Source of the DNA: Bacteroidota bacterium
GTDB taxonomy: Bacteria > Bacteroidota > Bacteroidia > Bacteroidales > Prolixibacteraceae
NCBI GenBank assembly: GCA_030698405.1
Contig: JAUYMU010000005.1
Location: forward strand, 62,001 to 126,000
Length of the DNA stretch: 64,000 bases
Direction: 5' to 3'
Part shown: piece by piece, positions 1 through 64,000 of the stretch
Position numbering within the stretch: position 1 is the first letter of the stretch
How the letters are laid out: each line of letters begins with the position of its first letter
The notes under the pieces: generated by a model
Told to the model about the DNA's origin: nothing
The model's database searches: none
Seen by the model: only the letters and a program-made list of their open reading frames with translations
Position numbers and translations under genes: made by a program

Positions 1-127
1 TTCTGAAGTCAGTGTATTCAAGAGCCTTGGCCAGTTGGCGTGCGCCCCAATATTCATTTCCATGTTCATCGACCTGACGTATTTGTTCAAAAATGCTCAG
101 GGCTTTTTTTGATAATTCGTTTGCCAT
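1..127 (-). CDS. dinD: DinD-like DNA-damage-inducible protein, N-terminal part (cut by window edge)
   Basis: Only the first 42 codons are in the window; the gene runs off the left edge. The protein opens MANELSKKALSIFEQIRQVD and continues with a W-G-A-R-Q-L-A-K-A-L-E-Y stretch, the typical start of DinD/BRO-N family proteins. DinD is known in E. coli as a LexA-controlled protein that can inhibit RecA activities. It lies downstream of hsdS on the same strand, and dinD-like genes are common cargo of type I restriction loci. The start is the ATG at 125-127. Identification rests on a short stretch, so family is likely but full domain content is unseen. Confidence 0.7.
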   Translation of the reverse strand, partial: MANELSKKALSIFEQIRQVDEHGNEYWGARQLAKALEYTDFR

Positions 128-203
128 ATTTATTCGTGTTTAGGGTTCTTATCTTGGCTTTGATGTTGCTTACTAGCCGCCTATCCTCCCAATATCATTT
201 TCT

Positions 204-1574
204 CTACTTCGCGTTTGGCTTCTTCCAACACCCTCCCGGCTCCGCAGCCACATCCATTCCTTCCGTTACTTCGTAGCTTACCTTTTCTTTGGCGCCTACC
301 GTAACCTGCCCGTTCATCAGCATGGGCAACAGCCAGTCGCGGAGCGAAGCGAGTTGCTGGTTTTCGAGCTCAAGTAGATTTTGCCGTTCAAATATTGGCG
401 TTATAACTTCCGTAAATTTCTTAACGACACTCTTCTCTGGAAAGCAGGTTTTTATGGTCTTTAAAATACCACTGGATATTTCTTTAAATGTTGATCCTAC
501 TGCATGATTTTCAATTGTTGGAATCAAATTCTTGATTGTGTAGCAAATATATTCTGTGGGGAATCCTTTATTTGGTATAAATGATTTAAAGCCTTGATTG
601 GTTGTTACTTTTTCGCGCGAAATTGCCAAATAACCTATGGGGGCGCGAGAACTGAATAACACTGTACCTTTTGGCATAATATTTAAAGAAGCAGCTTTTA
701 TTCCTTTTTCACTGACATCCAATTCACCTTTTGTAATGAATTTATTTCCTGAATTTAAAGACAAATCTTTAGGCGTAATCCAGGCAGTACCAGTCTTCGA
801 AAAGTATTCATCTATTTCTCGTGGAGGCGTGCTACCTCCAATGATCTCACCTAAACAAGATAAATTTCCAACTTTCCATCCCTCCGGAATCTCCCTTTTC
901 AATTCCTCGTTCCAAACCATTTTGCCGCCACTGGACTTGTAGCCCCTGCCTTCGGTGGTTGAGTTTGTAGAGGCGTTCCCTGAGCTTGTCGAAGGGGGAA
1001 ACTCAAACTGCACAAACCAGTAATCGTAAAGCAATTTGGCCATTTGCTCCAACTCGCGGTTGATGCGGTTGTTGAGTTCGATTTTGGAATCGAGGGAGGA
1101 AAGTACGGAAGCGATTTTTTGTTGGGTGCTTACATCAGGAATTGGTAAAACTTGTAACTTCAAAGCACCTTCATTTACTCTCTTACGGCCAGAAGTGCCT
1201 TCCATACAGCTTATTGCTTTTTTTCTAAAAGCAGGGCTTTTGGCTAAGTAAAAAACATAATCCTGAATAGAGTTCCCATTACTTCTTAAAACTATGAATT
1301 CTGAAGAGCCAAATGCAACCTCTCCATCATCCAAAATATCAACTTGTGCAGTTTTCCCATTTTCAAGACAAGGTGTTATTTTTGCAACCAATGTATCTCC
1401 ATTTCGAAATTTTGGACCCGCACTGTATTCTGCCAACACGAATCCTCTAATTTTCTTTTCAAATGGAGTCAGCTTTTCCATTGCTATTTTCTTAGCAATG
1501 TTCCCTTTTGTAATTCTTTCAGGAGGATTAAATTGAATTGCTTTCCCAAGTTCTATATTTCTCCAACTACTCAT
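204..1574 (-). CDS. hsdS: Type I restriction enzyme specificity subunit HsdS
   Basis: The 456-residue protein has the usual layout of two target-recognition domains, each followed by a coiled-coil spacer. TRD1 is about residues 1-150, with spacer 'SLDSKIELNNRINRELEQMA' near 165-185. TRD2 starts near 'REIPEGWKVGNL', and the second spacer ends 'LRDWLLPMLMNGQV'. HsdS picks the DNA target for the HsdM/HsdR complex. Its ATG overlaps the stop of the small upstream ORF. The linker between the halves carries an unusual Ser/Thr/Gly-rich insert encoded by a repeat element. The last residues (ending PNAK) lie in one frame, while another frame stays open to a TAG at 181-183, so a frameshift near 240-250 is possible. 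Confidence 0.9.
   Translation of the reverse strand: MSSWRNIELGKAIQFNPPERITKGNIAKKIAMEKLTPFEKKIRGFVLAEYSAGPKFRNGDTLVAKITPCLENGKTAQVDILDDGEVAFGSSEFIVLRSNGNSIQDYVFYLAKSPAFRKKAISCMEGTSGRKRVNEGALKLQVLPIPDVSTQQKIASVLSSLDSKIELNNRINRELEQMAKLLYDYWFVQFEFPPSTSSGNASTNSTTEGRGYKSSGGKMVWNEELKREIPEGWKVGNLSCLGEIIGGSTPPREIDEYFSKTGTAWITPKDLSLNSGNKFITKGELDVSEKGIKAASLNIMPKGTVLFSSRAPIGYLAISREKVTTNQGFKSFIPNKGFPTEYICYTIKNLIPTIENHAVGSTFKEISSGILKTIKTCFPEKSVVKKFTEVITPIFERQNLLELENQQLASLRDWLLPMLMNGQVTVGAKEKVSYEVTEGMDVAAEPGGCWKKPNAK
978..996. repeat. CCCTGAGC-type palindromic repeat inside hsdS
   Basis: The 19-base sequence CCCTGAGCTTGTCGAAGGG is a well-known dispersed short repeat of bacterial intergenic DNA. Here it lies in frame inside hsdS and encodes part of the linker 'PPSTSSGN' between the two recognition domains. 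Flanking bases also look repeat-like, so the insert probably spans about 940-1000. Confidence 0.7.
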
Positions 1575-1701
1575 CCTTCGCCCCTCCCAACTTTTTGATC
1601 AGTTTATCGAAATCGGATTCATAGCTATTATAGAGTTTTCGCTTATTTGAGTTATCCGGAATTTCCGGATAGGTGCAATTCTCATTTATTTCGTTGTTCA
1701 T
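1567..1701 (-). CDS. Small ORF (44 aa) coupled to hsdS
   Basis: This ORF starts at the ATG 1699-1701 and ends with a TAG that overlaps the hsdS start (GATGAGTAG). The product starts MNNEINENCTYPEIPDN and ends DFDKLIKKLGGAKDE; it is charged, without a signal peptide or membrane segment. The tight overlap with hsdS and a start only a few bases from the end of the upstream DUF1016 remnant suggest it is translated as part of the operon. No function is recognised. It could instead be a translational coupler. Confidence 0.5.
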   Translation of the reverse strand: MNNEINENCTYPEIPDNSNKRKLYNSYESDFDKLIKKLGGAKDE

Positions 1702-1704
1702 AAT

Positions 1705-2488
1705 TTAATCCTCCGCCAGATTTTCAAATTCGTGCAGCCATTCGGTCAGTTTTTGCTGTAGCAATTGTTTGTCGGGCAAATAGAGGCTGTATTCCGAAGC
1801 ATAAATATTGGCTTCTTTTCAGAATATCTTCGGGTTTTACCACCCTGTGGCCTTCGTTGGCCAGCTTCATCACTTCTTCTTTGTTCCGGCTCAAAGCAAG
1901 GCGTTCGTAAAGTGATGAGTGGTATTGACGTTTCAAGTCTTTTAAGCTCCAATTGTTCGCGGCACATTCAATCTCATAAAAGCTACGCTCCTGTGGATTT
2001 TCAATACGCATAAGGATTAAATAATGCGACCAGGAAATCTGAAAACGAGGCATTTGTAATTCCGCAGAAGGTGTCTGCGGAATTGGAACAAGTGTTTTAT
2101 CCGTATTTCCCAAATTCCTCAAAGGTGTTGCGGAAATTAAACCAGACTGATTTTCATTGCTTTGCAATTTACGAGAAGGTCTCTCGTAAATTGAGTAAGC
2201 AAGATAGAATTGACGCATTTGTTCCAAATTTCTTTGAGAAAAACCTTTGCCAAACTTTTCCACAAGTTGTTTTGAAAGGTCTTTTATTAGCTGCTTTCCA
2301 TATTCCGCCCGCTCTTTTCCTTGCTGTTCGTCTTCCACAATCATGCGGCCTATTTCGAAATAGGTAGTCACCATCGCCAGATTTACAGTGGTGGCAACCT
2401 TTTTACGTGCAAGTTCTATCAGTTCGGCAACTTTGCTAAATAACTGACTTTCGTTGGAATTTACTCCCGTTTTATGCCTGTTCATCAC
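1705..2488 (-). pseudogene. DUF1016 (YhcG-type) gene, internally deleted and frameshifted
   Basis: The first ~215 codons encode a normal DUF1016 N-terminal domain: helical start, 'YGKQLIKDLSKQLVEKFGKG', 'QISWSHYLILMRIENPQERS', ending 'VVKPEDILK'. In an intact relative (such as the neighbour at 2472-3509) a PDDEXK nuclease domain of ~100 residues follows. Here it is missing. The frame runs into RSQYLCFGI and ends at 1724, while the other frame resumes at about 1815 with 'EANIYASEYSLYLPDKQLLQ', the normal C-terminal tail, ending at the TAA 1705-1707. A deletion of roughly 120 codons with a frame change explains this. Its start overlaps the previous gene by 17 bases. It may still make an N-domain-only protein. 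Confidence 0.8.
2058..2193. repeat. Three palindromes in the DUF1016 linker
   Basis: Three hairpin-forming palindromes sit within 136 bases. 2058-2084 has perfect 11-base arms (AATTCCGCAGA) around AGGTG. 2165-2193 has perfect 12-base arms (CAATTTACGAGA) around AGGTC. 2112-2138 is an imperfect copy around AGGTG. They encode the low-complexity linker between the DUF1016 N-terminal helices and the conserved SWSHY segment. Confidence 0.85.
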
Positions 2489-3509
2489 TCATCCTCCTTA
2501 GTTCTTCGTTTTGGATTTCTTTTTTCAATTCGTCGAGCAGTTGCGTTTCCGACGGCAAATAGAGTTGATACTGACTTGCCATGATGGAGCGATTATCTTG
2601 TGGAAGCGAAAGTTTAACCATTTCGTTGTTCTTTCTGGCGCACAGCAAAATACCAATGGTCGGGTTTTCTTCCGGGAGTTTTTCGTATCGGTCGTAATGA
2701 TTTACATACATCTGTAATTGTCCCAGATCTTTGTGGGTAATTTTCTTGGTTTTGATATCGATTACCACAAAACACCGTAACAAACGATTGTAAAAAATGA
2801 GGTCGGCAAAGTATTCATCATCTTCAATTAAAAAGCGTTTTTGTCGGGCTACAAAACAGTATCCATTACCCAATTCAAGCATAAACTGCTGTAAATGTTC
2901 AATTAAGGCCGATTCCAGGTCTTTTTCGTAGTATTGTGGTTTTCGTTCAAGCCCTAAAAATTCCAATATCATTGGGTCTTTCACAATCTCGTGTGGCAGT
3001 TCGGGCAATCTCTCTTTGCGTGCTACTGCCATCACTGAATCCTTGTCGTTACTTAGCAGCAAACGCTCAAACAAACCCGAACTGATTTGCCTTTCCAGCT
3101 CGCGTCCGGTCCAGGCATTCTTCACTGCTTCAAGCTCGTAATACTCTCTTTTACTGTCATCTTCAATTTGAATCAACATTCTGTATTGTGTCCAGTTCAA
3201 TTGTGAACGCAGTGCGTTCACAATTGGATATGTGCGATAAAACTGACGACACCAGTTTAATTGTCGGTACGAAAATCCACTTCCGAATTCAGGTTCTATT
3301 TCGTTGGCCAACCCTCGTATTAAATAAGCGCCGTAATCAGCACGTTCTTTACCTTGTTGTTCTTCGACGAAAATACGCTCTCCCAGTTTCCAATACATCT
3401 GTACCCGGTGAAACTCTACACTACGCACCGCTTGCGTACGAGCTAGTCCAATGATCGTTTTAACATCCTGAACAAACGAACCCGAAATGATTTGGTCATT
3501 CTTTTTCAT
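2472..3509 (-). CDS. DUF1016 / YhcG-type PDDEXK nuclease-like protein
   Basis: The 345-residue protein has the DUF1016 N-terminal helical domain (about 1-155; 'QGKERADYGAYLI', 'SQLNWTQYRMLIQIEDDSKR') and a C-terminal nuclease-like domain (about 180-330). In the latter, 'FADLIFYNR' followed by 'VVIDIKTKK' matches the PDDEXK core, with D in place of the usual E before I-K. Proteins of this family are frequent passengers in restriction loci; their DNA substrate is not settled. It overlaps hsdM by 14 bases and the next DUF1016 copy by 17, so it is co-translated with hsdM. A 29-base near-perfect palindrome encodes its linker 'IVNALRSQLNW'. Confidence 0.85.
   Translation of the reverse strand: MKKNDQIISGSFVQDVKTIIGLARTQAVRSVEFHRVQMYWKLGERIFVEEQQGKERADYGAYLIRGLANEIEPEFGSGFSYRQLNWCRQFYRTYPIVNALRSQLNWTQYRMLIQIEDDSKREYYELEAVKNAWTGRELERQISSGLFERLLLSNDKDSVMAVARKERLPELPHEIVKDPMILEFLGLERKPQYYEKDLESALIEHLQQFMLELGNGYCFVARQKRFLIEDDEYFADLIFYNRLLRCFVVIDIKTKKITHKDLGQLQMYVNHYDRYEKLPEENPTIGILLCARKNNEMVKLSLPQDNRSIMASQYQLYLPSETQLLDELKKEIQNEELRRMSDEQA
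3198..3226. repeat. 29-base palindrome in intact DUF1016 gene
   Basis: Perfect 14-base arms (CAATTGTGAACGCA and its complement) flank a single central base. The palindrome lies at the same linker position as the three palindromes in the neighbouring broken DUF1016 copy, but its sequence differs. Confidence 0.85.
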
Positions 3510-5127
3510 ACTTTAATCCTCCCAATTGCTTGTTAATCTCAGCTTCCAGTTTTTTTGATTCAGCAAAAAGACTGTTTAAATTGGTTTTAAACCCAGACAT
3601 TTTGCTTTCAAATTCTTCAGGAGTAATGTCTGTATATTCAATTTTTACATCGAAATATTGCCCGGCGCTGAAGGAGTAGTTCTTTTCTTTGATTTCGTCG
3701 TACGAAAGCGCCACCGAAAAATCTTCAACGGCCACTTTGTTATTAAACGTGTCGATGATTTTTTGCTCTTCAAGAGCCGAAAGTACAGTTTTCTGGTTTT
3801 TACCGTCTTTCTCCATCGTGCCCAGTCCCGACGCGTCAATCAGTACAATTTTTCCGTTGGTGTTGGTTTTGTCGATAAACAAAATGGAAACGTTGGTGCC
3901 GGTAGTGGCAAATATATTGCTGGGCATGGAAACCACTCCTGCCAGCATTTTCTTTTCAATCAGGCGTTCGCGTATTTTACGGTCAATCCCACTCTGGGCG
4001 GTTACAAAACCCGTGGGCACAACCACCGCGGCTTTTCCTTTGCTGCTCAGAGAAAACATGATGTGCTGAATAAACAGCAGGTAAATAGACATCTTGTCTT
4101 TGGCTGCTTTCGGAATATTTGGAATTCCGGCAAAAAAACGTTCGTGGTTTTGTTTGGTATCCAAATCGGCATGGAAATCGCTAAAGTCGAGCTTAAACGG
4201 CGGATTAGAAACGATGTAGTCGAACTTCATCAGCCCGTTTTCGTCCTTGTGATAAGGGTGCAGAATGGTGTTCCCCTGAATGATGTTCTGGATAGAATGC
4301 GCCAGGTTGTTCAAAATCAGGTTCAGGCGCAACAGGCTCGACGATTTTTGCGAAATATCCTGCGAGTAAATGGTACATTTCTGTTCGCCAATGGCATGGG
4401 CCAGGTTCATGAGCAGCGTACCCGATCCCGCACTTGGATCGCAACAAGTTACGTTTTGTACTTTTTCGGTGACCAGTATGGCAGCCATAATCTTGGCTAC
4501 GGCGTGGGGTGTGTAATATTCGGCATATTTTCCGCCGCTGTCTTTGTTGTAATCCTTGATCAGGTATTCGAAAATGGTGGCGAAGAAATCGTATTTTTCC
4601 TTAAAAATGTGTTCGAAACTAAAGGGCACCAGCTTGTTCATAATCGCGCGGCAAAACGCATCGCGTTTCGATGTGTCCGAAATGTATTCGCTCACCCGGT
4701 CGAACAGGGTGACTTTGGTTCCGCCCTCGGTTTTTACCGAGAAAATATCGTTGTTGGTAATGGCAATGTCGCGCAGGGTATCGTCAAAAGTCTTGGCAAA
4801 ATCAGGATTATTCTGCTTTTCGAATAAACTGGAAATAAAATGGTCGGGTTTTAAACGGGCTGTTTCCTCGTGCAACTGCATCATCAGCATTTCGTAATCG
4901 TTCTCCGAATAGCTTGCCAGTTCTTTTCCCCAATCTTCAGCTTCGTTTAATCTTTCATCCAGTTTCTTGATTTCCCAGGCAAACTTATCGTTCATAAATT
5001 TGTACAAAAACACCTGGGTAATTATCTTAAACTCATTCCCATCGTTGCCCAATCCGTAGTTGGCACAAACGCCTTTCAGCTCATCAATCAGAAGCTTTGT
5101 CTTGTTCTGAAAATCAATCGTCGTCAT
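3496..5127 (-). CDS. hsdM: Type I restriction-modification methyltransferase subunit HsdM
   Basis: The 543-residue protein is an N6-adenine methyltransferase subunit. An N-terminal HsdM helical domain (about 1-150) precedes the catalytic domain. In it, 'GGKYAEYYTPHAVAKIM' leads to the SAM-binding motif I 'CDPSAGSGTLL', and motif IV is 'YIVSNPPFKLDF' (NPPF catalytic loop). A C-terminal coiled tail ('ESKKLEAEINKQL') fits HsdS contact. Its start overlaps the hsdR stop by four bases (ATGA), a classic sign of coupling. It methylates the target chosen by HsdS and forms the core of the restriction complex. Confidence 0.96.
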   Translation of the reverse strand: MTTIDFQNKTKLLIDELKGVCANYGLGNDGNEFKIITQVFLYKFMNDKFAWEIKKLDERLNEAEDWGKELASYSENDYEMLMMQLHEETARLKPDHFISSLFEKQNNPDFAKTFDDTLRDIAITNNDIFSVKTEGGTKVTLFDRVSEYISDTSKRDAFCRAIMNKLVPFSFEHIFKEKYDFFATIFEYLIKDYNKDSGGKYAEYYTPHAVAKIMAAILVTEKVQNVTCCDPSAGSGTLLMNLAHAIGEQKCTIYSQDISQKSSSLLRLNLILNNLAHSIQNIIQGNTILHPYHKDENGLMKFDYIVSNPPFKLDFSDFHADLDTKQNHERFFAGIPNIPKAAKDKMSIYLLFIQHIMFSLSSKGKAAVVVPTGFVTAQSGIDRKIRERLIEKKMLAGVVSMPSNIFATTGTNVSILFIDKTNTNGKIVLIDASGLGTMEKDGKNQKTVLSALEEQKIIDTFNNKVAVEDFSVALSYDEIKEKNYSFSAGQYFDVKIEYTDITPEEFESKMSGFKTNLNSLFAESKKLEAEINKQLGGLKYEKE

Positions 5128-8100
5128 ATCGTTCTTCCGTAAAATTCGTCCATGTATTCCTTCACCACCAATTTGTTGATGTATTTCGTGGCTTCGGCAT
5201 CTAAATCAATTTTTTTTACATTTTTAAACTGCCTGATGATCAGGCGACCCACCATTGTGGTGAAATAACTTCCAGTTGCCAATACTCTGGTATTTTGAAG
5301 CACCTGCTCATCGACATCTGTTTTCACTCCTTTCAGCGCTTCAAAAATTTGTCGTTCGCGCTGGGTGAGTGTTCCTTTTTCGGCCAGCCGTTTGTGGATA
5401 CGGGCATATTTCGCATCGTTCTCGTATTTGGCTTTCAGTAAATTGTTACGGCGGTTCAGTTCGCTCACCTTGTCGAATATTTTGGTCAACGCGCCAATGT
5501 TCCGCTTCATTTCGTCCTGTGTAATCTCGTTTAAGTTTTTCTTTTTAAACAAACGTTCCAGCTCTTCTTTCAGGCTGATAAACTCCGGATCGTGTTGGTC
5601 GAAATTGCTTAGCAGCGCTTCCCTTGTTTTCCGCAGTGTGTCTTTCAGTTCGTCGGCCAGCACCAGTTCTTCTTCCGATATTTTCACGAACATAAACAGC
5701 ACATCTTCCAGCGCAATATTCAGTAAATTGTTTGAATCGGTTCCGTTTTCAAGGCTTTCCTTGTCGTTCAGCAAAGCTAAATGATTGTTGGCTTCGCGCG
5801 ACAGAATGGTTAATTTTTTAAAATCGAGTTGTTCCAGCAGTTCGTAATGGCCAAACAAACGGATGAGGTTGTACAGGCTTTTGGCATTCTCCAGCACCTT
5901 CACCAGTTGCAACATCGTTTTTTTATCCTGAATAAGGCTGACTTGTTGCGAGAAGATTTCGGCATTTTGTGTGTCGAACCGAAACAGGATGTCTTTGATG
6001 TCCTGAATTTCGCTTTCAATCTCATCTTTCGATTTAAAAAGCTGGTTGTAATGCTCCATTTCGTCGCCCAGTTCCAGTTGCAACTCATCGAAATAGGCTT
6101 TGTTGGTGGCGTCGAACTCTTTGCGGATGTCGGCAAAATCGACCACATAACCATATCGAAATTCCTTATAGGGTCGGTTCACCCGCGTCAGCGCCTGCAA
6201 CAAATTGTGCCGTTTGATCACCCGTCCGATATAAAGTTTCTTCAACCGCTTGGCATCAAACCCTGTGAGGAGCATGTTGTAAACAAACAGGAAGTCGATC
6301 TTGCCATCTTTAAAATCCTCCACCAGTTTCTTACGCTCTTCCTTGGTTTCCACATCGTGCAAAATCACGGCTGCCGATTTAACTTTATACTTCAGCTTTT
6401 TCCGGTCGCCATAAGTAGGCGGATTGTCTTCTGCTGCTATTTTGAGTTCATGTTCTTCTATTTCTTTTTCAGCATAGTTCTCCTGAAAAATTTCGAACAT
6501 CATTTTGGCTTGTTCCGACGAATCGCAAACCACCATTCCGCCAATACCGGCTTCGTTCATGGCAATGCGGCTTTTTTCAAAGTCGGTTACAATGTATTCG
6601 AGCATGGGCTCCACAAATCTGTGATGGGCATAAATCAGTTTCCGGTCGGCTCCGCCACGAAGCACCTCAATTTCTTTCAGCGTTTCTTCGAGCACCATTT
6701 TGTAATTGCTCTCAATTTCTTCGCGAATCAGGCGAAGGGTGTATCCGTCGGCAATAGACGCGTTGTAATAGTATTTGTGTATGTAATCGCCAAACAAGGC
6801 TTTAGAATTGTAATCGGTGCCCAACAAAGGAGTTCCGGTTAGCCCAATTTTAATGGAATTGGGATCTGATTCTTTTAGGTTGGCCAGAAAACTTCCTTCC
6901 GGATTGTAACTGCGGTGCACCTCGTCTAAAAAGTAAATCCGTTGAATGCTGACATCGTAATCGTTCAAACTCACCACATCCGGATCGTCCTGAAACTTCT
7001 GAATATTGACCACCGTAATTTCGGGTTTGCCCGAATGGTTGTGAATAGCGCTGGTTTTCTTGATGTCGCGGGCAAATTCTTCCCTCGAATTGACATTGTG
7101 AACCACCAATCCGCGGCTTTTAAATTCCTTGCCCGCCTGAATCAACAGGTTCAGCCGATCGACAATAAAGTAAAACTTCGGAACAATGGATTTTTTCTGA
7201 AAATAGTCGGTCAGGTGCTGAACATTGAAATAGGCCAATGCCGTTTTTCCGCTTCCCTGCGTGTGCCAGATAATGCCTTTCCGGATGCCTTCTGCCAGTT
7301 TTCGTTCAATGGCTTTGGTCGCGAAAAGCTGCGGATAACGCATGATGTGTTTTTCAAGTCCTCTGGATTCCTTCACATAGGCCAGGCCATAGTGCAACAC
7401 AAAAGCCAGACGGTTTTTACTCAGCAGCGAAGTCGAAATGCGATTGGTGGGCGTGTCAGAATTTTTATTGGTAATAAACTCCGGCGAATGTTTGATGATT
7501 GCCAGGTTGTTGTCTTTTAAAATTTGGTTTTCGAGTTCGTCGTCTTCCTCGTTCAGCAGTGCCAATGAGTCGTAGCTTTCCTCTTCCCGGAAATAGTTAA
7601 AGATTGGTTCACGGTAGGAAGCCGAAGCATAGAACGCGCCTTCAAGAGGTAATGAAGAATCATTGTTATACTCCATGTTATTGGAGAAAATCATCAGTTG
7701 GGTGATGTTCACAAACTTCCTGAACTTCTTGTTCTGAAAACGCTGGTTGATCCGTTTCCGTTCTGCCAGAACGCCATCCTTGTTGTTGGGTTTCTTCACT
7801 TCAATAAAAACCAATGGCATTCCGTTAATCAGCAAAATAATATCGGAGCGAAATTCTTCGTCACCATTCCGGTATGTCAGTTCTGTAACAACATGAAAAG
7901 AGTTATTGTCGAAGTTTTCGAAGTCGATGAGTTTGATACCCGACTTTTCCGTTAGTTTTTCATAGAAAGCCTTCCCCAAATCTTCGTTGTCGAGCGAAAG
8001 GGCAACATCATCATAAAGCCGTTTAACGTCATCCGGTTTCATTTCAGAATTAATCCGGCAAATACTTTCAGTAAACAGATCGGTAAAAATGTTGGTTGTC

Positions 8101-8201
8101 TCATCCCATTTACAGCCTTTCAGCGACAGGTATTGATAACCCAATCTTGTGAGGTGCAAAATGGAAGGGATCTTCACCCTCGAATCTTCGTTAAAGGCCA
8201 T
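5124..8201 (-). CDS. hsdR: Type I restriction endonuclease subunit HsdR
   Basis: The 1025-residue protein has the full HsdR order. The N-terminal PDDEXK nuclease includes 'RSDIILLINGMPLVFIEVKK' near residue 120-140. It is followed by the SF2 translocase with Walker A 'HTQGSGKTAL', DEAD-box 'LDEVHRSY', motif III 'GLTGTPL' and a second RecA domain with 'LLTGFDAKRLKKLY' and 'QALTRVNRPYK'. A long helical C-terminus follows, which in this family docks on the methyltransferase. It is first in the operon. No frame breaks are seen, so the nuclease and motor should be active if HsdS is intact. Confidence 0.96.
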   Translation of the reverse strand: MAFNEDSRVKIPSILHLTRLGYQYLSLKGCKWDETTNIFTDLFTESICRINSEMKPDDVKRLYDDVALSLDNEDLGKAFYEKLTEKSGIKLIDFENFDNNSFHVVTELTYRNGDEEFRSDIILLINGMPLVFIEVKKPNNKDGVLAERKRINQRFQNKKFRKFVNITQLMIFSNNMEYNNDSSLPLEGAFYASASYREPIFNYFREEESYDSLALLNEEDDELENQILKDNNLAIIKHSPEFITNKNSDTPTNRISTSLLSKNRLAFVLHYGLAYVKESRGLEKHIMRYPQLFATKAIERKLAEGIRKGIIWHTQGSGKTALAYFNVQHLTDYFQKKSIVPKFYFIVDRLNLLIQAGKEFKSRGLVVHNVNSREEFARDIKKTSAIHNHSGKPEITVVNIQKFQDDPDVVSLNDYDVSIQRIYFLDEVHRSYNPEGSFLANLKESDPNSIKIGLTGTPLLGTDYNSKALFGDYIHKYYYNASIADGYTLRLIREEIESNYKMVLEETLKEIEVLRGGADRKLIYAHHRFVEPMLEYIVTDFEKSRIAMNEAGIGGMVVCDSSEQAKMMFEIFQENYAEKEIEEHELKIAAEDNPPTYGDRKKLKYKVKSAAVILHDVETKEERKKLVEDFKDGKIDFLFVYNMLLTGFDAKRLKKLYIGRVIKRHNLLQALTRVNRPYKEFRYGYVVDFADIRKEFDATNKAYFDELQLELGDEMEHYNQLFKSKDEIESEIQDIKDILFRFDTQNAEIFSQQVSLIQDKKTMLQLVKVLENAKSLYNLIRLFGHYELLEQLDFKKLTILSREANNHLALLNDKESLENGTDSNNLLNIALEDVLFMFVKISEEELVLADELKDTLRKTREALLSNFDQHDPEFISLKEELERLFKKKNLNEITQDEMKRNIGALTKIFDKVSELNRRNNLLKAKYENDAKYARIHKRLAEKGTLTQRERQIFEALKGVKTDVDEQVLQNTRVLATGSYFTTMVGRLIIRQFKNVKKIDLDAEATKYINKLVVKEYMDEFYGRTI

Positions 8202-8640
8202 AGGTTTGCAGTTTTTCGGTTATCTCAGCGTAACCGCGTTTCAACTTTAGGTAGATGATTTACCAAAGTGTCAAATGTAAGCATAGACGTTTAAAGACAA
8301 GCCATGCAAAACATATATTTTTTTGAAAGTTGGGATTGGAGGTGCGGGAAAAAAGAGTAAACCCCAGAGTGTATTTCCGGGGTTTGGGTGTTTGAACTTT
8401 TTTGAAGCTTCCTAAAGAGTGGTTGTTTTAATAATTGGTTGTAAGCGGGATATTTAGGTAGCTTGTGGGTTGATGTAGATGGAGGCGAAGGCAGAATAGC
8501 GATGGACTTCTCCATAGCTTAATGAACCATTTTGTAAGAGAATCGCACAAATAGTGGTGTGAGAGGTGGTTGCTGAGCCTGCCGAATTGAGCACTTCGTC
8601 AACTAACTACTGGCGGAGCCGTCTATTTGATTACCAGCTA
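8202..8640. other. Intergenic region upstream of hsdR
   Basis: No convincing gene. It must hold the hsdR promoter. A 74-codon minus-strand frame at 8291-8515 has low-complexity composition (Ser, Thr, Pro, Lys) and overlaps a terminator, so it is not annotated. Near 8560-8625 there is repeat-like sequence related to the CTGAGC/CTTCGTC dispersed repeats. Confidence 0.5.
8348..8385 (-). terminator. Rho-independent terminator
   Basis: On the minus strand AAACCCC and GGGGTTT form a 7-bp stem (8359-8365 with 8379-8385) around a 13-base loop. A T-rich tract (ACTCTTTTTT) follows. It would end transcripts from the gene at 8641-9423. Confidence 0.6.
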
Positions 8641-9423
8641 TTATTCTCTTTCGTCACCTGAGATGTAGCCAAAATATATTTCATCCTTGTATTCATTTTT
8701 AGCTGTCTCAGGAGTTACAAGGTCAAATGCCAGAACATTTTTAGTTTTGAAAATTGGCGGAAGAAAAATCCTTGTTTTCATTCCCATGACCTTAAAGAGA
8801 GGAGTTAAACCTTCGGCGGAGATTATCTTGGTTTCTAATCCCTTTGAAAATTGAGTTGAAAACTTGAACTCTGCATCGGCTATGTCAAAAGTAGGTGCGT
8901 CAATGTTAGCATTTGCCTTCAGTTCGATCTTACTATTTGAGTTGTTGGAAATTATAACAGTTGCATTTTCAGCATCAACTAGTTCAGTTACGATAACCCA
9001 ATTTTTATTCCATTTACCTTCTTTGTATAGTTTTAATACTTGCTCACCAAGTTTGATAATGTCTTTGATCGATGGAGATGTTGTATTGTTAGCTTTAAAT
9101 AAAGTTGAATTCTCTTTGCTAAATTCAACAATTATTCCAGCATCTAAGTTTGTCAAGACACTTCCTTGTGGTGCAACCGTACCAGATAGTTTTGTTGTCA
9201 CAGATACACTCCCCTCTGAGTTATGCTCTAATGGAGTTTTAGTTTCATCGGGACGAATTTCAAACTCAATTCCCCTTTCTGATAAATTAGATAGCCTATT
9301 GAAAACATTGTTGTTTAAAGTGCCAATGTCTCCAAGTTTTAGTGGGACACCAGGGTTTCATGTTGCATAGTAGCCAAATTTTCTTTTCATTTCATTGGTG
9401 TACTGTCGTTGTGCTGATGCCAT
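8641..9423 (-). pseudogene. Beta-rich protein of unknown function, interrupted by an in-frame TGA
   Basis: From the ATG at 9421-9423 one frame runs 260 codons to 8641 but is broken by TGA at 9358-9360 (codon 22). The peptide reads ...KRKFGYYAT-stop-NPGVPLKLGD, where Trp (TGG) would be natural. A GTG at 9201 could restart a 186-residue product. The sequence alternates polar and hydrophobic residues ('VSVTTKLSGTVAPQ', 'NWVIVTELVDAENATVIISN', 'SKIELKANANIDAPTFDIAD'), suggesting long amphipathic beta hairpins with a helix between. This layout is reminiscent of gasdermin-like pore-forming domains, but I cannot confirm that. There is no signal peptide. It is preceded by the leader element at 9447-9476. 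Confidence 0.6.
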
Positions 9424-9446
9424 AATATTAAGATTAAACTTTTAGT

Positions 9447-9476
9447 GCCTACTCTGTCGGTTTTCGGCTACCCCGT
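9447..9476 (-). promoter_or_regulatory. Leader element, copy 1 (possible pseudoknot)
   Basis: As minus-strand RNA the element reads from ACGGGGTAGCC through GAAAACCGACAG to AGTAGGC, ending 24 bases before the ATG at 9423. It matches the element at 20855-20890 upstream of another membrane-protein gene. CGG pairs with CCG and GCC with GGC in interleaved order, which would give an H-type pseudoknot. Function is unknown; a cis-regulatory RNA is the inference. Confidence 0.45.
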
Positions 9477-9763
9477 TTTTTTTCACACGTTTAAATCTTT
9501 ATAATACTTAGTAACTTGAAAATTGTTGAAATTTATATGTCCTTCTATTCCAAAAGTTAAATTCAGATTCTGTTTCATCTCGATTATTAATCAGCCGAAC
9601 AATGATTATTTATTCGATTTTACAAACAGATTTGTATGGCTCTTAATTAATACTAACATCTTTGCAACCCTTACATTTCTCGCAAATTCATCAATTCTCT
9701 TAATACAAATCCAGATTGTCTTTCAAAATCTTATCTAAAATTAAGCTACTGATAAACATACCG

Positions 9764-9787
9764 CAATAGCACGAACGTGCCATTTTT
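9764..9787. promoter_or_regulatory. Repeated dyad motif, copy 1
   Basis: CAATAGCACGAACGTGCCAT followed by a T-run contains the dyad CACG-AA-CGTG. Nearly the same 24 bases occur at 12464-12487 and 20941-20963. This copy lies about 40 bases beyond the stop of the gene at 9826. Confidence 0.6.
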
Positions 9788-9825
9788 CAAAATAATCTGG
9801 GGGAAAGCAAGCATAAGTCGAGTTT

Positions 9826-10593
9826 CTATTTCAGCCACAATTCGATGGTTCCTTCTTTGGTCTTGGAGCGCAAACCAAAGATAGGTTTTAGTCGGACTTC
9901 GATGTTTTGAGTCTGAAGCATATTCTGCAATACAATGGCTGTGGCTTCATCGGTTTCTCTAAAATATCGGATTTCGTTTGCAGTCATTTTCCGGGCGCTT
10001 TCAACCAATTCGATGCCGGGTGCTTTATAGCCCAATTCTATAATTTTCCCGACCAAATGTTTTGCCTCGCTGCGTTGTTCTTCGCTGCCAATCTGGATAT
10101 AAACAACCGGAGTAACGGCAGTATTTGGCAACACCAATGGCTGATTAATCAATCGTTGAGTTTCTTTCACCTGAATCTCGAGCTTTTCTTTCTCTTTCTT
10201 CTGCGATTCGCTAAGCAAAGCAGTATCCTTATCCATCAGGGTCTTTAATTTTGCCTGAGCCAAAGAATCATTCCGGAGAAACTCTTTGTATTCAGTATCA
10301 ACTTCAAGGTAGTACTTTTCCCAGCCTTCCCTCAATTTTTCAGAAGGAGTAACTTTTGAGAAAAATTGTGCCAACATGCGTTTCTTTACCGGATCGTTGT
10401 TCAGCACAATCAGTTCAGTAGCGTATTTGTCGTATTGCTGTATTTCCTGAAGACCTGACGCACGGTCTTTAAAGCCCCAATCGATAATGGTGGTCATTAC
10501 AACCAAAGCTACGCTGCCGATGAGCCATTTAAAAAGCTCGACTTTGTACTTATACTTTTCAAAAGAGTTTGGGTCAGAAGAATTGTTGGACAT
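9826..10593 (-). CDS. Membrane-anchored coiled-coil protein, unknown function
   Basis: The 255-residue protein has a short cytoplasmic start, one membrane segment at about 24-42 ('WLIGSVALVVMTTIIDWGF') and a long charged helical part (about 55-130) with heptad character ('SESQKKEKEKLEIQVKETQR'). A C-terminal domain follows (about 145-255; 'VVYIQIGSEEQRSEAKHLVG', ending 'GTIELWLK') that looks like an SPOR/LytR_C-type alpha-beta fold. I do not recognise the family firmly. A decayed second copy lies at 12533-12663. It sits just downstream of the lysozyme gene in the same direction. Confidence 0.75.
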   Translation of the reverse strand: MSNNSSDPNSFEKYKYKVELFKWLIGSVALVVMTTIIDWGFKDRASGLQEIQQYDKYATELIVLNNDPVKKRMLAQFFSKVTPSEKLREGWEKYYLEVDTEYKEFLRNDSLAQAKLKTLMDKDTALLSESQKKEKEKLEIQVKETQRLINQPLVLPNTAVTPVVYIQIGSEEQRSEAKHLVGKIIELGYKAPGIELVESARKMTANEIRYFRETDEATAIVLQNMLQTQNIEVRLKPIFGLRSKTKEGTIELWLK

Positions 10594-10705
10594 AGTTGCA
10601 TTTTAAGGGTTACCAGTGACTATGAATAATTATGACTCTATCTCAAAAGTTCAGTTTGTTTCCTCCGATCCAGTTCTCGCATTCCCGGCACACTCCCATG
10701 TTCGG

Positions 10706-11185
10706 TCAAAGATCGAATTTCAGTTGTCCGGTTTGGTAATAGTGAAATTCAGATTTGCGCCTTCGGGTCAATCCTTTCAGTTCACTTCCATTGGCCTTGT
10801 TCCACCGAAGCCACTGTGTTTGTATTTCAGGATAATTTGCAGGATTGGTATTGATCACTTTGAGCAAGGTGGAGTCTTTCAGGTTCTTGGCGCCCAGATT
10901 GTAACAAAAACTCACCATGGCATCAAACTGCTGCTGACTTACGTCGTCGCGGGTATAGGCGTCAACCATTGCTTCAAAATAGGCAAGGTCGTTGCGCAGG
11001 TAGTCAATTGCCTGTTCTTCGCTGCAGGTATCGCCGTCCTTTACTTTTGTGCCATTGGGGTAAATGGTTGTGCCATAACCAATGGTCCATACATTTGCCG
11101 GACAGAGATATGCTTTTAAGAACAGGCCTTCGAAGTGCTTGATAAGCCCGGCGCAGTTGATTGAACTTTTTGTTATTTTAGCCAT
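10706..11185 (-). CDS. GH24 phage-type lysozyme
   Basis: The 159-residue protein is a T4/lambdoid-endolysin type glycoside hydrolase 24 that cleaves the MurNAc-GlcNAc bond of peptidoglycan. The catalytic E is in 'LIKHFEGLFLKAYLCPANVWTIGYG', with the E-(8)-D/C-(5)-T spacing region 'TIGYGTT' visible. Later family segments are 'QQQFDAMVSFCYNLG' and 'GLTRRRKSEFHYYQTG'. There is no signal peptide, so export would need a holin or other help, as in phage lysis modules. Neighbouring membrane proteins could serve. It is flanked by unknown membrane proteins rather than phage structural genes, so prophage origin is not shown. Confidence 0.9.
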   Translation of the reverse strand: MAKITKSSINCAGLIKHFEGLFLKAYLCPANVWTIGYGTTIYPNGTKVKDGDTCSEEQAIDYLRNDLAYFEAMVDAYTRDDVSQQQFDAMVSFCYNLGAKNLKDSTLLKVINTNPANYPEIQTQWLRWNKANGSELKGLTRRRKSEFHYYQTGQLKFDL

Positions 11186-11231
11186 GATATAGTTTTACAA
11201 ATTCAAGGTTAAGAGCACAGTTATTTAAATT

Positions 11232-12416
11232 CTATGTAGCCTCTTTCTTGGAGATCCTTAATTTCATTACTTTATTAAGCAAATCGAACCAAAATGGTGC
11301 ACCCAGTGAAACAGCAATGGCAGTAATGAAAAAGCCCCAGAAATGATGGTACAGTAGTCCGAAAAAATATTTCCATTTATCGTAGCCGGAGAAGACAATT
11401 TTTCCATTGACAGGTGTTTTATGCTTGCATATAAAGCCATCTATATGTGGGATATAGCCAATACCACTTTTGGTTGTGATAACTTTTACGGTATCCGGCA
11501 ACCATGCTCCCATTCCAAGAATCGTACTGGCATTGTCAATATCTGCCTCCAGCACCTGCTTTACTTCTAAAAGAGTATTTAATTGCTGACTGTCAGTTTT
11601 TGTTCTTGCACTATCAATTTGTGTATTAATATCATCCTTTTTATTATTTTGCACATAGGCATTTGCCATACTTACCATCTGATCCCTTGCCTGCTTGTCA
11701 GTAGAAAGTTTGCTGACGATTGTAAATGTATCGACATAAAAAATCCAGGCAATAAAAAAGCCGACCAAAAATGTTACTATCTGGATTTTGCGTTTGTACC
11801 ATTCTGTAGCCTCATCCATTGTTCTGTTAAACCAACCTTCCAACAACAATTTAAATGTTGGAATATCGTACAATGATTCTTCCCATAGGCTTCTTATGTA
11901 TTTTCCTGATTCATAATCAAGTATTTTTTCATTTTTACCCATTTCAATTGTGTCTATACCTTCTGTGTTTCCTTCAGGATCAGTTGGGGTAGGCTCAGGT
12001 GCATTTTTCGCATTTTTAATAATTACTTTCCATTTCGCATTAATTTGATCCGCAATTACCGGACCCTCACCAAACAATACACACATCAATGTTTTCGAGA
12101 AACTCACGGCCTTGAAGGATGAAGGTGTTTTAAATATACCGGTACTGCCAAGATATTTTATCTCCGGATGATCGTAAAAGTTGGTGATGATTCTATTCTT
12201 TGGGTTCTTTATAAGTCTCAGGGAATCCCACAAACGAGTCAACTTACCTGTATTTTCTTCATCAGTCAGCATTCGGTTAATAGCCTCTTTGAGGTTTCGG
12301 GACCTTAGCCCAAGCTGAGTGGCAATTATTTCAGTAATTACAGTTGCCAACAAACTATATAGCAGATAAATAAACATCAGCCCAATTATAACATCCAGTG
12401 CGATAGAATTAAACAT
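11232..12416 (-). CDS. Multi-pass membrane protein, unknown function
   Basis: The 394-residue protein has membrane segments at about 8-32 ('IIGLMFIYLLYSLLATVITE'), about 215-232 ('IVTFLVGFFIAWIFYVD') and near the C-terminus ('FFGLLYHHFWGFFITAIAVS'). Characteristic stretches are 'WFNRTMDEATEWYKRKIQ' and 'LGAPFWFDLLNKVMKLR', which I associate with a widespread but uncharacterised bacterial membrane family. The long loop between segments 2 and 3 (about 235-335) is Gln/Asp-rich and probably outside the membrane. The dyad motif at 12464-12487 lies 48 bases upstream of the ATG, a sensible place for control of this gene and those after it. Confidence 0.8.
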   Translation of the reverse strand: MFNSIALDVIIGLMFIYLLYSLLATVITEIIATQLGLRSRNLKEAINRMLTDEENTGKLTRLWDSLRLIKNPKNRIITNFYDHPEIKYLGSTGIFKTPSSFKAVSFSKTLMCVLFGEGPVIADQINAKWKVIIKNAKNAPEPTPTDPEGNTEGIDTIEMGKNEKILDYESGKYIRSLWEESLYDIPTFKLLLEGWFNRTMDEATEWYKRKIQIVTFLVGFFIAWIFYVDTFTIVSKLSTDKQARDQMVSMANAYVQNNKKDDINTQIDSARTKTDSQQLNTLLEVKQVLEADIDNASTILGMGAWLPDTVKVITTKSGIGYIPHIDGFICKHKTPVNGKIVFSGYDKWKYFFGLLYHHFWGFFITAIAVSLGAPFWFDLLNKVMKLRISKKEAT

Positions 12417-12463
12417 GGCTCTTCAGAATTAGCTTTAAAATTAAACCATTGATTTACAAATCA

Positions 12464-12487
12464 CAATAGCACGAACGTGTCATTTTT
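12464..12487. promoter_or_regulatory. Repeated dyad motif, copy 2
   Basis: CAATAGCACGAACGTGTCAT plus a T-run lies 48 bases upstream of the ATG at 12416. Preceding bases (TGATTTACAAATCA) also partly match copy 3. The match to copy 1 is all but one base. Confidence 0.6.
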
Positions 12488-12532
12488 ATGTGATTTTCAG
12501 GAAAGTAAGCAGTGAAAAGGTTTTGGATCGGT

Positions 12533-12663
12533 TCTATTTCAGCCACAATTCGATGGTTCCTTCTATAGTACTTTTCCCAGCCTTCCCTCAATTTCTCAGA
12601 AGGAGTCACTTTTGAGAAAAACTGTGCCAACATGCGTTTCTTTAGCGGATCGTTGTTCAGCAC
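12533..12663 (-). pseudogene. Remnant of a second copy of the 9826-10593 gene
   Basis: 12533-12566 repeats the 3' end of the gene at 9826-10593 (encoding GTIELWLK and stop). It then joins directly to sequence matching about 10310-10412 (encoding RMLAQFFSKVTPSEKLREGW). Around 450 internal bases are missing. The frame at 12454-12663 that crosses the junction is therefore a decay product. The dyad motif follows the stop in both copies, so gene and motif were duplicated together. Confidence 0.85.
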
Positions 12664-12675
12664 ATCGGTTGTTAT

Positions 12676-14340
12676 TTAATGAATTTTGGAAAAGTAAATC
12701 CTTCTGGCTGCTCTGTCGTTGTTCTTGTAGTAATCTTTCCACCAATCACCGGTATTTAAAAATTTTGGTTTTTGATCTGGTTTGCGCCATTTTAGAGACT
12801 CACGAAAAGAATGGTGACTAAATAGTCTCATATACTCTCCCAAATAAATATCAGCTACTCTTTTGTTTCCACAAATAATTACCATGTTCTCATCATTATT
12901 AAGAGTAGAAGCGTTACTGAAATTTGCAGAACCTGTAATTACAATCGGATTTCTACTCAATGGATCAATGAGCATAAATTTATTATGGACATACTGTACA
13001 TTTCGATTTAGATCAGAAAGTGTCTCTTTAACCCAACCATCTAATTTATTTGTCTTAATAAAATCCCCAATGGCAAAAATATTCTCAGCTTTGAAGCGTA
13101 ATTGGTCAATTGCATCCTCTTCTGCTTTTTTTTCAGGACTATCTTGTTTCATGGATCGGGTCTTCTTTTCCAACAGGGCAAATCTTAAATTCGCATTACT
13201 GGTTTTATAAACATTTTTGAAAAGGTCGTTTATGCCAAACGCAAACGTCATAAATAATCCTGTTTTTGCAGATAAAGCCAAGTCACGGTATAAATTCAGT
13301 GCATCCAGGTTCTTTCTTGGACTAAAAACACATTGTTTTCCAATCAATATTGGAAGGATTGGTGTAGGCGAAATTCTTTCCACATCATTTTTAATGACTG
13401 CTGTCTTCTTATCCTGACTTAGTTCGTTCCAGTATTCCAGAAATTTCATTGCAGTTTCTTTCTCTTCAATTACATGAGCTACATTTGAATGACCAAAGAT
13501 TCCTCCAACTGAAAAATTTGTTCCTCCAGTCCATACACTAATAGGAATGTCATTTTCAAGTTTTACTATGAATTTGTTATGAGATATATATGATTTGCCT
13601 TCTTTACGGGGAATGCAATGATCTACTAATCCACATTCAATTATTCTTTCTTCATTTTTGATTTTTGGGGAATCTTTTCTGGAGTCATAGATAATTTTGA
13701 TGTCAACTCCATTGTCAATACTGCTTTTTAGTAGCCTAAGAAATGGACGATAGTTGAACTCATAAGCTGAAATTCTCAAACTATGTTTCCCTGCTTCACA
13801 AGATTTAATGAAATCCTCCAATGCTTCATAAAGTCCCCGCGATAGCCACTTAAATTTTGGACTGTCAGGAGCATCATCCTCTGATGGTTTTTCATCACCA
13901 AATCTTCGAACATATTCTTGAACGGCTGATATCCCTCTGTTGAAATAAACATTGTGAACTTCATTTTCTTCAGATTCGGTAGTGATTTTCAACTTTGTTG
14001 TTGCAAACGGAATCAATTGTGAGGGCTTTTCTTTTAATGCTGTGATTGTATAAGTGTAAACGTTTCCTGGTTTTGCAGAATAATCCGACCATTGAAATCC
14101 TTGCCATGGGTGGTCTTTTGTTGAGTATAAAGAACCGGAAGGAAATCCCGGATCTGTTTCTTCAAATGTTTTCATACCTTTCATATAATAACATTCATTT
14201 TCTGAATGATCAGTTCTATGTATTGAAAACCCCAATAGTCCTTTACAATCTTCCTGTGCCATATCGAAACCCAGGATTACGGCATACGAACCAGCAATAG
14301 CTGTTACTTTTAAACCATTTGTTTTTTTCGATTTTCTCAT
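12676..14340 (-). CDS. PLD-like protein with N-terminal FN3-like domain
   Basis: I chose the ATG at 14340 (MRKSKKTNG), because the longer frame adds an unlikely 18-residue head overlapping the next gene. The N-terminal ~110 residues look like a fibronectin-III-type fold ('GNVYTYTITALKEKPSQ'). Two phospholipase-D-type halves follow. The second has a canonical HxKxxxxD ('HNKFMLID') with 'VITGSANFSNAS'. The first has 'HNKFIVKL' with 'VWTGGTNFSVGG', where the Asp is replaced by Leu. No signal peptide is seen. Such proteins act as nucleases or phospholipases; the substrate here is unknown. Confidence 0.85.
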   Translation of the reverse strand: MRKSKKTNGLKVTAIAGSYAVILGFDMAQEDCKGLLGFSIHRTDHSENECYYMKGMKTFEETDPGFPSGSLYSTKDHPWQGFQWSDYSAKPGNVYTYTITALKEKPSQLIPFATTKLKITTESEENEVHNVYFNRGISAVQEYVRRFGDEKPSEDDAPDSPKFKWLSRGLYEALEDFIKSCEAGKHSLRISAYEFNYRPFLRLLKSSIDNGVDIKIIYDSRKDSPKIKNEERIIECGLVDHCIPRKEGKSYISHNKFIVKLENDIPISVWTGGTNFSVGGIFGHSNVAHVIEEKETAMKFLEYWNELSQDKKTAVIKNDVERISPTPILPILIGKQCVFSPRKNLDALNLYRDLALSAKTGLFMTFAFGINDLFKNVYKTSNANLRFALLEKKTRSMKQDSPEKKAEEDAIDQLRFKAENIFAIGDFIKTNKLDGWVKETLSDLNRNVQYVHNKFMLIDPLSRNPIVITGSANFSNASTLNNDENMVIICGNKRVADIYLGEYMRLFSHHSFRESLKWRKPDQKPKFLNTGDWWKDYYKNNDRAARRIYFSKIH

Positions 14341-14351
14341 GGTCTTATTTT

Positions 14352-14735
14352 TTATTTTTTTACTGGTGTCAAATGTGTCAATACACAAAGCCACTTGTCA
14401 TTTTCTTTCTTGTACACATCTGTAATCCACTCGTCCGCTTCTAAAGGTTGTCCTTGCCAGGTTCCAGTGTTTTGTCCCCGCCCGGTTACTAAGGCTATGT
14501 CACCATATACTTTAACTCTTAAAATTTCCTTGGTCATTGTTGAATGAGAAAGCAAACCTTGTTCAAGAACTTTAAAAAAGCCTTCCTGTTGAATAATTCC
14601 TCCCTGGCTATCAACCAAAACCCAGTCGCTTGTTATACATTTTTTAATTTCGTCAACACTGTTAGAAATTACAGCTACATTGAAGTCGTTTTCAATTTGT
14701 TGAAATTGTTTTTTTAATTGTTCCTCCGTCGTCAT
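14352..14735 (-). CDS. DUF4440 / SnoaL-like NTF2-fold protein
   Basis: The 127-residue protein fits the DUF4440 NTF2-like fold: an N-terminal helix, 'VDEIKKCITSDWVLVDSQGG', 'VYGDIALVTGRGQNTGTWQG', and the closing strands 'DVYKKENDKWLCVLTHLTPV'. These domains bind small molecules or act as simple isomerases/hydrolases; nothing here narrows it down. It sits 11 bases upstream of the PLD gene in the same direction. Confidence 0.8.
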   Translation of the reverse strand: MTTEEQLKKQFQQIENDFNVAVISNSVDEIKKCITSDWVLVDSQGGIIQQEGFFKVLEQGLLSHSTMTKEILRVKVYGDIALVTGRGQNTGTWQGQPLEADEWITDVYKKENDKWLCVLTHLTPVKK

Positions 14736-14765
14736 ATTTTTTATGTTTTTGTTAACGGTTCGTTT

Positions 14766-15170
14766 TTATTTCGTTGCATTTATCCACTCAGCTACTATTT
14801 CTGTCAATTCAGCTTTTCCGTTTTCGATGTCTTGCATGTTTTTAAAAGTTGCGATTGCTCGGTCATTTTCTTTCCATACCAGTAGTTTACTTTTACTTGC
14901 TATCAATTTATCTTTTGGTTGTGCCTGTTTTTTTGCTCCTCTATGAAAAATTAGTTGAACTTGTTTGGTCGGTGGCTGAATTCTCATCGTAATTCTGTTT
15001 TCACTGTCAAAGCAATAATTTGGTCCGTTCCATTTTATATTTTCTGTCACAGCAGTGTTGACAGATAAAATATAATTTCTTAGTTGCTCAATTTCCTCTC
15101 TAAACGGGTGGTTTAGACTGTCTAAAAAGTCAGTTACCTCGCTATTTAGAGTCTGTGTTTGTTTTGTCAT
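14766..15170 (-). CDS. DUF1801-family protein
   Basis: The 134-residue protein matches the DUF1801 layout: 'VTDFLDSLNHPFREEIEQLR' at the start, then 'ENIKWNGPNYCFD', a central beta part ('ITMRIQPPTKQVQLIFHRGA') and a C-terminal helix ('AELTEIVAEWINAT'). The family includes frataxin-like bacillus proteins, but the function here is not known. It is part of a run of small minus-strand genes at 14.3-15.8 kb. Confidence 0.75.
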   Translation of the reverse strand: MTKQTQTLNSEVTDFLDSLNHPFREEIEQLRNYILSVNTAVTENIKWNGPNYCFDSENRITMRIQPPTKQVQLIFHRGAKKQAQPKDKLIASKSKLLVWKENDRAIATFKNMQDIENGKAELTEIVAEWINATK

Positions 15171-15213
15171 TTCTTTGTTTTAGAAGTTTCATTGTCCAGT
15201 AACAAAATCTCAT

Positions 15214-15495
15214 CTATTTCAGCCTTAACATCTGTGGACTTGTTTTTGGAATGCGTTCAATTAAACCGCGGGCCTCCAAATCAAGCTTTACAGTTACCAC
15301 GTACCATTTCACTTTACCGTCAAAAGTATTCGTTAAGGTGTCAACAGCCATTACTGTTAGTTCTTCAAAACTTAATGCCTGATGTTCCTTTAGGGTTTTG
15401 ATGATAAAATCCTTCATTACATCGTACCTTCTTTTCAGAATGTTAACTCCCATTTTACCGTCAGGGTGTAGTGTCAATATTTTTTCATCCTTCAT
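15214..15495 (-). CDS. Small winged-helix-like protein
   Basis: The 93-residue protein looks like a single winged-helix domain: 'KRRYDVMKDFIIKTLKEH', 'LSFEELTVMAVDTLTNTF', then a beta-wing region 'KVKWYVVTVKLDLEARGLIE'. It resembles small Bacteroidota proteins of DUF6958 type, though this is from memory. It might be a regulator of the neighbouring small genes; no target is evident. Confidence 0.6.
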   Translation of the reverse strand: MKDEKILTLHPDGKMGVNILKRRYDVMKDFIIKTLKEHQALSFEELTVMAVDTLTNTFDGKVKWYVVTVKLDLEARGLIERIPKTSPQMLRLK

Positions 15496-15501
15496 ACCAA
15501 C

Positions 15502-15792
15502 TTAATTTTTTACCTGATAGATTATAATACACAATTCGATCACAAAAAGAATCAGCAGAAGCCAATTGACAATAACAACAGACCTGTGATTAGCGTAACG
15601 AACCAAGAAAAATGAAGCGATAAGCGCTGCCACTGCAAACGACACCGCATATACAAAAACGATTGCCCCAGCCGCCAACCCCTGTCCGTCGGCCTCGCCG
15701 GTTAATTGTACAAAGAAACCTCCGACCAAAAAGAAATCGATGAAAGCCAAAAGGTACAATAACAAGCTTGCTGGTTTTGCAGGTTTCTTCAT
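15502..15792 (-). CDS. Small three-helix membrane protein
   Basis: The 96-residue protein has three predicted membrane segments: about 8-28 ('SLLLYLLAFIDFFLVGGFFV'), 38-62 ('AAGAIVFVYAVSFAVAALIA') and 70-92 ('VVIVNWLLLILFVIELCIII'). No family is recognised. It ends six bases before the winged-helix gene and is probably its upstream operon partner. Confidence 0.65.
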   Translation of the reverse strand: MKKPAKPASLLLYLLAFIDFFLVGGFFVQLTGEADGQGLAAGAIVFVYAVSFAVAALIASFFLVRYANHRSVVIVNWLLLILFVIELCIIIYQVKN

Positions 15793-15839
15793 TTATCAAG
15801 TGTTAATATTTCGGAATTATCGGATATATGGTCGATTTG

Positions 15840-15976
15840 AATAGCAACGGCATTTATGCCGTTGGAAGATGAATAATCCTTATTTCGGCTTTAGCCTATA
15901 CAACTAATTATTTCGGCTAAAGCCGGGATTTGTCTGTTTCTCATTTTCCCCCGACCTAAAGGTCTGGGCTATTCAT
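15840..15976. repeat. Cluster of REP-like palindromes
   Basis: Three hairpins follow one another: AACGGCAT-TTATGCCGTT, then GGCTTTAGCC paired with GGCTAAAGCC, and GACCTAAAGGTC in a GGGCTATTCAT context. These GC-rich palindromes in AT-rich intergenic DNA are typical of REP sequences moved by RAYT (TnpA-REP) transposases in Bacteroidota. No transposase is in the window. Confidence 0.7.
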
Positions 15977-16014
15977 AACCAATAAACCGAAAATACCGTT
16001 ATATTTTATCAACC

Positions 16015-16200
16015 CTATTTTGCGATCAGCTCAACCCTTCTGTTTAGTTTTCTTCCTTCCTCTGTTTCGTTTGTTGAAACCGGTGCCAACGGCCAGACTC
16101 CCTGTGCGGATAAACGTTCAGCAGCAATACTGTATTTTTTCACCAATTCATTTACAACGGCATCCGCACGGTTTTTCGATAGGGTGAGGTTGTGTCCATG
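16015..16200 (-). pseudogene. OmpA C-terminal domain remnant
   Basis: The minus strand encodes 'HGHNLTLSKNRADAVVNELV', then 'RLSAQGVWPLAPVSTN' and 'EEGRKLNRRVELIAK' before a TAG at 16015-16017. This is the second half of the peptidoglycan-binding OmpA domain; the first half and any start codon are missing. It directly follows the stop of the T9SS cargo gene (16211), in a different frame. Confidence 0.75.
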
Positions 16201-16210
16201 ATAAAAAACA

Positions 16211-16978
16211 TCAATATTTGACCAAAGTACTACGGTATATTTTGTCGTTTTTTGTGAAAACTAAAACGATGTAAGACCCTTGTGTATAACCAGTTGTATT
16301 TATTTTGTCTGTTTGTTCAACTACTCTGTCAAGCATAAGACGGCCACTTCCATCATATAACACAAATCGCGCTCTGCCTTTATCTTTTTGGGTAATTTTT
16401 ATAAAATCTGAAAAAGGATTTGGGAAAACAGAAACTCCTACTTCTTCCAGTTCTTTAATTCCTACCATAGTAAAATTCAGGGAATCAATCGTGGATGTCA
16501 GCGACCAGTTGCCATTGGAGTTATTTTGTACACGGAGAAAAAGTATGTCATTAGGAGTCTGTGCGAGCGGTAGTTGGTTAAAGGGGATGTCGAAATTCCA
16601 GGTGCTGTTGTTTGATGCATTCAACTGAATAAATGAATTGTTTCCAATGCCATTGTCAACATCGAAAAAATACTCAACCCTTATTTCATTCATTGGATTC
16701 ATGATTTCATCTACTTCAACAACCCTTTTTCCAGTGAGCCCCCATTTCCCGTTTTCATCCATTGTCCTTATAAATACAAAGTGATAGCCTGGAGAGGGAA
16801 ATAAATTGTGTGGAATGTTAATCGTTTGATTGATATCGGACTCTGGAGATACTGCAAATCTGGTTGCCTGGCCGAAGCCGGGGTCTGAACCAATAAAATA
16901 TTCGCCCTGAACGACATTTTGTGAGCTTGCGTTGATTACTACTGCTATCAATGCAAAATACAGAATTAGCTTTTTCAT
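16211..16978 (-). CDS. Secreted protein with type IX secretion C-terminal sorting domain
   Basis: The 255-residue protein has a signal peptide (MKKLILYFALIAVVINASSQ) and two short repeats of about 70 residues ('VQGEYFIGSDPGFGQATRF', 'RVEYFFDVDNGIGNNSFIQL'). Its C-terminal sorting domain starts at 'VGVSVFPNPFSDFIKI' and ends 'GSYIVLVFTKNDKIYRSTLV'. In the type A CTD family this end directs export by the type IX system, whose SprA component is in this window. The two-repeat part is found in Bacteroidota surface proteins; its function is unknown. It is nine bases downstream of the next gene and probably co-transcribed. Confidence 0.85.
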   Translation of the reverse strand: MKKLILYFALIAVVINASSQNVVQGEYFIGSDPGFGQATRFAVSPESDINQTINIPHNLFPSPGYHFVFIRTMDENGKWGLTGKRVVEVDEIMNPMNEIRVEYFFDVDNGIGNNSFIQLNASNNSTWNFDIPFNQLPLAQTPNDILFLRVQNNSNGNWSLTSTIDSLNFTMVGIKELEEVGVSVFPNPFSDFIKITQKDKGRARFVLYDGSGRLMLDRVVEQTDKINTTGYTQGSYIVLVFTKNDKIYRSTLVKY

Positions 16979-16986
16979 GGCTAGTG

Positions 16987-18120
16987 TTATTCTACGGTTC
17001 GTGCCTTAATGGTAACAGTTAATCCGGTAGTCGGAGATACTACCCCTGGTGTAGTGGCCTCATAGACAACAGGAACAGGGGCTAACCCTGACAAGGTATA
17101 ACGGCTTGAGCGGATTGCTCCGCCAAATGATCCCCTGTCGGTGCCGTCACTGCCATTCTGAAATGCCTGCGAGCCTGATTCAATTTGATAATAACCATCT
17201 TTGGAGGTTCCTTTGACAAATAAGGAAGTAATATCCGGCACGACAAGGTTGTTGTTAGCCGTTCCAAATTGTGTTCCTTGTGTTCCCACATTATAAGCGA
17301 TTACTCCCGGCGCTGCTGTTATCTCTGCAATGGCATTGACAGGCATTAAGATATTATTGCTAAAATCTGTGGTTGTAAACCTTAAATTAGGGGTGGCAAG
17401 ATTGTCAGATCCGTCAAATATATTGTTCTTACATTGTGTAATTTCCCATGGTCCATTGGAATTCTGCCAAACAAGCGTCTTCTTGCAAATGTTATGGTTG
17501 AAAATTAGAACAACCGGAGGAACATAAAAGGTATTGGTGACAAGGAGGGCATTGGTCACGTAGGTGTCCGGGAAATAATTTTGAACAATGGTCGCCAATT
17601 GGATCCCTGAACCGCCACTTACACTAAAATATACGCTCCGGTCTATTTTGCATCGTTGAATGGTAATGTTGTCAGCGGCTATTTGGATATATCCATCCGC
17701 TGTATTGGTGCCAACTACAATATTCACCCCAATGGCAAAAGATCCTTCAGAGCCGGCATTGAAGTTTAGTCTGGTAACTTTAGCATCACTCAAATCATTA
17801 CTCGTTTGGGGATTGTCTCCCAGAAAAAATCCGGGACCGATAATCATCAGTTTTTTTGTAATGGTACCCGCGGCATAGTTGAATTGCGAACCTTCTATAT
17901 GAAGGGTGTCCGAATTGGCAACCGAGTTCCATGCTACTGCCTGGTTGATTTGTTTAAAAACCGGATAGGCTGGATGGCCACCGAAATTATCACCCCATAA
18001 ACTGGTACCATTGAAGTTGGACCCATTGTTTACACGCCATATTTTTGAATTTCCAGTTATCGGGTTCAATAATAGAAAAACAACAATGGCCAAAATGGAA
18101 AGTAAATTTAGTTTTTTCAT
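16987..18120 (-). CDS. Secreted beta-helix-like protein
   Basis: The 377-residue protein has a signal peptide (about 1-25, 'LLSILAIVVFLLLNPITG'). The body is rich in short hydrophobic/Asn-rich repeats typical of parallel beta-helix folds ('NNITIQRC..', 'NILMPVNAIAEI', 'NNLVVPDITSLFV'). Pectin-lyase-like surface proteins share this style. It has no recognisable T9SS sorting domain at the C-terminus, unlike its neighbour. It may be a surface fibre or carbohydrate-active protein; no catalytic motif is evident. Confidence 0.7.
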   Translation of the reverse strand: MKKLNLLSILAIVVFLLLNPITGNSKIWRVNNGSNFNGTSLWGDNFGGHPAYPVFKQINQAVAWNSVANSDTLHIEGSQFNYAAGTITKKLMIIGPGFFLGDNPQTSNDLSDAKVTRLNFNAGSEGSFAIGVNIVVGTNTADGYIQIAADNITIQRCKIDRSVYFSVSGGSGIQLATIVQNYFPDTYVTNALLVTNTFYVPPVVLIFNHNICKKTLVWQNSNGPWEITQCKNNIFDGSDNLATPNLRFTTTDFSNNILMPVNAIAEITAAPGVIAYNVGTQGTQFGTANNNLVVPDITSLFVKGTSKDGYYQIESGSQAFQNGSDGTDRGSFGGAIRSSRYTLSGLAPVPVVYEATTPGVVSPTTGLTVTIKARTVE

Positions 18121-18478
18121 ATGTCTATAATTTGTTTTTTAATCGCCATATAGCCTATCCCGATTTATCGGGTGAACTCGCCAACTAGTCATCCTCGTGT
18201 GTAAGTATGTTTTATTCATTGCTCGTTTCATTTTGTACAAATTATTTATACACCTATTCTGAATAATTTTATGTGATTTTAAGGCATCATTAAGATTGAC
18301 CTTAAAATTTGTGTTAAAGTTAATCAATATCGATTAAATAAAAAAGACTTGGATGTCTTTTATTTTGATTGAAAATCTTAATTTCTACTTTCTAAAAAGG
18401 AAAGTAGCCACTTTAATGGGAAAACCGGCAGAAATGAATAAAACCAAAATAAGCAACGTGTATGTAAATTTTATGATT
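18121..18478. other. AT-rich intergenic region
   Basis: No gene is convincing. The 62-codon minus frame at 18139-18327 is Asn/Lys-rich and lacks support. The region should hold the promoter for the 18120 gene. CCCGATTTATCGGG at about 18158-18171 is a small palindrome. Confidence 0.5.
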
Positions 18479-19024
18479 TTAGTTTTTATTTGACTTTCTT
18501 TTATATTCCCTTATTGCCAGCCATCGGAACAGCAAAAGTGGAATCATAAGAAATCCAAAAACAAAAATGGAGGTTTCGTCTTGAATACTTTGGGTGAATG
18601 TTTCAGTGGAAAAATTGCTTGCCTCATCGAGCGAAAAGCCCCAGAAAAGGAAAACAGTAAATACCAGGGTTATGTAGAAAAGTACTGCCCATAACCAGCC
18701 CATAACAGAAGCGGGTGAGAACGTGAGGAATACCTTTTGAACGATTGTAAGCCGTTGATAATCGGTGAGGTTTTCTTGTTTGTCGAGCGAACTGACCTGA
18801 TTCTTCACCTCCTGCATTTCTGCCGACAACTGAAGTTTTAAAGATTCAATTTCGGCCTCAGCCAAAAACTTTGACGACACCTGAAAATACTTGTCCAGAA
18901 AATCGATCTTTTTTTGGGCGTCTTCCATCAGGTTTTTGTGGATACTTGCCTTGTTTAATTTGCTCAGGTAAGTCGCAATAAAAGGGATCAACGCTGCAAG
19001 AATACTGGGTATGATTTTTTCCAT
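18479..19024 (-). CDS. Membrane protein with coiled coil, unknown function
   Basis: The 181-residue protein has an N-terminal hydrophobic segment (about 5-21, 'IPSILAALIPFIATYL') and a coiled-coil middle (about 28-90; 'ESLKLQLSAEMQEVKNQVSS'). Two C-terminal membrane segments follow (about 110-130 'LWAVLFYITLVFTVFLFW' and 153-168 'IFVFGFLMIPLLLFRWL'). No family recognised. It belongs to the group of unknown membrane proteins around the lysozyme and amidase genes. Confidence 0.7.
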   Translation of the reverse strand: MEKIIPSILAALIPFIATYLSKLNKASIHKNLMEDAQKKIDFLDKYFQVSSKFLAEAEIESLKLQLSAEMQEVKNQVSSLDKQENLTDYQRLTIVQKVFLTFSPASVMGWLWAVLFYITLVFTVFLFWGFSLDEASNFSTETFTQSIQDETSIFVFGFLMIPLLLFRWLAIREYKRKSNKN

Positions 19025-19081
19025 AATGCATGATTCAGTTTCAGTGAATTAATTCGTTCAATGGTTTGATGTCAGACGGCT

Positions 19082-19162
19082 TTACTTTTTCAGGCCCATT
19101 ACCCAGGCAATTGCAGCCCCGGCAATGGCCGACATCACCGTGTAAGCAACAATATCAACCAA
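19082..19162 (-). other. Hydrophobic remnant ORF (26 aa)
   Basis: From a TTG at 19160-19162 the minus strand encodes a short peptide with one membrane segment ('AYTVMSAIAGAAIAWVMGL') ending KK-stop at 19082. It has no clear start and follows the stop of the dienelactone hydrolase fragment. It could be a tiny holin-like protein or the tail of a deleted membrane gene. Confidence 0.25.
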
Positions 19163-19166
19163 TATT

Positions 19167-19475
19167 TTATCTGAGTTTTTCCCTGAAAAAAACTATTGTC
19201 CGTTCCCAGGCCAGATCAGCCGCTACCTTATCGAATCGGGGAGTTGAATAGTTGTGAAAACCGTGATTTGCATCTGGATAGAAATGAGCGATGTAATCTT
19301 TTTTGTTTTCTTTAAGCGCCTTTTCATAAGCCGGCCAACCTTCATTCACGCGTTGGTCTAATTCGGCATAATGTATCAAAAGCGGAGCTTTAATTTGGGC
19401 GGTTTCTCCTTCGGAAGGCTGTCCGCCATAAAATGGAACGGCAGCAGACAAGTCCGGTACTTTCACAGCCATCAT
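19167..19475 (-). pseudogene. Dienelactone-hydrolase C-terminal fragment
   Basis: The 102-codon frame is the C-terminal half of an alpha/beta hydrolase of the dienelactone hydrolase family. It has 'VPDLSAAVPFYGGQP', the catalytic Asp region 'IHYAELDQRVNEGW' and the catalytic His region 'DANHGFHNYSTPRFD'. The nucleophile (Cys in the G-x-C-x-G turn) and everything before it are missing. The frame can be read a few codons further upstream (WFNN), overlapping the amidase end, which places a junction at about 19480-19495. It is not expected to be an active enzyme. Confidence 0.85.
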
Positions 19476-20173
19476 ATTGTTGAACCAGGATTTACAATTT
19501 CCACAACATCCGTTTTGGTGGTTGGTTCATTTTTGCGGACGTTCAGCCGGTGCAGAACTTTTCCACTTCCGGGCGATGCGGTGAACGCGTATTTTTCAAC
19601 AACCCCTCCGGTACATTCGTTGAATTCGGTAACAATGTCCTTCAGTAATTGGTCGTAAGTCCTTCTGCTTTGCAATAGTCCCGACACCGGATCAGTTTTC
19701 CTTTTCGGATCGAGAAAGCAATGGCCAATGGTGCTGCCCGCGGGATTCAAGTTGAATGTAAAGCAAATTTTTGCAATTACCCAGATGAATTTCCGGTAAG
19801 CTTCATCGGCATTGATATTATCGCCGTAACAATATTCAACGCCAACAGCCGCATCATTTGCATTGTATCCAAATAATTGATTGTCGGTTGGCAATCCGTA
19901 AAGCACATGCCAGGCTTTTTCCGGTTTGTCGTTGGTGAGCGCCGGGATGCATTCGATGATTTCCTTATCGTCAACGAATATATGGGCTGAAGCGCTCATC
20001 TCATTTCGGGAGTTTTCGTAATAATTTCGGTTACCTCTCGCTGTCGATTTTGGATTCCCGGTATCGTGGGCTACAATAAATTTGACTCCGGGCGACATCA
20101 GCAGTCCACTCCTTCGCTTCGAAGGGGCAGAAAGGTATGCCGGCGTAATGGTGTATTTTTCTTTGAATGCCAT
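19472..20173 (-). CDS. N-acetylmuramoyl-L-alanine amidase (Amidase_2 type), truncated SH3 tail
   Basis: The 233-residue protein has a zinc amidase fold: 'VKFIVAHDTGNPKSTARGNR' carries the first His, 'SASAHIFVDDKEIIECIP' the substrate loop, and 'GSTIGHCFLDPKRKTDP' the second zinc His/Cys region. The domain ends at about residue 185. A bacterial SH3-like domain then begins ('GKVLHRLNVRKNEPTTKTDV') but stops after about 30 residues at the junction with the hydrolase fragment. It would cut the stem peptide from peptidoglycan. No signal peptide is present. With the lysozyme at 10706 it gives two peptidoglycan hydrolases in this region. Confidence 0.85.
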   Translation of the reverse strand: MAFKEKYTITPAYLSAPSKRRSGLLMSPGVKFIVAHDTGNPKSTARGNRNYYENSRNEMSASAHIFVDDKEIIECIPALTNDKPEKAWHVLYGLPTDNQLFGYNANDAAVGVEYCYGDNINADEAYRKFIWVIAKICFTFNLNPAGSTIGHCFLDPKRKTDPVSGLLQSRRTYDQLLKDIVTEFNECTGGVVEKYAFTASPGSGKVLHRLNVRKNEPTTKTDVVEIVNPGSTI

Positions 20174-20185
20174 GGCTTTTATAGT

Positions 20186-20839
20186 TTATCCTACTGGTGG
20201 TATTTCTGTGTCAATTTGATTGTCCTCATCAGGTTTACTGTCTTTTGTAGCAGTAGCTTTTTCGGTAGCGCCTTTGTTTTCTGTTGTTTTTAGTGCTGCA
20301 TAAGTTCCTGCTGAAAGTCCCATGAGGATCAGGTTGTTCGTTTCAATATCAGGAAGAATATTGGCCATGTTTAGTGTTGGGTCAGCTATATTGGCCAGTG
20401 TTTTCTGGATAAACCAGAAACCAATAACAAGGTTGAAAAGTACTGCCTGCAGCCGGTGTATGCTGACCCCACTACTGTCAGAAAGAATGTCGATCAGAAA
20501 ATTTTCACCAGGCAAATTCTGAATGAGGTCTTTGGTGTTGCTCTGATTCTGGTCGGAATTGTCGGTAATCCTCGCAGCCATTGTTGTGGCCGAACTAATC
20601 CCCAGCAGAATAAGAATACCTTCAGTCAATGTAGGGATCTCCTGATATTTCAGAATGACCGCCATAAAACCCGACAGAATAATTACAGTCCACCAGGTTA
20701 GCTGGGTACGCGCATAACTGTAAGGTTTTTTTGTTTTCCGGGTACTTTCATCGAGAAGGATGCCGTGTTTCACATTTAAATAAAGTACAAGCGCGGTCAA
20801 TGCTGTGAATACAAGCCAGAAAATTATCTTTGGATTCAT
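20186..20839 (-). CDS. Four-helix membrane protein, unknown function
   Basis: The 217-residue protein has membrane segments at about 3-21 ('IIFWLVFTALTALVLYL'), 47-63 ('WWTVIILSGFMAVILKY'), 72-88 ('EGILILLGISSATTMAA') and about 133-150 ('QAVLFNLVIGFWFIQ'). A fifth hydrophobic stretch is 'LILMGLSAGTYAALKT', and an acidic tail follows. The 'LLGISSATTMAA' and 'LMGLSAGTYAALKT' segments recall a widespread uncharacterised membrane family. It is preceded by the leader element (20855-20890) and the dyad motif (20941-20963). It lies 12 bases upstream of the amidase gene, likely in one transcript. Confidence 0.75.
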   Translation of the reverse strand: MNPKIIFWLVFTALTALVLYLNVKHGILLDESTRKTKKPYSYARTQLTWWTVIILSGFMAVILKYQEIPTLTEGILILLGISSATTMAARITDNSDQNQSNTKDLIQNLPGENFLIDILSDSSGVSIHRLQAVLFNLVIGFWFIQKTLANIADPTLNMANILPDIETNNLILMGLSAGTYAALKTTENKGATEKATATKDSKPDEDNQIDTEIPPVG

Positions 20840-20854
20840 ATAATATGTTTTTAT

Positions 20855-20890
20855 GCCTACTCTTTTGTGCGGATTTTCGGCAACTCCGTA
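20855..20890 (-). promoter_or_regulatory. Leader element, copy 2 (possible pseudoknot)
   Basis: Minus-strand RNA ACGGAGTTGCCGAAAATCCG continues to AGAGTAGGCA, 16 bases before the ATG at 20839. CGGA/TCCG and TGCC/GGCA are each four-base pairs in interleaved order, as in an H-type pseudoknot. The element corresponds to 9447-9476. The spacing from the start codon is similar in both. Confidence 0.45.
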
Positions 20891-20940
20891 AGTGAATTCT
20901 AACTGATGGTAATAAAATTAAGAAATTGATTTACGAGAGT

Positions 20941-20963
20941 CAATAGCACAAACGTGTCATTTT
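20941..20963. promoter_or_regulatory. Repeated dyad motif, copy 3
   Basis: CAATAGCACAAACGTGTCAT plus T-run. It lies about 100 bases upstream of the 20839 start and about 200 bases upstream of the divergent LuxR-type gene. The arms here are less perfect (one change in the left half). Confidence 0.6.
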
Positions 20964-21167
20964 CATCGCTCTACTGATTATAAAATCGGTTTTTAATGAA
21001 AAAAGGGTGTTTGCACGAACAATTTTTCGAGGCTAATTCAATTAATTTGATGTTTGTAGTAAATTAGTGATTAATTTAGGGTTACCTAATTCGTATTTTT
21101 GGGATTAATATATATCAGGTATTTGAATCAGTTGAAGTTATTACTTATTCAATCAGTTTATTTCAAA

Positions 21168-21953
21168 ATGGAGGACAGAAATAATTCGGTTGTTTTTACT
21201 GATAAGATTCATGAAGGAAACATGGATACTTCGAAGGATACGGTGGCTGTTTCTGCTGAAATGACTTCGCATGCCAAAGTATCGGATGATGATCCTGTGG
21301 AACTTTTTGATTGCTGTCTGGTTGATCATTCAGGGCGGCAGTTTGCCTGCGCTTACGATCATTGCCAACACCAGAGCAGTTGTTTTAAAACCGATCAGTT
21401 ACAGGAAAAACTTATCTTCCACGAACTACGATTTCACCCCGAAGACAGAATGATTTGGTGCAAGGAATCTTTTCCTGATATTCTTAAGTTTATTGGCTCT
21501 GAAACGATTGTTGAATTCCCTGATTACCGGTTTATATTTAATCACAGGTATATCCGTAAAGATGGAAGCATTTCGCAGTTCATGCACGAAGGTTCGCTTA
21601 CATTTACCAATGATATCTGGATGCCGATTCTGAACCTGAAAGTTTTTTTCGAAATAGCTGATATCAAGTCTGATGAAACCATTGTTCTCACATTATTCCG
21701 GTACGATGCCGACAATGGATATCAAAAAGTTTTCAGCAAAGAATACGGAGGAATTTGCAGCTCATTTTTATCGAAGCGTGAATTGGAGATTATCAAACTT
21801 TGTCATGAAGGCATGAGCAGCAAAATGATTGCAGAGAAGCTGAACCTGAGCATTCATACCGTTAAAAATCACAAGCGCAACAGTATGGAGAAAACTACCA
21901 CCCATAACATCACCGAACTGATCCATTACTGTATTAAAAGCAACTGGATGTAA
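21168..21953 (+). CDS. LuxR-type transcription regulator with PAS-like domain
   Basis: I chose the ATG at 21168 (MEDRNNSV). The longer frame uses a non-ATG start. The 261-residue protein has a PAS-like middle (about 80-185; 'FPDYRFIFNHRYIRKDGSIS') and a C-terminal LuxR/GerE helix-turn-helix ('LSKRELEIIKLCHEGMSSKM', then 'IAEKLNLSIHTVKNHKRNSM'). It would bind DNA dyads. It is divergent from the membrane-protein/amidase genes, with the dyad motif between, so it is the best candidate regulator of the accessory region. No receiver domain is seen. Confidence 0.85.
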   Translation: MEDRNNSVVFTDKIHEGNMDTSKDTVAVSAEMTSHAKVSDDDPVELFDCCLVDHSGRQFACAYDHCQHQSSCFKTDQLQEKLIFHELRFHPEDRMIWCKESFPDILKFIGSETIVEFPDYRFIFNHRYIRKDGSISQFMHEGSLTFTNDIWMPILNLKVFFEIADIKSDETIVLTLFRYDADNGYQKVFSKEYGGICSSFLSKRELEIIKLCHEGMSSKMIAEKLNLSIHTVKNHKRNSMEKTTTHNITELIHYCIKSNWM

Positions 21954-21961
21954 TCCTTACT

Positions 21962-22016
21962 TTCACATCTCCACATCTTCACATCCCCACATTTTCACAT
22001 CTCCACATCTCCACAT
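21962..22016. repeat. Tandem CTCCACAT repeat
   Basis: About six imperfect copies of an 8-base unit (TCCACATC / TTCACATC) fill the gap between the convergent LuxR and MATE genes. It is a short tandem repeat without coding role. Confidence 0.8.
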
Positions 22017-23353
22017 CACGTTTTCTTTACCACCACTTTCCCTTTCCATTTTCCGCTGCGGTAATAGGCAAGCAGAATGAGCATCCCTATAAATGTTCCC
22101 ATTGGTTCGGCCCACCAGATACCGTTTACCCCAATCAATCCGGAGATAAAAATTGCCGCCGGAATACGGACAATGTACAAGGCCGTAAAAGTTGCAATCA
22201 TTGGGATAAGTGTGGCTCCGGCACCTCTCAGGAAACCGGTAAAACTGAACATGACTGAGAAAAGCAGATAAAACGATGATACAATCAGTAAATAATCCTG
22301 ACCAATTTGGATTACTTCAGGATCGGTCGTAAACAGCGACATGATGTGTTTTCCAAACAAAATAATCAGCAAAGAAGCAATAATACAATAAATGGTAGAG
22401 AAAAGAAGCGTAGCTTTTAGTCCGGTTTTGGCGCGCTTTTCTTCGAAAGCCCCCAGGTTTTGCCCAACAAAGGCCGATAATGCCGAAGAAAAGGTGATGG
22501 CAGGCAGTTTGACAAACGAGTCGATACGCATTGCTGCCGAATATGCTGCAACTGCGTTTGTTCCAAAACCATTCACGATGCTCATGATGGCCATCATCCC
22601 GAAAGCAACAAGCGATTGTTGAAATCCTGTTGGTAGCCCAATTCGGATACAGCTTTTAAAAATATCGCGGTCGAAGATGTATTTCCGGAACGAAAGTTTA
22701 ATGATCGGATGTTTTTTATTGAGGTAAATGACAGCGGTAAGGAATGCGCCACCTTCAGAAAGAATAGTTGCAAATGCAGCTCCCTGGATTCCCCATTTAA
22801 ATACCACGACAAAAAGCAGATCGAGCAAAATGTTGTTCACAGTTGCGATAATCATGAAATACAGCGGAGTTTTTGAATCGCCCAATCCGCGCAAAATACT
22901 GCTGATACCGCTGAACCCGAAGAAAAAGAACATTCCAAGCAGGTAAATATTCAGGTAACTGAGCGCTTCGGGCATGATATCTTCAGGCAAACCCAGCAGA
23001 ATGAATATATGTTCGCTGAAAACAATTCCAAGAATGGTGATCAGAATAGACGAACCGAGAAAGAAAATAAAAATGGTGTCGATGGTGCGTTTTACTTCGT
23101 CGATTTTTTTAGCGCCAAAATATTGTGAAATTACCGTCGACGCTCCTGAACCGACCCCAATCACCAGCGAGATAAGGGCAAAGATGATGGGGAACGAAGC
23201 TCCAACGGCGCCGAGCGCTTCTTTCCCAATATACCGGCCAACAATGATGCTGTCGATAATGTTGTAAAGGTTCTGAAATATATTTCCGAGCACCAGCGGA
23301 ACGGAAAATTGCAGAATCAATTTCGCCTCTTTGCCAACTGTGAAGTCTTTCAT
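22016..23353 (-). CDS. MATE-family multidrug efflux protein
   Basis: The 445-residue protein has 12 membrane segments in two matching halves. 'FSVPLVLGNIFQNLYNIIDS' and 'VGRYIGKEALGAVGASFPII' open the first half; 'GLPTGFQQSLVAFGMMAIMS' and 'NGFGTNAVAAYSAAMRIDSF' open the second. This is the NorM/DinF type of sodium- or proton-driven exporter. It usually exports cationic drugs; the substrate here is unknown. It is a single gene, convergent to the LuxR gene. The length is normal. Confidence 0.92.
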   Translation of the reverse strand: MKDFTVGKEAKLILQFSVPLVLGNIFQNLYNIIDSIIVGRYIGKEALGAVGASFPIIFALISLVIGVGSGASTVISQYFGAKKIDEVKRTIDTIFIFFLGSSILITILGIVFSEHIFILLGLPEDIMPEALSYLNIYLLGMFFFFGFSGISSILRGLGDSKTPLYFMIIATVNNILLDLLFVVVFKWGIQGAAFATILSEGGAFLTAVIYLNKKHPIIKLSFRKYIFDRDIFKSCIRIGLPTGFQQSLVAFGMMAIMSIVNGFGTNAVAAYSAAMRIDSFVKLPAITFSSALSAFVGQNLGAFEEKRAKTGLKATLLFSTIYCIIASLLIILFGKHIMSLFTTDPEVIQIGQDYLLIVSSFYLLFSVMFSFTGFLRGAGATLIPMIATFTALYIVRIPAAIFISGLIGVNGIWWAEPMGTFIGMLILLAYYRSGKWKGKVVVKKT

Positions 23354-23536
23354 TTAACTCTGATAAGCCTGCAAAACTCACGAATTAATTACTGAAATCA
23401 AAATTGGAACTGATGAGTTGGGTTTCGTGAAAATATGCAGCAAACTATTTGTTCTGTATAGAAAATAAAAACTGCTATTTTTGTTTTTCAAACAGGATAA
23501 ATGATTCAGTTTTTATACTGCGTATAAGATTTGACG

Positions 23537-24001
23537 ATGAAGAAAATACTTTTTGTTTGCCTCGGAAATATTTGCAGAAGCCCCAGCGCGGAGGCGGTTT
23601 TTAATGCAATGGTCGCGAAAGATGGGCTTGTGAAAGAGTTGCAATGTGATTCGGCTGGCACAGCAGCTTATCATGTTGGCGAGCGTGCTGATTACCGCAT
23701 GAGACAGTTTGGGCTGAAAAGGGGATACAACCTGACAAGTATCTCCCGGGCATTTGATCCAAAAAGCGATTTCGACCAGTTCGATTACATTATTGGGATG
23801 GACAGGCAAAATGTACGCGATTTGCAGCGAATGGCCGGCAATGAAATCGACCGGAAGAAAATCCATCTGATGACTGATTTCTGCATCGGCAAAAAATACG
23901 ACTCGGTTCCTGATCCGTATTATGGGGGAGATGCCGGTTTCGAGCTGGTTCTGGATATTCTGGAAGATGCCTGCGAAGGGTTGATCAGGAAACTTCAATA
24001 G
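23537..24001 (+). CDS. Low-molecular-weight protein-tyrosine phosphatase
   Basis: The start is taken at the ATG 23537 (MKKILFVCLGN), two codons after a TTG. The 155-residue enzyme has the P-loop CLGNICRSP (C-x5-R-S) right after the first strand and the general-acid loop 'VPDPYYGGDAGFEL' near residue 125. It removes phosphate from tyrosine residues. In Bacteroidota such enzymes stand alone or next to polysaccharide export genes; here it stands alone. Confidence 0.93.
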   Translation: MKKILFVCLGNICRSPSAEAVFNAMVAKDGLVKELQCDSAGTAAYHVGERADYRMRQFGLKRGYNLTSISRAFDPKSDFDQFDYIIGMDRQNVRDLQRMAGNEIDRKKIHLMTDFCIGKKYDSVPDPYYGGDAGFELVLDILEDACEGLIRKLQ

Positions 24002-24027
24002 TAGTGGTTTTTATTCACATCAAATGA

Positions 24028-24118
24028 TCTGTCATTCAATGGTCATTTGTTTCACGTCATTAATTGTCATTGGCTTTTCCCTGAATTACAATAAATGACT
24101 CAATGACAATCAATGACT
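24028..24118. repeat. ATGAC-rich dispersed repeat, copy 1
   Basis: The segment is built from units such as TCATTTGT, GTCATTAATTGTCATT and, in opposite sense, AATGACTCAATGACAATCAATGAC, so the two halves could pair. Similar segments lie at 24965-25040, 28078-28130 and 60820-60900. Confidence 0.7.
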
Positions 24119-24186
24119 AATTCAAATTTTGGAACCTGAGACTTTCTACAAAGAACACTGCGACTGCGACTGACCACTTTCCTCCA

Positions 24187-24894
24187 CTATCCAATCGCAG
24201 CATCCAGAATTCGTTCGACGTGTATTTTTGTGGTGTTAAGCAGTTCAATATCTTCAATGTCACTGCTTCTCATGATAAAAGGCAATTCTGTTCCTCCAAG
24301 TATCAGGCTGTCAATCTGGCCTTCATTGTACATCCGGTGGGCAATTGAAAGCAACCGGTTCTTGGTTTCAGGTAGAAACCGGCCTCTCACGAGCTCTTCC
24401 ATATATACCTTATCGATGTATTTTCGTTCTTCGGGCATGGGAGTAATAATTTCCATGCCTGCCGCTTCAAATCCTGCCGGAAAAAAATCACTTTCCATGG
24501 TCGAAATCGTTCCAAATAAACCAAGCCGGCGAAGGCCTTTCGAATGTGCGTAAGCTATTGTTGAATCAACAATACTGACCATTTTAGTTTTCACCCGCTC
24601 AACAAGTGGGGCATAAACTATGTGGGGAGTGTTTGATGCTAAAAATATCACTTTGGCTCCAGCTTTTTCCAGAACAAAAATTTCTTCGGAAAGAAAATCA
24701 ACCAATTCCTCCAATTGATTATTGGTAATCAAATCCATCATGTGGGTCATGTTGATGCTGTTGATAATGATGGAAGGATAGTCGCGTTTTCCTGTGCGCT
24801 CCTGAAAACGGGAAATGATCCGCTGGTAATAATCAACTGTTGATGCCGGGGCAATTCCCCCAATCATTCCGATGGTCTTGTAATGTTTTAACAT
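24187..24894 (-). CDS. Aspartate/glutamate-racemase-like protein lacking both cysteines
   Basis: The 235-residue protein has the two-domain racemase fold with 'MIGGIAPASTVDYYQRI' at the start. Known Asp/Glu racemases use two cysteines, in C-N-T and G-C-T-E contexts. Here the first is Ser ('LASNTPH') and the second Gly ('LGGTELPF'). The fold and length are otherwise normal. A racemase by the classic two-base mechanism is unlikely, so the true reaction (isomerase, hydantoin or other) is open. Confidence 0.8.
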   Translation of the reverse strand: MLKHYKTIGMIGGIAPASTVDYYQRIISRFQERTGKRDYPSIIINSINMTHMMDLITNNQLEELVDFLSEEIFVLEKAGAKVIFLASNTPHIVYAPLVERVKTKMVSIVDSTIAYAHSKGLRRLGLFGTISTMESDFFPAGFEAAGMEIITPMPEERKYIDKVYMEELVRGRFLPETKNRLLSIAHRMYNEGQIDSLILGGTELPFIMRSSDIEDIELLNTTKIHVERILDAAIG

Positions 24895-24964
24895 ACTTTA
24901 AACGGTATATATAGTGTCAGTTTGATTTTATTTTGATTGCCCGTTTGCATACCTATTTGGCATT

Positions 24965-25040
24965 TTGCGTTAGTCAGTTGTGGTCATTTATTGTCATTTA
25001 TTTGCAACTTAATGACCACCAAATGACAATTGAATGACAT
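24965..25040. repeat. ATGAC-rich dispersed repeat, copy 2
   Basis: GTCAGTTGTGGTCATTTATTGTCATT is followed by the opposite-sense AATGACCACCAAATGACAATTGAATGACAT arm (shortened here). The halves are complementary in part, giving a long weak hairpin. Confidence 0.7.
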
Positions 25041-25082
25041 TGGGTAATATTACGGATATCCATTATTTTCCTTTTTTCTGTT

Positions 25083-25427
25083 TCACCCTCCCGATCGTTT
25101 TACTTTGTAATTTTCGTTTTTCAGGATATCAATTACCTTGTTACAAAAATCACCCTGAACCAGGATTTCTCCATCCTTGGCCGAACCACCAACACCGCAC
25201 TTTGTTTTCAGTATTTTTGCCAATGTTTTGAGGTCTTCTTCAGTTCCCACAAAACCTGTTATCAGCGTGGCTTTTTTGCCGTTTCGCTGCTTTTTGTCAA
25301 GTTGAACACGTAAATCCTGCTTGTTTGGCGGCAGTGTTTCCGATTCATCTCCGGCATTGTTTTCGTATTGAAAATCGGGGTTTGTTGAATATACCGTTCC
25401 CAGTCTTTCTTTCCAGTCGTTGGCCAT
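25083..25427 (-). CDS. SUI1/eIF1-like translation factor (YciH type)
   Basis: The 114-residue protein has a disordered N-terminus and a SUI1 domain (about 40-110). It shows 'QRNGKKATLITGFVGTEEDL' and 'KTKCGVGGSAKDGEILVQGD', the conserved G-G-S/T-x-K-D-G loop. Bacterial YciH binds the 30S subunit near the P site and affects start-site choice. It sits downstream of, and on the same strand as, the phosphatase gene. Confidence 0.92.
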   Translation of the reverse strand: MANDWKERLGTVYSTNPDFQYENNAGDESETLPPNKQDLRVQLDKKQRNGKKATLITGFVGTEEDLKTLAKILKTKCGVGGSAKDGEILVQGDFCNKVIDILKNENYKVKRSGG

Positions 25428-25460
25428 CTTTCCTGAAATTTGTGTTCAAAGATAGCAGAT

Positions 25461-27110
25461 TTATTCCTTCCATAGCACCTCTTCCCTGATACTTCCGGCA
25501 CAATGATGAGGAATAGCCATGTTCAGGATTTCAAGTATGGTTGGAACCATGTCCTCACCCATAATTTTGGTGCTGACCTTTACTCTTTTTACCGAGCTGC
25601 CATGCATGATGAACGGGATGTTTGAATTGTCGTTGTAAATTGTCCGCTGAAATTTATAAACAGGTTGCCATCCGTCTTCGAGCTGGTAGAGCACATCGCC
25701 CGAGCGTTTAAAATTGAAGGAGTTTGCAATTACAGCCAGTTGTCCTTTGGCATAATCGCCCTGTGCAAACGACGACGACGGAAGGGCAATTTTTACACCC
25801 TCAAACTGATTGATGAAATTGGCCGTTTTGGTTTGAATATCTTCCGGCGAAATGTTCTTTTTTTCGAGCAACTCGCGGTTGAAATACAACTGCTGATCGC
25901 CTACAACTTCAATATAATCGCCTTGTCCGTAGGTGATATTCAGGAACGATTTTAGCAGTGCCACCGCGCTTTCGGGCGAGAACGTTCCGATTGGCATGTT
26001 GAATTCTTCTTTCAGATAATTGGCCGGATAGGTTGATGAGCAGGTCGATGTTAGAACTACCAGCGTGTTGCCTCTGCCAAACATTTTGTCCAGAAATTCC
26101 ATCAGCGATGCAATATCCTGATCCAGTCGAAGGTAGGTGTCTTGCATTTCTACGGAAACCGGCCCGAATGAGCTGTTCTCGTAATCCATCGAAGTAAAGG
26201 TAACCGCGAGAAAATCAGGAAATTCATCAGATCCAAGTTTTTCTGCATGTATCAGGTTGACTGCAAAATCTTTTACAATCGTATTTCCGTGCGGGGTAGT
26301 TTTCAGAAATTTATAACTTATGGCCTTTTCTTTTATTTTTTTCAGATCGTAAGGGAAAGTGTTCCATTTGTCGTAGTAGCCTTTTTCGAGAACGTAGTTA
26401 TCAGGCAGGCTTTCCTCGTAACTATTTATGGGCAAAAGTGTAGTCCAGTCGCGCTGTGTGTATATCTTGGCAAATCCTTTCTCGTTGAACTGGCGAACCC
26501 ATTCAGGAAAAATATCTACATAGTATGAGCTCGAAATCATGTTGCCGTTTTGAGAGTCGAACCAATAAGCCCCATCAGCAGCATGTCCGGCCGAAAGTAC
26601 TGCGCTGACATCGTTCATGGCCACACTGAAAACTTTCGATTTGTTGCGGGTATTGATTTTCATGAGATCGCCAATAGTAGGCGACAACAATTTTGCTGCC
26701 GAGCGTTCACCATCTTTCGAATCGCTTCCAACGGTGATGAAATAATCGTCGGCAATACAGTTGATTTCCTTCCTTTTCAGACGGTCGTACCAGCTATCGT
26801 TCACAATTCCGTGTGCCGCCGGATAAACGCCCGTAAAAAGCGTTGCCGTTCCGGTTGAAATTTTCTGAACATGCAAATCGAGATGGGCATTGCTGAAAAC
26901 AGCTCCTTCATTCATCAATCGTTTAAAACCACCCGGTTGGAATTTATTCCAGTAGCGCGTAAGGTAATCGGTACGCATCTGATCGACCGAAAGCACCACC
27001 ACCAGTCGGGGAATAATGGGCTCTGTGTTTTTATTGCTTTGAGCCTTAAGGGAATTTACTGATAGAAATGTCAGTAAAACTGAAACAATTAGAATATTTA
27101 TTTTTGTCAT
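25461..27110 (-). CDS. PafA-like alkaline phosphatase superfamily protein
   Basis: The start is taken at the ATG 27110 (MTKINILIV), giving a 549-residue protein with a clean signal peptide cut after 'SLKAQ'. The longer frame adds an unlikely 17-residue head. 'RLVVVLSVDQMRTDYLTRYW' carries the first metal Asp and 'STGTATLFTGVYPAAHGIV' the nucleophile Thr region. 'FLAVTFTSMDYENSSFGP' and 'NIPFIMHGSSVKRVKV' are later metal-site areas. Bacteroidota PafA is a broad phosphomonoesterase in the periplasm. Sequence matches the type I phosphodiesterase/PafA group; substrate is unsure. Confidence 0.85.
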   Translation of the reverse strand: MTKINILIVSVLLTFLSVNSLKAQSNKNTEPIIPRLVVVLSVDQMRTDYLTRYWNKFQPGGFKRLMNEGAVFSNAHLDLHVQKISTGTATLFTGVYPAAHGIVNDSWYDRLKRKEINCIADDYFITVGSDSKDGERSAAKLLSPTIGDLMKINTRNKSKVFSVAMNDVSAVLSAGHAADGAYWFDSQNGNMISSSYYVDIFPEWVRQFNEKGFAKIYTQRDWTTLLPINSYEESLPDNYVLEKGYYDKWNTFPYDLKKIKEKAISYKFLKTTPHGNTIVKDFAVNLIHAEKLGSDEFPDFLAVTFTSMDYENSSFGPVSVEMQDTYLRLDQDIASLMEFLDKMFGRGNTLVVLTSTCSSTYPANYLKEEFNMPIGTFSPESAVALLKSFLNITYGQGDYIEVVGDQQLYFNRELLEKKNISPEDIQTKTANFINQFEGVKIALPSSSFAQGDYAKGQLAVIANSFNFKRSGDVLYQLEDGWQPVYKFQRTIYNDNSNIPFIMHGSSVKRVKVSTKIMGEDMVPTILEILNMAIPHHCAGSIREEVLWKE

Positions 27111-27326
27111 TGTCGGTTTTATTTGGGTGGCAAAAGTATAAAAACAAAAACTTATCCCCAATTAATAACGAAAACGCAACATGAATAAGAAAAACTATTT
27201 CGTCTTGATTTTCTTCCTGTGTTTTTCCGTTTATAAGCCTGAAAATACCAGATAGGTTAGTCCTGAAAAATTGAGAATCGAAATACAAATTACTATATTT
27301 AGCGAAATGTTTAACACTCAGAAAAG

Positions 27327-27707
27327 ATGATAAACGTTGCTAAGCAAATTGAATATTGGCAGAAAACTGCTGAAAGCGATGTTGAAACTGCTTCGATCCT
27401 TATTTCTTCCGGAAAATTAATTGAAGGTTTGTTTTTCTGTCATTTGTGTATCGAGAAGATTATTAAAGCTTTAGTTGTAAAATAAATTCAGGATATTCCC
27501 CCAAGATCACACGATTTATTTTATCTGATTAATCTTGCAAAACTTGATTTTACTGAACCTCAGTCGGAATTTATGCAGATACTAATGAAATACCAATTAG
27601 AGGGCAGATATCCGGAGCATTACCCCAGAATTCCTTCTGTTGAAAAGATTAATGAATATCTTTGTCAAACTAAAGATTTGTTCCAATGCTTCAAAATGAT
27701 GCTATAA
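27327..27707 (+). pseudogene. HEPN-domain gene interrupted by TAA
   Basis: One frame of 127 codons from ATG 27327 is broken by a TAA at 27483-27485 (codon 53; a CAA Gln would fit). Before it is 'YWQKTAESDVETASILISSG' and 'GLFFCHLCIEKIIKALVV', after it 'IQDIPPRSHDLFYLINLAK' and 'LEGRYPEHYPRIPSVEKINE'. That is the standard HEPN helical fold found next to MNT nucleotidyltransferases. HEPN proteins in these pairs act as RNase-type toxins. It overlaps the MNT gene start by 22 bases. Confidence 0.85.
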
Positions 27708-28003
27708 ATATTGTACGTCAGTATATTACTAACCTAAATAAAGGGGGGATTAAAATTTATAAAGCCTTTTTGTTTGGTAGTTATGCGCGCAATCAGGCGA
27801 CAGAAAACAGCGATATTGATGTGATGTTGATTTCGGAGGTTTTTGACACGGATGATGATTTAATCCTGTCTAAACCTTGGTCTCCAAAATTTAGAATTGA
27901 TTTTCGCATTGAGCCAATAGCCATAGGGAAAATTCGTTTTATGACAGATGACTCATCCCCATTAATTGAAATTGTGAAGAAGGAGGGATTGGAAATAAAT
28001 TAA
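27686..28003 (+). CDS. MNT-type nucleotidyltransferase (antitoxin of HEPN pair)
   Basis: The 105-residue protein carries the minimal nucleotidyltransferase core: 'KAFLFGSYARNQATENSDID' gives G-S-x-A-R-N and S-D-x-D, with a later third Asp in 'FRIDFRIEPI'. In HEPN/MNT modules the transferase can AMPylate the HEPN toxin and silence it. Its partner is broken by a stop codon, so this copy may be an orphan. Confidence 0.88.
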   Translation: MLQNDAINIVRQYITNLNKGGIKIYKAFLFGSYARNQATENSDIDVMLISEVFDTDDDLILSKPWSPKFRIDFRIEPIAIGKIRFMTDDSSPLIEIVKKEGLEIN

Positions 28004-28077
28004 GTTATGAGGAAAATCAATAAAATTTGATCTGTTGAAATAGCCTACCTTTTTCTATTTTCAAGATGTTATTCATT

Positions 28078-28130
28078 GGAACAGCACAAACAATCAATGA
28101 CCACAAATGACTTAATGACCATCAATGACA
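28078..28130. repeat. ATGAC-rich dispersed repeat, copy 3
   Basis: Direct units CAATCAATGACCACAAATGA then CTTAATGACCATCAATGAC. It matches the opposite-sense half of copies 1, 2 and 4 but has no complementary first half. Confidence 0.65.
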
Positions 28131-28162
28131 TCTTTTTCCGAAAGCTGCGACTGAACACTTTT

Positions 28163-29281
28163 CTATGCCGTTTTCCGGTATCTCCACACCGCCAAACTTA
28201 AAAAGGTGAATCCCAAAATACAAAGCGCCACAAACTCGTGGATCAGATCGCCGAAGTTTGATCCTTTGAGCACGACCATTCGCATGACCTTCATAAAGTG
28301 GAAAACCGGATTGGCTTCGTTAACGAGTTGAGCCCAATGCGGCATACTGTCAACCGGAGTGAAAATGCCACCCATCAGGATAAAAATCATCATGAAAAAA
28401 TAAGTAACAAACATAACCTGCTGCTGGGTATCGGCAACGGTTGAAATAAGTAAGCCCAGACCCAGAATACCCAGTAGGTAAAGAATCCCGAATCCAAAGA
28501 CCAGCCACAAACTGCCCACTATTGGCAGATTGAAAACCACTTTGGCAATCAGTAATCCGAACGATAAATCGAACAAAGCGATGACCACAAACGGGATTAG
28601 TTTCCCGGTTAAGAACTGAATTTTTTTGATCGGAGTCACATTGAGCTGTTCGATCGTACCCTGTTCTTTTTCCTTTACCAGGCTCATTCCGGAGAGAAAC
28701 AAACCGATAAGCGTAACCAATATGGCCAAAACTCCCGGGGCCATGTACCATTTGTATTCGAGTTCGGAGTTGTACCAAAAACGCGATACTGTATTGATTT
28801 GAAATGGTGCGTTGAACTCTGGTAACCCTTTCCATTCGGCAATAATGTTTTTGTTGAAATCGCGGATGACCGATGCGGCATACGAATAGCCTAATTGTGC
28901 GGCTTGCCCGTCGATGGCATTCACGAGCAATTGCAAACTGGCTTTGTCGTCGCGGATTAAGTCCCGCTCAAATCCCCGCGGAATAACCAAAACCATTTCG
29001 TCGGCATTGCGCAAAAGTTCTTTTTCTCCATCTTCAGGATCGAACGAGGTATTGTTGATCGTGAAGAATGGCGAAGCTTCGAGTTTACCTGCCAGCTCGC
29101 GCGAAGTGGACGACAGATCTTTATCGACCAGAAAAATATCGACGTTTTTCAGGTCGTAAGTGGCAGCGAAAACCAGCACCAGCATTTGCAGTAGCGGAAT
29201 CATTACGATCATCCGGAGCATTACTTTATTGCGCTTTACCTGAATAAACTCTTTTTGTATGACGTAAAATATTGTTTTCAT
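28163..29281 (-). CDS. ABC-2 type transporter permease
   Basis: The 372-residue protein has one N-terminal membrane segment ('MIVMIPLLQMLVLVFAATYD'), a long periplasmic domain (about 40-180) and five C-terminal membrane segments. 'SGMSLVKEKEQGTIEQLNVT' is the conserved cytosolic coupling region. This is the YbhS/YbhR-type permease. It is the last gene of the export operon, seven bases after the other permease. Confidence 0.92.
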   Translation of the reverse strand: MKTIFYVIQKEFIQVKRNKVMLRMIVMIPLLQMLVLVFAATYDLKNVDIFLVDKDLSSTSRELAGKLEASPFFTINNTSFDPEDGEKELLRNADEMVLVIPRGFERDLIRDDKASLQLLVNAIDGQAAQLGYSYAASVIRDFNKNIIAEWKGLPEFNAPFQINTVSRFWYNSELEYKWYMAPGVLAILVTLIGLFLSGMSLVKEKEQGTIEQLNVTPIKKIQFLTGKLIPFVVIALFDLSFGLLIAKVVFNLPIVGSLWLVFGFGILYLLGILGLGLLISTVADTQQQVMFVTYFFMMIFILMGGIFTPVDSMPHWAQLVNEANPVFHFMKVMRMVVLKGSNFGDLIHEFVALCILGFTFLSLAVWRYRKTA

Positions 29282-29287
29282 CTTTTT

Positions 29288-30397
29288 TTATTCAAGCCGG
29301 ATCTTAAAATTCTTAATGCTCAAGGCAATAAACACAAAGGTCATAAACATCAAAATCAAGGTTTCTTTCCAGACAAACAGGATTCCGGTGCCTTTGAGCA
29401 TGATGTTTTTAATGATGACAATGAACCAACGTGGCGGCATGGCATGGCTGAGAATTCGCAACGGAAGTGGCATGTTTTCAATCGGGAACATAAATCCTGA
29501 AAGCAAAATAGTCGGGAGCATCAGCGCCAGTACAGAGATAAACATGGCTACCATTTGATTCGGTGCAATGGTCGAAATCAGGATTCCCAAACTAAGCGCC
29601 ATCATAATAAACAGGAAACTTTCGGCCATCAGCAAAATGAAACTTCCTTTGATTGGAACACCAAAGAAAAATACTCCGATTAAAATGATGGTCAATGCGT
29701 TGATGAACGACAGAAGCAAATATGGAGTCACTTTTCCCAGCACAATCTGAATTGGTTTCAGCGGTGAGGCCAGCAGCACTTCCATGGTTCCCAGTTCTTT
29801 TTCTTTACTGATGGAAATGGAAGTCATCATTGCGGAAATCAGCATCAGAATCATAGCCATAATTCCAGGCACAAACATGTAAACGCTTTTTAATCCTTCG
29901 TTGTAGAGCATCCTCACTTCAGTTTTAATCTGATTGGGCAATTGCAGGTTCTGAAGTTTTTCTTTTTTCACATAGTCGCTGATAATTCCCGAAGCATAAG
30001 CGGTAAGTATTCGGGCGGTGTTGGGGTCGGAAGCATCGGCCAGCAATTGCACATCGGCTTTGCCGTCGCGTTCCAGATTTTTCTCAAATTCAGACCCGAA
30101 GGTGACCACCATTTTTACTTGTCCCTTCCGGAACACATCTTCCACGTCGTCGCCCGGCATCAGTTCTTCGCCCAAAACAAAATAGCCCGATGACACCAAT
30201 TTCGAAGTAATTTCGCGGGTTGTATTGTCGTGCGACTGATCGAGAATCGCGATTCTCGAATTCTGAATATCAGTATTGATCACCTTCCCGAACAGCAGCA
30301 ACTGTACAATGGGTAAAAGAAAAATAATCATCATCGTTCGCGGATCACGAAAGATGTGCAAAAATTCTTTTTTGAGAAATCCTATAAATTGTTTCAT
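29288..30397 (-). CDS. ABC-2 type transporter permease
   Basis: The ATG at 30397 (MKQFIGFLKKE) is preferred. The longer frame starts at a GTG inside a repeat element. The 369-residue protein has the same layout as its neighbour: first membrane segment 'TMMIIFLLPIVQLLLFGKVI', periplasmic domain, and five C-terminal segments with 'ISKEKELGTMEVLLASPLKP'. Both permeases likely pair as a heterodimer with the ATPases upstream. Confidence 0.92.
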   Translation of the reverse strand: MKQFIGFLKKEFLHIFRDPRTMMIIFLLPIVQLLLFGKVINTDIQNSRIAILDQSHDNTTREITSKLVSSGYFVLGEELMPGDDVEDVFRKGQVKMVVTFGSEFEKNLERDGKADVQLLADASDPNTARILTAYASGIISDYVKKEKLQNLQLPNQIKTEVRMLYNEGLKSVYMFVPGIMAMILMLISAMMTSISISKEKELGTMEVLLASPLKPIQIVLGKVTPYLLLSFINALTIILIGVFFFGVPIKGSFILLMAESFLFIMMALSLGILISTIAPNQMVAMFISVLALMLPTILLSGFMFPIENMPLPLRILSHAMPPRWFIVIIKNIMLKGTGILFVWKETLILMFMTFVFIALSIKNFKIRLE

Positions 30398-30400
30398 AAC

Positions 30401-30543
30401 AGCCTCCCCCCTGCCCCTCCGCACGAGGGGTGATTGGATTCGCTTTTTTCAATATCATTTGTTCTATTTTTCATATCCGATAATTTTTATTGTTTGATGC
30501 TCCTTTTTTGTCCCCCTCCCTGTGGAGGGGGTCGGGGGAGGCT
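30401..30543. repeat. Two CCTCC-type palindromic elements
   Basis: 30401-30430 (AGCCTCCCCCCTGCCCCTCC then GCACGAGGGG) and 30511-30543 (CCCCCTCCCTGTGGAGGGGG then TCGGGGGAGGC). They belong to the same family as the elements at 32711, 32868, 50881, 51083 and 54402. All can form GC-rich hairpins in otherwise AT-rich intergenic DNA. Confidence 0.8.
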
Positions 30544-30544
30544 T

Positions 30545-31264
30545 TTATCTTGCAATCTTCAAAAAAACCTCGTCCATATTTTTTGCTGAATATTGTTTCT
30601 TCAGATTTTCGGGTGTATCGAGCGCTTCAATCCTGCCATTGTTCATGATAGAAACACGGTTACAATATTCGGCTTCGTCCATGTAGTGCGTGGTTACAAA
30701 AACTGTGATTCCCCGGTCGGCTGCCCCGTAAATCAGATCCCAGAACTTTCGCCGGGTAATCGGATCTACACCACCGGTTGGTTCGTCGAGAAAAACAATT
30801 TTCGGGTCGTGAAAAATGGCTACCGAAAAGGCCAGTTTTTGCTTCCATCCCAATGGCAGCGAGCCAATCAGCGAGTCTTTTGCAGATTCAAGCCCCAAGT
30901 CTTTCAGTAATTTTTCCTGTTTCACTTTTCTGGAGGCTGGCGGAATACCATAAATTCCGGAGAAAAACCGGATGTTTTCGGCAACAGTCAAATCTTCGTA
31001 AAGCGAGAACTTCTGGCTCATGTAACCGATGTTTCGTTTTACTTTTTCTGTCTCCCTGTAAATGTCGAAACCAGCCACTTTTGCTTCGCCGGAAGTAGGA
31101 GAGGAGAGCCCGCACAGGATCTTCATGGCAGTCGTTTTTCCGGCGCCGTTGGCTCCCAGAAACCCGAATATTTCGCCCTGGTACACGTCAAAATTCAGAT
31201 GATCGTTGGCTACGAACGAACCGAATTTCTTAACCAGATTGCGTACAGTTATTACTTTTTCCAT
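30545..31264 (-). CDS. ABC transporter ATPase
   Basis: The 239-residue protein has Walker A 'GFLGANGAGKTTAM', Q-loop 'YMSQKFSLYEDLT', a signature region 'IGSLPLGWKQKLAFS' (LPLGWKQ, slightly altered from LSGGxxQ), Walker B 'IVFLDEPTGGVDP' and the H-loop 'VFVTTHYMDEAE'. It energises the export complex with the partner ATPase at 31808. The altered signature Ser-Gly may make one site of the heterodimer weaker. Confidence 0.93.
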   Translation of the reverse strand: MEKVITVRNLVKKFGSFVANDHLNFDVYQGEIFGFLGANGAGKTTAMKILCGLSSPTSGEAKVAGFDIYRETEKVKRNIGYMSQKFSLYEDLTVAENIRFFSGIYGIPPASRKVKQEKLLKDLGLESAKDSLIGSLPLGWKQKLAFSVAIFHDPKIVFLDEPTGGVDPITRRKFWDLIYGAADRGITVFVTTHYMDEAEYCNRVSIMNNGRIEALDTPENLKKQYSAKNMDEVFLKIAR

Positions 31265-31327
31265 TTTCTTATAAGTGTTCAGTCCCAGTGTTCAGTCGCA
31301 AGTACTGCATTGTTCAAAATGATCCTT

Positions 31328-31705
31328 CTATTCATTGTCATTTTTGCATCCGAATTTTTCAGGATGGAGTGTCATGTAATTTAATAGTTTGCCAATTTCA
31401 ATTGCTTCCTGTGTCATTTTTTCATGTTTTTCTTTTGACAGGTAATCACATGCAGTTGAAAAATCAAGCCATACAATTGTTTCGCTATTTTCAGCATCCG
31501 AATCGGTCAGTTTGCTTATAAAGTGTCTTACATACAGTCGTTTTCTGTAAGCTTCCGCAAGGTTTGCACAAACTGATCTTGATGATCTCCTGATCTGATC
31601 GGTCAAAGAATATTTTTCCTCTTTTGGGAAACTTTTTGAAACTTCATAAACTTCCATCGCTAGCGCGAAGGCTTTTTTGTAAACGATTAATTCTTTGAAA
31701 TCCAT
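31328..31705 (-). CDS. Four-helix-bundle protein (23S rRNA intervening-sequence type)
   Basis: The 125-residue protein is of the four-helix-bundle IVS family: 'FKELIVYKKAFALAMEVYEV', 'SLTDQIRRSSRSVCANLAEA' and 'SETIVWLDFSTACDYLSKE'. In some bacteria these are encoded by sequences inserted in 23S rRNA, but in Bacteroidota they commonly stand alone or inside operons, as here. The function is unknown. It lies between the two ATPase genes of an export operon, so it looks like an insertion; it is flanked by GTCAGTCGCAGT repeats. Confidence 0.85.
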   Translation of the reverse strand: MDFKELIVYKKAFALAMEVYEVSKSFPKEEKYSLTDQIRRSSRSVCANLAEAYRKRLYVRHFISKLTDSDAENSETIVWLDFSTACDYLSKEKHEKMTQEAIEIGKLLNYMTLHPEKFGCKNDNE

Positions 31706-31739
31706 ATTTTAAAAATTTACTGATAACTCTGTTGTTTAC

Positions 31740-31806
31740 TTTTAACTGAATACTGAGACTGACCACTGCGACTTTTTCTGACCACTGCGACTTTTTCTGA
31801 CCACTA
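31740..31806. repeat. CACTGCGACT repeats in the export operon
   Basis: ACTGACCACTGCGACTTTTT, then a near-identical unit, is repeated between 31762 and 31806. Related sequence (GTTCAGTCGCAGT-like) occurs at 31267-31305, 24150-24180, 28143-28160, 51690-51716 and 52775-52798, mostly right after stop codons. Confidence 0.65.
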
Positions 31807-31807
31807 T

Positions 31808-32785
31808 TTACCCTTCATGCAGCAGCTCCATAAACACATCCTCAATGGTTGGCTGAATGTCAAAGACCTCCAGATTTTCATGATCTTTTTTCATCAGGAA
31901 GTTTTCGAATTCAGTGGCTTCAACTTCGTCGTCTTTCCCGGTTACGTGGAGATATTGTCCGAAAGCGTAGGCCGAATCCGTTTTTTCATACGAGCGTAAA
32001 TCCTGAATCAGGTGGTGCATCTGGTTCGACCGGATCGCATATAATTTCCGGGTATAACCATCAACCAAATTTCGGGGTGTATCAATATCCAGCACTTTCC
32101 CTTTCTGCATCAGGGCTACCCGGTTGCAAAGTGTCGCCTCATCCATGTAAGGTGTCGAAACCAGAATTGTTATTCCTTTCTGCTGAAGTTTTTTCAGCAT
32201 CTCCCAGAATTCCTTGCGCGATACAGCATCAACTCCGGTGGTTGGTTCGTCCAAAATTAGGATTTCGGGTTTGTGAATCAGTGCGCACGATAAAGCCAGT
32301 TTTTGCTTCATTCCTCCTGAAAGTTTTCCAGCCAGGCGGTTCTTAAATGGCTCAATCTGAACGTAAATGTCACGGATCAGCTCGTAATTTTCGGCAACTG
32401 TAGTCTTAAAAACAGTCGCAAAAAAGTTCAGGTTTTCTTCCACCGTCAAGTCTTGGTACAACGAAAACCGTCCCGGCATGTAGCCGACCATATTTCGGAT
32501 TTTCTTGTAGTCTTTCACCACATCAAAACCTCCCATTGTTGCCTCCCCTTTATCCTGAATAAGTAAAGTCATGAGGATTCGCATGAGAGTAGTTTTGCCT
32601 GCACCATCCGGGCCAATCAGGCCAAAGAGTTCGCCTTTCTGCACTTCAAGCGAAATGTCGCGAACTGCCTGAACCTCCTTATAGGATTTGCTGATATGTT
32701 GAATGCTGATGGCCTCCCCCAACCCCCTCCGAAGGAGGGGGCTTTCGGAACCGCTTATGATAATCTTGGTGGTCATTATTTGCAT
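31808..32785 (-). CDS. ABC transporter ATPase with repeat-derived N-terminus
   Basis: The 325-residue protein has Walker A 'IGPDGAGKTTLMR', signature 'LAGKLSGGMKQKLALS', Walker B 'ILILDEPTTGVDA', and an extra C-terminal part (about 240-325) usual for YbhF-type ATPases. The first conserved residues are 'ISIQHISKSYKEV'. Before them lies about 25 residues (MQIMTTKII.. then SESPLLRRGLGEA) partly encoded by a CCTCC-type repeat. The ATG at 32785 is the natural start; a TTG within the repeat (giving M-GEAISIQH) is an alternative. Confidence 0.9.
   Translation of the reverse strand: MQIMTTKIIISGSESPLLRRGLGEAISIQHISKSYKEVQAVRDISLEVQKGELFGLIGPDGAGKTTLMRILMTLLIQDKGEATMGGFDVVKDYKKIRNMVGYMPGRFSLYQDLTVEENLNFFATVFKTTVAENYELIRDIYVQIEPFKNRLAGKLSGGMKQKLALSCALIHKPEILILDEPTTGVDAVSRKEFWEMLKKLQQKGITILVSTPYMDEATLCNRVALMQKGKVLDIDTPRNLVDGYTRKLYAIRSNQMHHLIQDLRSYEKTDSAYAFGQYLHVTGKDDEVEATEFENFLMKKDHENLEVFDIQPTIEDVFMELLHEG
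32711..32742. repeat. CCTCC-type palindromic element inside an ABC ATPase gene
   Basis: GGCCTCCCCCAACCCCCTCC plus GAAGGAGGGG lies in the coding sequence just downstream of the ATG at 32785. It encodes the peptide SPLLRRGLGEA. Confidence 0.8.
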
Positions 32786-32867
32786 TTTAACATAAATGAA
32801 TATGTGACTTTTGGGTTACGTCAAAAATCGTTAATCAATAATCTGTAATAAATCCAGTTGCGCCAGT

Positions 32868-32896
32868 TCCTCCCCTTTGGGGAGGTTAGGAGGGGC
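32868..32896. repeat. CCTCC-type element overlapping the HlyD gene end
   Basis: TCCTCCCCTTTGGGGAGGTT then AGGAGGGGC. The stop codon (TAA) and the last residues GPS of the HlyD-type gene come from this element. Confidence 0.75.
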
Positions 32897-33773
32897 CGAA
32901 CACCACTTCCCCCGGCATGCCGATTTTCAGGCTTCCATCGTTGGCTACCACTATTTTTACGGCATACATAAGTTTTACGCGTTCCTCTTTTGTTTGAATG
33001 ATCTTCGGCGTGAATTCTGATTCCGACGAAATCCAGCTTATTTTTCCGGAGAAGGATTGCATTTCTTTGGCTCCTGAATCAATCAAAACTTCAACCTCGT
33101 TTCCTAATTTTACATTCGGTAATTGAGCTCCTGAAACGTAAACTTTCAGTTCCAGATTCGACAAATCAGCCATTTTAAGAACCGGTTTGCCGGGAGTTGC
33201 CAGTTCGCCGGTTTCGAGATAAGTTTCCAGAACAGTTCCTTTGGCAGGGCTTTTTATCATGCTTCTGGAAAGCTGTTCGTTGAACAGATCGAGCTGCCGT
33301 TTAACCACTTCCATTTCGCTGGCAATCAGCTGGAACTGTGTATTTGTAGCCAGAATCTGTTTGTCCAGTACATTCTGTTGTCCATTAATATCGTCCATCT
33401 GCTGCTGTGTTGCAGCCTTGTCGGCAAACATTTTGGAAATACGTTGCTGCGTAGTTTGAACGTTCTTCTTTTGCTCTTTCAGCACATTGATTTGAGCAGT
33501 TACATTTTGCTTTTTTGTTTCGCTGGCTACCAATTGAGCTTCGGTTTGCAGTTTTTTCAGGATAATTTCGGTGGTATCGATCTGGGCAATTAATTTCCCG
33601 GCTTCCAGTTGATCGCCTTGTTTAACTTCCATCGAAAGCAATTTTCCGGCAGTTTCTGAAGAAACAATGGTTTCAACCGCCTCAAAATTCCCGTAGGCGT
33701 CCGATTTTTTCTCGCCGTTTTTGCAGGCTCCAAGCATCAGGAGCGAAAGTGCAATGATTTGTAATTTTTTCAT
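32886..33773 (-). CDS. HlyD-family periplasmic adaptor (lipoprotein)
   Basis: The 295-residue protein is a membrane fusion protein with a lipoprotein signal ('ALSLLMLGACKNGEKK', lipobox LGAC). A lipoyl half-motif is 'SETAGKLLSMEVKQGDQLEA', followed by a long helical hairpin (about 75-175). The second lipoyl half is 'SRSMIKSPAKGTVLETYLET' and a beta-barrel domain closes it ('VLIDSGAKEMQSFSGKISWI'). It connects the ABC exporter to the TolC protein upstream. Confidence 0.92.
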   Translation of the reverse strand: MKKLQIIALSLLMLGACKNGEKKSDAYGNFEAVETIVSSETAGKLLSMEVKQGDQLEAGKLIAQIDTTEIILKKLQTEAQLVASETKKQNVTAQINVLKEQKKNVQTTQQRISKMFADKAATQQQMDDINGQQNVLDKQILATNTQFQLIASEMEVVKRQLDLFNEQLSRSMIKSPAKGTVLETYLETGELATPGKPVLKMADLSNLELKVYVSGAQLPNVKLGNEVEVLIDSGAKEMQSFSGKISWISSESEFTPKIIQTKEERVKLMYAVKIVVANDGSLKIGMPGEVVFGPS

Positions 33774-33881
33774 TGATATGTTTTTTGATTTACGATTTCT
33801 TCATTTACGATTTGCAATTTGGCTGCGCCATTAACCATTCATCATTCATTCAGGATTCTAACATTCAAGATTCTAATCTTC
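33774..33881. repeat. Low-complexity ATTTACGA/TTCATTCA repeat-like spacer
   Basis: Units such as GATTTACGATT and ATTCATCATTCATTCA and GATTCTAAC/GATTCTAATC follow one another between the adaptor and TolC genes. No coding signal. Confidence 0.5.
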
Positions 33882-35147
33882 TCATTGATTTCCCCTGATG
33901 TTCCCCAACTTAATCCTTGCTTCTTTGAGCTGAATTTTATGTGTTTCAAGCATCAGTTTAGCGGTTGTTTCGGCATTTAAATCCTGAATGTAATCAGCTG
34001 TGGTAATCGCTCCGTTTTCAAGTTTCGATGCCGAGGTTTTGGTAATTCGTTCACGAACCAGAATTAATTCCTGATCAGTTTTCAGTAGTTCTGAGAGTTG
34101 ACTGATTTGTTTGTTTTGCTGATCGGTTGCCAGATCGATGTTCCGTACAAAGTTTTCCTGCTTAGTCTGCACGATTTCCTGCTGAAGTTTCAACACTTTT
34201 TGTTGACGTGAGGTGTTTTTCCAGTCCAGCACGTTCCAGTTGAAACCCAGCCCAACCAGGTAATAGGTATCGAATTCATTGTTCAGCATATTCAGTCCGG
34301 GTTTCCAATAGCCAGCCTGTCCGAATCCGAAAAGTTTTGGATGGCGCATTCGTTTCAGTATTTCAGAATTGGCATTTAACAGATCATTTTGTTTGGCAAA
34401 AAGATCCAGCTCGGGACGCATCAGCGGTTTGTTCAACAGAATTGGTTCGGCAGTCAAAGCCAGGTTTTGCATCTGATTGCTTCCTTTTCCAGTCAGAATG
34501 GCCAATGCCGACAATACTGTTTCCCGATTGCTTTTTAGTTCAAGAACCAATTGATCAGTTTTGATCTGCTCTGCCAACAACTGATCGAGTTCGGAGGCCA
34601 AAACCATCCCATTTTTAACCGCCGATTCCACGATTTTCTGCCGTTCGGTCAATGTTTCAGTTTTCTTTTCAATGATTTTAAGGTTTTCCTGAATCAGGAA
34701 AGAAGTGAAATAAAACTGATTGACTTTTTCCTTTACCTGATACAATTCAACTTCAATCTGCGACTGATTGCCCGCATTTTCGGTTTCATTGATCAATTCT
34801 TTTGCCTTGCTCAATCCCCCATCCCAGATGGTTTGTTTCAGGTCGAGATAAATTTTGTACTGGTCTTTATCAGCAGTCGGGATGTTCATATTCGGAATTG
34901 AGATTCCTATTTTGGTCACATCCGATTGGTAGGTGGCTTGTCCATTCAAGGTAACTTGAGGTAAAAAAGACGTCGAATTGTTCTCATTTTTCAGGCCAAG
35001 TATCTGCTGGTAAATGCCGGATTGTTTTAAAACCGGATGGTTTTCCCGAGCCCATGTTTGGCATTGTTCCAAAGTCACCGCTTCCTGAGCTATCAGCAGA
35101 TGGATAGGGAGAAGCAAAGCCAGAAGGAGGAGTTTAATTGTCTTCAT
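33882..35147 (-). CDS. TolC-family outer-membrane efflux protein
   Basis: The 421-residue protein has a signal peptide (MKTIKLLLLALLLPIHLLIAQ, cut near AQ-EAVTL) and TolC repeats: 'TLEQCQTWARENHPVLKQSG', long coiled helices, and the central 'NWNVLDWKNTSRQQKVLKLQ'. It ends with 'TTADYIQDLNAETTAKLMLE'. It forms the outer-membrane duct of the exporter. It is the second gene of the operon behind tetR. Confidence 0.92.
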   Translation of the reverse strand: MKTIKLLLLALLLPIHLLIAQEAVTLEQCQTWARENHPVLKQSGIYQQILGLKNENNSTSFLPQVTLNGQATYQSDVTKIGISIPNMNIPTADKDQYKIYLDLKQTIWDGGLSKAKELINETENAGNQSQIEVELYQVKEKVNQFYFTSFLIQENLKIIEKKTETLTERQKIVESAVKNGMVLASELDQLLAEQIKTDQLVLELKSNRETVLSALAILTGKGSNQMQNLALTAEPILLNKPLMRPELDLFAKQNDLLNANSEILKRMRHPKLFGFGQAGYWKPGLNMLNNEFDTYYLVGLGFNWNVLDWKNTSRQQKVLKLQQEIVQTKQENFVRNIDLATDQQNKQISQLSELLKTDQELILVRERITKTSASKLENGAITTADYIQDLNAETTAKLMLETHKIQLKEARIKLGNIRGNQ

Positions 35148-35190
35148 TTGTTTTATTTGTCTGTTTCACAATTAGCTTGTTCATATTTTT

Positions 35191-35268
35191 AAACCACATA
35201 GGCACATAGGTCACATAGGTTTTTATTCTTGTTTTTTTTCTATGTGGTCTATGTGTCTATGTGATTTT
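35191..35268. repeat. CACATAG hairpin repeat, copy 1
   Basis: AACCACATAGGCACATAGGT... and, 30 bases later, ...CTATGTGGTCTATGTGTCTATGTG are inverted repeats giving a long hairpin. The tail encodes the last residues (HIDT) and stop of the TetR gene. A second copy is at 49367-49441. Confidence 0.85.
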
Positions 35269-35878
35269 CACGAATTACAATGGCATCGATCACGAACTTT
35301 TTAATTATTTCTGCTCGTTCAGCATAAAATGCTTCGAGTGCTTTCGGGTCATCTTTAAAAACCACAAAACTTAATATCGGTCTTGCCGCAAACGGGAAAA
35401 TGCACATGGATAGAATATTGATCGCCAAATGCTGTGGTTTCATTTTGATGATTTCGCCACGATCCATTGCCAATTGAATGTGATCAAAAATAGCTTTAGG
35501 ATTTAAGCCAAATTTGACAACGATCTTGAATAGTCCCGAAGGATCGCGGTTGAGTTCTTTCATCACAAAACCGGGAATGAAGGGATGTTTGATCAGTAAA
35601 TCAATATAGGCATCAATAATCTGTTCGATTTTGGTTACGATAGGCCCATCGGTTTGTACAATCTGGGTGATTTTCGGAAAAGCATATTTGATGATCTCAC
35701 CAAAAGTGGCTTCGAACAATCGTTCTTTCGATCTGAAATAGTAGTGTAACAAAGCTTTATTAATTCCGGCTTCGTCGGCAATTTCCTGCATCCGGGCGCC
35801 GTCCATTCCTTTGGTAACAAACACATTCTTTGCGGCTTCCAGAATTTTATCTTCGGTACTGTCTTTTTTTGTTTCCAT
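35249..35878 (-). CDS. TetR-family regulator of the export operon
   Basis: The 209-residue protein has the TetR DNA-binding head: 'STEDKILEAAKNVFVTKGMD', 'ARMQEIADEAGINKALLHYY' and 'FRSKERLFEATFGEI'. The ligand domain follows. It is the first gene of the tetR-tolC-hlyD-ABC operon. Two matching dyads flank its promoter, so it most likely represses its own operon until a drug or metabolite binds. Its last codons overlap a CACATAG repeat. Confidence 0.93.
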   Translation of the reverse strand: METKKDSTEDKILEAAKNVFVTKGMDGARMQEIADEAGINKALLHYYFRSKERLFEATFGEIIKYAFPKITQIVQTDGPIVTKIEQIIDAYIDLLIKHPFIPGFVMKELNRDPSGLFKIVVKFGLNPKAIFDHIQLAMDRGEIIKMKPQHLAINILSMCIFPFAARPILSFVVFKDDPKALEAFYAERAEIIKKFVIDAIVIRENHIDT

Positions 35879-35889
35879 TATCTAAAAAG

Positions 35890-35907
35890 TTTAACTGATT
35901 GATTAAA
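35890..35907. promoter_or_regulatory. TetR operator, downstream copy
   Basis: TTTAACTGATTGATTAAA shares half-sites (TTTAAC / GATTAAA) with the perfect dyad at 35965-35982. It lies between the promoter and the tetR start, where binding would block transcription. Confidence 0.65.
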
Positions 35908-35916
35908 TCATGCGGT

Positions 35917-35948
35917 CAAAAGTAAAATATGAAAATGAATTCACCAAA
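35917..35948 (-). promoter_or_regulatory. Bacteroidota-type promoter of the tetR export operon
   Basis: On the minus strand TTTG (35945-35948) and TACTTTTG (35917-35924) are separated by 20 bases. These fit the -33 TTTG and -7 TAnnTTTG consensus of Bacteroidota. The promoter lies between the two TTTAACC-type operators. Confidence 0.75.
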
Positions 35949-35964
35949 TTATTTGACCAAAAAA

Positions 35965-35982
35965 TTTAACCGGATGGTTAAA
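35965..35982. promoter_or_regulatory. TetR operator, upstream copy
   Basis: TTTAACCGGATGGTTAAA is a dyad with perfect 7-base arms around GGAT. It lies just upstream of the -33 element of the tetR operon promoter. Confidence 0.7.
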
Positions 35983-36103
35983 TCTAATTTAATATTGATT
36001 TTGACATTTATTATTTAGCTCAATAATTTCATGTGAAAATAACGGTATTAATTAATTGATTATTAAGCGTTCACATGGAACTCACACGCCAGAAAGCATC
36101 CAC

Positions 36104-36132
36104 TTTGAACATTTATTTTCATTCTATTTTTG
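36104..36132 (+). promoter_or_regulatory. Probable promoter of the toxin-antitoxin pair
   Basis: TTTG at 36104-36107 and TATTTTTG at 36125-36132 match -33/-7 signals, with a slightly short 17-base spacing. The antitoxin gene starts 120 bases downstream. Confidence 0.45.
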
Positions 36133-36251
36133 TGCCGCCACCTTTGAAATTATTTCTGCGACATGTTCGTTTCATTCGAATAAAAAGAGGATGGAAGTGT
36201 CATATTAATGGCGAATTTGTAAATTTGTGAGATTAAATTAAGAAACAGATC

Positions 36252-36479
36252 ATGGATAGAAATGATTTAATTGAAAACACGATGCTTAAAATCAGTCAAT
36301 TGCCTGATTTTAAAATAAGGGAGATCAATGATTTTGCTGATTTCCTTTTGCAAAAAATTGATGATCAGATTCTTCAGGAAGGAATTCATGAATTGACGTC
36401 AAAATCAAAAGTGTTCAGTTATTTGAATGAAGAGGAAGATTTGTATTCGGTAAATGATCTTAAAGAAAGATACAAATGA
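36252..36479 (+). CDS. Antitoxin of MazF/PemK-type pair
   Basis: The 75-residue protein ('LIENTMLKISQLPDFKIREI', 'FADFLLQKIDDQILQEGIHE', ending 'YSVNDLKERYK') resembles DUF2281-type short antitoxins with a helical N-terminus and a tail that would wrap the toxin. Its stop overlaps the toxin start by four bases (ATGA), as expected for a translationally coupled pair. Identification depends mostly on the partner. Confidence 0.75.
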   Translation: MDRNDLIENTMLKISQLPDFKIREINDFADFLLQKIDDQILQEGIHELTSKSKVFSYLNEEEDLYSVNDLKERYK

Positions 36480-36844
36480 GCAAAGGCGATATTGTTCTGA
36501 TACCGTTTCCATTTTCTGATTTGTCAGGAGCAAAGAACAGACCTGCTATAATATTGATTGAAACTGATGATGATGTAACTGTTGCTTTTATTACGACTCA
36601 GCTCAAGTGGGAAAGCCAGTTTGATGTTCTATTGCAACCATCTGATTTTAACGGACTCAAAAAAGTCTCCTTAATTCGGTTAAACAAACTGGCAACAATC
36701 GATAAAGACTTAGTTGTTGGCCGATTAGGTTCTTTGGAAGAACCTTTAATGGAATTATTGGATAGAAATTTAATTCGAATATTTCGTTTGGATGAAATGA
36801 AAGAAAATCGAGGTGAGATGGATTTTAATTCATTGATATCATAA
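36476..36844 (+). CDS. MazF/PemK-family endoribonuclease toxin
   Basis: The 122-residue protein opens with the family hallmark 'GDIVLIPFPFSDLSGAKNRP' (G-D-I-V ... F-P-F-S-D ... R-P-A) and has 'TVAFITTQL' and 'SLIRLNKLATIDKDLVVGRL' strands that shape the RNA-binding groove. Members cut mRNA at short sequences when not bound by antitoxin. Both genes look intact. Confidence 0.9.
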   Translation: MSKGDIVLIPFPFSDLSGAKNRPAIILIETDDDVTVAFITTQLKWESQFDVLLQPSDFNGLKKVSLIRLNKLATIDKDLVVGRLGSLEEPLMELLDRNLIRIFRLDEMKENRGEMDFNSLIS

Positions 36845-37051
36845 CTATAAACAGCCAAAACTTCATACGTGCGTTCTATTCAAATTCTGAAATAATCTTT
36901 TTTTTTAGGAGAGTGATAACTTTGATTTTAACCCATTGTTCTTAACCGAAAAATGGTAAATTTGATCTGGTGTCAGTTTTAGGACTAACACTGAATGTTC
37001 AGTATATCTTACGAGTTCAGAATTAGAATAATAACCAAAAAATTTATTACC

Positions 37052-37153
37052 ATGGCAAAAGGAGTAGATACCCGAAAGAACGAAAAAAAAGAGCCTACAA
37101 AAACTTTAAAGGAAAAAAGGCTGGAGAAGAAAACTAAAAAGGACAAGAAATAA
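37052..37153 (+). CDS. Tiny basic protein (33 aa)
   Basis: The ORF encodes MAKGVDTRKNEKKEP, then TKTLKEKRLEKKTKKDKK. More than a third of the residues are Lys or Arg and there are no hydrophobic stretches, so it is an unstructured nucleic-acid-binding candidate. I recall similar short MAKG..KKxxKxxK proteins in Bacteroidota, but that is not checked. A strong terminator follows 41 bases downstream, which supports a real short transcript. Confidence 0.55.
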   Translation: MAKGVDTRKNEKKEPTKTLKEKRLEKKTKKDKK

Positions 37154-37193
37154 TGTCTGTTTTGCCTTTCCTCTATTTTTTATTATTTCGTTT

Positions 37194-37233
37194 AGCAAAG
37201 AGCCGGAGCCAAATCCAGCTCTTTGCTTTTTAG
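37194..37233 (+). terminator. Rho-independent terminator
   Basis: AGCAAAGAGC (37194-37203) pairs with GCTCTTTGCT (37218-37227), with further CGGA/TCC pairing in the loop, then a T tract. It closes the transcript of the 33-residue ORF. Confidence 0.85.
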
Positions 37234-37316
37234 TAAAAGCACAACCTTTAAGATTTTTTTAAAATTAATGGTTATCTTTCAACTCCAATTCATAAACTAA
37301 AAAACCAAAAAACATC

Positions 37317-38111
37317 ATGAATAAAATTTCAATAAAAACTGTTCTTTTCCTTGTTGCAGTTGCTTTTATAATGTCGTGCACCGCACCGAAACCCAAAAAT
37401 GAAGGCTGGATTCAATTGTTTAACGGGAAGGATTTAAACGACTGGAACATCAAAATAACCGGGTTCCCATTAAATGAGAATTACAACAATACCTTCAGGG
37501 TTGAAGATAGCCTGCTGAAAGTGAGGTACGATCAGTATGACAAATTCGATGGACATTTTGGGCATATCTTTTACAAAACGCCATATTCACATTATAAAAT
37601 CCGTGTAGAGTACCGCTTTGTTGGCGAACAGGTTGCGGAGGGTGCAGGTTGGGCATTTCGCAACAGCGGCATAATGATTCACGGTCAGAGTGCTGAAAGT
37701 ATGGAAGTAAATCAGGACTTTCCGGTTTCCATTGAAGTTCAGCTTTTGGGCGGTAACGGAACCGATGAACGTTCGACCCTCAATTTATGTACTCCCGGTA
37801 CCAATGTGGTTTTAAATGATTCACTTTGGACACAGCATTGCACCAATTCAAAATCGAAAACCTATCATGGCGACCAATGGGTTACTGTTGAGGTGGAAGT
37901 TCGGGGCGATTCAATAATAAAACACATCATTGATGGACAAACCGTTCTGGAATATACAAAACCACAGTTAGACGACCGTGACCTGAACTTTCAGAAACTG
38001 CTTCCGGCCGATAAAAATATATTGCTGAAGAAAGGTTCGATTTCACTTCAGGCCGAAAGCCACCCGGTTGATTTCAGGAAAGTTGAATTGCTGAATATGG
38101 GCGACGACTAA
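37317..38111 (+). CDS. DUF1080 (3-keto-disaccharide hydrolase type) lipoprotein
   Basis: The 264-residue protein has a lipoprotein signal ('TVLFLVAVAFIMSCTAPK', lipobox IMSC) and a DUF1080 beta-sandwich. It shows 'EGWIQLFNGKDLNDW', 'RVEYRFVGEQVAEG', 'NSGIMIHGQSAESM', 'PVSIEVQLLGGNG' and 'VEVRGDSIIKHIIDGQTVL'. Members bind or hydrolyse glycosidic (keto-sugar) substrates in the envelope. No polysaccharide locus is adjacent, so the substrate is unclear. Confidence 0.9.
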   Translation: MNKISIKTVLFLVAVAFIMSCTAPKPKNEGWIQLFNGKDLNDWNIKITGFPLNENYNNTFRVEDSLLKVRYDQYDKFDGHFGHIFYKTPYSHYKIRVEYRFVGEQVAEGAGWAFRNSGIMIHGQSAESMEVNQDFPVSIEVQLLGGNGTDERSTLNLCTPGTNVVLNDSLWTQHCTNSKSKTYHGDQWVTVEVEVRGDSIIKHIIDGQTVLEYTKPQLDDRDLNFQKLLPADKNILLKKGSISLQAESHPVDFRKVELLNMGDD

Positions 38112-38262
38112 AGCCCCATCTCCTTCTCCAAAAGGGAAGGGAGTATTGGTACTGAAAATTCTGAGTGCTCCATAAGAAATGAAGGGTCATAGAATTGGTT
38201 ACTTGCAAATTTTGAAGTCAAACAGAAATAGATGAAGGAGGCCTAATAAACAGGAGGAAACC

Positions 38263-38763
38263 ATGGAAAGATACATTTGGTCGAAAGGAATTTTTAAGAA
38301 TCAACTTGAAATCACTCATGGATCAAATCATATTGGTTCGATTGTTTGGGAAAGTCTTATTGGCTCGAAAGCTCATGGGATGATAAAGGGACGAAGGTTT
38401 ATTCTGAGCCGTGAGTTCTTCCTTTCCAAACTGGAGATTTATGACGGCAACACCCAGGAACTTTTGGGAACCATCATGGTGAACCTTTTTAATCCGAAAA
38501 GCGATATCATTCTCAACGGGAAACGGTTTGAACTTGAAGTAAAGAATTTCTGGCAATCGCGCTGGTCATGGAAATTCAATGGCGATGAGTTAATTACTTA
38601 CCAAAGCAACGAGTTGCTGTCGAAAGACAAAGGCACCATCGAAGTTTATACTGCATGTACCGAAGAAATTGAAATACTTTTGCTTCTGGGGCTGTTTGTA
38701 CGCAATCAATTCATTTTATTTATGTTGCTGATTTTATTAGTGGTTATTCTGATTATCTTCTGA
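38263..38763 (+). CDS. Small membrane-anchored protein, unknown function
   Basis: The 166-residue protein has a beta-rich body ('ILSREFFLSKLEIYDGNTQE', 'DIILNGKRFELEVKNFWQSR') resembling LURP/tubby-type repeats. Its C-terminal membrane anchor is about 140-166 ('FILFMLLILLVVILIIF'). An unusually strong ribosome-binding site (AACAGGAGGAAACC) precedes the ATG. No family is recognised. It may be a peripheral membrane or lipid-binding protein. Confidence 0.65.
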   Translation: MERYIWSKGIFKNQLEITHGSNHIGSIVWESLIGSKAHGMIKGRRFILSREFFLSKLEIYDGNTQELLGTIMVNLFNPKSDIILNGKRFELEVKNFWQSRWSWKFNGDELITYQSNELLSKDKGTIEVYTACTEEIEILLLLGLFVRNQFILFMLLILLVVILIIF

Positions 38764-38875
38764 TCTTTGGGTGACGAAGTAACAGCAACTTTGAAATAGT
38801 CTAAATAATAGATTAAATTTGCGCTGCATAAAAAAGGACTATTCAACGAATAATCATCAATTAAGGAAAAAAAGA

Positions 38876-39973
38876 ATGAAACGAGATAAAATAGTGATTG
38901 GCATTTCACAGGGTGACATAAATGGGATTGGTTACGAAGTGATTATAAAAACATTGATGGAACCCCGTATCCTTGAAATGTGTATCCCCATTGTTTACGG
39001 ATCGCCAAAGGTGGCTGCCTACCATAAAAAAGCGTTGAATATCGAGACTTTCAATTTCAATCATATCCGTACTGCCAGCGAAGCTGATTCCAGAAAAGCC
39101 AACATCATCAATTGCATCGACGACAACATTCGTGTTGAACTTGGTAAATCGAGCGAAATGGCTGGTGAAGCCTCCTACATGGCTTTGGAAAAAGCAGTTG
39201 AAGACCTTAAAAACGGAGATATTGATGCACTGATAACTGCGCCGATCAATAAAGACAATATACAATCAGAAAAATTTAGTTTTCCGGGTCATACCGAATA
39301 TTTGGCAGAACGCTTCAATGCCCGTGATTTTGTAATGCTCATGGTAAGCGAATCAATGAAGATTGGTGTCGTTGCAGGTCATGTTCCAATTTCAGAAATT
39401 TCCTCGAAAATTACCAAGGGGGCAATTCTGAGTAAGTTGCGCATCATTAACCAATCGCTCGAAAAAGATTTTTTCATCAAACGTCCACGAATAGCAGTAC
39501 TCGGGCTGAACCCACATGCCGGCGACAACGGTTTGCTCGGCAATGAAGAAAACGACGTCATTATTCCAGCCATCCAAAGAGCCAAAGACGAAGGCATTAT
39601 TGCAATTGGCCCGTATCCTGCCGATGGTTTTTTCGGTTCCGGAGATTTTGTGAAATTTGATGCCATTTTGGCCATGTACCACGATCAGGGTTTGATTCCG
39701 TTTAAAATGGCAGCCTTCGAACGGGGAGTAAATTATACCGCCGGATTGCCGATTATCCGCACTTCGCCTGCACACGGCACGGCTTTTAACATTGCCGGTG
39801 AAGACAAAGCATCACCTGATTCATTCCGCGAGTCGTTGTACCTTGCCATTGATATTTTCAAGAACAGGGCACGTTACAAGGAAATTACAAAAAATCCATT
39901 GAAGAAATATGAAATCAATCAGGGTCAGGTTGACGAGTCGGTTGATTTTGAGGCGATAGAAGACGGAATTTAA
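38876..39973 (+). CDS. pdxA: 4-hydroxythreonine-4-phosphate dehydrogenase
   Basis: The ATG at 38876 (MKRDKIVIGIS) is chosen over the longer frame, whose head lacks family similarity. The 365-residue protein catalyses NAD-dependent oxidation of 4-phosphohydroxy-threonine in vitamin B6 synthesis. Key stretches are 'GISQGDINGIGYEV', 'ITAPINKDN', metal His in 'FPGHTEYLAE', 'LNPHAGDNGLLGNEE', 'AMYHDQGLIPFKM' and 'RTSPAHGTAFNIAG'. It starts the operon with ruvA and sprA. Confidence 0.95.
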   Translation: MKRDKIVIGISQGDINGIGYEVIIKTLMEPRILEMCIPIVYGSPKVAAYHKKALNIETFNFNHIRTASEADSRKANIINCIDDNIRVELGKSSEMAGEASYMALEKAVEDLKNGDIDALITAPINKDNIQSEKFSFPGHTEYLAERFNARDFVMLMVSESMKIGVVAGHVPISEISSKITKGAILSKLRIINQSLEKDFFIKRPRIAVLGLNPHAGDNGLLGNEENDVIIPAIQRAKDEGIIAIGPYPADGFFGSGDFVKFDAILAMYHDQGLIPFKMAAFERGVNYTAGLPIIRTSPAHGTAFNIAGEDKASPDSFRESLYLAIDIFKNRARYKEITKNPLKKYEINQGQVDESVDFEAIEDGI

Positions 39974-39987
39974 TACCTGATTATTGT

Positions 39988-40569
39988 ATGTTCGAATATA
40001 TCAAGGGAGCTGTTGCCACGCTGAAACCATCGCATATTATACTGGAGGCCAATTCGGTAGGCTACTTTATACATATTTCGCTCAATACCTATACACAGCT
40101 TCACGGCAACGAAACTGCAAAGCTTTATATCCATCAGGTAATTCGCGAAGATGCACACCTGTTGTATGGTTTCTTTGCTGAAACCGAAAGGGAACTTTTC
40201 AGAATGCTCATTTCGGTTAGCGGTATCGGATCAAATACAGCGATCATGATGTTTTCATCACTTTCTCCCGACGAAATCAGAAGCGCCATCCTCACTGAAA
40301 ATGTCAATTTGTTGAAAAGTATCAAGGGGATTGGAATCAAAACCGCCCAACGTGTAATTATAGATTTAAAGGATAAAGTAGGAAAGTCGCCTGCCAGCGA
40401 ACAAATTGTAGCATCGGCAGACAATACATTACGAAACGAAGCGTTATCTGCTTTAATAATGCTGGGGTTTGCAAAGAAGCCGGTTGAAAAAGAACTGGAT
40501 AAAATTTTGACCGCAAATCCAAAACAGTCAGTTGAAAGTGTGATAAAACAAGCCTTGAAAAGCCTTTAA
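39988..40569 (+). CDS. ruvA: Holliday junction branch migration protein RuvA
   Basis: The 193-residue protein has the three RuvA domains: OB fold (about 1-62; 'MFEYIKGAVATLKPSHIILE'), helix-hairpin-helix domain ('LISVSGIGSNTAIMMFSSL', 'LKSIKGIGIKTAQRVIIDL') and the flexible C-terminal RuvB-binding domain ('EALSALIMLGFAKKPVEKEL'). It binds four-way junctions and directs RuvB. The gene is 15 bases after pdxA and 24 before sprA; the ruvA-sprA neighbourhood is common in Bacteroidota. Confidence 0.96.
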   Translation: MFEYIKGAVATLKPSHIILEANSVGYFIHISLNTYTQLHGNETAKLYIHQVIREDAHLLYGFFAETERELFRMLISVSGIGSNTAIMMFSSLSPDEIRSAILTENVNLLKSIKGIGIKTAQRVIIDLKDKVGKSPASEQIVASADNTLRNEALSALIMLGFAKKPVEKELDKILTANPKQSVESVIKQALKSL

Positions 40570-40593
40570 TCAGAAAAAAAAAAGTTTTCGGAA

Positions 40594-43500
40594 TTGAAAA
40601 AGTACTGCAGAAAAATACTTCTCGTATTCATTGTATCTTTTGTTTATGCTTTTGGCGGAAACCCCACGGAATCAAGAACAACAATCAGGAATTACAATGT
40701 ATTTACTTTTCTTGATATTCAGGCTGATACTGTCAGGATTGATACCACGGGCGTGTTGCCATACCAGTTTAAAGATGAACCGGCTTTTGCATTTCCCGAT
40801 AAAAAAGACAGCGCCAAACTGTTCCTGAGACGGCCCTCAAATATTCGTACTGAAATTGAATACGACCCGGTTACCGGCGAGTATATTTTTACCGAAAAGA
40901 TTGGCGACCTCAATTTCAGGTTGCCAAAAACGATGTCGAGAAAAGAGTTTCAGAAATACGATTTTGACCAGTCGGTGCAAAATTACTGGCGAAACCAAAC
41001 TAGGATCAAAGGTATCGAGGACAAAGGTGGTTTAATACCGCGGCTCACCATTGGCGGTGAAACTTTCAGTAAAATTTTCGGAAGCAATACCATCGACATC
41101 CGTCCGCAGGGATATGTGGAAGTTAGCTTTGGCTACCAGATGAATGCCACCGAAAACCCTGCTATTCCTGAACGTTTGCGCAAAGTTCCAACCTTCGATT
41201 TCGACCAGAAAATACAGATGAACGTGATGGGTAAAATAGGCGACCGCATGGAAATGCGCGTAAACTACAATACCGAAGCCACTTTCGAATACGAAAATAA
41301 AATGAACCTTGGCTACACCGGCGACGAGGATCAGATTATCAAAAAGATTGAAGCCGGAAATGTTTCGCTTCCGCTGAATGGATCACTTATCACGGGCGGA
41401 TCCAATCTTTTCGGGGTAAAAACCGAAATGCAGTTTGGAAAGTTGAACCTGACCACCATTTTCTCGCAGCACAAGGGCGAAACGCAGGTGGTTGAGTCGG
41501 AAGGCGGAGCACAAAAGAAAACTTTTGAAATTGCAGCTTCCGATTACGATGCCAACCGTCACTTTTTTCTGGCTCAATATTTCCGCGACAGTTACAACGC
41601 TGCACTTCAAACCCTTCCAATTGTGCGTTCATCGGTTACCATCAATAAAATAGAAGTTTGGGTAACCAACAAATCGAGCAATTTTACTGAAGCCCGTAAC
41701 ATTCTTGCATTTATGGATTTGGGCGAACATGAAGGGAATAATCCAACCAATCCGAAAGGTAACATTTACAACGAAATCGGCGCTTTTCAAGAAAACTCCG
41801 GTTTTCAGTATCCGGAAACGGTCTATCCGTTCAACGATGCCAACGGCGTTTACCAGCAAATGATTACCACCTACTCGGCCATCAGGCAGTCTGACAATAT
41901 CAACAAAACACTATCGCCGCTTGCTATTGATAAGTTTAGCGGAGGACAGGATTTCGAGAAAATTGAACAGGCGCGCTTGTTAAACGAGTCGGAATACACC
42001 ATCAACCCAAATCTTGGTTACATTTCGCTGCGATCGTCGTTAAACACCGATGAAATACTGGCGGTTGCATACAATTATACTGCAAACGGGAAAATATATC
42101 AGGTGGGGGAATTTTCGACTGATGGGATAAAGGCGCCTGAAACACTTGTTCTGAAGTTGATCAAAGGCACCAATTTGTCGCCAAAACTTCCGACTTGGAA
42201 ACTGATGATGAAAAACATTTATGATCTGAATGCCTATCAGTTGACCAAGGATGAGTTTGTACTCGACATCATGTACCAGAATGACCAAACCGGAACATAT
42301 ATCAATTATCTTCCTGAAGGCAGGCTCAATGGCCATATTTTGCTGAATGTTATGAACCTCGATAAACTGAATTCGCAACTTGACGTAATGCGCGACGGGG
42401 TGTTCGACTACGTGGAGGGCATCACTGTAAATTCATCTTCAGGTAAAATCATTTTCCCGGTGCTCGAACCTTTCGGAAAACACCTTGCCGATTCGATAAT
42501 TGATCCTGCATTGATAAACAAATACGTTTATTCTACTCTGTACGATTCAACAAGAACCGTTGCCGGGCAAGATGCCGAACACAATAAATTCAAATTAAAG
42601 GGTTCATACAAAGGATCTTCAAGTTCCGAAATTATGGTTGGGTCGCAAAACCTGGCCCGTGGTTCGGTAAAGGTATCACAAGGTGGCCGCGCCCTTACCG
42701 AGAATATCGACTATACTGTTGACTATACTTCAGGAATTGTTAAAATCATCAATGCGGGATTGCTCGAGTCGGGTGCTCCACTTACGGTTTCGACCGAAAG
42801 CCAGGATTTGTTCAGTATGCAGCGGAAAACCATGCTCGGCGCCCATGCCAATTATGCTTTCAGCGACCGCTTTAATTTAGGGGCGACCGTTTTGCACATG
42901 CAAGAGCGGCCTTTGACACAGAAAGTGAACTACGGCGACGATCCCATCTCGAACACAATGCTTGGTTTAGATTTAGCATATTCAAATGAATCATTGTTGC
43001 TGACCAAACTGATTGACAAATTGCCTTTTTATTCCACCAAAGCGCCATCGTCCATTTCGTTTGACGGTGAAGTTGCCCAGCTGATCCCGGGGCATTCGAG
43101 GGTGATTAAAAAAAGCGGAACAGCTTACATCGACGATTTTGAGGCAACCAAAACATCCATCGATCTCAAAACACGTTCGGCATGGGTATTGGCCAGTACA
43201 CCCCAAAAACAAGCGATGTTTCCTGAAGCCGAAACCGACGACGATCATATTTATGGCTTTAACCGTGCAAAACTGGCCTGGTACATCATCGATCCGCTTT
43301 TTCTGAGAAGCAGCCCGACCACGCCCGACCATATAAAAAACGATAAAAAACTCCAATCGAACCACCTGGTTCGCGAAGTTTACGAAAAGGAAATTTTCCC
43401 CGACAGGGAAACACCAGTTGGGCTTCCAACCAACATTCAGGTTTTCGACATGGCTTTTTATCCTCAGGAAAGAGGCCCGTATAATTATGACAGTGAGCAA

Positions 43501-46500
43501 TCGCGCTTTTCACAGGGCGTAAATGCCGACGGAACATTACGCGATCCCGAATCACGGTGGGCCGGAATTATGCGCAGCATTCAAACCAGTGATTTTGAGG
43601 CAGCCAACATCGAATTTGTCGAGTTCTGGGTAATGGACCCTTTTGTAAACGACTCACTGGGAATTGCCACTGGAGGGGATTTGTATTTTAACCTCGGTGA
43701 TGTTTCGGAAGATGTGTTGAAGGATTCAAGAAAGTCGTTCGAAAATGGGTTGCCAACTACTGCCACACTGGCCAATGTTGATACAACCCTTTGGGGCCGG
43801 GTTTCGACCCTGCAATCGCTGGTGAGGGAGTTTGACAATAATGTGACAAGCCGACAATTTCAGGATCTTGGATTTAATGGTATGAATGACAATGATGAAA
43901 GGACATTTCACCAGAGTTATCTGGAAACAATGAAAAATATCCTGAACCAGGATGCACTTGCAAAAGTGATGGCCGACCCTTCAGGCGATAATTACCATTA
44001 TTACCGCGGTTCCGACTACGATCAGCAAAAGTTGGGGATTATGGAACGGTACAAAAATTTCAACGGACCACAGGGAAACTCGCCAACAGCAGAAATGTCA
44101 CCCGAATCGTATCCGACATCTGCATCTACCCAACCCGACATTGAAGATATCAATGGCGACAATACCCTGAACGAATACGAACGCTACTATCAGTACAAAA
44201 TAAGTATCCGGCGCGAAGACATGGTGATCGGTAAGAATTCGATTGCAGATATTCGGGAGGTAAAAGATTTAAAACTGAAGGACGGATCAGTTTCAAATGT
44301 AAAATGGTATCAGTTTAAAATTCCGGTAAAAAGCCCTGATGAAGCAATTGGTTCTATCAACGATTTTAAATCCATCCGGTTTATGAGGATGTTCATGAAA
44401 GGATTCTCTGAGCCAACAGTACTTCGTTTTGCCACACTCGATCTGGTGCGGGCCGACTGGCGTAAATACACAAAAGATGTTGACGGAAAACTTGGCGCTT
44501 TATCACCAAACACTCAATTCGACATTTCAGCAGTAAACATCGAAGAAAATGCAAGCCGCAAGCCGGTTAACTACGTGTTGCCTCCCGGTATCGAAAGGGT
44601 AATCGACCCGGCCAATCCGCAACTTCGCCAGCTGAACGAACAGTCGCTGCTGATGCGTGCCATCGATCTTGAAGAAGGCGAAGCGCGTGCTGCCTACAAA
44701 AACCTCAGCATGGATTTCCGTAATTACAAACGCCTTCAGATGGAAGTTCACGCCGAGGGTATTGCCGGTTCGCCGCTAAAAGACAACGATCTTTCAATGT
44801 TTGTTAGAATCGGTTCCGATTATTACAACAATTATTACGAATACGAAGTCCCACTGTCGCTTACCGTTCCCGGATTGTACAGCAGCGACAACGAAGCCGA
44901 CCGTTATGCAGTTTGGCCCGATGCCAACCGGATCGATCTGAAGCTGGAAGCTTTCACCGAGATCAAACTGAAAAGAAATGAAGAACTTCGTCAGGCAGGT
45001 TCAAGCATCAGCATGACAAAGGAATTTATCATGAGTGAAGGAATCAGAACTATAAAAATCAAGGGAAATCCGAATTTGGGCAATGTTGAAGTGATGATGG
45101 TGGGTATTCGTTACAACGATATAGATGCCAATAACTACGGGCCGCGTTCGATCGAAATGTGGCTGAATGAATTGCGTTTGTCTGATTTTGAAGAAGGTGG
45201 CGGCTGGGCTGCTACTGGTCGTGTAACGGCGCGACTGGCCGATCTGGGTTCCGTAATTTTTGCGGGAAGGCATCGCAGTTCAGGGTTTGGAAGCATCGAT
45301 CAGAAAGTGAACGAACGCGCCATGGACGACCTGACAGAAATTGACATTTCGGCCAACATCGAATTGGGCAAATTCTTTCCTGAAAAAGCGCAAGTCAGAA
45401 TTCCGCTCTATTTAGGGTATTCCGAAAGTAAGAGCAATCCGAAATACAATCCGCTCGATCCGGATATTAAGATGAAGGATGCGCTGGATATGGCTGGCGG
45501 AAAAGCAGAACGTGATTCCATCAGGCAACTTGCACAGGATTTGGTAACCCGCAAAAGTTTCAACCTGACCAATGTGAAAATCGACAAAAGCAGTAAATCA
45601 GGAAAACCAAAGATTTACGACCCTACCAATTTCTCGGTTACTTATTCGTACAACGAGTTAATGCGAAGGAGTATCAATGTTGAGCAGAACCTGGATAAGA
45701 ATTATCGTGGAATGTTCAGCTATAATTTTAATGCACGACCTGAAGCATTTGAACCTTTCAAGAAAACCAAGATTTTGAATGGCAAAGCATTACGTCTGGT
45801 CAAAGATTTCAACATTTATCCGTTGCCTTCGCAATTCTCTTTCCGCACCGATATGTGGAGGCGTTACAATGAAATTCAGCTCCGGAACATCGCCAATCCA
45901 AACATGATTATTCCCCGGACATTCAATAAAGATTTTATCTGGAACAGGTATTTTGATTTGCGTTACAATTTAACCAGAAGCCTTCAGTTCGATTTTTCCA
46001 ATCAAAGTACCGCCAGAATTGATGAACCTGAGGGCCGGATCAACCGCAATGACGACGATTATCAGATGAAGAAGGATTCCATTCTTACCAACCTGTATAA
46101 TCTTGGCCGACCTACTTTGTACAATCACATGTTGAATGTAACCTACATGGTTCCAATCAATAAATTGCCATTGCTCGACTGGACTTCACTTTCGTCAACT
46201 TACCGCGGTATGTATGACTGGCAGGCCGGTCCGGTTACCGACAAATCCATTGTTTTGGGTAACGTAATCGAAAATTCCCGCCAGATGCAGTTAAACGGTC
46301 AGCTCAATATGGTTACACTTTACAACAAAGTTGGATTTTTGAAAGTAGTTAACCAGAAATACGGAACAAGTTCGCGCCAGACACAGCGCATGCAAAGGCC
46401 ACGCCCTGGTCAGCCAGCGCAACCACGGCAACAACCCGGAGCTGCAGCGGCAAAGGATGCACCCAAAGTGAAGGAAGTTCAATATACAGTTGACAATGTA

Positions 46501-48165
46501 AGGCTGAAAGCCAAAACGCCAAAGTCGATTTTCCATAAACTGAAAACACAGAATGTGGAGGTTATCGCAGTTGCGAAAGACGGTACCAATGTTGAGGGAC
46601 AAATGACCATTATAAACGAAAACCGCGTAAGTTTTACTCCTGAAAAAAGTGTTGCCTCGGTAAGATTTATTGTAAAAGGGAAGGTGGAGCAGAACAAGGA
46701 TTTAGGACTGAAAATTCTTCAGTACAGCGCCCGCGCTTTGATGAGTGTGCGCAGTATTTCGCTCAGCTATTCATCAACCGATGGAACGGTAATGCCTGGA
46801 TTTATGCCTGTTCCACGCGTATTTGGTTCAGGAAATTACACTCCTGACGAGTCGATGTTCCGCAATGTCGGGCCATCTATTGCTCCCGGAATTCCTTTTC
46901 TGATGGGTTGGCAGGACAAGGATTTTGCGCTCAAAGCTGCTAAAAACGGATGGATTACCCGCGACACATCGCTCAATTCACCTTTTGTAATGTCGCGCAG
47001 CGAAACATTCAATATCCGCGCAAATGTTGAACCGTTTCCTGATTTGAGGATTGATGTAAATGCCAATCGCACTTACTCGGAACGTACTACCGAGTTTTAC
47101 AACTATGATAGTTCGAGAGATGTGTTTGATCCGGTAAATAAATCGGTTCGTGGTAATTTCACCATGTCGATTAATACCATGAAAACTGCTTTCAGCAAAA
47201 TGGGCAACAATTCAGATGCTCCGGCCTCCGAGGCATTTCAAAACTTAAAAGATTACCGTATTGTGATTGCCGAGCGTATTGCCGGCCAGCGTGTCGGAAA
47301 TGATTTGGCGGGCTACAATCCCGGAGACAAGGATCCGTTAACAGGCTTTCCGGTCGGTTATGGACCAACTTCTCCACAGGTTATGGTTCCGGCATTTATT
47401 GCCGCCTACACCGGGCAAACTCCCGATAAGGTTGCGTTAAGTCCGTTCCCTTCCATCAAATACATGCGCCCAAACTGGAGGGTCACCTACGAAGGTATGG
47501 TTCAGCAATCAGAATTCCTGAAAAGGTACCTTAAAACGCTCAGCTTTAACCATGCCTACCGTTCGAGCTACAATGTCGGTTCATTTATTTCCAATCTCGA
47601 TTACGACGAGAAATTGTATGGCGATGGATTTAGTTATGTGCGGAACACGCTTGGCGATTTTATTGGCCCGAACGACATTAATTCGGTCAGTATCTCAGAA
47701 CAATTCAGCCCGCTGATCAATATGGACATCACCTGGATCAATGATTTTGAAACCCGTGTGGAACTTAAATCATCCAGAAACCTGGCGCTCAGCTTTGCCA
47801 ATAACCAGATTACCGAAATTTTGAGCAACGAAATGGTGTTTGGACTTGGTTACCGTTTTACACGGATGGATTTAATTATCAAAACCAAAAAATCGCAAAA
47901 AGCTTATTCCAACGACTTGAATGTGAGAGCCGATTTATCATTCAGGAAAAATAAAACTGTTTTACGCAAGATTGTTGAACAAGACGAGCAGTTAACCGCC
48001 GGACAGGGTTCTGTTACTTTGAAAACCACCGCTGATTATATGTTGAGCGACCGGTTTCAGTTGAGACTTTATTTCGACAAAATTATAAATAATCCATACA
48101 AAGGTTCTTTCCCAACTTCGAATACCAATTTTGGGGTCAGCTTCCGGTTTACCTTGGCGCAATAA
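40594..48165 (+). CDS. sprA: SprA, outer-membrane translocon of the type IX secretion system
   Basis: The 2523-residue protein is the giant single-chain outer-membrane beta-barrel of type IX secretion (SprA/Sov). After the signal region (about 1-24) it has the typical start 'AFPDKKDSAKLFLRRPSNIR' and many regularly spaced strand pairs ('QDLFSMQRKTMLGAHANYAF', 'WRRYNEIQLRNIANPNMIIP'). It ends in 'FGVSFRFTLAQ', a beta-barrel C-terminus. Length fits the family. The TTG at 40594 is the chosen start, 24 bases after ruvA. The system exports proteins with sorting domains, such as that at 16211-16978. A Pro/Gln/Arg-rich linker near residue 1935 ('PRPGQPAQPRQQPGAAAA') is unusual. Confidence 0.95.
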   Translation: MKKYCRKILLVFIVSFVYAFGGNPTESRTTIRNYNVFTFLDIQADTVRIDTTGVLPYQFKDEPAFAFPDKKDSAKLFLRRPSNIRTEIEYDPVTGEYIFTEKIGDLNFRLPKTMSRKEFQKYDFDQSVQNYWRNQTRIKGIEDKGGLIPRLTIGGETFSKIFGSNTIDIRPQGYVEVSFGYQMNATENPAIPERLRKVPTFDFDQKIQMNVMGKIGDRMEMRVNYNTEATFEYENKMNLGYTGDEDQIIKKIEAGNVSLPLNGSLITGGSNLFGVKTEMQFGKLNLTTIFSQHKGETQVVESEGGAQKKTFEIAASDYDANRHFFLAQYFRDSYNAALQTLPIVRSSVTINKIEVWVTNKSSNFTEARNILAFMDLGEHEGNNPTNPKGNIYNEIGAFQENSGFQYPETVYPFNDANGVYQQMITTYSAIRQSDNINKTLSPLAIDKFSGGQDFEKIEQARLLNESEYTINPNLGYISLRSSLNTDEILAVAYNYTANGKIYQVGEFSTDGIKAPETLVLKLIKGTNLSPKLPTWKLMMKNIYDLNAYQLTKDEFVLDIMYQNDQTGTYINYLPEGRLNGHILLNVMNLDKLNSQLDVMRDGVFDYVEGITVNSSSGKIIFPVLEPFGKHLADSIIDPALINKYVYSTLYDSTRTVAGQDAEHNKFKLKGSYKGSSSSEIMVGSQNLARGSVKVSQGGRALTENIDYTVDYTSGIVKIINAGLLESGAPLTVSTESQDLFSMQRKTMLGAHANYAFSDRFNLGATVLHMQERPLTQKVNYGDDPISNTMLGLDLAYSNESLLLTKLIDKLPFYSTKAPSSISFDGEVAQLIPGHSRVIKKSGTAYIDDFEATKTSIDLKTRSAWVLASTPQKQAMFPEAETDDDHIYGFNRAKLAWYIIDPLFLRSSPTTPDHIKNDKKLQSNHLVREVYEKEIFPDRETPVGLPTNIQVFDMAFYPQERGPYNYDSEQSRFSQGVNADGTLRDPESRWAGIMRSIQTSDFEAANIEFVEFWVMDPFVNDSLGIATGGDLYFNLGDVSEDVLKDSRKSFENGLPTTATLANVDTTLWGRVSTLQSLVREFDNNVTSRQFQDLGFNGMNDNDERTFHQSYLETMKNILNQDALAKVMADPSGDNYHYYRGSDYDQQKLGIMERYKNFNGPQGNSPTAEMSPESYPTSASTQPDIEDINGDNTLNEYERYYQYKISIRREDMVIGKNSIADIREVKDLKLKDGSVSNVKWYQFKIPVKSPDEAIGSINDFKSIRFMRMFMKGFSEPTVLRFATLDLVRADWRKYTKDVDGKLGALSPNTQFDISAVNIEENASRKPVNYVLPPGIERVIDPANPQLRQLNEQSLLMRAIDLEEGEARAAYKNLSMDFRNYKRLQMEVHAEGIAGSPLKDNDLSMFVRIGSDYYNNYYEYEVPLSLTVPGLYSSDNEADRYAVWPDANRIDLKLEAFTEIKLKRNEELRQAGSSISMTKEFIMSEGIRTIKIKGNPNLGNVEVMMVGIRYNDIDANNYGPRSIEMWLNELRLSDFEEGGGWAATGRVTARLADLGSVIFAGRHRSSGFGSIDQKVNERAMDDLTEIDISANIELGKFFPEKAQVRIPLYLGYSESKSNPKYNPLDPDIKMKDALDMAGGKAERDSIRQLAQDLVTRKSFNLTNVKIDKSSKSGKPKIYDPTNFSVTYSYNELMRRSINVEQNLDKNYRGMFSYNFNARPEAFEPFKKTKILNGKALRLVKDFNIYPLPSQFSFRTDMWRRYNEIQLRNIANPNMIIPRTFNKDFIWNRYFDLRYNLTRSLQFDFSNQSTARIDEPEGRINRNDDDYQMKKDSILTNLYNLGRPTLYNHMLNVTYMVPINKLPLLDWTSLSSTYRGMYDWQAGPVTDKSIVLGNVIENSRQMQLNGQLNMVTLYNKVGFLKVVNQKYGTSSRQTQRMQRPRPGQPAQPRQQPGAAAAKDAPKVKEVQYTVDNVRLKAKTPKSIFHKLKTQNVEVIAVAKDGTNVEGQMTIINENRVSFTPEKSVASVRFIVKGKVEQNKDLGLKILQYSARALMSVRSISLSYSSTDGTVMPGFMPVPRVFGSGNYTPDESMFRNVGPSIAPGIPFLMGWQDKDFALKAAKNGWITRDTSLNSPFVMSRSETFNIRANVEPFPDLRIDVNANRTYSERTTEFYNYDSSRDVFDPVNKSVRGNFTMSINTMKTAFSKMGNNSDAPASEAFQNLKDYRIVIAERIAGQRVGNDLAGYNPGDKDPLTGFPVGYGPTSPQVMVPAFIAAYTGQTPDKVALSPFPSIKYMRPNWRVTYEGMVQQSEFLKRYLKTLSFNHAYRSSYNVGSFISNLDYDEKLYGDGFSYVRNTLGDFIGPNDINSVSISEQFSPLINMDITWINDFETRVELKSSRNLALSFANNQITEILSNEMVFGLGYRFTRMDLIIKTKKSQKAYSNDLNVRADLSFRKNKTVLRKIVEQDEQLTAGQGSVTLKTTADYMLSDRFQLRLYFDKIINNPYKGSFPTSNTNFGVSFRFTLAQ

Positions 48166-48214
48166 TGCAATGGATTATTTTACCTCTTGAAATGCGTAAG
48201 TTGCAATAAAAACG

Positions 48215-48964
48215 ATGATAAAATATAAAATTGAACACTCTCTGGATTCGCCTGAAAGGTCGATTGCGCATGGCGAAATCATCAAACAAAAATATTTTTT
48301 AAGGAAATTGTACCAGGAATGGTATTCAATATTTACCCAAGAAATAAAAAATCTCCCCGATGGCCTGCTGATTGAACTTGGTTCAGGCGGAGGTTTTTTG
48401 AAAGAAATAGCGCCCAAAGTAATTTGTACCGACATCATTGATTTGCCTTCGAACGACCTGACTTTTTCGGCATTGGAGATGCCTTTTAAAGATCATTCGG
48501 TGGGTGGAATATTCATGATTGACACCATGCACCATATTCCCGACAGCGAACAATTTTTAAAGGAAGCGAGTCGTGTTCTGCTGAAAGGTGGAAAAGTAAT
48601 AATGATCGAACCTGCAAACAGCATCTGGGGGAGGTTTATTTACAAGAACTTTCATCACGAACCTTTTATTCCGGAAGGAGGCTGGACGATTCCATCAGCA
48701 GGACCACTTTCAGGAGCCAACGGAGCATTGCCATGGATTGTGTTTGTACGCGACAATGAAAAGTTTAAGGAGAAATTTCCCGGATTAAAAATTGAAAGTA
48801 TCGAATACCTGAATCCTTTCACCTACCTTTTTAGCGGTGGAGTTTCGCGGCGACAATTACTTCCTGATTTCACCTATCCGGTGTTAAATTTTTTCGATAA
48901 ATGGTTGCCCAAAATTTCAAAACAAATGTCAATGTTTATGGTCGTCAAAATATCCTGTTCTTAA
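48215..48964 (+). CDS. SAM-dependent methyltransferase (class I)
   Basis: The 249-residue protein has the SAM-binding start 'DGLLIELGSGGGFLKEIAPK', the acidic 'VICTDIIDLP' after the second strand and the post-I/II 'DHSVGGIFMIDTMHHIPDSE', typical of Methyltransf_11 enzymes. 'LKGGKVIMIEPANSIWG' is motif IV. The C-terminal part ('FLFSGGVSRRQLLPDFTYPV' style) suggests membrane/lipid or sugar substrates. It follows sprA at 50 bases. Substrate unknown. Confidence 0.85.
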   Translation: MIKYKIEHSLDSPERSIAHGEIIKQKYFLRKLYQEWYSIFTQEIKNLPDGLLIELGSGGGFLKEIAPKVICTDIIDLPSNDLTFSALEMPFKDHSVGGIFMIDTMHHIPDSEQFLKEASRVLLKGGKVIMIEPANSIWGRFIYKNFHHEPFIPEGGWTIPSAGPLSGANGALPWIVFVRDNEKFKEKFPGLKIESIEYLNPFTYLFSGGVSRRQLLPDFTYPVLNFFDKWLPKISKQMSMFMVVKISCS

Positions 48965-49059
48965 TAACAAGTACCATTTCACAAAATTTTAAACTTTCTT
49001 TCCTGAAAGCTTGTTATTGTCTTATAAATTGCATTTTTTTGCAACAGAAATTTAAAGAC

Positions 49060-49119
49060 ATGATTCAAAATACAAATACAATATGGCTTCCGTGGTGGGG
49101 TCTTCTTTCTAAAAAGTAA
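49060..49119 (+). CDS. trp leader peptide 1 (19 aa, three Trp)
   Basis: ATG at 49060, stop TAA at 49117-49119. The peptide is MIQNTNTIWLPWWGLLSKK, with Trp codons at 49084, 49093 and 49096. AATATGGCT (49080-49088), which includes the first Trp codon, pairs perfectly with AGCCATATT at 49128-49136. This is the usual attenuator stem that a stalled ribosome would block. Confidence 0.85.
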   Translation: MIQNTNTIWLPWWGLLSKK

Positions 49120-49159
49120 GAAGTAAGAGCCATATTGGTATTTTTAAACCATACAAAGG

Positions 49160-49190
49160 CCTGCTTCTTTTCGGAAAAGCAGGTTTTTTA
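49160..49190 (+). terminator. trp attenuator terminator 1
   Basis: CCTGCTT (49160-49166) and AAGCAGG (49177-49183) form the stem, followed by TTTTTTA. Upstream AAGAAG (49119-49124) can pair with CTTCTT (49164-49169) as an antiterminator, opening the stem. Confidence 0.75.
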
Positions 49191-49204
49191 ATTTTAAACT
49201 GAGA

Positions 49205-49273
49205 ATGATGATTACAATGAAAAATATTTGGTGGTGGCACAGAAACTTTTCGCAATACCGTGGAAGGAAGTAG
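49205..49273 (+). CDS. trp leader peptide 2 (22 aa, WWW)
   Basis: Three ATGs in the first five codons (49205, 49208, 49217) open MMITMKNIWWWHRNFSQYRG-RK with stop TAG at 49271-49273. Three consecutive Trp codons lie at 49229-49237. TTACAATGA (49212-49220) pairs perfectly with TCATTGTAA (49277-49285), enclosing the leader. Confidence 0.85.
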   Translation: MMITMKNIWWWHRNFSQYRGRK

Positions 49274-49301
49274 CTATCATTGTAAAAAAATGAACAAAAA
49301 G

Positions 49302-49336
49302 GCGGCTTATCGGAACACGGTAAGCCGCTTTTTTTT
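49302..49336 (+). terminator. trp attenuator terminator 2
   Basis: GCGGCTTA (49302-49309) pairs with TAAGCCGC (49321-49328), followed by eight Ts. It stands between leader 2 and trpE. Confidence 0.85.
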
Positions 49337-49366
49337 AGCCTGAAGGGCAGATATTAGATATAAATG

Positions 49367-49441
49367 AACCACATAGACACATAGCACACATAGAGAAAGT
49401 GGATTAAAATGAAAATCTATGTGATCTATGTGCCTATGTGG
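49367..49441. repeat. CACATAG hairpin repeat, copy 2
   Basis: ACCACATAGACACATAGCAC... pairs with ...CTATGTGATCTATGTGCCTATGTG 40 bases later. It matches the repeat at 35191-35268. It sits between the attenuators and trpE. Confidence 0.85.
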
Positions 49442-49474
49442 TTAAAAATTGAAAAAACAAACAAAATATACAAC

Positions 49475-50890
49475 ATGAAAGACATCAACGTACAAGTCAG
49501 CGTAAAAAAGATCCTTGCCGATACCCTAACCCCGGTAAGTGTCTATCTGAAATTCAGGGATTTGTTCCCGAATTCGATTTTGCTCGAAAGTTCTGATTAT
49601 CATGGACACGAGAATGCCTATTCGTTCATCTGCATCAAGCCAATGGCCTGCTTCACAGCCGATAGAAGCGAAATTACCATCGAATACAATGGCCGCGAAA
49701 AAGTAACTCAACCCGTTGGTCCTGAAAACAGGGTTGATAAGCAACTGGATGCTTTTTTCAAGTCCTTTAAATTGTCAGGAGAAACCGAAAACCTGCCGGC
49801 GAATGGCTTGTTTGGTTACATCAGCTACGATGCGGTGAAGTATTTCGAGAAGATCGAGATTACAGCCGAAGCCAAAGAAGCTTATTCTGTTCCGGAAGTG
49901 AAATACTGTTTCTACAAATACATTGTGGCAATCGATCATCACAAGGACATGATTTACCTGATCGAAAACCTGATGGAAGGCGAAATCAAAGAAATTGGCC
50001 AGATTGAATCGTTACTCAGAAACCTGACTTTTTCGCCAACACAATTTGATACTGTGGGAGCCGAAGTTTCGAACATCACCAACGAAGAGTATAAATACAT
50101 GGTAAGTAAAGGAAAGGAACATTGTTTCCGTGGCGATGTTTTCCAGATCGTGCTTTCGCGCCAGTTTTCCCAACAATTCAAAGGCGACGAATTCAATGTT
50201 TACCGTGCTTTGCGCTCAGTCAACCCTTCGCCTTACCTTTTCTTTTTTGATTACGGAACGTATCGCATTTTCGGATCGAGCCCGGAAGCCGAGCTGCGCA
50301 TAAAGAAAGACAGGGCAATTATCAATCCGATTGCAGGTACTTTTAAACGCTCCGGAAACGATGATGAAGACCGCATTTCAGCAGAGCGTTTGTGCGCCGA
50401 TCCGAAAGAAAATGCAGAACATGTGATGCTGGTCGATCTGGCTCGCAACGATTTGAGCCGCAATGCCAGCGATGTGACTGTTGACAGTTACCGGCAGGTT
50501 CAGTACTTTTCGCATGTCATTCATCTGGTATCAGAAGTTTCAGGAAAATTACCCGAAAATACAAACATGATTACTGTTTTGGGCGATTCGTTTCCAGCCG
50601 GAACTTTATCGGGAGCGCCGAAACATCGTGCCATGCAACTGATTGACATCTACGAAAACCAGCGCCGCAGCTATTATGGCGGTTGTATCGGTTATCTGGG
50701 CTTCGATCAAACGCTGAACCATGCCATCATGATTCGGTCGTTCCTGAGTAAAGGGAATACGCTTTTTTATCAGGCAGGTGCCGGAATTGTGGCCGATTCG
50801 CAGGAAGAAAGCGAACTTCAGGAAGTAAATAACAAACTGGGCGCATTGAAAAAAGCGCTGGAGATTGCGAAAGAGATAGGCCTCCCCTAA
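49475..50890 (+). CDS. trpE: Anthranilate synthase component I
   Basis: The ATG at 49475 (MKDINVQVSV) is preferred; the longer frame adds residues encoded by the CACATAG repeat. The 471-residue protein converts chorismate with ammonia to anthranilate, the first step of Trp synthesis. 'NSILLESSDYHGHENAYSFI' includes the LLES Trp-binding feedback site, and 'FRGDVFQIVLSRQF', 'GTFKRSGNDDEDRISAERL', 'FPAGTLSGAPKHRAMQLI' and 'YYGGCIGYLGF' are chorismate-binding motifs. Its last residues GLP and stop come from a CCTCC-type repeat. Confidence 0.97.
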   Translation: MKDINVQVSVKKILADTLTPVSVYLKFRDLFPNSILLESSDYHGHENAYSFICIKPMACFTADRSEITIEYNGREKVTQPVGPENRVDKQLDAFFKSFKLSGETENLPANGLFGYISYDAVKYFEKIEITAEAKEAYSVPEVKYCFYKYIVAIDHHKDMIYLIENLMEGEIKEIGQIESLLRNLTFSPTQFDTVGAEVSNITNEEYKYMVSKGKEHCFRGDVFQIVLSRQFSQQFKGDEFNVYRALRSVNPSPYLFFFDYGTYRIFGSSPEAELRIKKDRAIINPIAGTFKRSGNDDEDRISAERLCADPKENAEHVMLVDLARNDLSRNASDVTVDSYRQVQYFSHVIHLVSEVSGKLPENTNMITVLGDSFPAGTLSGAPKHRAMQLIDIYENQRRSYYGGCIGYLGFDQTLNHAIMIRSFLSKGNTLFYQAGAGIVADSQEESELQEVNNKLGALKKALEIAKEIGLP

Positions 50891-50910
50891 CCCCTCCGAA
50901 GGAGGGGGAG
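50881..50910. repeat. CCTCC-type palindromic element at trpE end
   Basis: CCTCCCCTAACCCCTCCGAA plus GGAGGGGGAG supplies the trpE stop (TAA at 50888-50890) and continues into the trpE-trpG gap. Confidence 0.85.
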
Positions 50911-51040
50911 AAAAAGGAGCAAAGCCTCCTCCGCCCTCTTGATAAACCGGGATAAACTCTCCAAAAGAGGGGGGACAAAAATTGGCAACTAATAAGTAAG
51001 AACATAAACTGGCTCAATTAAATGAATAAAAAATACGACA

Positions 51041-51685
51041 ATGAAAGAAATTTACAAAGATATTGAAAACAGCGAATCCAAGCTCCCCTCCTTCGGAGGG
51101 GTTGGGGGGGAGGCCTCCATTGTAGTCATAGATAATTACGATTCGTTCACTTACAATCTGGTGCATGCCATCAAGAAGATCTCCGGTTTGCCGGTAGATG
51201 TGTTCCGGAACGATCAGATTGCATTGGAAGACCTGGAAAAATACGATAAAATTGTACTGTCTCCAGGGCCCGGAATTCCCGAAGAAGCCGGATTGTTGCT
51301 TGACATCATCAGGAAATATGCATCTACCAAAAGTATTCTGGGCGTTTGCCTCGGGCATCAGGCAATTGGTGAAGCATTTGGCGGTACGCTGACCAACATG
51401 AACCGTGTTTTGCACGGCATTTCAACACCTGTTACCAAAACCGAAACCCACACAGCATTGTTTGAGGGATTACCGGAAACGTTTCAGGCTGGACGTTATC
51501 ATTCGTGGATTGTCAACGAAGCTGACCTTCCGGAGTGTTTGCAGGTAACCGCCTACGACGATAAAGGTATGATCATGGCGATGAAACATACTGAATACAA
51601 TGTTGAAGGCTTTCAGTTTCATCCCGAATCGGTGCTGACACCTTTGGGCGAAAAAATGATTGAGAACTGGCTGAAAAAAGAATAA
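51041..51685 (+). CDS. trpG: Anthranilate synthase glutamine amidotransferase (TrpG) with repeat-derived head
   Basis: The 214-residue protein is a class I glutamine amidotransferase that supplies ammonia to TrpE. It shows 'IDNYDSFTYNLVHAI', 'LSPGPGIPEEAG', the nucleophile Cys in 'ILGVCLGHQAIGEAFGG', and His/Glu in 'FQFHPESVLTPLGEKM'. Family members usually start right at the IDNYDSF strand. Here about 25 residues come first, with SKLPSFGGVGGEA encoded by a CCTCC-type repeat. No ATG lies between the repeat and the domain. Confidence 0.96.
   Translation: MKEIYKDIENSESKLPSFGGVGGEASIVVIDNYDSFTYNLVHAIKKISGLPVDVFRNDQIALEDLEKYDKIVLSPGPGIPEEAGLLLDIIRKYASTKSILGVCLGHQAIGEAFGGTLTNMNRVLHGISTPVTKTETHTALFEGLPETFQAGRYHSWIVNEADLPECLQVTAYDDKGMIMAMKHTEYNVEGFQFHPESVLTPLGEKMIENWLKKE
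51083..51115. repeat. CCTCC-type palindromic element inside trpG
   Basis: CTCCCCTCCTTCGGAGGGGT plus TGGGGGGGAGGCC lies in frame in the 5' part of trpG. Confidence 0.85.
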
Positions 51686-51689
51686 GTCA

Positions 51690-51770
51690 CAGTGTTCAAT
51701 CGCAGTGTTCACTGACTAGCCAGCAACTGGCAGCGGCAACTTGGAACTTGGAATTTGAAACTTGGAACTT
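51690..51770. repeat. Repeats between trpG and trpD
   Basis: Three short families meet here: AGTGTTCAATCGCAGTGTTC, CAGCAACTGGCAGCGGC and GGAACTTGGAATTTGAAACT. The last recurs upstream of trpC (52840-52872). All lie in the trp operon gap without coding signal. Confidence 0.7.
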
Positions 51771-51773
51771 AAT

Positions 51774-52775
51774 ATGAAAGATACTTTAAATCACTTATTT
51801 GCAGGGAACCGCCTGAACAAATCGGAAGCTCATCAAATGCTGGTCAGCATTGCCGAAGGGCAGTATTCCGAAGCCGAAATTGCTTCTTTTCTGACTGTTT
51901 TCAGAATGCGCCGGATTACCGCGGAAGAGTTGTCAGGATTCCGTCAGGCTTTGCTCGAACTGTGCGTGGCGATTGACTTTTCTGAATACAACACGATTGA
52001 TGTGGTTGGAACCGGAGGCGACGGAAAAAATACTTTTAATATTTCGACCCTGAGTACTTTTGTGCTGGCAGGAGCCGGAATGAAAGTAACCAAACATGGT
52101 AATTACGGATTGTCATCGGTTAGTGGATCGTCAAACATGTTCGAGTATTTTGGCTATCAGTTCAGCAAGGACGAAAGTAAATTGCGCCGCGAGCTGGAAG
52201 AAGTCGGGATCTGTTTTTTCCATGCCCCGTTGTTTCATCCGGCAATGAAAAGCGTTGCTCCAGTGCGCAGGGCTTTGAAAGTTAAAACGCTCTTCAATAT
52301 GATGGGGCCGATTATCAATCCATCTTTTCCGAAGAACCAGTTGGTGGGCGTGTACGATCTGGACGTGATGGATCTTTATCACCAGGTTTTTCAGGAAAGC
52401 GGCCAGAATTACATCATCGTGAACAGTCTGGATGGCTACGACGAGATTTCGCTGACGGGAGATGCCCGTTTTGTATCAAACCTGACCGAAGATAGTTTGT
52501 CGCCTGCCGATTTTGGATTTGCTCAACTATCTCAAAAAGAACTTTACGGCGGTGAAACCGTTGAAGCAGCCGCCCGGATTTTCAAAAGCGTATTGGAAGG
52601 AACCGGAACCGAAGCTCAGCATAATGTGGTGATTGCCAATGCTGCGCTGGGTATTCACTGTATTTATCCTGAAAAATCGCTGATTGATTGCGTGGCCGAA
52701 GCATCCGAAGCTTTGAAAAGCAAAAAAGCGCTGGCTGCATTTAAGAAACTGATGGAAATGAACGGGAAGAAGTGA
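51774..52775 (+). CDS. trpD: Anthranilate phosphoribosyltransferase
   Basis: The ATG at 51774 (MKDTLNHLFAG) is preferred to the TTG at 51762, which lies in a repeat. The 333-residue protein moves phosphoribose from PRPP to anthranilate. It shows 'VVGTGGDGKNTFNISTLST' (GTGGD PRPP loop), 'KHGNYGLSSVSGSSN' (K-H-G-N-x-x-x-S-S-x-x-G-S), 'TLFNMMGPIINPSFPKNQLV' and an ATP/Mg-like 'DEISLTGDARF'. Third gene of the trp operon. Confidence 0.97.
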   Translation: MKDTLNHLFAGNRLNKSEAHQMLVSIAEGQYSEAEIASFLTVFRMRRITAEELSGFRQALLELCVAIDFSEYNTIDVVGTGGDGKNTFNISTLSTFVLAGAGMKVTKHGNYGLSSVSGSSNMFEYFGYQFSKDESKLRRELEEVGICFFHAPLFHPAMKSVAPVRRALKVKTLFNMMGPIINPSFPKNQLVGVYDLDVMDLYHQVFQESGQNYIIVNSLDGYDEISLTGDARFVSNLTEDSLSPADFGFAQLSQKELYGGETVEAAARIFKSVLEGTGTEAQHNVVIANAALGIHCIYPEKSLIDCVAEASEALKSKKALAAFKKLMEMNGKK

Positions 52776-52779
52776 TCAG

Positions 52780-52872
52780 TGTTCGGTCGCAGTTTGCAGA
52801 AAAGTCAAAAAAATAATAATCAATATCCAGCGCTGAAGCCTGGAACTTGGAATTTGAAACCTGAAACTTTAA
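52780..52872. repeat. Repeats between trpD and trpC
   Basis: AGTGTTCGGTCGCAGTTTGC (52777-52796) and GGAACTTGGAATTTGAAACC (52846-52865) match the repeats of the trpG-trpD gap. A short non-homologous linker separates them. Confidence 0.7.
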
Positions 52873-52874
52873 AT

Positions 52875-53657
52875 ATGACAATACTTGACGAAATAAATAA
52901 CCACAAGCGCACCGAAATTGCCGAGGCAAAAAGCAAGGTGTCGCTGGAACAATTGAAAGAATCTCCGTATTTTAAACGGAAGACTAACTCGCTGAAAGGT
53001 GCTTTGCTGGCCGATGGCGCCAGCGGCGTGATCGCCGAATTCAAGACGCAATCGCCTTCGAAAGGGCTGATTAACGGTGAAGCAGAGGCGTCAGAAGTGA
53101 CCGCAGCTTATGTTGCTGCCGGAGCCACTGGATTATCTGTTCTTACCGACGACCGCTTTTTTGGCGGTTCATTCGAAGATCTGGCAAAAGCACGATGGGC
53201 AAATCCGCAAGCCCCAATTTTGCGCAAGGATTTTATGCTCGATCCTTACCAGATATACGAAGCCAAAGCCCACGGTGCTGATGTGATTTTGCTGATTGCC
53301 GAAAGCCTGAGCAAAAGTTTGCTGCTCGAACTGACCCAGACGGCCAAAGAAATCGGGCTGGAAGTGCTGGTAGAAGTTCACAGTGCCGAAGAATTGGAGA
53401 AGCTGAATCCACAAGTTGATCTGGTTGGAGTGAACAACCGCAACCTGAAAACATTCGAAGTGGATGTTCAAACATCAATTCTCCTGAGTGAACAGATTCC
53501 TGCCCAATTCGTGAAAATTTCGGAAAGTGGACTTTCTGATCCTGAAAGTATTGCCCAGCTACGTGCTGCGGGGTTCAAAGGTTTCCTGATTGGCGAAACT
53601 TTTATGAAAACCGAAGATCCGGGCAAAGCCTGTGCTGAATTTATTCAGAAACTATAA
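52875..53657 (+). CDS. trpC: Indole-3-glycerol phosphate synthase
   Basis: The ATG at 52875 (MTILDEINNHK) is preferred; the longer frame adds repeat-encoded residues. The 260-residue TIM barrel ring-closes CdRP. 'VIAEFKTQSPSKGLI' holds the catalytic Lys and P-binding Ser, 'LSVLTDDRFFGGSFEDL', 'PILRKDFMLDPYQIYEA' (catalytic Lys), 'LVEVHSAEELEKLNP', 'VGVNNRNLKTFEVD' and 'KISESGLSDPESIAQL' follow in order. Confidence 0.97.
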   Translation: MTILDEINNHKRTEIAEAKSKVSLEQLKESPYFKRKTNSLKGALLADGASGVIAEFKTQSPSKGLINGEAEASEVTAAYVAAGATGLSVLTDDRFFGGSFEDLAKARWANPQAPILRKDFMLDPYQIYEAKAHGADVILLIAESLSKSLLLELTQTAKEIGLEVLVEVHSAEELEKLNPQVDLVGVNNRNLKTFEVDVQTSILLSEQIPAQFVKISESGLSDPESIAQLRAAGFKGFLIGETFMKTEDPGKACAEFIQKL

Positions 53658-53661
53658 CTAT

Positions 53662-53695
53662 CATTCCGAGTGCGACTTTAAGTCGCGCCCGGAAT
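53662..53695. repeat. Palindrome between trpC and trpF
   Basis: CATTCCG (53662-53668) and CGGAATG (53689-53695) flank an inner palindrome GCGACTT-TA-AAGTCGC-like (53672-53685). It is a REP-like hairpin in the middle of the trp operon. Confidence 0.8.
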
Positions 53696-53722
53696 GTTGC
53701 ATCCGGAATAAAACAAATTACA

Positions 53723-54388
53723 ATGAACGAACTGAAAATCAAAGTCTGCGGAATGCGCGATCCTGAAAATATTTCTGGAGTAGTTGCAGCATTGCCCGAT
53801 TATCTGGGTTTCATATTTTACCCGAAAAGCAAACGGTTTGTCGGGTTGGAACCTTCTCCTGAAATGTTGGCAGAAATTCCCGATTCAGTAAAAAAGGTGG
53901 GTGTTTTTGTAGATGAATCTCCGGAAGAGGTATTTGAAATCAGCAAAAACTGGAAATTGGATGTAGTTCAATTGCATGGGCAGGAAACACCGGAATATTG
54001 CCTGCAAATCCGAAACTCCGGCATCATCGTTTTTAAAGCGTTTCCAGTCGATGAATCGTTTGACTTTGAGACATTGAGAAACTATTCAGGAGTATGCGAT
54101 TACTTTTTATTTGACACCAAAGGTAATTTGCCAGGCGGTACCGGACAGAAATTTAACTGGCAGTTGCTGGAAAGTTACAAACTTGATGTGCCATTTTTTC
54201 TGAGTGGCGGGATTGGTCCCGATGATTTGAATACGATCAGAGATTTCAGCCATCCGCAGCTATTCGGAATTGATATCAACAGTGGATTCGAAATCAGCCC
54301 GGCATTGAAGGATGTTGAAAAAATGAAGAAATTTATTGCTGAGATTAGAAGTAAAGGAAATAAATTAAGAGACAAAACGAATATATAA
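53723..54388 (+). CDS. trpF: Phosphoribosylanthranilate isomerase
   Basis: The 221-residue TIM barrel opens with the family's catalytic Cys in 'KVCGMRDPENISGVV', followed by 'GFIFYPKSKRFV', 'VGVFVDESPEEVFEISKNW', 'VVQLHGQETPEYC' and the catalytic Asp in 'FLFDTKGNLPGGTGQKFNW'. 'FFLSGGIGPDDLNTI' and 'GIDINSGFEISP' are the phosphate-binding turns. It converts PRA to CdRP. It follows trpC with a palindrome between. Confidence 0.96.
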   Translation: MNELKIKVCGMRDPENISGVVAALPDYLGFIFYPKSKRFVGLEPSPEMLAEIPDSVKKVGVFVDESPEEVFEISKNWKLDVVQLHGQETPEYCLQIRNSGIIVFKAFPVDESFDFETLRNYSGVCDYFLFDTKGNLPGGTGQKFNWQLLESYKLDVPFFLSGGIGPDDLNTIRDFSHPQLFGIDINSGFEISPALKDVEKMKKFIAEIRSKGNKLRDKTNI

Positions 54389-54401
54389 CGCAAGCCCAAA
54401 T

Positions 54402-54436
54402 CTTTCCCCCTTGGGGGAATAAGAAGGGGGCTTTTA
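54402..54436. repeat. CCTCC-like element between trpF and trpB
   Basis: TTTCCCCCTTGGGGGAATAA plus GAAGGGGGC. It is a relative of the CCTCC-type elements, just before the trpB start. Confidence 0.7.
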
Positions 54437-54446
54437 AATCAGTGAT

Positions 54447-55628
54447 ATGGATTATCAGGTAAATAAAAAAGGATATTACGGCGAGTTTGGCGGCGCCTAC
54501 ATTCCGGAGATGATGGTTCCAAACATCGAGGAACTTGAAAACCGATACATGGAAATTATCCAATCTTACGATTTTAAGCAGGAATTTGTAAGTCTGCTAA
54601 AAAACTATGCGGGCCGGCCATCGCCATTGTATTTTGCAAAACGGCTTTCAGAAAAATACCAAAGTAATATTTTCCTGAAACGGGAGGATTTAAACCATAC
54701 CGGTTCGCACAAGATCAACAATACGATCGGACAGATTCTGGTTGCCAAAAAACTTGGGAAAACCCGCATTATTGCAGAAACCGGTGCAGGTCAGCATGGT
54801 TTGGCAACGGCCACTGTTTGCGCACTGATGGGGCTAAAATGCATTGTTTACATGGGCGCTGTGGATGTGGAACGTCAGGCGCCGAACGTAAAAAAAATGC
54901 GGATGCTGGGAGCCGAGGTGATTTCGGCAGTCAGCGGGAACCAAACCCTGAAAGACGCCACCAACGAAGCCATGCGCGACTGGATTAACAACCCCATTGA
55001 TACCTTTTATATAATTGGTTCGGTGGTGGGACCGCATCCTTATCCCGATATGGTGGCTCGGTTTCAATCAGTTATTTCTGAAGAAATGCGCTGGCAGCTG
55101 GATGAGCAGGTTGGACGCGAAAATCCCGACCGGATAATTGCCTGCGTGGGCGGAGGAAGTAATGCCGCCGGAGCATTTTATCATTACCTCGATCAGGAAG
55201 GTGTTGAACTGATTGGCGTTGAAGCTGCCGGAAAAGGCATTGACACCAGTGAAACTGCCGCGACTATCACTTTGGGAACACCCGGAGTATTGCACAGTTC
55301 GCGTTCTTTCCTGATGCAAACCGACGATGGTCAGATTATCGAACCATATTCCATCTCAGCAGGTCTGGATTACCCGGGAATTGGACCGTTGCATGCGCAT
55401 CTGTTTAAAACCGGACGGGCAAAATACCTTTGGGCAACCGATGCCGAAGTGTTGGATGCTGCATTGGAACTGACTCAATTGGAGGGAATTATCCCGGCTT
55501 TGGAATCGGCTCATGCATTGGCAGTTCTGCCCAAAATAAAGCTTTCTCCTGAAGAAATAACGGTGATCAATATTTCAGGACGAGGCGACAAAGACATGGA
55601 AACTTATTTAAAACATTTTGGATATTAA
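54447..55628 (+). CDS. trpB: Tryptophan synthase beta chain
   Basis: The 393-residue PLP enzyme joins indole and serine. '[20 protein letters not shown]' opens it; '[20 protein letters not shown]' holds the PLP Lys in H-K; '[20 protein letters not shown]' and '[15 protein letters not shown]' (phosphate cup) follow. '[15 protein letters not shown]' and '[16 protein letters not shown]' are also conserved. Length is normal for a TrpB1. It precedes trpA by 88 bases with a palindrome between. Confidence 0.98.
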
Positions 55629-55633
55629 AAAGG

Positions 55634-55699
55634 GCTACTGGCTTCTGGGCACTTGCAACTGGCTTTTCCGCCAGTCACCAGTTGCCAGCCGCCAGTAGC
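55634..55699. repeat. Palindrome between trpB and trpA
   Basis: GCTACTGGCTTCTGG...CAACTGGC pairs with ...GCCAGTTGCCAGCCGCCAGTAGC across 66 bases, forming an interrupted hairpin. It lies wholly in the gap of the trp operon. Confidence 0.8.
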
Positions 55700-55716
55700 T
55701 TTAAATTTAAAAAACT

Positions 55717-56496
55717 ATGAATCGCATAAATAAACTATTTCAGAATAAACATGAACGGATACTTTCGGTCTATTTTACTGCCGGATATCCGAAGCTGGAC
55801 GATACGGTTCCGGTGATTCAGGAACTGGTAAAAAACGGGGTTGACCTGATTGAAATCGGGATGCCGTTTTCAGATCCGGTAGCCGATGGGCCTGTAATTC
55901 AGGGCAGCAGTCTGGTTGCTTTGCAGAACGGAATGAGCGTGCATAAACTTTTCGATCAATTAAAAGATATCCGGCAATCGGTGGATATTCCGCTAATTCT
56001 GATGGGGTACATCAATCCGGTAATTCAGTTTGGTGTGGATGCTTTTTGCCAAAAATGCCGCGAGGTTGGCATCGATGGACTGATCATTCCCGATTTACCT
56101 TTGGCTGTTTACGAAGAAGAATACAAAGCCATTTTTGAAGTGAATAATTTGCACAATATTTTCCTGATCACACCACAAACTTCAGATGATCGACTTCGGA
56201 GAATTGATGAAGCTTCTTCAGGATTTATTTACATGGTTTCGAGCAATTCGACCACCGGAGCAAAAGAAGGTGTTACTGACTTTCAAAATGTTTATTTTGA
56301 GCGTATCAGTAAGTTCGGGTTAAAGAATCCCCGCCTGATCGGATTCGGGATTTCGAGTGCTGAAACTTTCCGAAATGCCTGTAATTATGCGCATGGAGCG
56401 ATCATCGGCAGCGCCTTTGTAAAAGCCCTTGGCACCGATTTGCCGTTGAACGAAAAAGTTTCGCAGTTTGTTAAAACAATTGCAACCGAAGTGTAA
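55717..56496 (+). CDS. trpA: Tryptophan synthase alpha chain
   Basis: The 259-residue TIM barrel cleaves indole-3-glycerol phosphate. 'SVYFTAGYPKLDDTVPVIQE', 'GVDLIEIGMPFSDPVADGP' with the catalytic Glu/Asp and 'VIQGSSLVALQNGM' are clear, followed by 'LMGYINPVIQFG' and 'DGLIIPDLPLAVYEEEY' (second catalytic Asp). 'FIYMVSSNSTTGAKEG' and 'IGFGISSAETF' are the loop 6 and phosphate sites. It ends the trp operon. Confidence 0.97.
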   Translation: MNRINKLFQNKHERILSVYFTAGYPKLDDTVPVIQELVKNGVDLIEIGMPFSDPVADGPVIQGSSLVALQNGMSVHKLFDQLKDIRQSVDIPLILMGYINPVIQFGVDAFCQKCREVGIDGLIIPDLPLAVYEEEYKAIFEVNNLHNIFLITPQTSDDRLRRIDEASSGFIYMVSSNSTTGAKEGVTDFQNVYFERISKFGLKNPRLIGFGISSAETFRNACNYAHGAIIGSAFVKALGTDLPLNEKVSQFVKTIATEV

Positions 56497-56635
56497 TTGT
56501 GTTGCTGTTTCTTTGCCTTCGATTCCAGAATAAAAGAATGTTTTCTAACAGTATTATGGAATATTTTTATTAGCGAATTGTTTATCAGTTGATTAATGAA
56601 TATTGTGTGTTCTAATTTCTAATTTCTGAAAGTTA

Positions 56636-56657
56636 AACAGTGTTAATACTGTTTTTT
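56636..56657 (+). terminator. Weak terminator after the trp operon
   Basis: AACAGT (56636-56641) and ACTGTT (56648-56653) form a 6-bp stem around GTTAAT, followed by TTTT. The stem is short and AT-rich, so function is uncertain. Confidence 0.45.
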
Positions 56658-56726
56658 GACATATTCTGACAGTCAAATATTCGTTAAGTTTAAAGAAGAA
56701 ATAGAAACAATTAAAAAAACAAGACG

Positions 56727-56918
56727 ATGCTAGAGTACGCAAAGGTTATTTTACCGAAAGTTAGTTTTAGCCGCGAGTTATTCCGGAAAGAATTGGCAAA
56801 ATGCATTAATTGGGTAGGAGAATCGGATATTAATCAATTAAAAGACTGGTGTTTTGAGAATTTTATGGACATGTATCCTGATATTCTTACCGAGGCTTTT
56901 TCGATGAAAGCGGCATGA
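56727..56918 (+). CDS. Small helical protein (63 aa), unknown function
   Basis: The product starts MLEYAKVILPKVSF and contains 'FRKELAKCINWVGESDINQL' and 'CFENFMDMYPDILTEAF'. It is helical, without membrane segments or signal peptide. Similar 60-residue proteins are, as far as I recall, widely kept in Bacteroidota, but I cannot name a function. It has its own terminator at 56992-57019 and a TTCCCTG/CAGGGAA palindrome just after it (56963-56978). No partner genes follow in the same direction. Confidence 0.6.
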   Translation: MLEYAKVILPKVSFSRELFRKELAKCINWVGESDINQLKDWCFENFMDMYPDILTEAFSMKAA

Positions 56919-56962
56919 TAAGCAAGGTGAAATAAAACTGTGATGGTGAAAAGTAAAGTTAT

Positions 56963-56978
56963 TTCCCTGGTCAGGGAA
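56963..56978. promoter_or_regulatory. Palindrome TTCCCTGGTCAGGGAA
   Basis: Perfect 7-base arms around GT, between the 63-residue ORF and its terminator. It could be an RNA hairpin or protein-binding site. Confidence 0.4.
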
Positions 56979-56991
56979 GAGTAAAAAACAC

Positions 56992-57019
56992 AAGGCCTCC
57001 GTAAATGGGGGCCTTTTTT
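56992..57019 (+). terminator. Rho-independent terminator
   Basis: AAGGCC-TCC and GGGGGCCTT pair around a short loop, followed by TTTTTT. It ends the short ORF transcript; the opposite antiporter gene ends close to it. Confidence 0.75.
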
Positions 57020-57040
57020 AATAAATTCAGAATAAGCTGT

Positions 57041-59133
57041 TTACGATTTGTGATGATCACGTTTCAATAAATTTCCTAATTCTCTTCCAATTTTCTGTAC
57101 CCGCTCAAATCCCTGGTTCAGTGTCTCTGAATTAATGTCGCTGTATTCACTGAATTTACTGTCGATGTGGTGCGTTCTTGGGTAAATAATTATTTTGCTG
57201 TTTTTCTGAAATTGTCTGTCAAGCCGCTCCTGAATGTCTTCCATGCAATTGTCGTAAGAAACTGACGATCTTCGTGCCGCAACATAGATGAGCATGTCTT
57301 CGGAGGTAACATACTTTTGTAACAGGTGCATGTCTGGTAAATTATATTCATCAGAGAAGCTGAAGCCGCATTTGTGTTTTCTGTGCCTGAAATATTCCTG
57401 AACGGCCATTTGGGTTGTTTGGTTGCAATAACAGAATATATTTGTGCTCAGCTCTTTGGCCAATGTATTTATTTTTGGCAACCAGATTTCGAAACCGGGT
57501 TCCAGTTCACCCAAAGGAGGAATAACCAGCACAATTTTTTTGTGCCCCACCAGAGAATGCTCAAAATGACAGATATAAACAGCTTTGCTGGTCCGTGAAA
57601 TGATAGAAGCTGTTTTGGTTTCGATAAAACGTTCAATTAAACCGGTTTTTCGGGGCCAGCCAATCATGATGGTATCCGTCATTTCTTCGCGCGATGCACG
57701 GATGATCCCCCCGCAATGTTGTGATCGATGGTGGCAGTAATTTTTACCTTTGTCTCGTTGGCTACTGCCATTTTAACCAAATGTTCCAGGTTCTTTCTGG
57801 CTCTCACCAGATTCTTCTCTGCTTCCTCATCATTTGATACCACAGATAATATGGTAATTGGGTTAATTGATTTCTTATTCTTTACAAAAACTGCAAATTC
57901 AAGTAAGGTCTCCATGTTGTTCAAATTTGCAATTGGAATCATGATGTGCTCACTGTAATGTACCGGATATTCTATAACCGGCTCTTCTTTTTCTGATGTA
58001 ATAATTAGTTTCGAAGCGTTTTCGGTTACAATGGTTGCACCCAAACGAGTAACCAGAATAAGAAGAATGGTTGCGTTCAGTGCATTTTCATCTATTATTC
58101 CGGCCTGAAAACCTACCAAAATAACTGCCAAAGTCGCCGCTGCATGTGAACTGCTTAATCCGAAAATCAGTTTTCGCTGATTGGCAGAATATCGAAAAAT
58201 GATTTTTGTCGCGCTTGCAGCCAACCACTTGCCGGTTAGGGCGACGACCGACAAAGTAACTGCAATAATCACCGCGGAAGGTCCATTCAGGAGTACCTTT
58301 ATATCCACCAGCATTCCGACACTTATCAGGAAAAAAGGTATAAATATAGATTGCCCGATGAATTCTATCCTATTCATAAGTGTTGATGAATAAGGAATTA
58401 GCCTGTTAAGCGCCAGACCAGCCACGAATGCTCCGATAATTGGTTCAATACCGGCAAGTTCTGCAAGAAAAGCTGCAAAAAAAACTACTGCAAGCACAAA
58501 AATATAATGCGATGTTTTTTCACTTTCCAGTTTCTGAAAAAACCATGCGGTAACTTTTGGAATAATCCAGAACATAATGCCTGAGAATACCGCCAGCGAG
58601 GCAATCAATTGAATCCAGAAGGCCAAGTTCAGTCCGCCGTTGTTAGAACTCATTATAACTGCAAGTAAAATAAGTACGGCAGTATCGGTTAGTATTGTAC
58701 CTCCAACAGTTATGGCAACAGCTTCATTTTTTGAAATCCCGAATTTGCTCACAATCGGGTACGAAACCATGGTGTGGGTCGAAAACATGCTCGAGATAAG
58801 CAAGCTGGCAGTAAAACTATAATCGAGAAGGTAATAACAAACCGGAAATCCAATGGCCAATGGGATAATAAAGGTCAGGAATCCGAAGACAATACTCTTA
58901 TTCTTATTTCGTTGAAATTCATTCAGATCGAGTTCAAGCCCGGCAATAAACATGATGTACAACAATCCGATGGTTGAAAACAGGGTGATGGTTGAATTTT
59001 GTTCGAGCATATTGATTCCGTGTGGTCCAATAACTACCCCTGAAATAATAAGGCCGATAATACCGGGAATTTTGAGCTTCAGGAGTAAAATGGGAGAAAG
59101 TAAAATAATAAGCAGAATGACGGCAAAAACCAA
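57041..59133 (-). pseudogene. CPA2 (Kef/NapA-like) cation/proton antiporter, split by a frameshift
   Basis: The first frame (57679-59133, TTG start) encodes about 11-13 membrane segments of a CPA2 antiporter ('LIISGVVIGPHGINMLEQN', 'TVGGTILTDTAVLILLAV', 'SSSHAAATLAVILVG') and the start of a USP-like cytosolic part. It then shifts at a run of six Gs (C6 on plus, 57707-57712). The other frame (57041-57682) continues ...GG-IIRASREE then MTDTIMIGWPRKTGL. An extra G restores one protein of about 697 residues. It is therefore one gene broken by a -1 shift, by decay, an assembly error or slippage. Confidence 0.85.
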
Positions 59134-59456
59134 TACCGGGTTTTAAAAAGGCCTTTCAAATTCGTGGGCTATCAGATCAAAAAAACAAAAACTACTTGTC
59201 ATTCAGAAATGAATAATTAATTAAATTCTCCGAAAGATAGTTGTTTAAACGTATAAATATTGCTTGTACAGATGATTTTCACCTCTGCCATTCTAAGTCC
59301 AGAATGTTCATCAGAATAATTTCATGGTTCGCCTGTTAATATCTTATGAATAAGAACCCTACCGCCGAAGGAGTGATTATAAAAACAATCGCTATTTTCA
59401 CGCGGTTTTAAAACAAACAAAAATTACTAAACTTAAACTTTAAAGGAGACCTGTAA
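59134..59456. other. Upstream region of the uracil/xanthine permease
   Basis: No gene is seen in these ~320 bases. The strong AAAGGAGACC site just before the permease ATG is in the last 20 bases. It also holds the antiporter promoter on the minus strand. No repeat element was noticed. Confidence 0.5.
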
Positions 59457-60746
59457 ATGGCAAGACGAATCATTGGTATTCACGAAAAGCTGCCCATTCT
59501 GGAAAGCTTACCACTTAGTTTTCAACATTTAACGGCCATGTTCGGAGCCACTATTCTGGTTCCGATTCTTTTGGGTGTTGACCCGGCCATCGCGTTATTA
59601 ATGAATGGTATCGGGACTTTAATCTACAGTTGGGTGACCAAAGGCGGAATTCCTGCTTACCTGGGCTCAAGTTTCGCATTTATTGCACCTGCAATGCTGG
59701 TCATAAGCAGTTATGGCGGATTTAGTCATGCCCAGTCAGGATTTATCTTTTTTGGGTTATTCTTTATTGTTATTTCGTTTGTTGTAAAATATTGGGGCAT
59801 ACGGTGGATCGACGTTGTGATGCCGCCTGCTGTGATGGGCGCTGTGGTTGCCATTATCGGGCTCGAACTTGCCCCGGTTGCTGCACAAATGTCGGGACTT
59901 GCCCCTTGGCCAACAGCCGTAGGTCAAATAGTTCAGCCTTTTGTAATTGCTCCAAATGTGGTAATTGTTTCCATGTTTACACTAATTGTTGGAATGCTGG
60001 GATCGGTGCTTTTTAAAGGATTTATGCAGGTTATTCCGATACTTTTTGCAGTTATTGCCGGCTATGTGCTTGCGTTGTCGATGGGTATGGTTGATATTGA
60101 GAAAATCAGTAATGCCGAATGGTTTGCATTGCCACATTTCCAGACACCTGTTTTTGATATTAACGCAATCGTAATCATAGCTCCTGCTTGTATTGTGGTG
60201 CTTGCCGAGCATATCAGCCATCTGATTGTAACCGGAAAAATCACTGAATCTGATCTGATGGCAAAGCCCGGATTACACCGTTCGCTTCTGGGCGATGGTA
60301 TTAGCAACGTATTGTCGGGTTTTGCAGGTTCGCCGCCAAACACCACTTATGGCGAAAATATTGGAGTGATGGCCATTACACGGGTTTATTCCGTTTGGGT
60401 GATTCGTGGCGCAGCCCTTTTAGCCATCGCGTTTTCTTTGATCGGGAAAGTTTCGGCAGCTATTCAGACAATTCCCGATGCAGTAATGGGCGGTATCACC
60501 ATGCTTTTGTACGGAGTAATTGCAGTTCAGGGTTTCCGAATGTTTGTGTCGCAAAAGGTCGATTTCAGCAAGAACAGCAACATGGTACTTGGAGCCATTA
60601 CATTTGTGATTGGCGTGAGCGGTGCAAGTATTAATATCGGTACAGTTCAGCTCAAAGGGATGGCTTTTGCCGCCATTTCCGGAGTGGTATTGTCGCTTTT
60701 TTTCTATTTGTTTGGCAAACTTGGAATAATGAACAAAGAAGAATAA
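59457..60746 (+). CDS. Uracil/xanthine permease (NCS2 family)
   Basis: The 429-residue protein has the NCS2 layout of 14 membrane segments: 'SFQHLTAMFGATILVPILLG' first, 'PAYLGSSFAFIAPAMLVISS' with the substrate Ser/Ala region, and 'VMPPAVMGAVVAIIGLELAP'. 'IVVLAEHISHLIVTG' carries the conserved Glu-His and 'GFAGSPPNTTYGENIGVMAI' is the signature G-x-x-x-T-x-Y-x-E-N. It imports uracil or xanthine with protons; the uraA-like motif set suggests uracil. Strong RBS (AAAGGAGACC) before the ATG. Confidence 0.93.
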   Translation: MARRIIGIHEKLPILESLPLSFQHLTAMFGATILVPILLGVDPAIALLMNGIGTLIYSWVTKGGIPAYLGSSFAFIAPAMLVISSYGGFSHAQSGFIFFGLFFIVISFVVKYWGIRWIDVVMPPAVMGAVVAIIGLELAPVAAQMSGLAPWPTAVGQIVQPFVIAPNVVIVSMFTLIVGMLGSVLFKGFMQVIPILFAVIAGYVLALSMGMVDIEKISNAEWFALPHFQTPVFDINAIVIIAPACIVVLAEHISHLIVTGKITESDLMAKPGLHRSLLGDGISNVLSGFAGSPPNTTYGENIGVMAITRVYSVWVIRGAALLAIAFSLIGKVSAAIQTIPDAVMGGITMLLYGVIAVQGFRMFVSQKVDFSKNSNMVLGAITFVIGVSGASINIGTVQLKGMAFAAISGVVLSLFFYLFGKLGIMNKEE

Positions 60747-60819
60747 GCAGAAAAAACTGGTAAGAAAAATAAATTTGGTATCCGCTCAATTACCTAATTG
60801 GTTTTTTGGGGTAGTCAAT

Positions 60820-60900
60820 TGTTGTCATTAATGGTCATTAAGTTGTCATTTTAAAACAACTTAATGACCATTAATGACCATTATATGACTTTCAATGACA
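60820..60900. repeat. ATGAC-rich dispersed repeat, copy 4
   Basis: GTCAATTGTTGTCATTAATG... and ...CATTAATGACCATTATATGA form complementary halves around AAGTTGTCATTTTAAAACAACTT. It is the longest and most complete copy and stands between two genes that converge. Confidence 0.75.
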
Positions 60901-60911
60901 TGAGGGAAATT

Positions 60912-61991
60912 TTACTGGACTTGAATAAGTCTTTTTATTTCGTTTCGTTTTAGTTTACCGGTCGTTGTCTCCGGAAATTTCTCCAAAAAGAAAATCGCTT
61001 TTGGACGCTCAAACGGTGTCAGGAGTATTTTTAATGTTTGATTAATCGGTTCAATGTCTGTTTGTTGGCCTTCTATCACCAAAACCAATCTTTCATTGAG
61101 CTTTTCATCTGGCAACGATGAAATTACAAATCGCCCTGAAATAGCCGTTTCCAGCTTTTTCTCAATTGTTTCAGGCCAATACTTCATTCCTCCTGAAATA
61201 ATTACATCATCAACTCTTCCCAAAATTCCGAAACTGGTAGGCGATAGGATTTCGGCGATATCGTTGGTTTGAAGTGGTTCATTTAATTCAGGAACATGAA
61301 TTTGCAAACAATCGTTTTCGTTGGTGTTAACTGAAATTCCGGGCAGACAATTGTAAATATCAGAACGTTTTTCTCCTGAAAGTTCGCGAATTGCAATGTG
61401 CGAGGCCGTTTCAGTCATTCCGTAGGTTGAAACCACGCGGCTTTTAAGTTGGCCGATTTGACTTTCCAAACTTGCTGAAATAGCTGATCCACCAATTAAC
61501 AAATTACAAATGTTTTCGATTTTTTCTTTTCCTGAATGAGTTTCCAGCAGTTTAAAAACCTGATTGGGAACCATCGCTCCGAATTCAAAAATTTCGTTCT
61601 TTAAAATATCAAAATCGCCGGAAGGATCAACTGTAACCAAATCCATTTTTCCAACGATGGCGCGGACTACCATCATTTTTCCGGCAATGTACTGGCATGG
61701 CAAGTTGAGCAAAAGCCTGTCGCCTTTTTGTAATCCGAAATATTCGATGGTTCGTTCGGCATTTTTAATCATTACCGATTTTGGCAGTTCGATTTGCTTG
61801 GGTTCGCCTGTGCTTCCGGAAGTTTGTGTAAGTACAAAGTCTGAATTAGAAAACCATTCGTTCAGGAATAGAAACAGTTCTTTTTTCCACTCGGGAGCGT
61901 TTGGTTCTGCCGATTTTTCAAAGTGCAACCTTGAAATTTCCGCTGGAGAAAGTTTTATACCATTCAGAATAATATGGTCTGTTAATATCAT
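60912..61991 (-). CDS. menE: O-succinylbenzoate-CoA ligase
   Basis: The 359-residue AMP-forming enzyme activates OSB with CoA in menaquinone synthesis. It is shorter than the usual ~450-500 residues, as is common in Bacteroidota. Visible motifs are the P-loop 'TQTSGSTGEPKQIE', 'STYGMTETASHIAI', 'LGRVDDVIISGGMKYWPETI' and the catalytic Lys in 'FPETTTGKLKRNEI'. It follows menC by 13 bases. Confidence 0.93.
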   Translation of the reverse strand: MILTDHIILNGIKLSPAEISRLHFEKSAEPNAPEWKKELFLFLNEWFSNSDFVLTQTSGSTGEPKQIELPKSVMIKNAERTIEYFGLQKGDRLLLNLPCQYIAGKMMVVRAIVGKMDLVTVDPSGDFDILKNEIFEFGAMVPNQVFKLLETHSGKEKIENICNLLIGGSAISASLESQIGQLKSRVVSTYGMTETASHIAIRELSGEKRSDIYNCLPGISVNTNENDCLQIHVPELNEPLQTNDIAEILSPTSFGILGRVDDVIISGGMKYWPETIEKKLETAISGRFVISSLPDEKLNERLVLVIEGQQTDIEPINQTLKILLTPFERPKAIFFLEKFPETTTGKLKRNEIKRLIQVQ

Positions 61992-62004
61992 GCTTCCTTA
62001 GTTA

Positions 62005-63069
62005 TTAAAAATCATCATCGGACATTTCTTCTTCCATCAAATTCCCCAATTCCCACTTTTTCTCCGGTCGAAACCACAACTGGTCGCCATCAATTTGTAG
62101 CGGAGAATCAAAATTATTTGTAAAAAGCTGCCCGGTTCCCAGTCCTTGTTCCGTTTTTATATTTTGCTGAAAAGTCCATTGTGCAATGGCATTCAGTCCG
62201 ATATTCGATTCAAGTGCCGAAGTGATCCACCAGCCAGCATTGTTTTTATTGGCAAGTTCTATCCATTTTTCGCAACCAGCCAAACCGCCATGCAAGCTGG
62301 GTTTCAAAATGAGGTAAGCTGGTCGGATTGTTTCGAGCAATTTCTGCATTTCTTTTCCTGAATTTATACCAATCAGTTCTTCGTCGAGCCCGATTGGGAC
62401 AGGAGATTGGCGGCAAAGTTCAGCCATTTCGTTCCATCGTCCGGCTTCAATCGGTTGTTCGATGGAATGAATCTGCAAATCGGACAATCGGTTCAGGTTT
62501 TCGAGTGCAGTCTGGTAGGAATATGCGCCGTTGGCATCCACCCGAAGCGTAATCTCTTCGGACGAAAACTCTTTACGAATTTCCTTCAGTAAACTAAATT
62601 CTGTTTCAAAATCAATGGCGCCGATTTTCATCTTTATACAGCGGAAACCGGCATCCAGTTTGGTGCGGATCTGCTGCTTCATAAATTCTGGTGTTCCCAT
62701 CCAAATCAGTCCGTTGATCGGAATTCCCTTTTCGCCGCGCGTAAAAGCTGATGGAAACAGTATTTGCTGGCCTGCGTTTTGAAGATCAAGCAAAGCAGTT
62801 TCGAGGCCAAAACGGATGGATGGCCAGCCTTGCAAATCTTCGGGAAGCTGGATGAAATAATCAATTTGCTCGCAAACCTGAAGCAATTTGGCGCTCATTT
62901 TCTTCGGACTTTCAATGCTCAGATCGGGCAGGGGAGCACATTCGCCGATTCCGGTGTTTGTTCCGTCGGTTAAAAAAATGAACCAAACATCGCGTGTTGT
63001 GTAAACTCCCCGCGAAGTGCCGGAAGCCTGTTTGAAATTGAGCGTATATTTTTTAAAATGGGCTTTCAT
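62005..63069 (-). CDS. menC: O-succinylbenzoate synthase
   Basis: The 354-residue enolase-superfamily enzyme dehydrates SHCHC to OSB. 'CIKMKIGAIDF' has the K-x-K catalytic base and 'LRVDANGAYSY', 'IHSIEQPIEAG', 'IGLDEELIG' carry the metal ligands (D, E, D), ending with 'LILKPSLHGGLAG'. Order of motifs is normal. Its start overlaps menA by four bases (ATGA). With menA and menE it forms the menaquinone operon on the minus strand. Confidence 0.94.
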   Translation of the reverse strand: MKAHFKKYTLNFKQASGTSRGVYTTRDVWFIFLTDGTNTGIGECAPLPDLSIESPKKMSAKLLQVCEQIDYFIQLPEDLQGWPSIRFGLETALLDLQNAGQQILFPSAFTRGEKGIPINGLIWMGTPEFMKQQIRTKLDAGFRCIKMKIGAIDFETEFSLLKEIRKEFSSEEITLRVDANGAYSYQTALENLNRLSDLQIHSIEQPIEAGRWNEMAELCRQSPVPIGLDEELIGINSGKEMQKLLETIRPAYLILKPSLHGGLAGCEKWIELANKNNAGWWITSALESNIGLNAIAQWTFQQNIKTEQGLGTGQLFTNNFDSPLQIDGDQLWFRPEKKWELGNLMEEEMSDDDF

Positions 63070-63977
63070 TGTATTGCAATCAGAATTCCAATCCCAAACA
63101 GCAGAGTAAACAAAAGTGTAGCAATCGACAATTTCTTCAGAAACTGGTCGAGTTGGCGTGGCTCCTGAATCCGGTTTATTTTTATCAAATCGCTTATAAA
63201 AAGCGGCAAACTCAGTAAAAAAATCACCTGATAAACCGATTGAAACCGAAGTGCAACATACACTAAGGCTGTCAGCCAGCCAATTGCAATTAAACTGGTA
63301 TGATAGTGTTTGCTTTTGGCACTTCCCATTCGAACTACAACCGTATTTTTACCTGAATTCCGATCGTTTTCAATGTCGCGCATGTTGTTTAAATTCAATA
63401 CGCCTGTGCTGAAAAGACCGATACTAATGGCTGGTAGAAATATTTCAGGATTGAGTTGATGGGCATTCAGAAAATAGGTGCCAACTACCGGCAGAATTCC
63501 GAAGAAGAGAAATACTGCTACATCGCCCAAACCGGCATATCCATAAGGATTGCTTCCCGCAGTGTAGCGGTAGGCTGCTATCAGGGCTACTATTCCAAAT
63601 GCCAGAAAAAGCAAAAATGTGGTCAGATCAAGACCTTTGGTACCTTCGGCAATCAGCCAGATTCCGGTGGCCAAACTCAGCACAATCAAAACCACCATTC
63701 CCACTTTCATTTGCTTTGGACTGATTTCTCCGCTTTGAACTGTGCGTTTTGGGCCAACGCGGTGCTGGTTGTCGGTGCCTTTTTGAGAATCGCCGTAGTC
63801 GTTGGCAAAGTTCGAGAAAATCTGGATAAACAATGCCGTAACAATGGCCAAAACGGTTACTTTGGTTTGGAATCCGCTGTCGAAATAAGACAATACTGCT
63901 CCCATCAAAATGCCCGACATGGCCAATGGCAATGTTCTCAAACGTGCCGCTTTAATCCAACTTTTTACTGATGCCAT
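63066..63977 (-). CDS. menA: 1,4-dihydroxy-2-naphthoate polyprenyltransferase
   Basis: The 303-residue UbiA-family membrane protein joins a polyprenyl chain to DHNA. Eight or nine membrane segments are apparent. The first Asp-rich motif is 'NFANDYGDSQKGTDN' and the second 'NNMRDIENDRNSGKNTVVVR'; both bind the prenyl diphosphate through Mg. It starts 24 bases from the right edge of the window, so its promoter is outside. Confidence 0.95.
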   Translation of the reverse strand: MASVKSWIKAARLRTLPLAMSGILMGAVLSYFDSGFQTKVTVLAIVTALFIQIFSNFANDYGDSQKGTDNQHRVGPKRTVQSGEISPKQMKVGMVVLIVLSLATGIWLIAEGTKGLDLTTFLLFLAFGIVALIAAYRYTAGSNPYGYAGLGDVAVFLFFGILPVVGTYFLNAHQLNPEIFLPAISIGLFSTGVLNLNNMRDIENDRNSGKNTVVVRMGSAKSKHYHTSLIAIGWLTALVYVALRFQSVYQVIFLLSLPLFISDLIKINRIQEPRQLDQFLKKLSIATLLFTLLFGIGILIAIQ

Positions 63978-64000
63978 TTTTACGTCCTTATTTTTTAATG

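Follow-up and report, generated by a model that had tools for sequence, protein, structure and literature searches.

The classical ribosome-mediated trp attenuator is trpL of Escherichia coli, and T-boxes bind tRNA directly. The locus analyzed here lies upstream of trpE in a window of 64,000 nucleotides from a member of the Prolixibacteraceae (Bacteroidota; contig JAUYMU010000005.1, assembly GCA_030698405.1). Its leader shares with the classical type a short ORF with tandem UGG codons, a pause hairpin, an antiterminator, and a terminator; however, it contains two putative attenuators instead of one, and the hairpin of the first unit survives in some relatives without the ORF. A ribosome-mediated trp attenuator is also described in Actinobacteria (PMC1262725). 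For Bacteroidota, Weinberg et al. 2010 list Bacteroid-trp as one row of a table (PMC2864571). The leader studied here is likewise a Trp leader before Bacteroidota trp genes, and both of its units align weakly to that model (RF01692), whereas the 131-position model represents one leader and here two stand in series, with a nearly invariant inner loop in the first.

Tandem arrangements have been described in other systems. The tandem attenuators of Salmonella mgtCBR are reported to respond to different signals, ATP and proline (PMC3641672); two short ORFs and alternative structures share a single leader there as here, but in our locus UGG codons occur in both ORFs and a terminator hairpin follows each. 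Tandem T-box riboswitches are known (PMC12452182), and they also duplicate amino-acid-supply sensors in one leader, although the sensors here would be translated ORFs. Naville and Gautheret report that the rimP leader has a second, tandem terminator (PMC2965389). In open-access full text, which leaves most subscription papers outside, we came across no description of two leader-peptide attenuators for the same amino acid arranged in series, and no paper linking Prolixibacteraceae with a riboswitch.

Here, we propose, with a probability of roughly 0.8, that two ribosome-mediated Trp attenuators follow one another on a single transcript in the trp operon leader, a reading based on sequence comparison and predicted folds.

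Architecture of the leader upstream of trpE

The trpE gene (49475-50890, plus strand) is the first gene of a complete Trp biosynthesis operon, trpE-G-D-C-F-B-A, which extends to 56496 downstream of both leader units. Two leader ORFs precede it on the same strand, both present as the sequence-only reading had claimed and each with three Trp codons. Leader ORF 1 (49060-49119) encodes MIQNTNTIWLPWWGLLSKK followed by a stop codon, with Trp codons at 49084, 49093, and 49096; leader ORF 2 (49205-49273) encodes MMITMKNIWWWHRNFSQYRGRK followed by a stop codon, with three consecutive Trp codons (TGGTGGTGG) at 49229-49237. When the intergenic region 48965-49474 was submitted to 1000 dinucleotide shuffles, none gave any ATG-initiated ORF with three Trp in five residues.

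Both ORFs are associated with a hairpin containing a perfect 9-base inverted repeat, at the coordinates originally reported. In unit 1, the repeat pairs 49080-49088 (AATATGGCT) with 49128-49136 (AGCCATATT) and belongs to the plus-strand hairpin 49074-49144, which comprises P1 (49074-49088 with 49128-49143), a conserved inner loop strand (TCCGTGGTGGGGT, 49089-49101), and P2 (49102-49107 with 49118-49123). In unit 2, the repeat pairs 49212-49220 (TTACAATGA) with 49277-49285 (TCATTGTAA) and forms the base of the plus-strand pause hairpin. The folding z-scores were -3.43 for unit 1 and -5.76 for unit 2, and each unit was better than all 200 of its own shuffles.

A hairpin with a T-tract was found after each ORF on the plus strand, in agreement with the initial description: predicted intrinsic terminator 1 (GGCCTGCTTCTTTTCGGAAAAGCAGG plus T-tract) at about 49155-49189, and predicted intrinsic terminator 2 (AAAAGGCGGCTTATCGGAACACGGTAAGCCGC plus T-tract) at about 49297-49337. 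Both were detected by RNAfold and by a second terminator scan. A simple consensus terminator scan reported neither of them on the plus strand; the same scan returned the mirror of terminator 1 on the minus strand and a small hairpin at 49085-49102. Therefore, the evidence for both terminators consists of the RNA folds, the second scan, and their conservation.

The promoter consensus of Bacteroidota has -33 and -7 elements. A promoter-like pair resembling it precedes unit 1 on the plus strand, with TTG at 49011-49013, a 20-nt spacer, and TTTTTTTG at 49034-49041. Of the 90 loci, 56 have such a pair before unit 1, versus 175 of 1800 shuffles of those stretches, and the other 34 have none as defined. 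Between the units, it occurs in only 3 of the 89 loci examined. Because the pair lies before unit 1 and rarely between the units, both units are most simply placed on one transcript.

In the comparison with Bacteroid-trp, suggested along with the tandem reading, RF01692 matched twice, once per unit (49040-49165 with 29.4 bits and 49188-49311 with 28.7 bits). Neither match comes near the gathering score of 49, and a trpB-motif match on the opposite strand has a similar score (29.7 bits). In the search of the window's own genome, RF01692 gave no match at E<=0.001. No Rfam family matched the leader at gathering score in the window or 10 relatives, and no T-box covariance match reached gathering score in the same set.

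Conservation of the tandem leader in Prolixibacteraceae

We searched 140 genomes of the family with R1, a covariance model built on the unit-1 hairpin. Matches at E<=0.1 were obtained in 100 genomes, 78 of them with at least 70 bits, and in 20 of the 23 genomes of the window's genus. Of the remaining three congeners, two have contigs that end within the leader (G017 and G018), and one has no close trpE (G004). Relatives named by their TrpE belong to the Prolixibacteraceae genera Sunxiuqinia, Gaoshiqia, Draconibacterium, Maribellus, and Mariniphaga.

We then tabulated 90 loci, including the window, in which the hairpin and trpE lie on one stretch; 74 are strong matches and 16 are diverged. The table excludes four strong matches for which no trpE was found on the contig of the hairpin (G022, G047, G055, and G097), and the context of seven weak-match genomes of genus g9 was left out (G077, G080, G082, G088, G091, G093, and G094). 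An ATG, an in-frame W..WW motif, and a stop codon were found in unit 1 of 73 of the 90 trpE leaders. L227, a genus g23 locus, was taken as tandem in spite of an N gap after its terminator 1. Among these 73, terminator 1 was identified by script in 68 and by eye, as imperfect hairpins, in five. The remaining 17 leaders, hereafter hairpin-only, keep the hairpin and have neither the ATG nor terminator 1. Thus, none of the 90 loci is mixed: each has either both the start codon and terminator 1 or neither (five by eye). UGG occupies all three unit-1 Trp positions in each of the 62 main-type tandem loci. Measured from P1, the Trp codons of unit 2 lie 44-51 nt away in all 17 hairpin-only leaders and 86-97 nt away in 59 of 72 tandem leaders.

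These results support the claim of two Trp attenuators in series, as ORF 1 and terminator 1 are kept together in most leaders. The sequence-only reading had regarded single-leader relatives as evidence against the tandem, and some do occur: the hairpin-only leaders seem to do without the first attenuator, and one genome (G136) has only a leader of unit-1 type. Hence, the family includes members without the tandem. On the TrpE tree, the hairpin-only state needs about three changes and either state may be ancestral; the tree, obtained by a quick method from 126 rows, has 41 of 123 inner branches below 80 and some long branches, and L214 carries no state.

Other genera show further arrangements. 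In genus g23, two loci (L225 and L226) have tandem Trp leaders in which the first hairpin differs in sequence (IFTNWSWW and INIWSWW), L229 has two WWW leaders, and in L227 the first unit is followed by the N gap. The sole leader of G136 (L228, genus g23), which lies before trpE, encodes MNQLITVWFWWLSCFPGKK (VWFWW) and has a terminator beginning CCTGCTTC; leader 2 seems lost. A single WWW leader at the place of unit 2 was found in g3, g14, g18, g19 (two genomes), g20, one g4 genome, and G059. The presence of one Trp leader at this place in several distant members of the family also favors the attenuation reading. By eye, no Trp leader was found before trpE in eight g2 genomes and in G101; a trpB-like coding end lies directly upstream of trpE in several of the loci L207-L211 and L218 from these genomes (g2 and G101; also by eye). 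Outside the family, inspection by eye showed mostly one Trp leader and in some cases none, and none of the loci inspected had two leaders each with a terminator. In Cecembia rubra (L075), a second Trp-rich ORF (MSTIKNINWSWFLPNAN) lies 646-592 bases before trpE, far upstream of the ordinary leader, and no terminator was found after it.

In one genome (G132; L161/L234), a nucleotidyltransferase (PF18765/PF01909) and HepT-like (PF01934) gene pair of MntA/HepT type stands between terminator 1 and leader 2, which places it behind the first Trp attenuator. The same arrangement was seen by eye in G041 (L163/L233) and is probably present in G055 (L144 and L235).

Alternative pairings and proposed mechanism

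Antiterminator 1 (49118-49125, 49127, and 49129-49131 with 49158-49169, plus strand) was predicted by folding and supported by co-variation. With a ribosome stalled over the Trp codons, where it would mask the 5' arm of P2, and the 3' arm of the terminator not yet made, the antiterminator fold has -15.2 kcal/mol, and with the ribosome at the stop codon of ORF 1, terminator 1 forms in the fold. Across loci, the antiterminator-1 duplex has -10.27 kcal/mol with its own partners versus -7.87 (sd 0.30) with permuted ones, and 0 of 5000 permutations reached this value (62 loci giving 48 distinct triples, with shared ancestry left in). The P2 pairing alone showed no excess over permutation (903 of 5000 as good). 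Genera g9 and g17 have a terminator 1 of different sequence (beginning GGCTTACC). Among 24 chosen loci, it finds its best partner in its own leader segment (-15.8 and -18.4), as does that of g23 (-14.0). The main-group mean with its own antiterminator was -10.6, which is weaker than with partners from g17 (-11.7) or g23 (-12.0).

For unit 2, the candidate antiterminator pairs ACCGTG (49257-49262) with CACGGT (49316-49321) on the plus strand, the latter being located in the loop and 3' arm of terminator 2. As long as the 3' arm has not been transcribed, the predicted fold of unit 2 (-8.0 kcal/mol) contains GUG:CAC of this pairing. The pairing between leader and terminator 2 was also better with own (-17.33) than with permuted partners (-15.13, sd 0.22), and 0 of 5000 permutations were as good, from 104 distinct pairs with kinship uncorrected. 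The tandem claim gains strength from the better pairing of both leader segments with their own terminators than with permuted partners.

Based on these pairings, a ribosome stalled at UGG for want of Trp-tRNA would mask the 5' part of the pause hairpin, and the freed leader segment could pair with part of the emerging terminator, forming the antiterminator and allowing RNA polymerase to continue. With ample Trp-tRNA, the ribosome would arrive at the stop codon and mask that segment, and the terminator would form. Unit 1 also contains a hairpin whose sequence is constrained by something other than the peptide. In full-length stalled folds, the terminators are more stable than the antiterminators, so antitermination would have to be kinetic, as it is in classical attenuation. 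Since RNA polymerase must pass both terminators, read-through into trpE would be roughly the product of the two; we infer stalling, in vivo termination, and such multiplicative control. Two leader-peptide attenuators for the same signal would make this a natural system in which to examine how the dose-response of a biosynthetic operon depends on terminators in series.

Constraint on the unit-1 hairpin

The first inverted repeat sits in a hairpin constrained far beyond what a leader peptide explains. In the 12 main-type hairpin-only loci, all 27 columns of the 5' strand (AAATACAATATGGCTTCCGTGGTGGGG) are identical and the 3' strand does not vary in 15 of its 17 columns, versus mean identities of 0.682 in the first 450 nt of trpE, 0.525 in the 40 nt upstream, and 0.696 in the P2 region. 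The P2 loop is variable, whereas both strands of P1 hardly vary, and the hairpin as a whole is more conserved than leader 2.

In none of the 17 hairpin-only loci was an in-frame ATG or GTG found within 16 codons, and one (L195) has a TTG. Seven have an in-frame stop within 8 codons upstream, including five of the 12 main-type loci, in which it lies 5-6 codons upstream. The UGG codons of L187 and of L199 do not share a single reading frame. Fifteen of the 17 loci reach a stop in the Trp frame within 24 codons; in the other two, the frame stays open for 52 and 120 codons downstream. In the 62 main-type tandem loci, no synonymous change was observed at codons AAT (-3), ACA (-2), and CTT (6); synonymous changes were observed at codon 1 (CTG, 4/62), codon 5 (GGA, 1/62), and codon 7 (CTG, CTA, and CTC; 4/62). 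The invariance of the hairpin in start-less loci, together with these frozen synonymous sites, indicates that the constraint is mostly not on the peptide. The hairpin is thus a conserved structured RNA that does not need a translated ORF, a trait also expected of metabolite-binding riboswitches.

The hairpin is nearly always present in one copy per family genome and stands before trpE wherever the fetched stretch reaches that gene. Weak matches away from trpE, a second one in G016 (L189) and one in G078 (L200), look like chance hairpins. The exact core pattern was found in 0 of 388 order-level genomes outside the family and in 3 of 393 overall, all three within the family. A second covariance model (R2), searched in 295 class-level genomes under stricter filters with 17 candidates scored per genome, gave four matches: the window's genome and three weak ones inside coding frames. 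Hence, no convincing copy of the hairpin was found outside the family in the genomes sampled.

Possible roles of the hairpin

At somewhat less than even odds, unit 1 may be primarily a structured RNA, an aptamer or a site for an RNA-binding factor, on which the Trp ORF and terminator are overlaid in most genera; this reading is additive to that of tandem attenuators, and both can hold together. It is favored by the persistence of the hairpin in leaders without an ORF start or terminator 1, by the UGG codons that do not share one frame, by the contrast between the identical 5' strand and its diverged surroundings, by the three codons without synonymous replacement, and by the absence of an Rfam family at gathering score for this leader or the 10 relatives. 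On the other side, nearly always a single copy per genome, placed before trpE wherever the fetched stretch reaches that gene, leaves no regulon from which to read a ligand. Moreover, since the P1 of the g23 unit-1 attenuators differs in sequence, attenuation in that genus does not require the frozen sequence, and the few synonymous changes at codons 1, 5, and 7 also speak against this reading. If unit 1 were instead a decaying duplicate and only unit 2 active, the missing ORF and terminator in some lineages would be expected, as would the imperfect terminator-1 hairpins that the script missed in five congeners. A decaying element should hardly be more conserved than leader 2, retain a co-varying antiterminator, or have its start codon and terminator either both present or both missing, which makes this explanation very unlikely.

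The peptide and the DNA could also be the conserved entities. An arrest of the nascent chain by the peptide NTIWLPWWGLL, with conservation at the protein level, would fit its almost invariant sequence in tandem loci and the closure of the Trp frame within 24 codons in most start-less loci. However, the DNA is equally invariant in the 12 loci without an ATG, GTG, or TTG start in frame, five of which have a stop just upstream, and AAT, ACA, and CTT are frozen at synonymous positions; the arrest peptide was largely rejected on the basis of the start-less loci and is the least probable of these explanations. The palindromic arms of P1 (CAATATGGCT and AGCCATATTG), a conserved inverted repeat near the presumed start site, might alternatively be a DNA operator for a repressor. 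This is improbable because almost any distance between 34 and 44 bases separates the arms, irrespective of helical phase, and conservation of the inner strand GUGGUGGGG is one-sided. We suggest, as a possibility short of an even chance, that the hairpin is an undescribed putative regulatory RNA of the Prolixibacteraceae trp leader. It would act alone in some genera and lie under a Trp ORF and terminator elsewhere, so that the leader might read Trp-tRNA twice and a further signal once. Retention of the hairpin in leaders that have neither ORF 1 nor terminator 1 suggests that a leader peptide can overlie a function at the RNA level. The existence of species with the ORF, for example in Draconibacterium or Maribellus, and of species without it, such as Sunxiuqinia elliptica, makes the RNA and peptide layers separable by experiment.

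Three further candidates were rejected. An action of unit 1 on terminator 2 was not accepted due to mixed permutation results with kinship uncorrected: for the P1 3' linker against the 5' arm of terminator 2, permutations were as good in 1 of 3000 cases for all loci, 6 of 3000 for tandem loci, and 2746 of 3000 for hairpin-only loci, and for the P1 5' strand or loop against terminator 2, in 10 of 3000 for hairpin-only, 2611 for tandem, and 933 for all loci. Pairing of a tRNA 3' end with TGGTGGGG was discarded, as 0 of 40 tRNA matches above the cutoff begin with GGTGGGG. Horizontal spread of the hairpin alone was dismissed because its flanks and the P2 loop have diverged.

Additional observations

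An alternative frame starting at an ATG inside the hairpin (in the window, ATG GCT TCC GTG GTG GGG) was followed in the 89 loci that have this ATG. It reaches a stop within 24 codons in 82 of them, namely 70 tandem and 12 hairpin-only; the exceptions are two tandem and five hairpin-only loci, a distribution that speaks neither for nor against the frame. Between terminator 2 and trpE, the window contains a long palindrome at 49367-49443, beginning with ACCACATAGACACATAG and ending with CTATGTGCCTATGTGGT. The spacing between terminator 2 and trpE is highly variable among congeners, as though repeats insert there. Elsewhere in the window, two matches to DUF805b RNA (RF02914) above gathering score were located on the minus strand, at 9446-9477 and 20854-20889.
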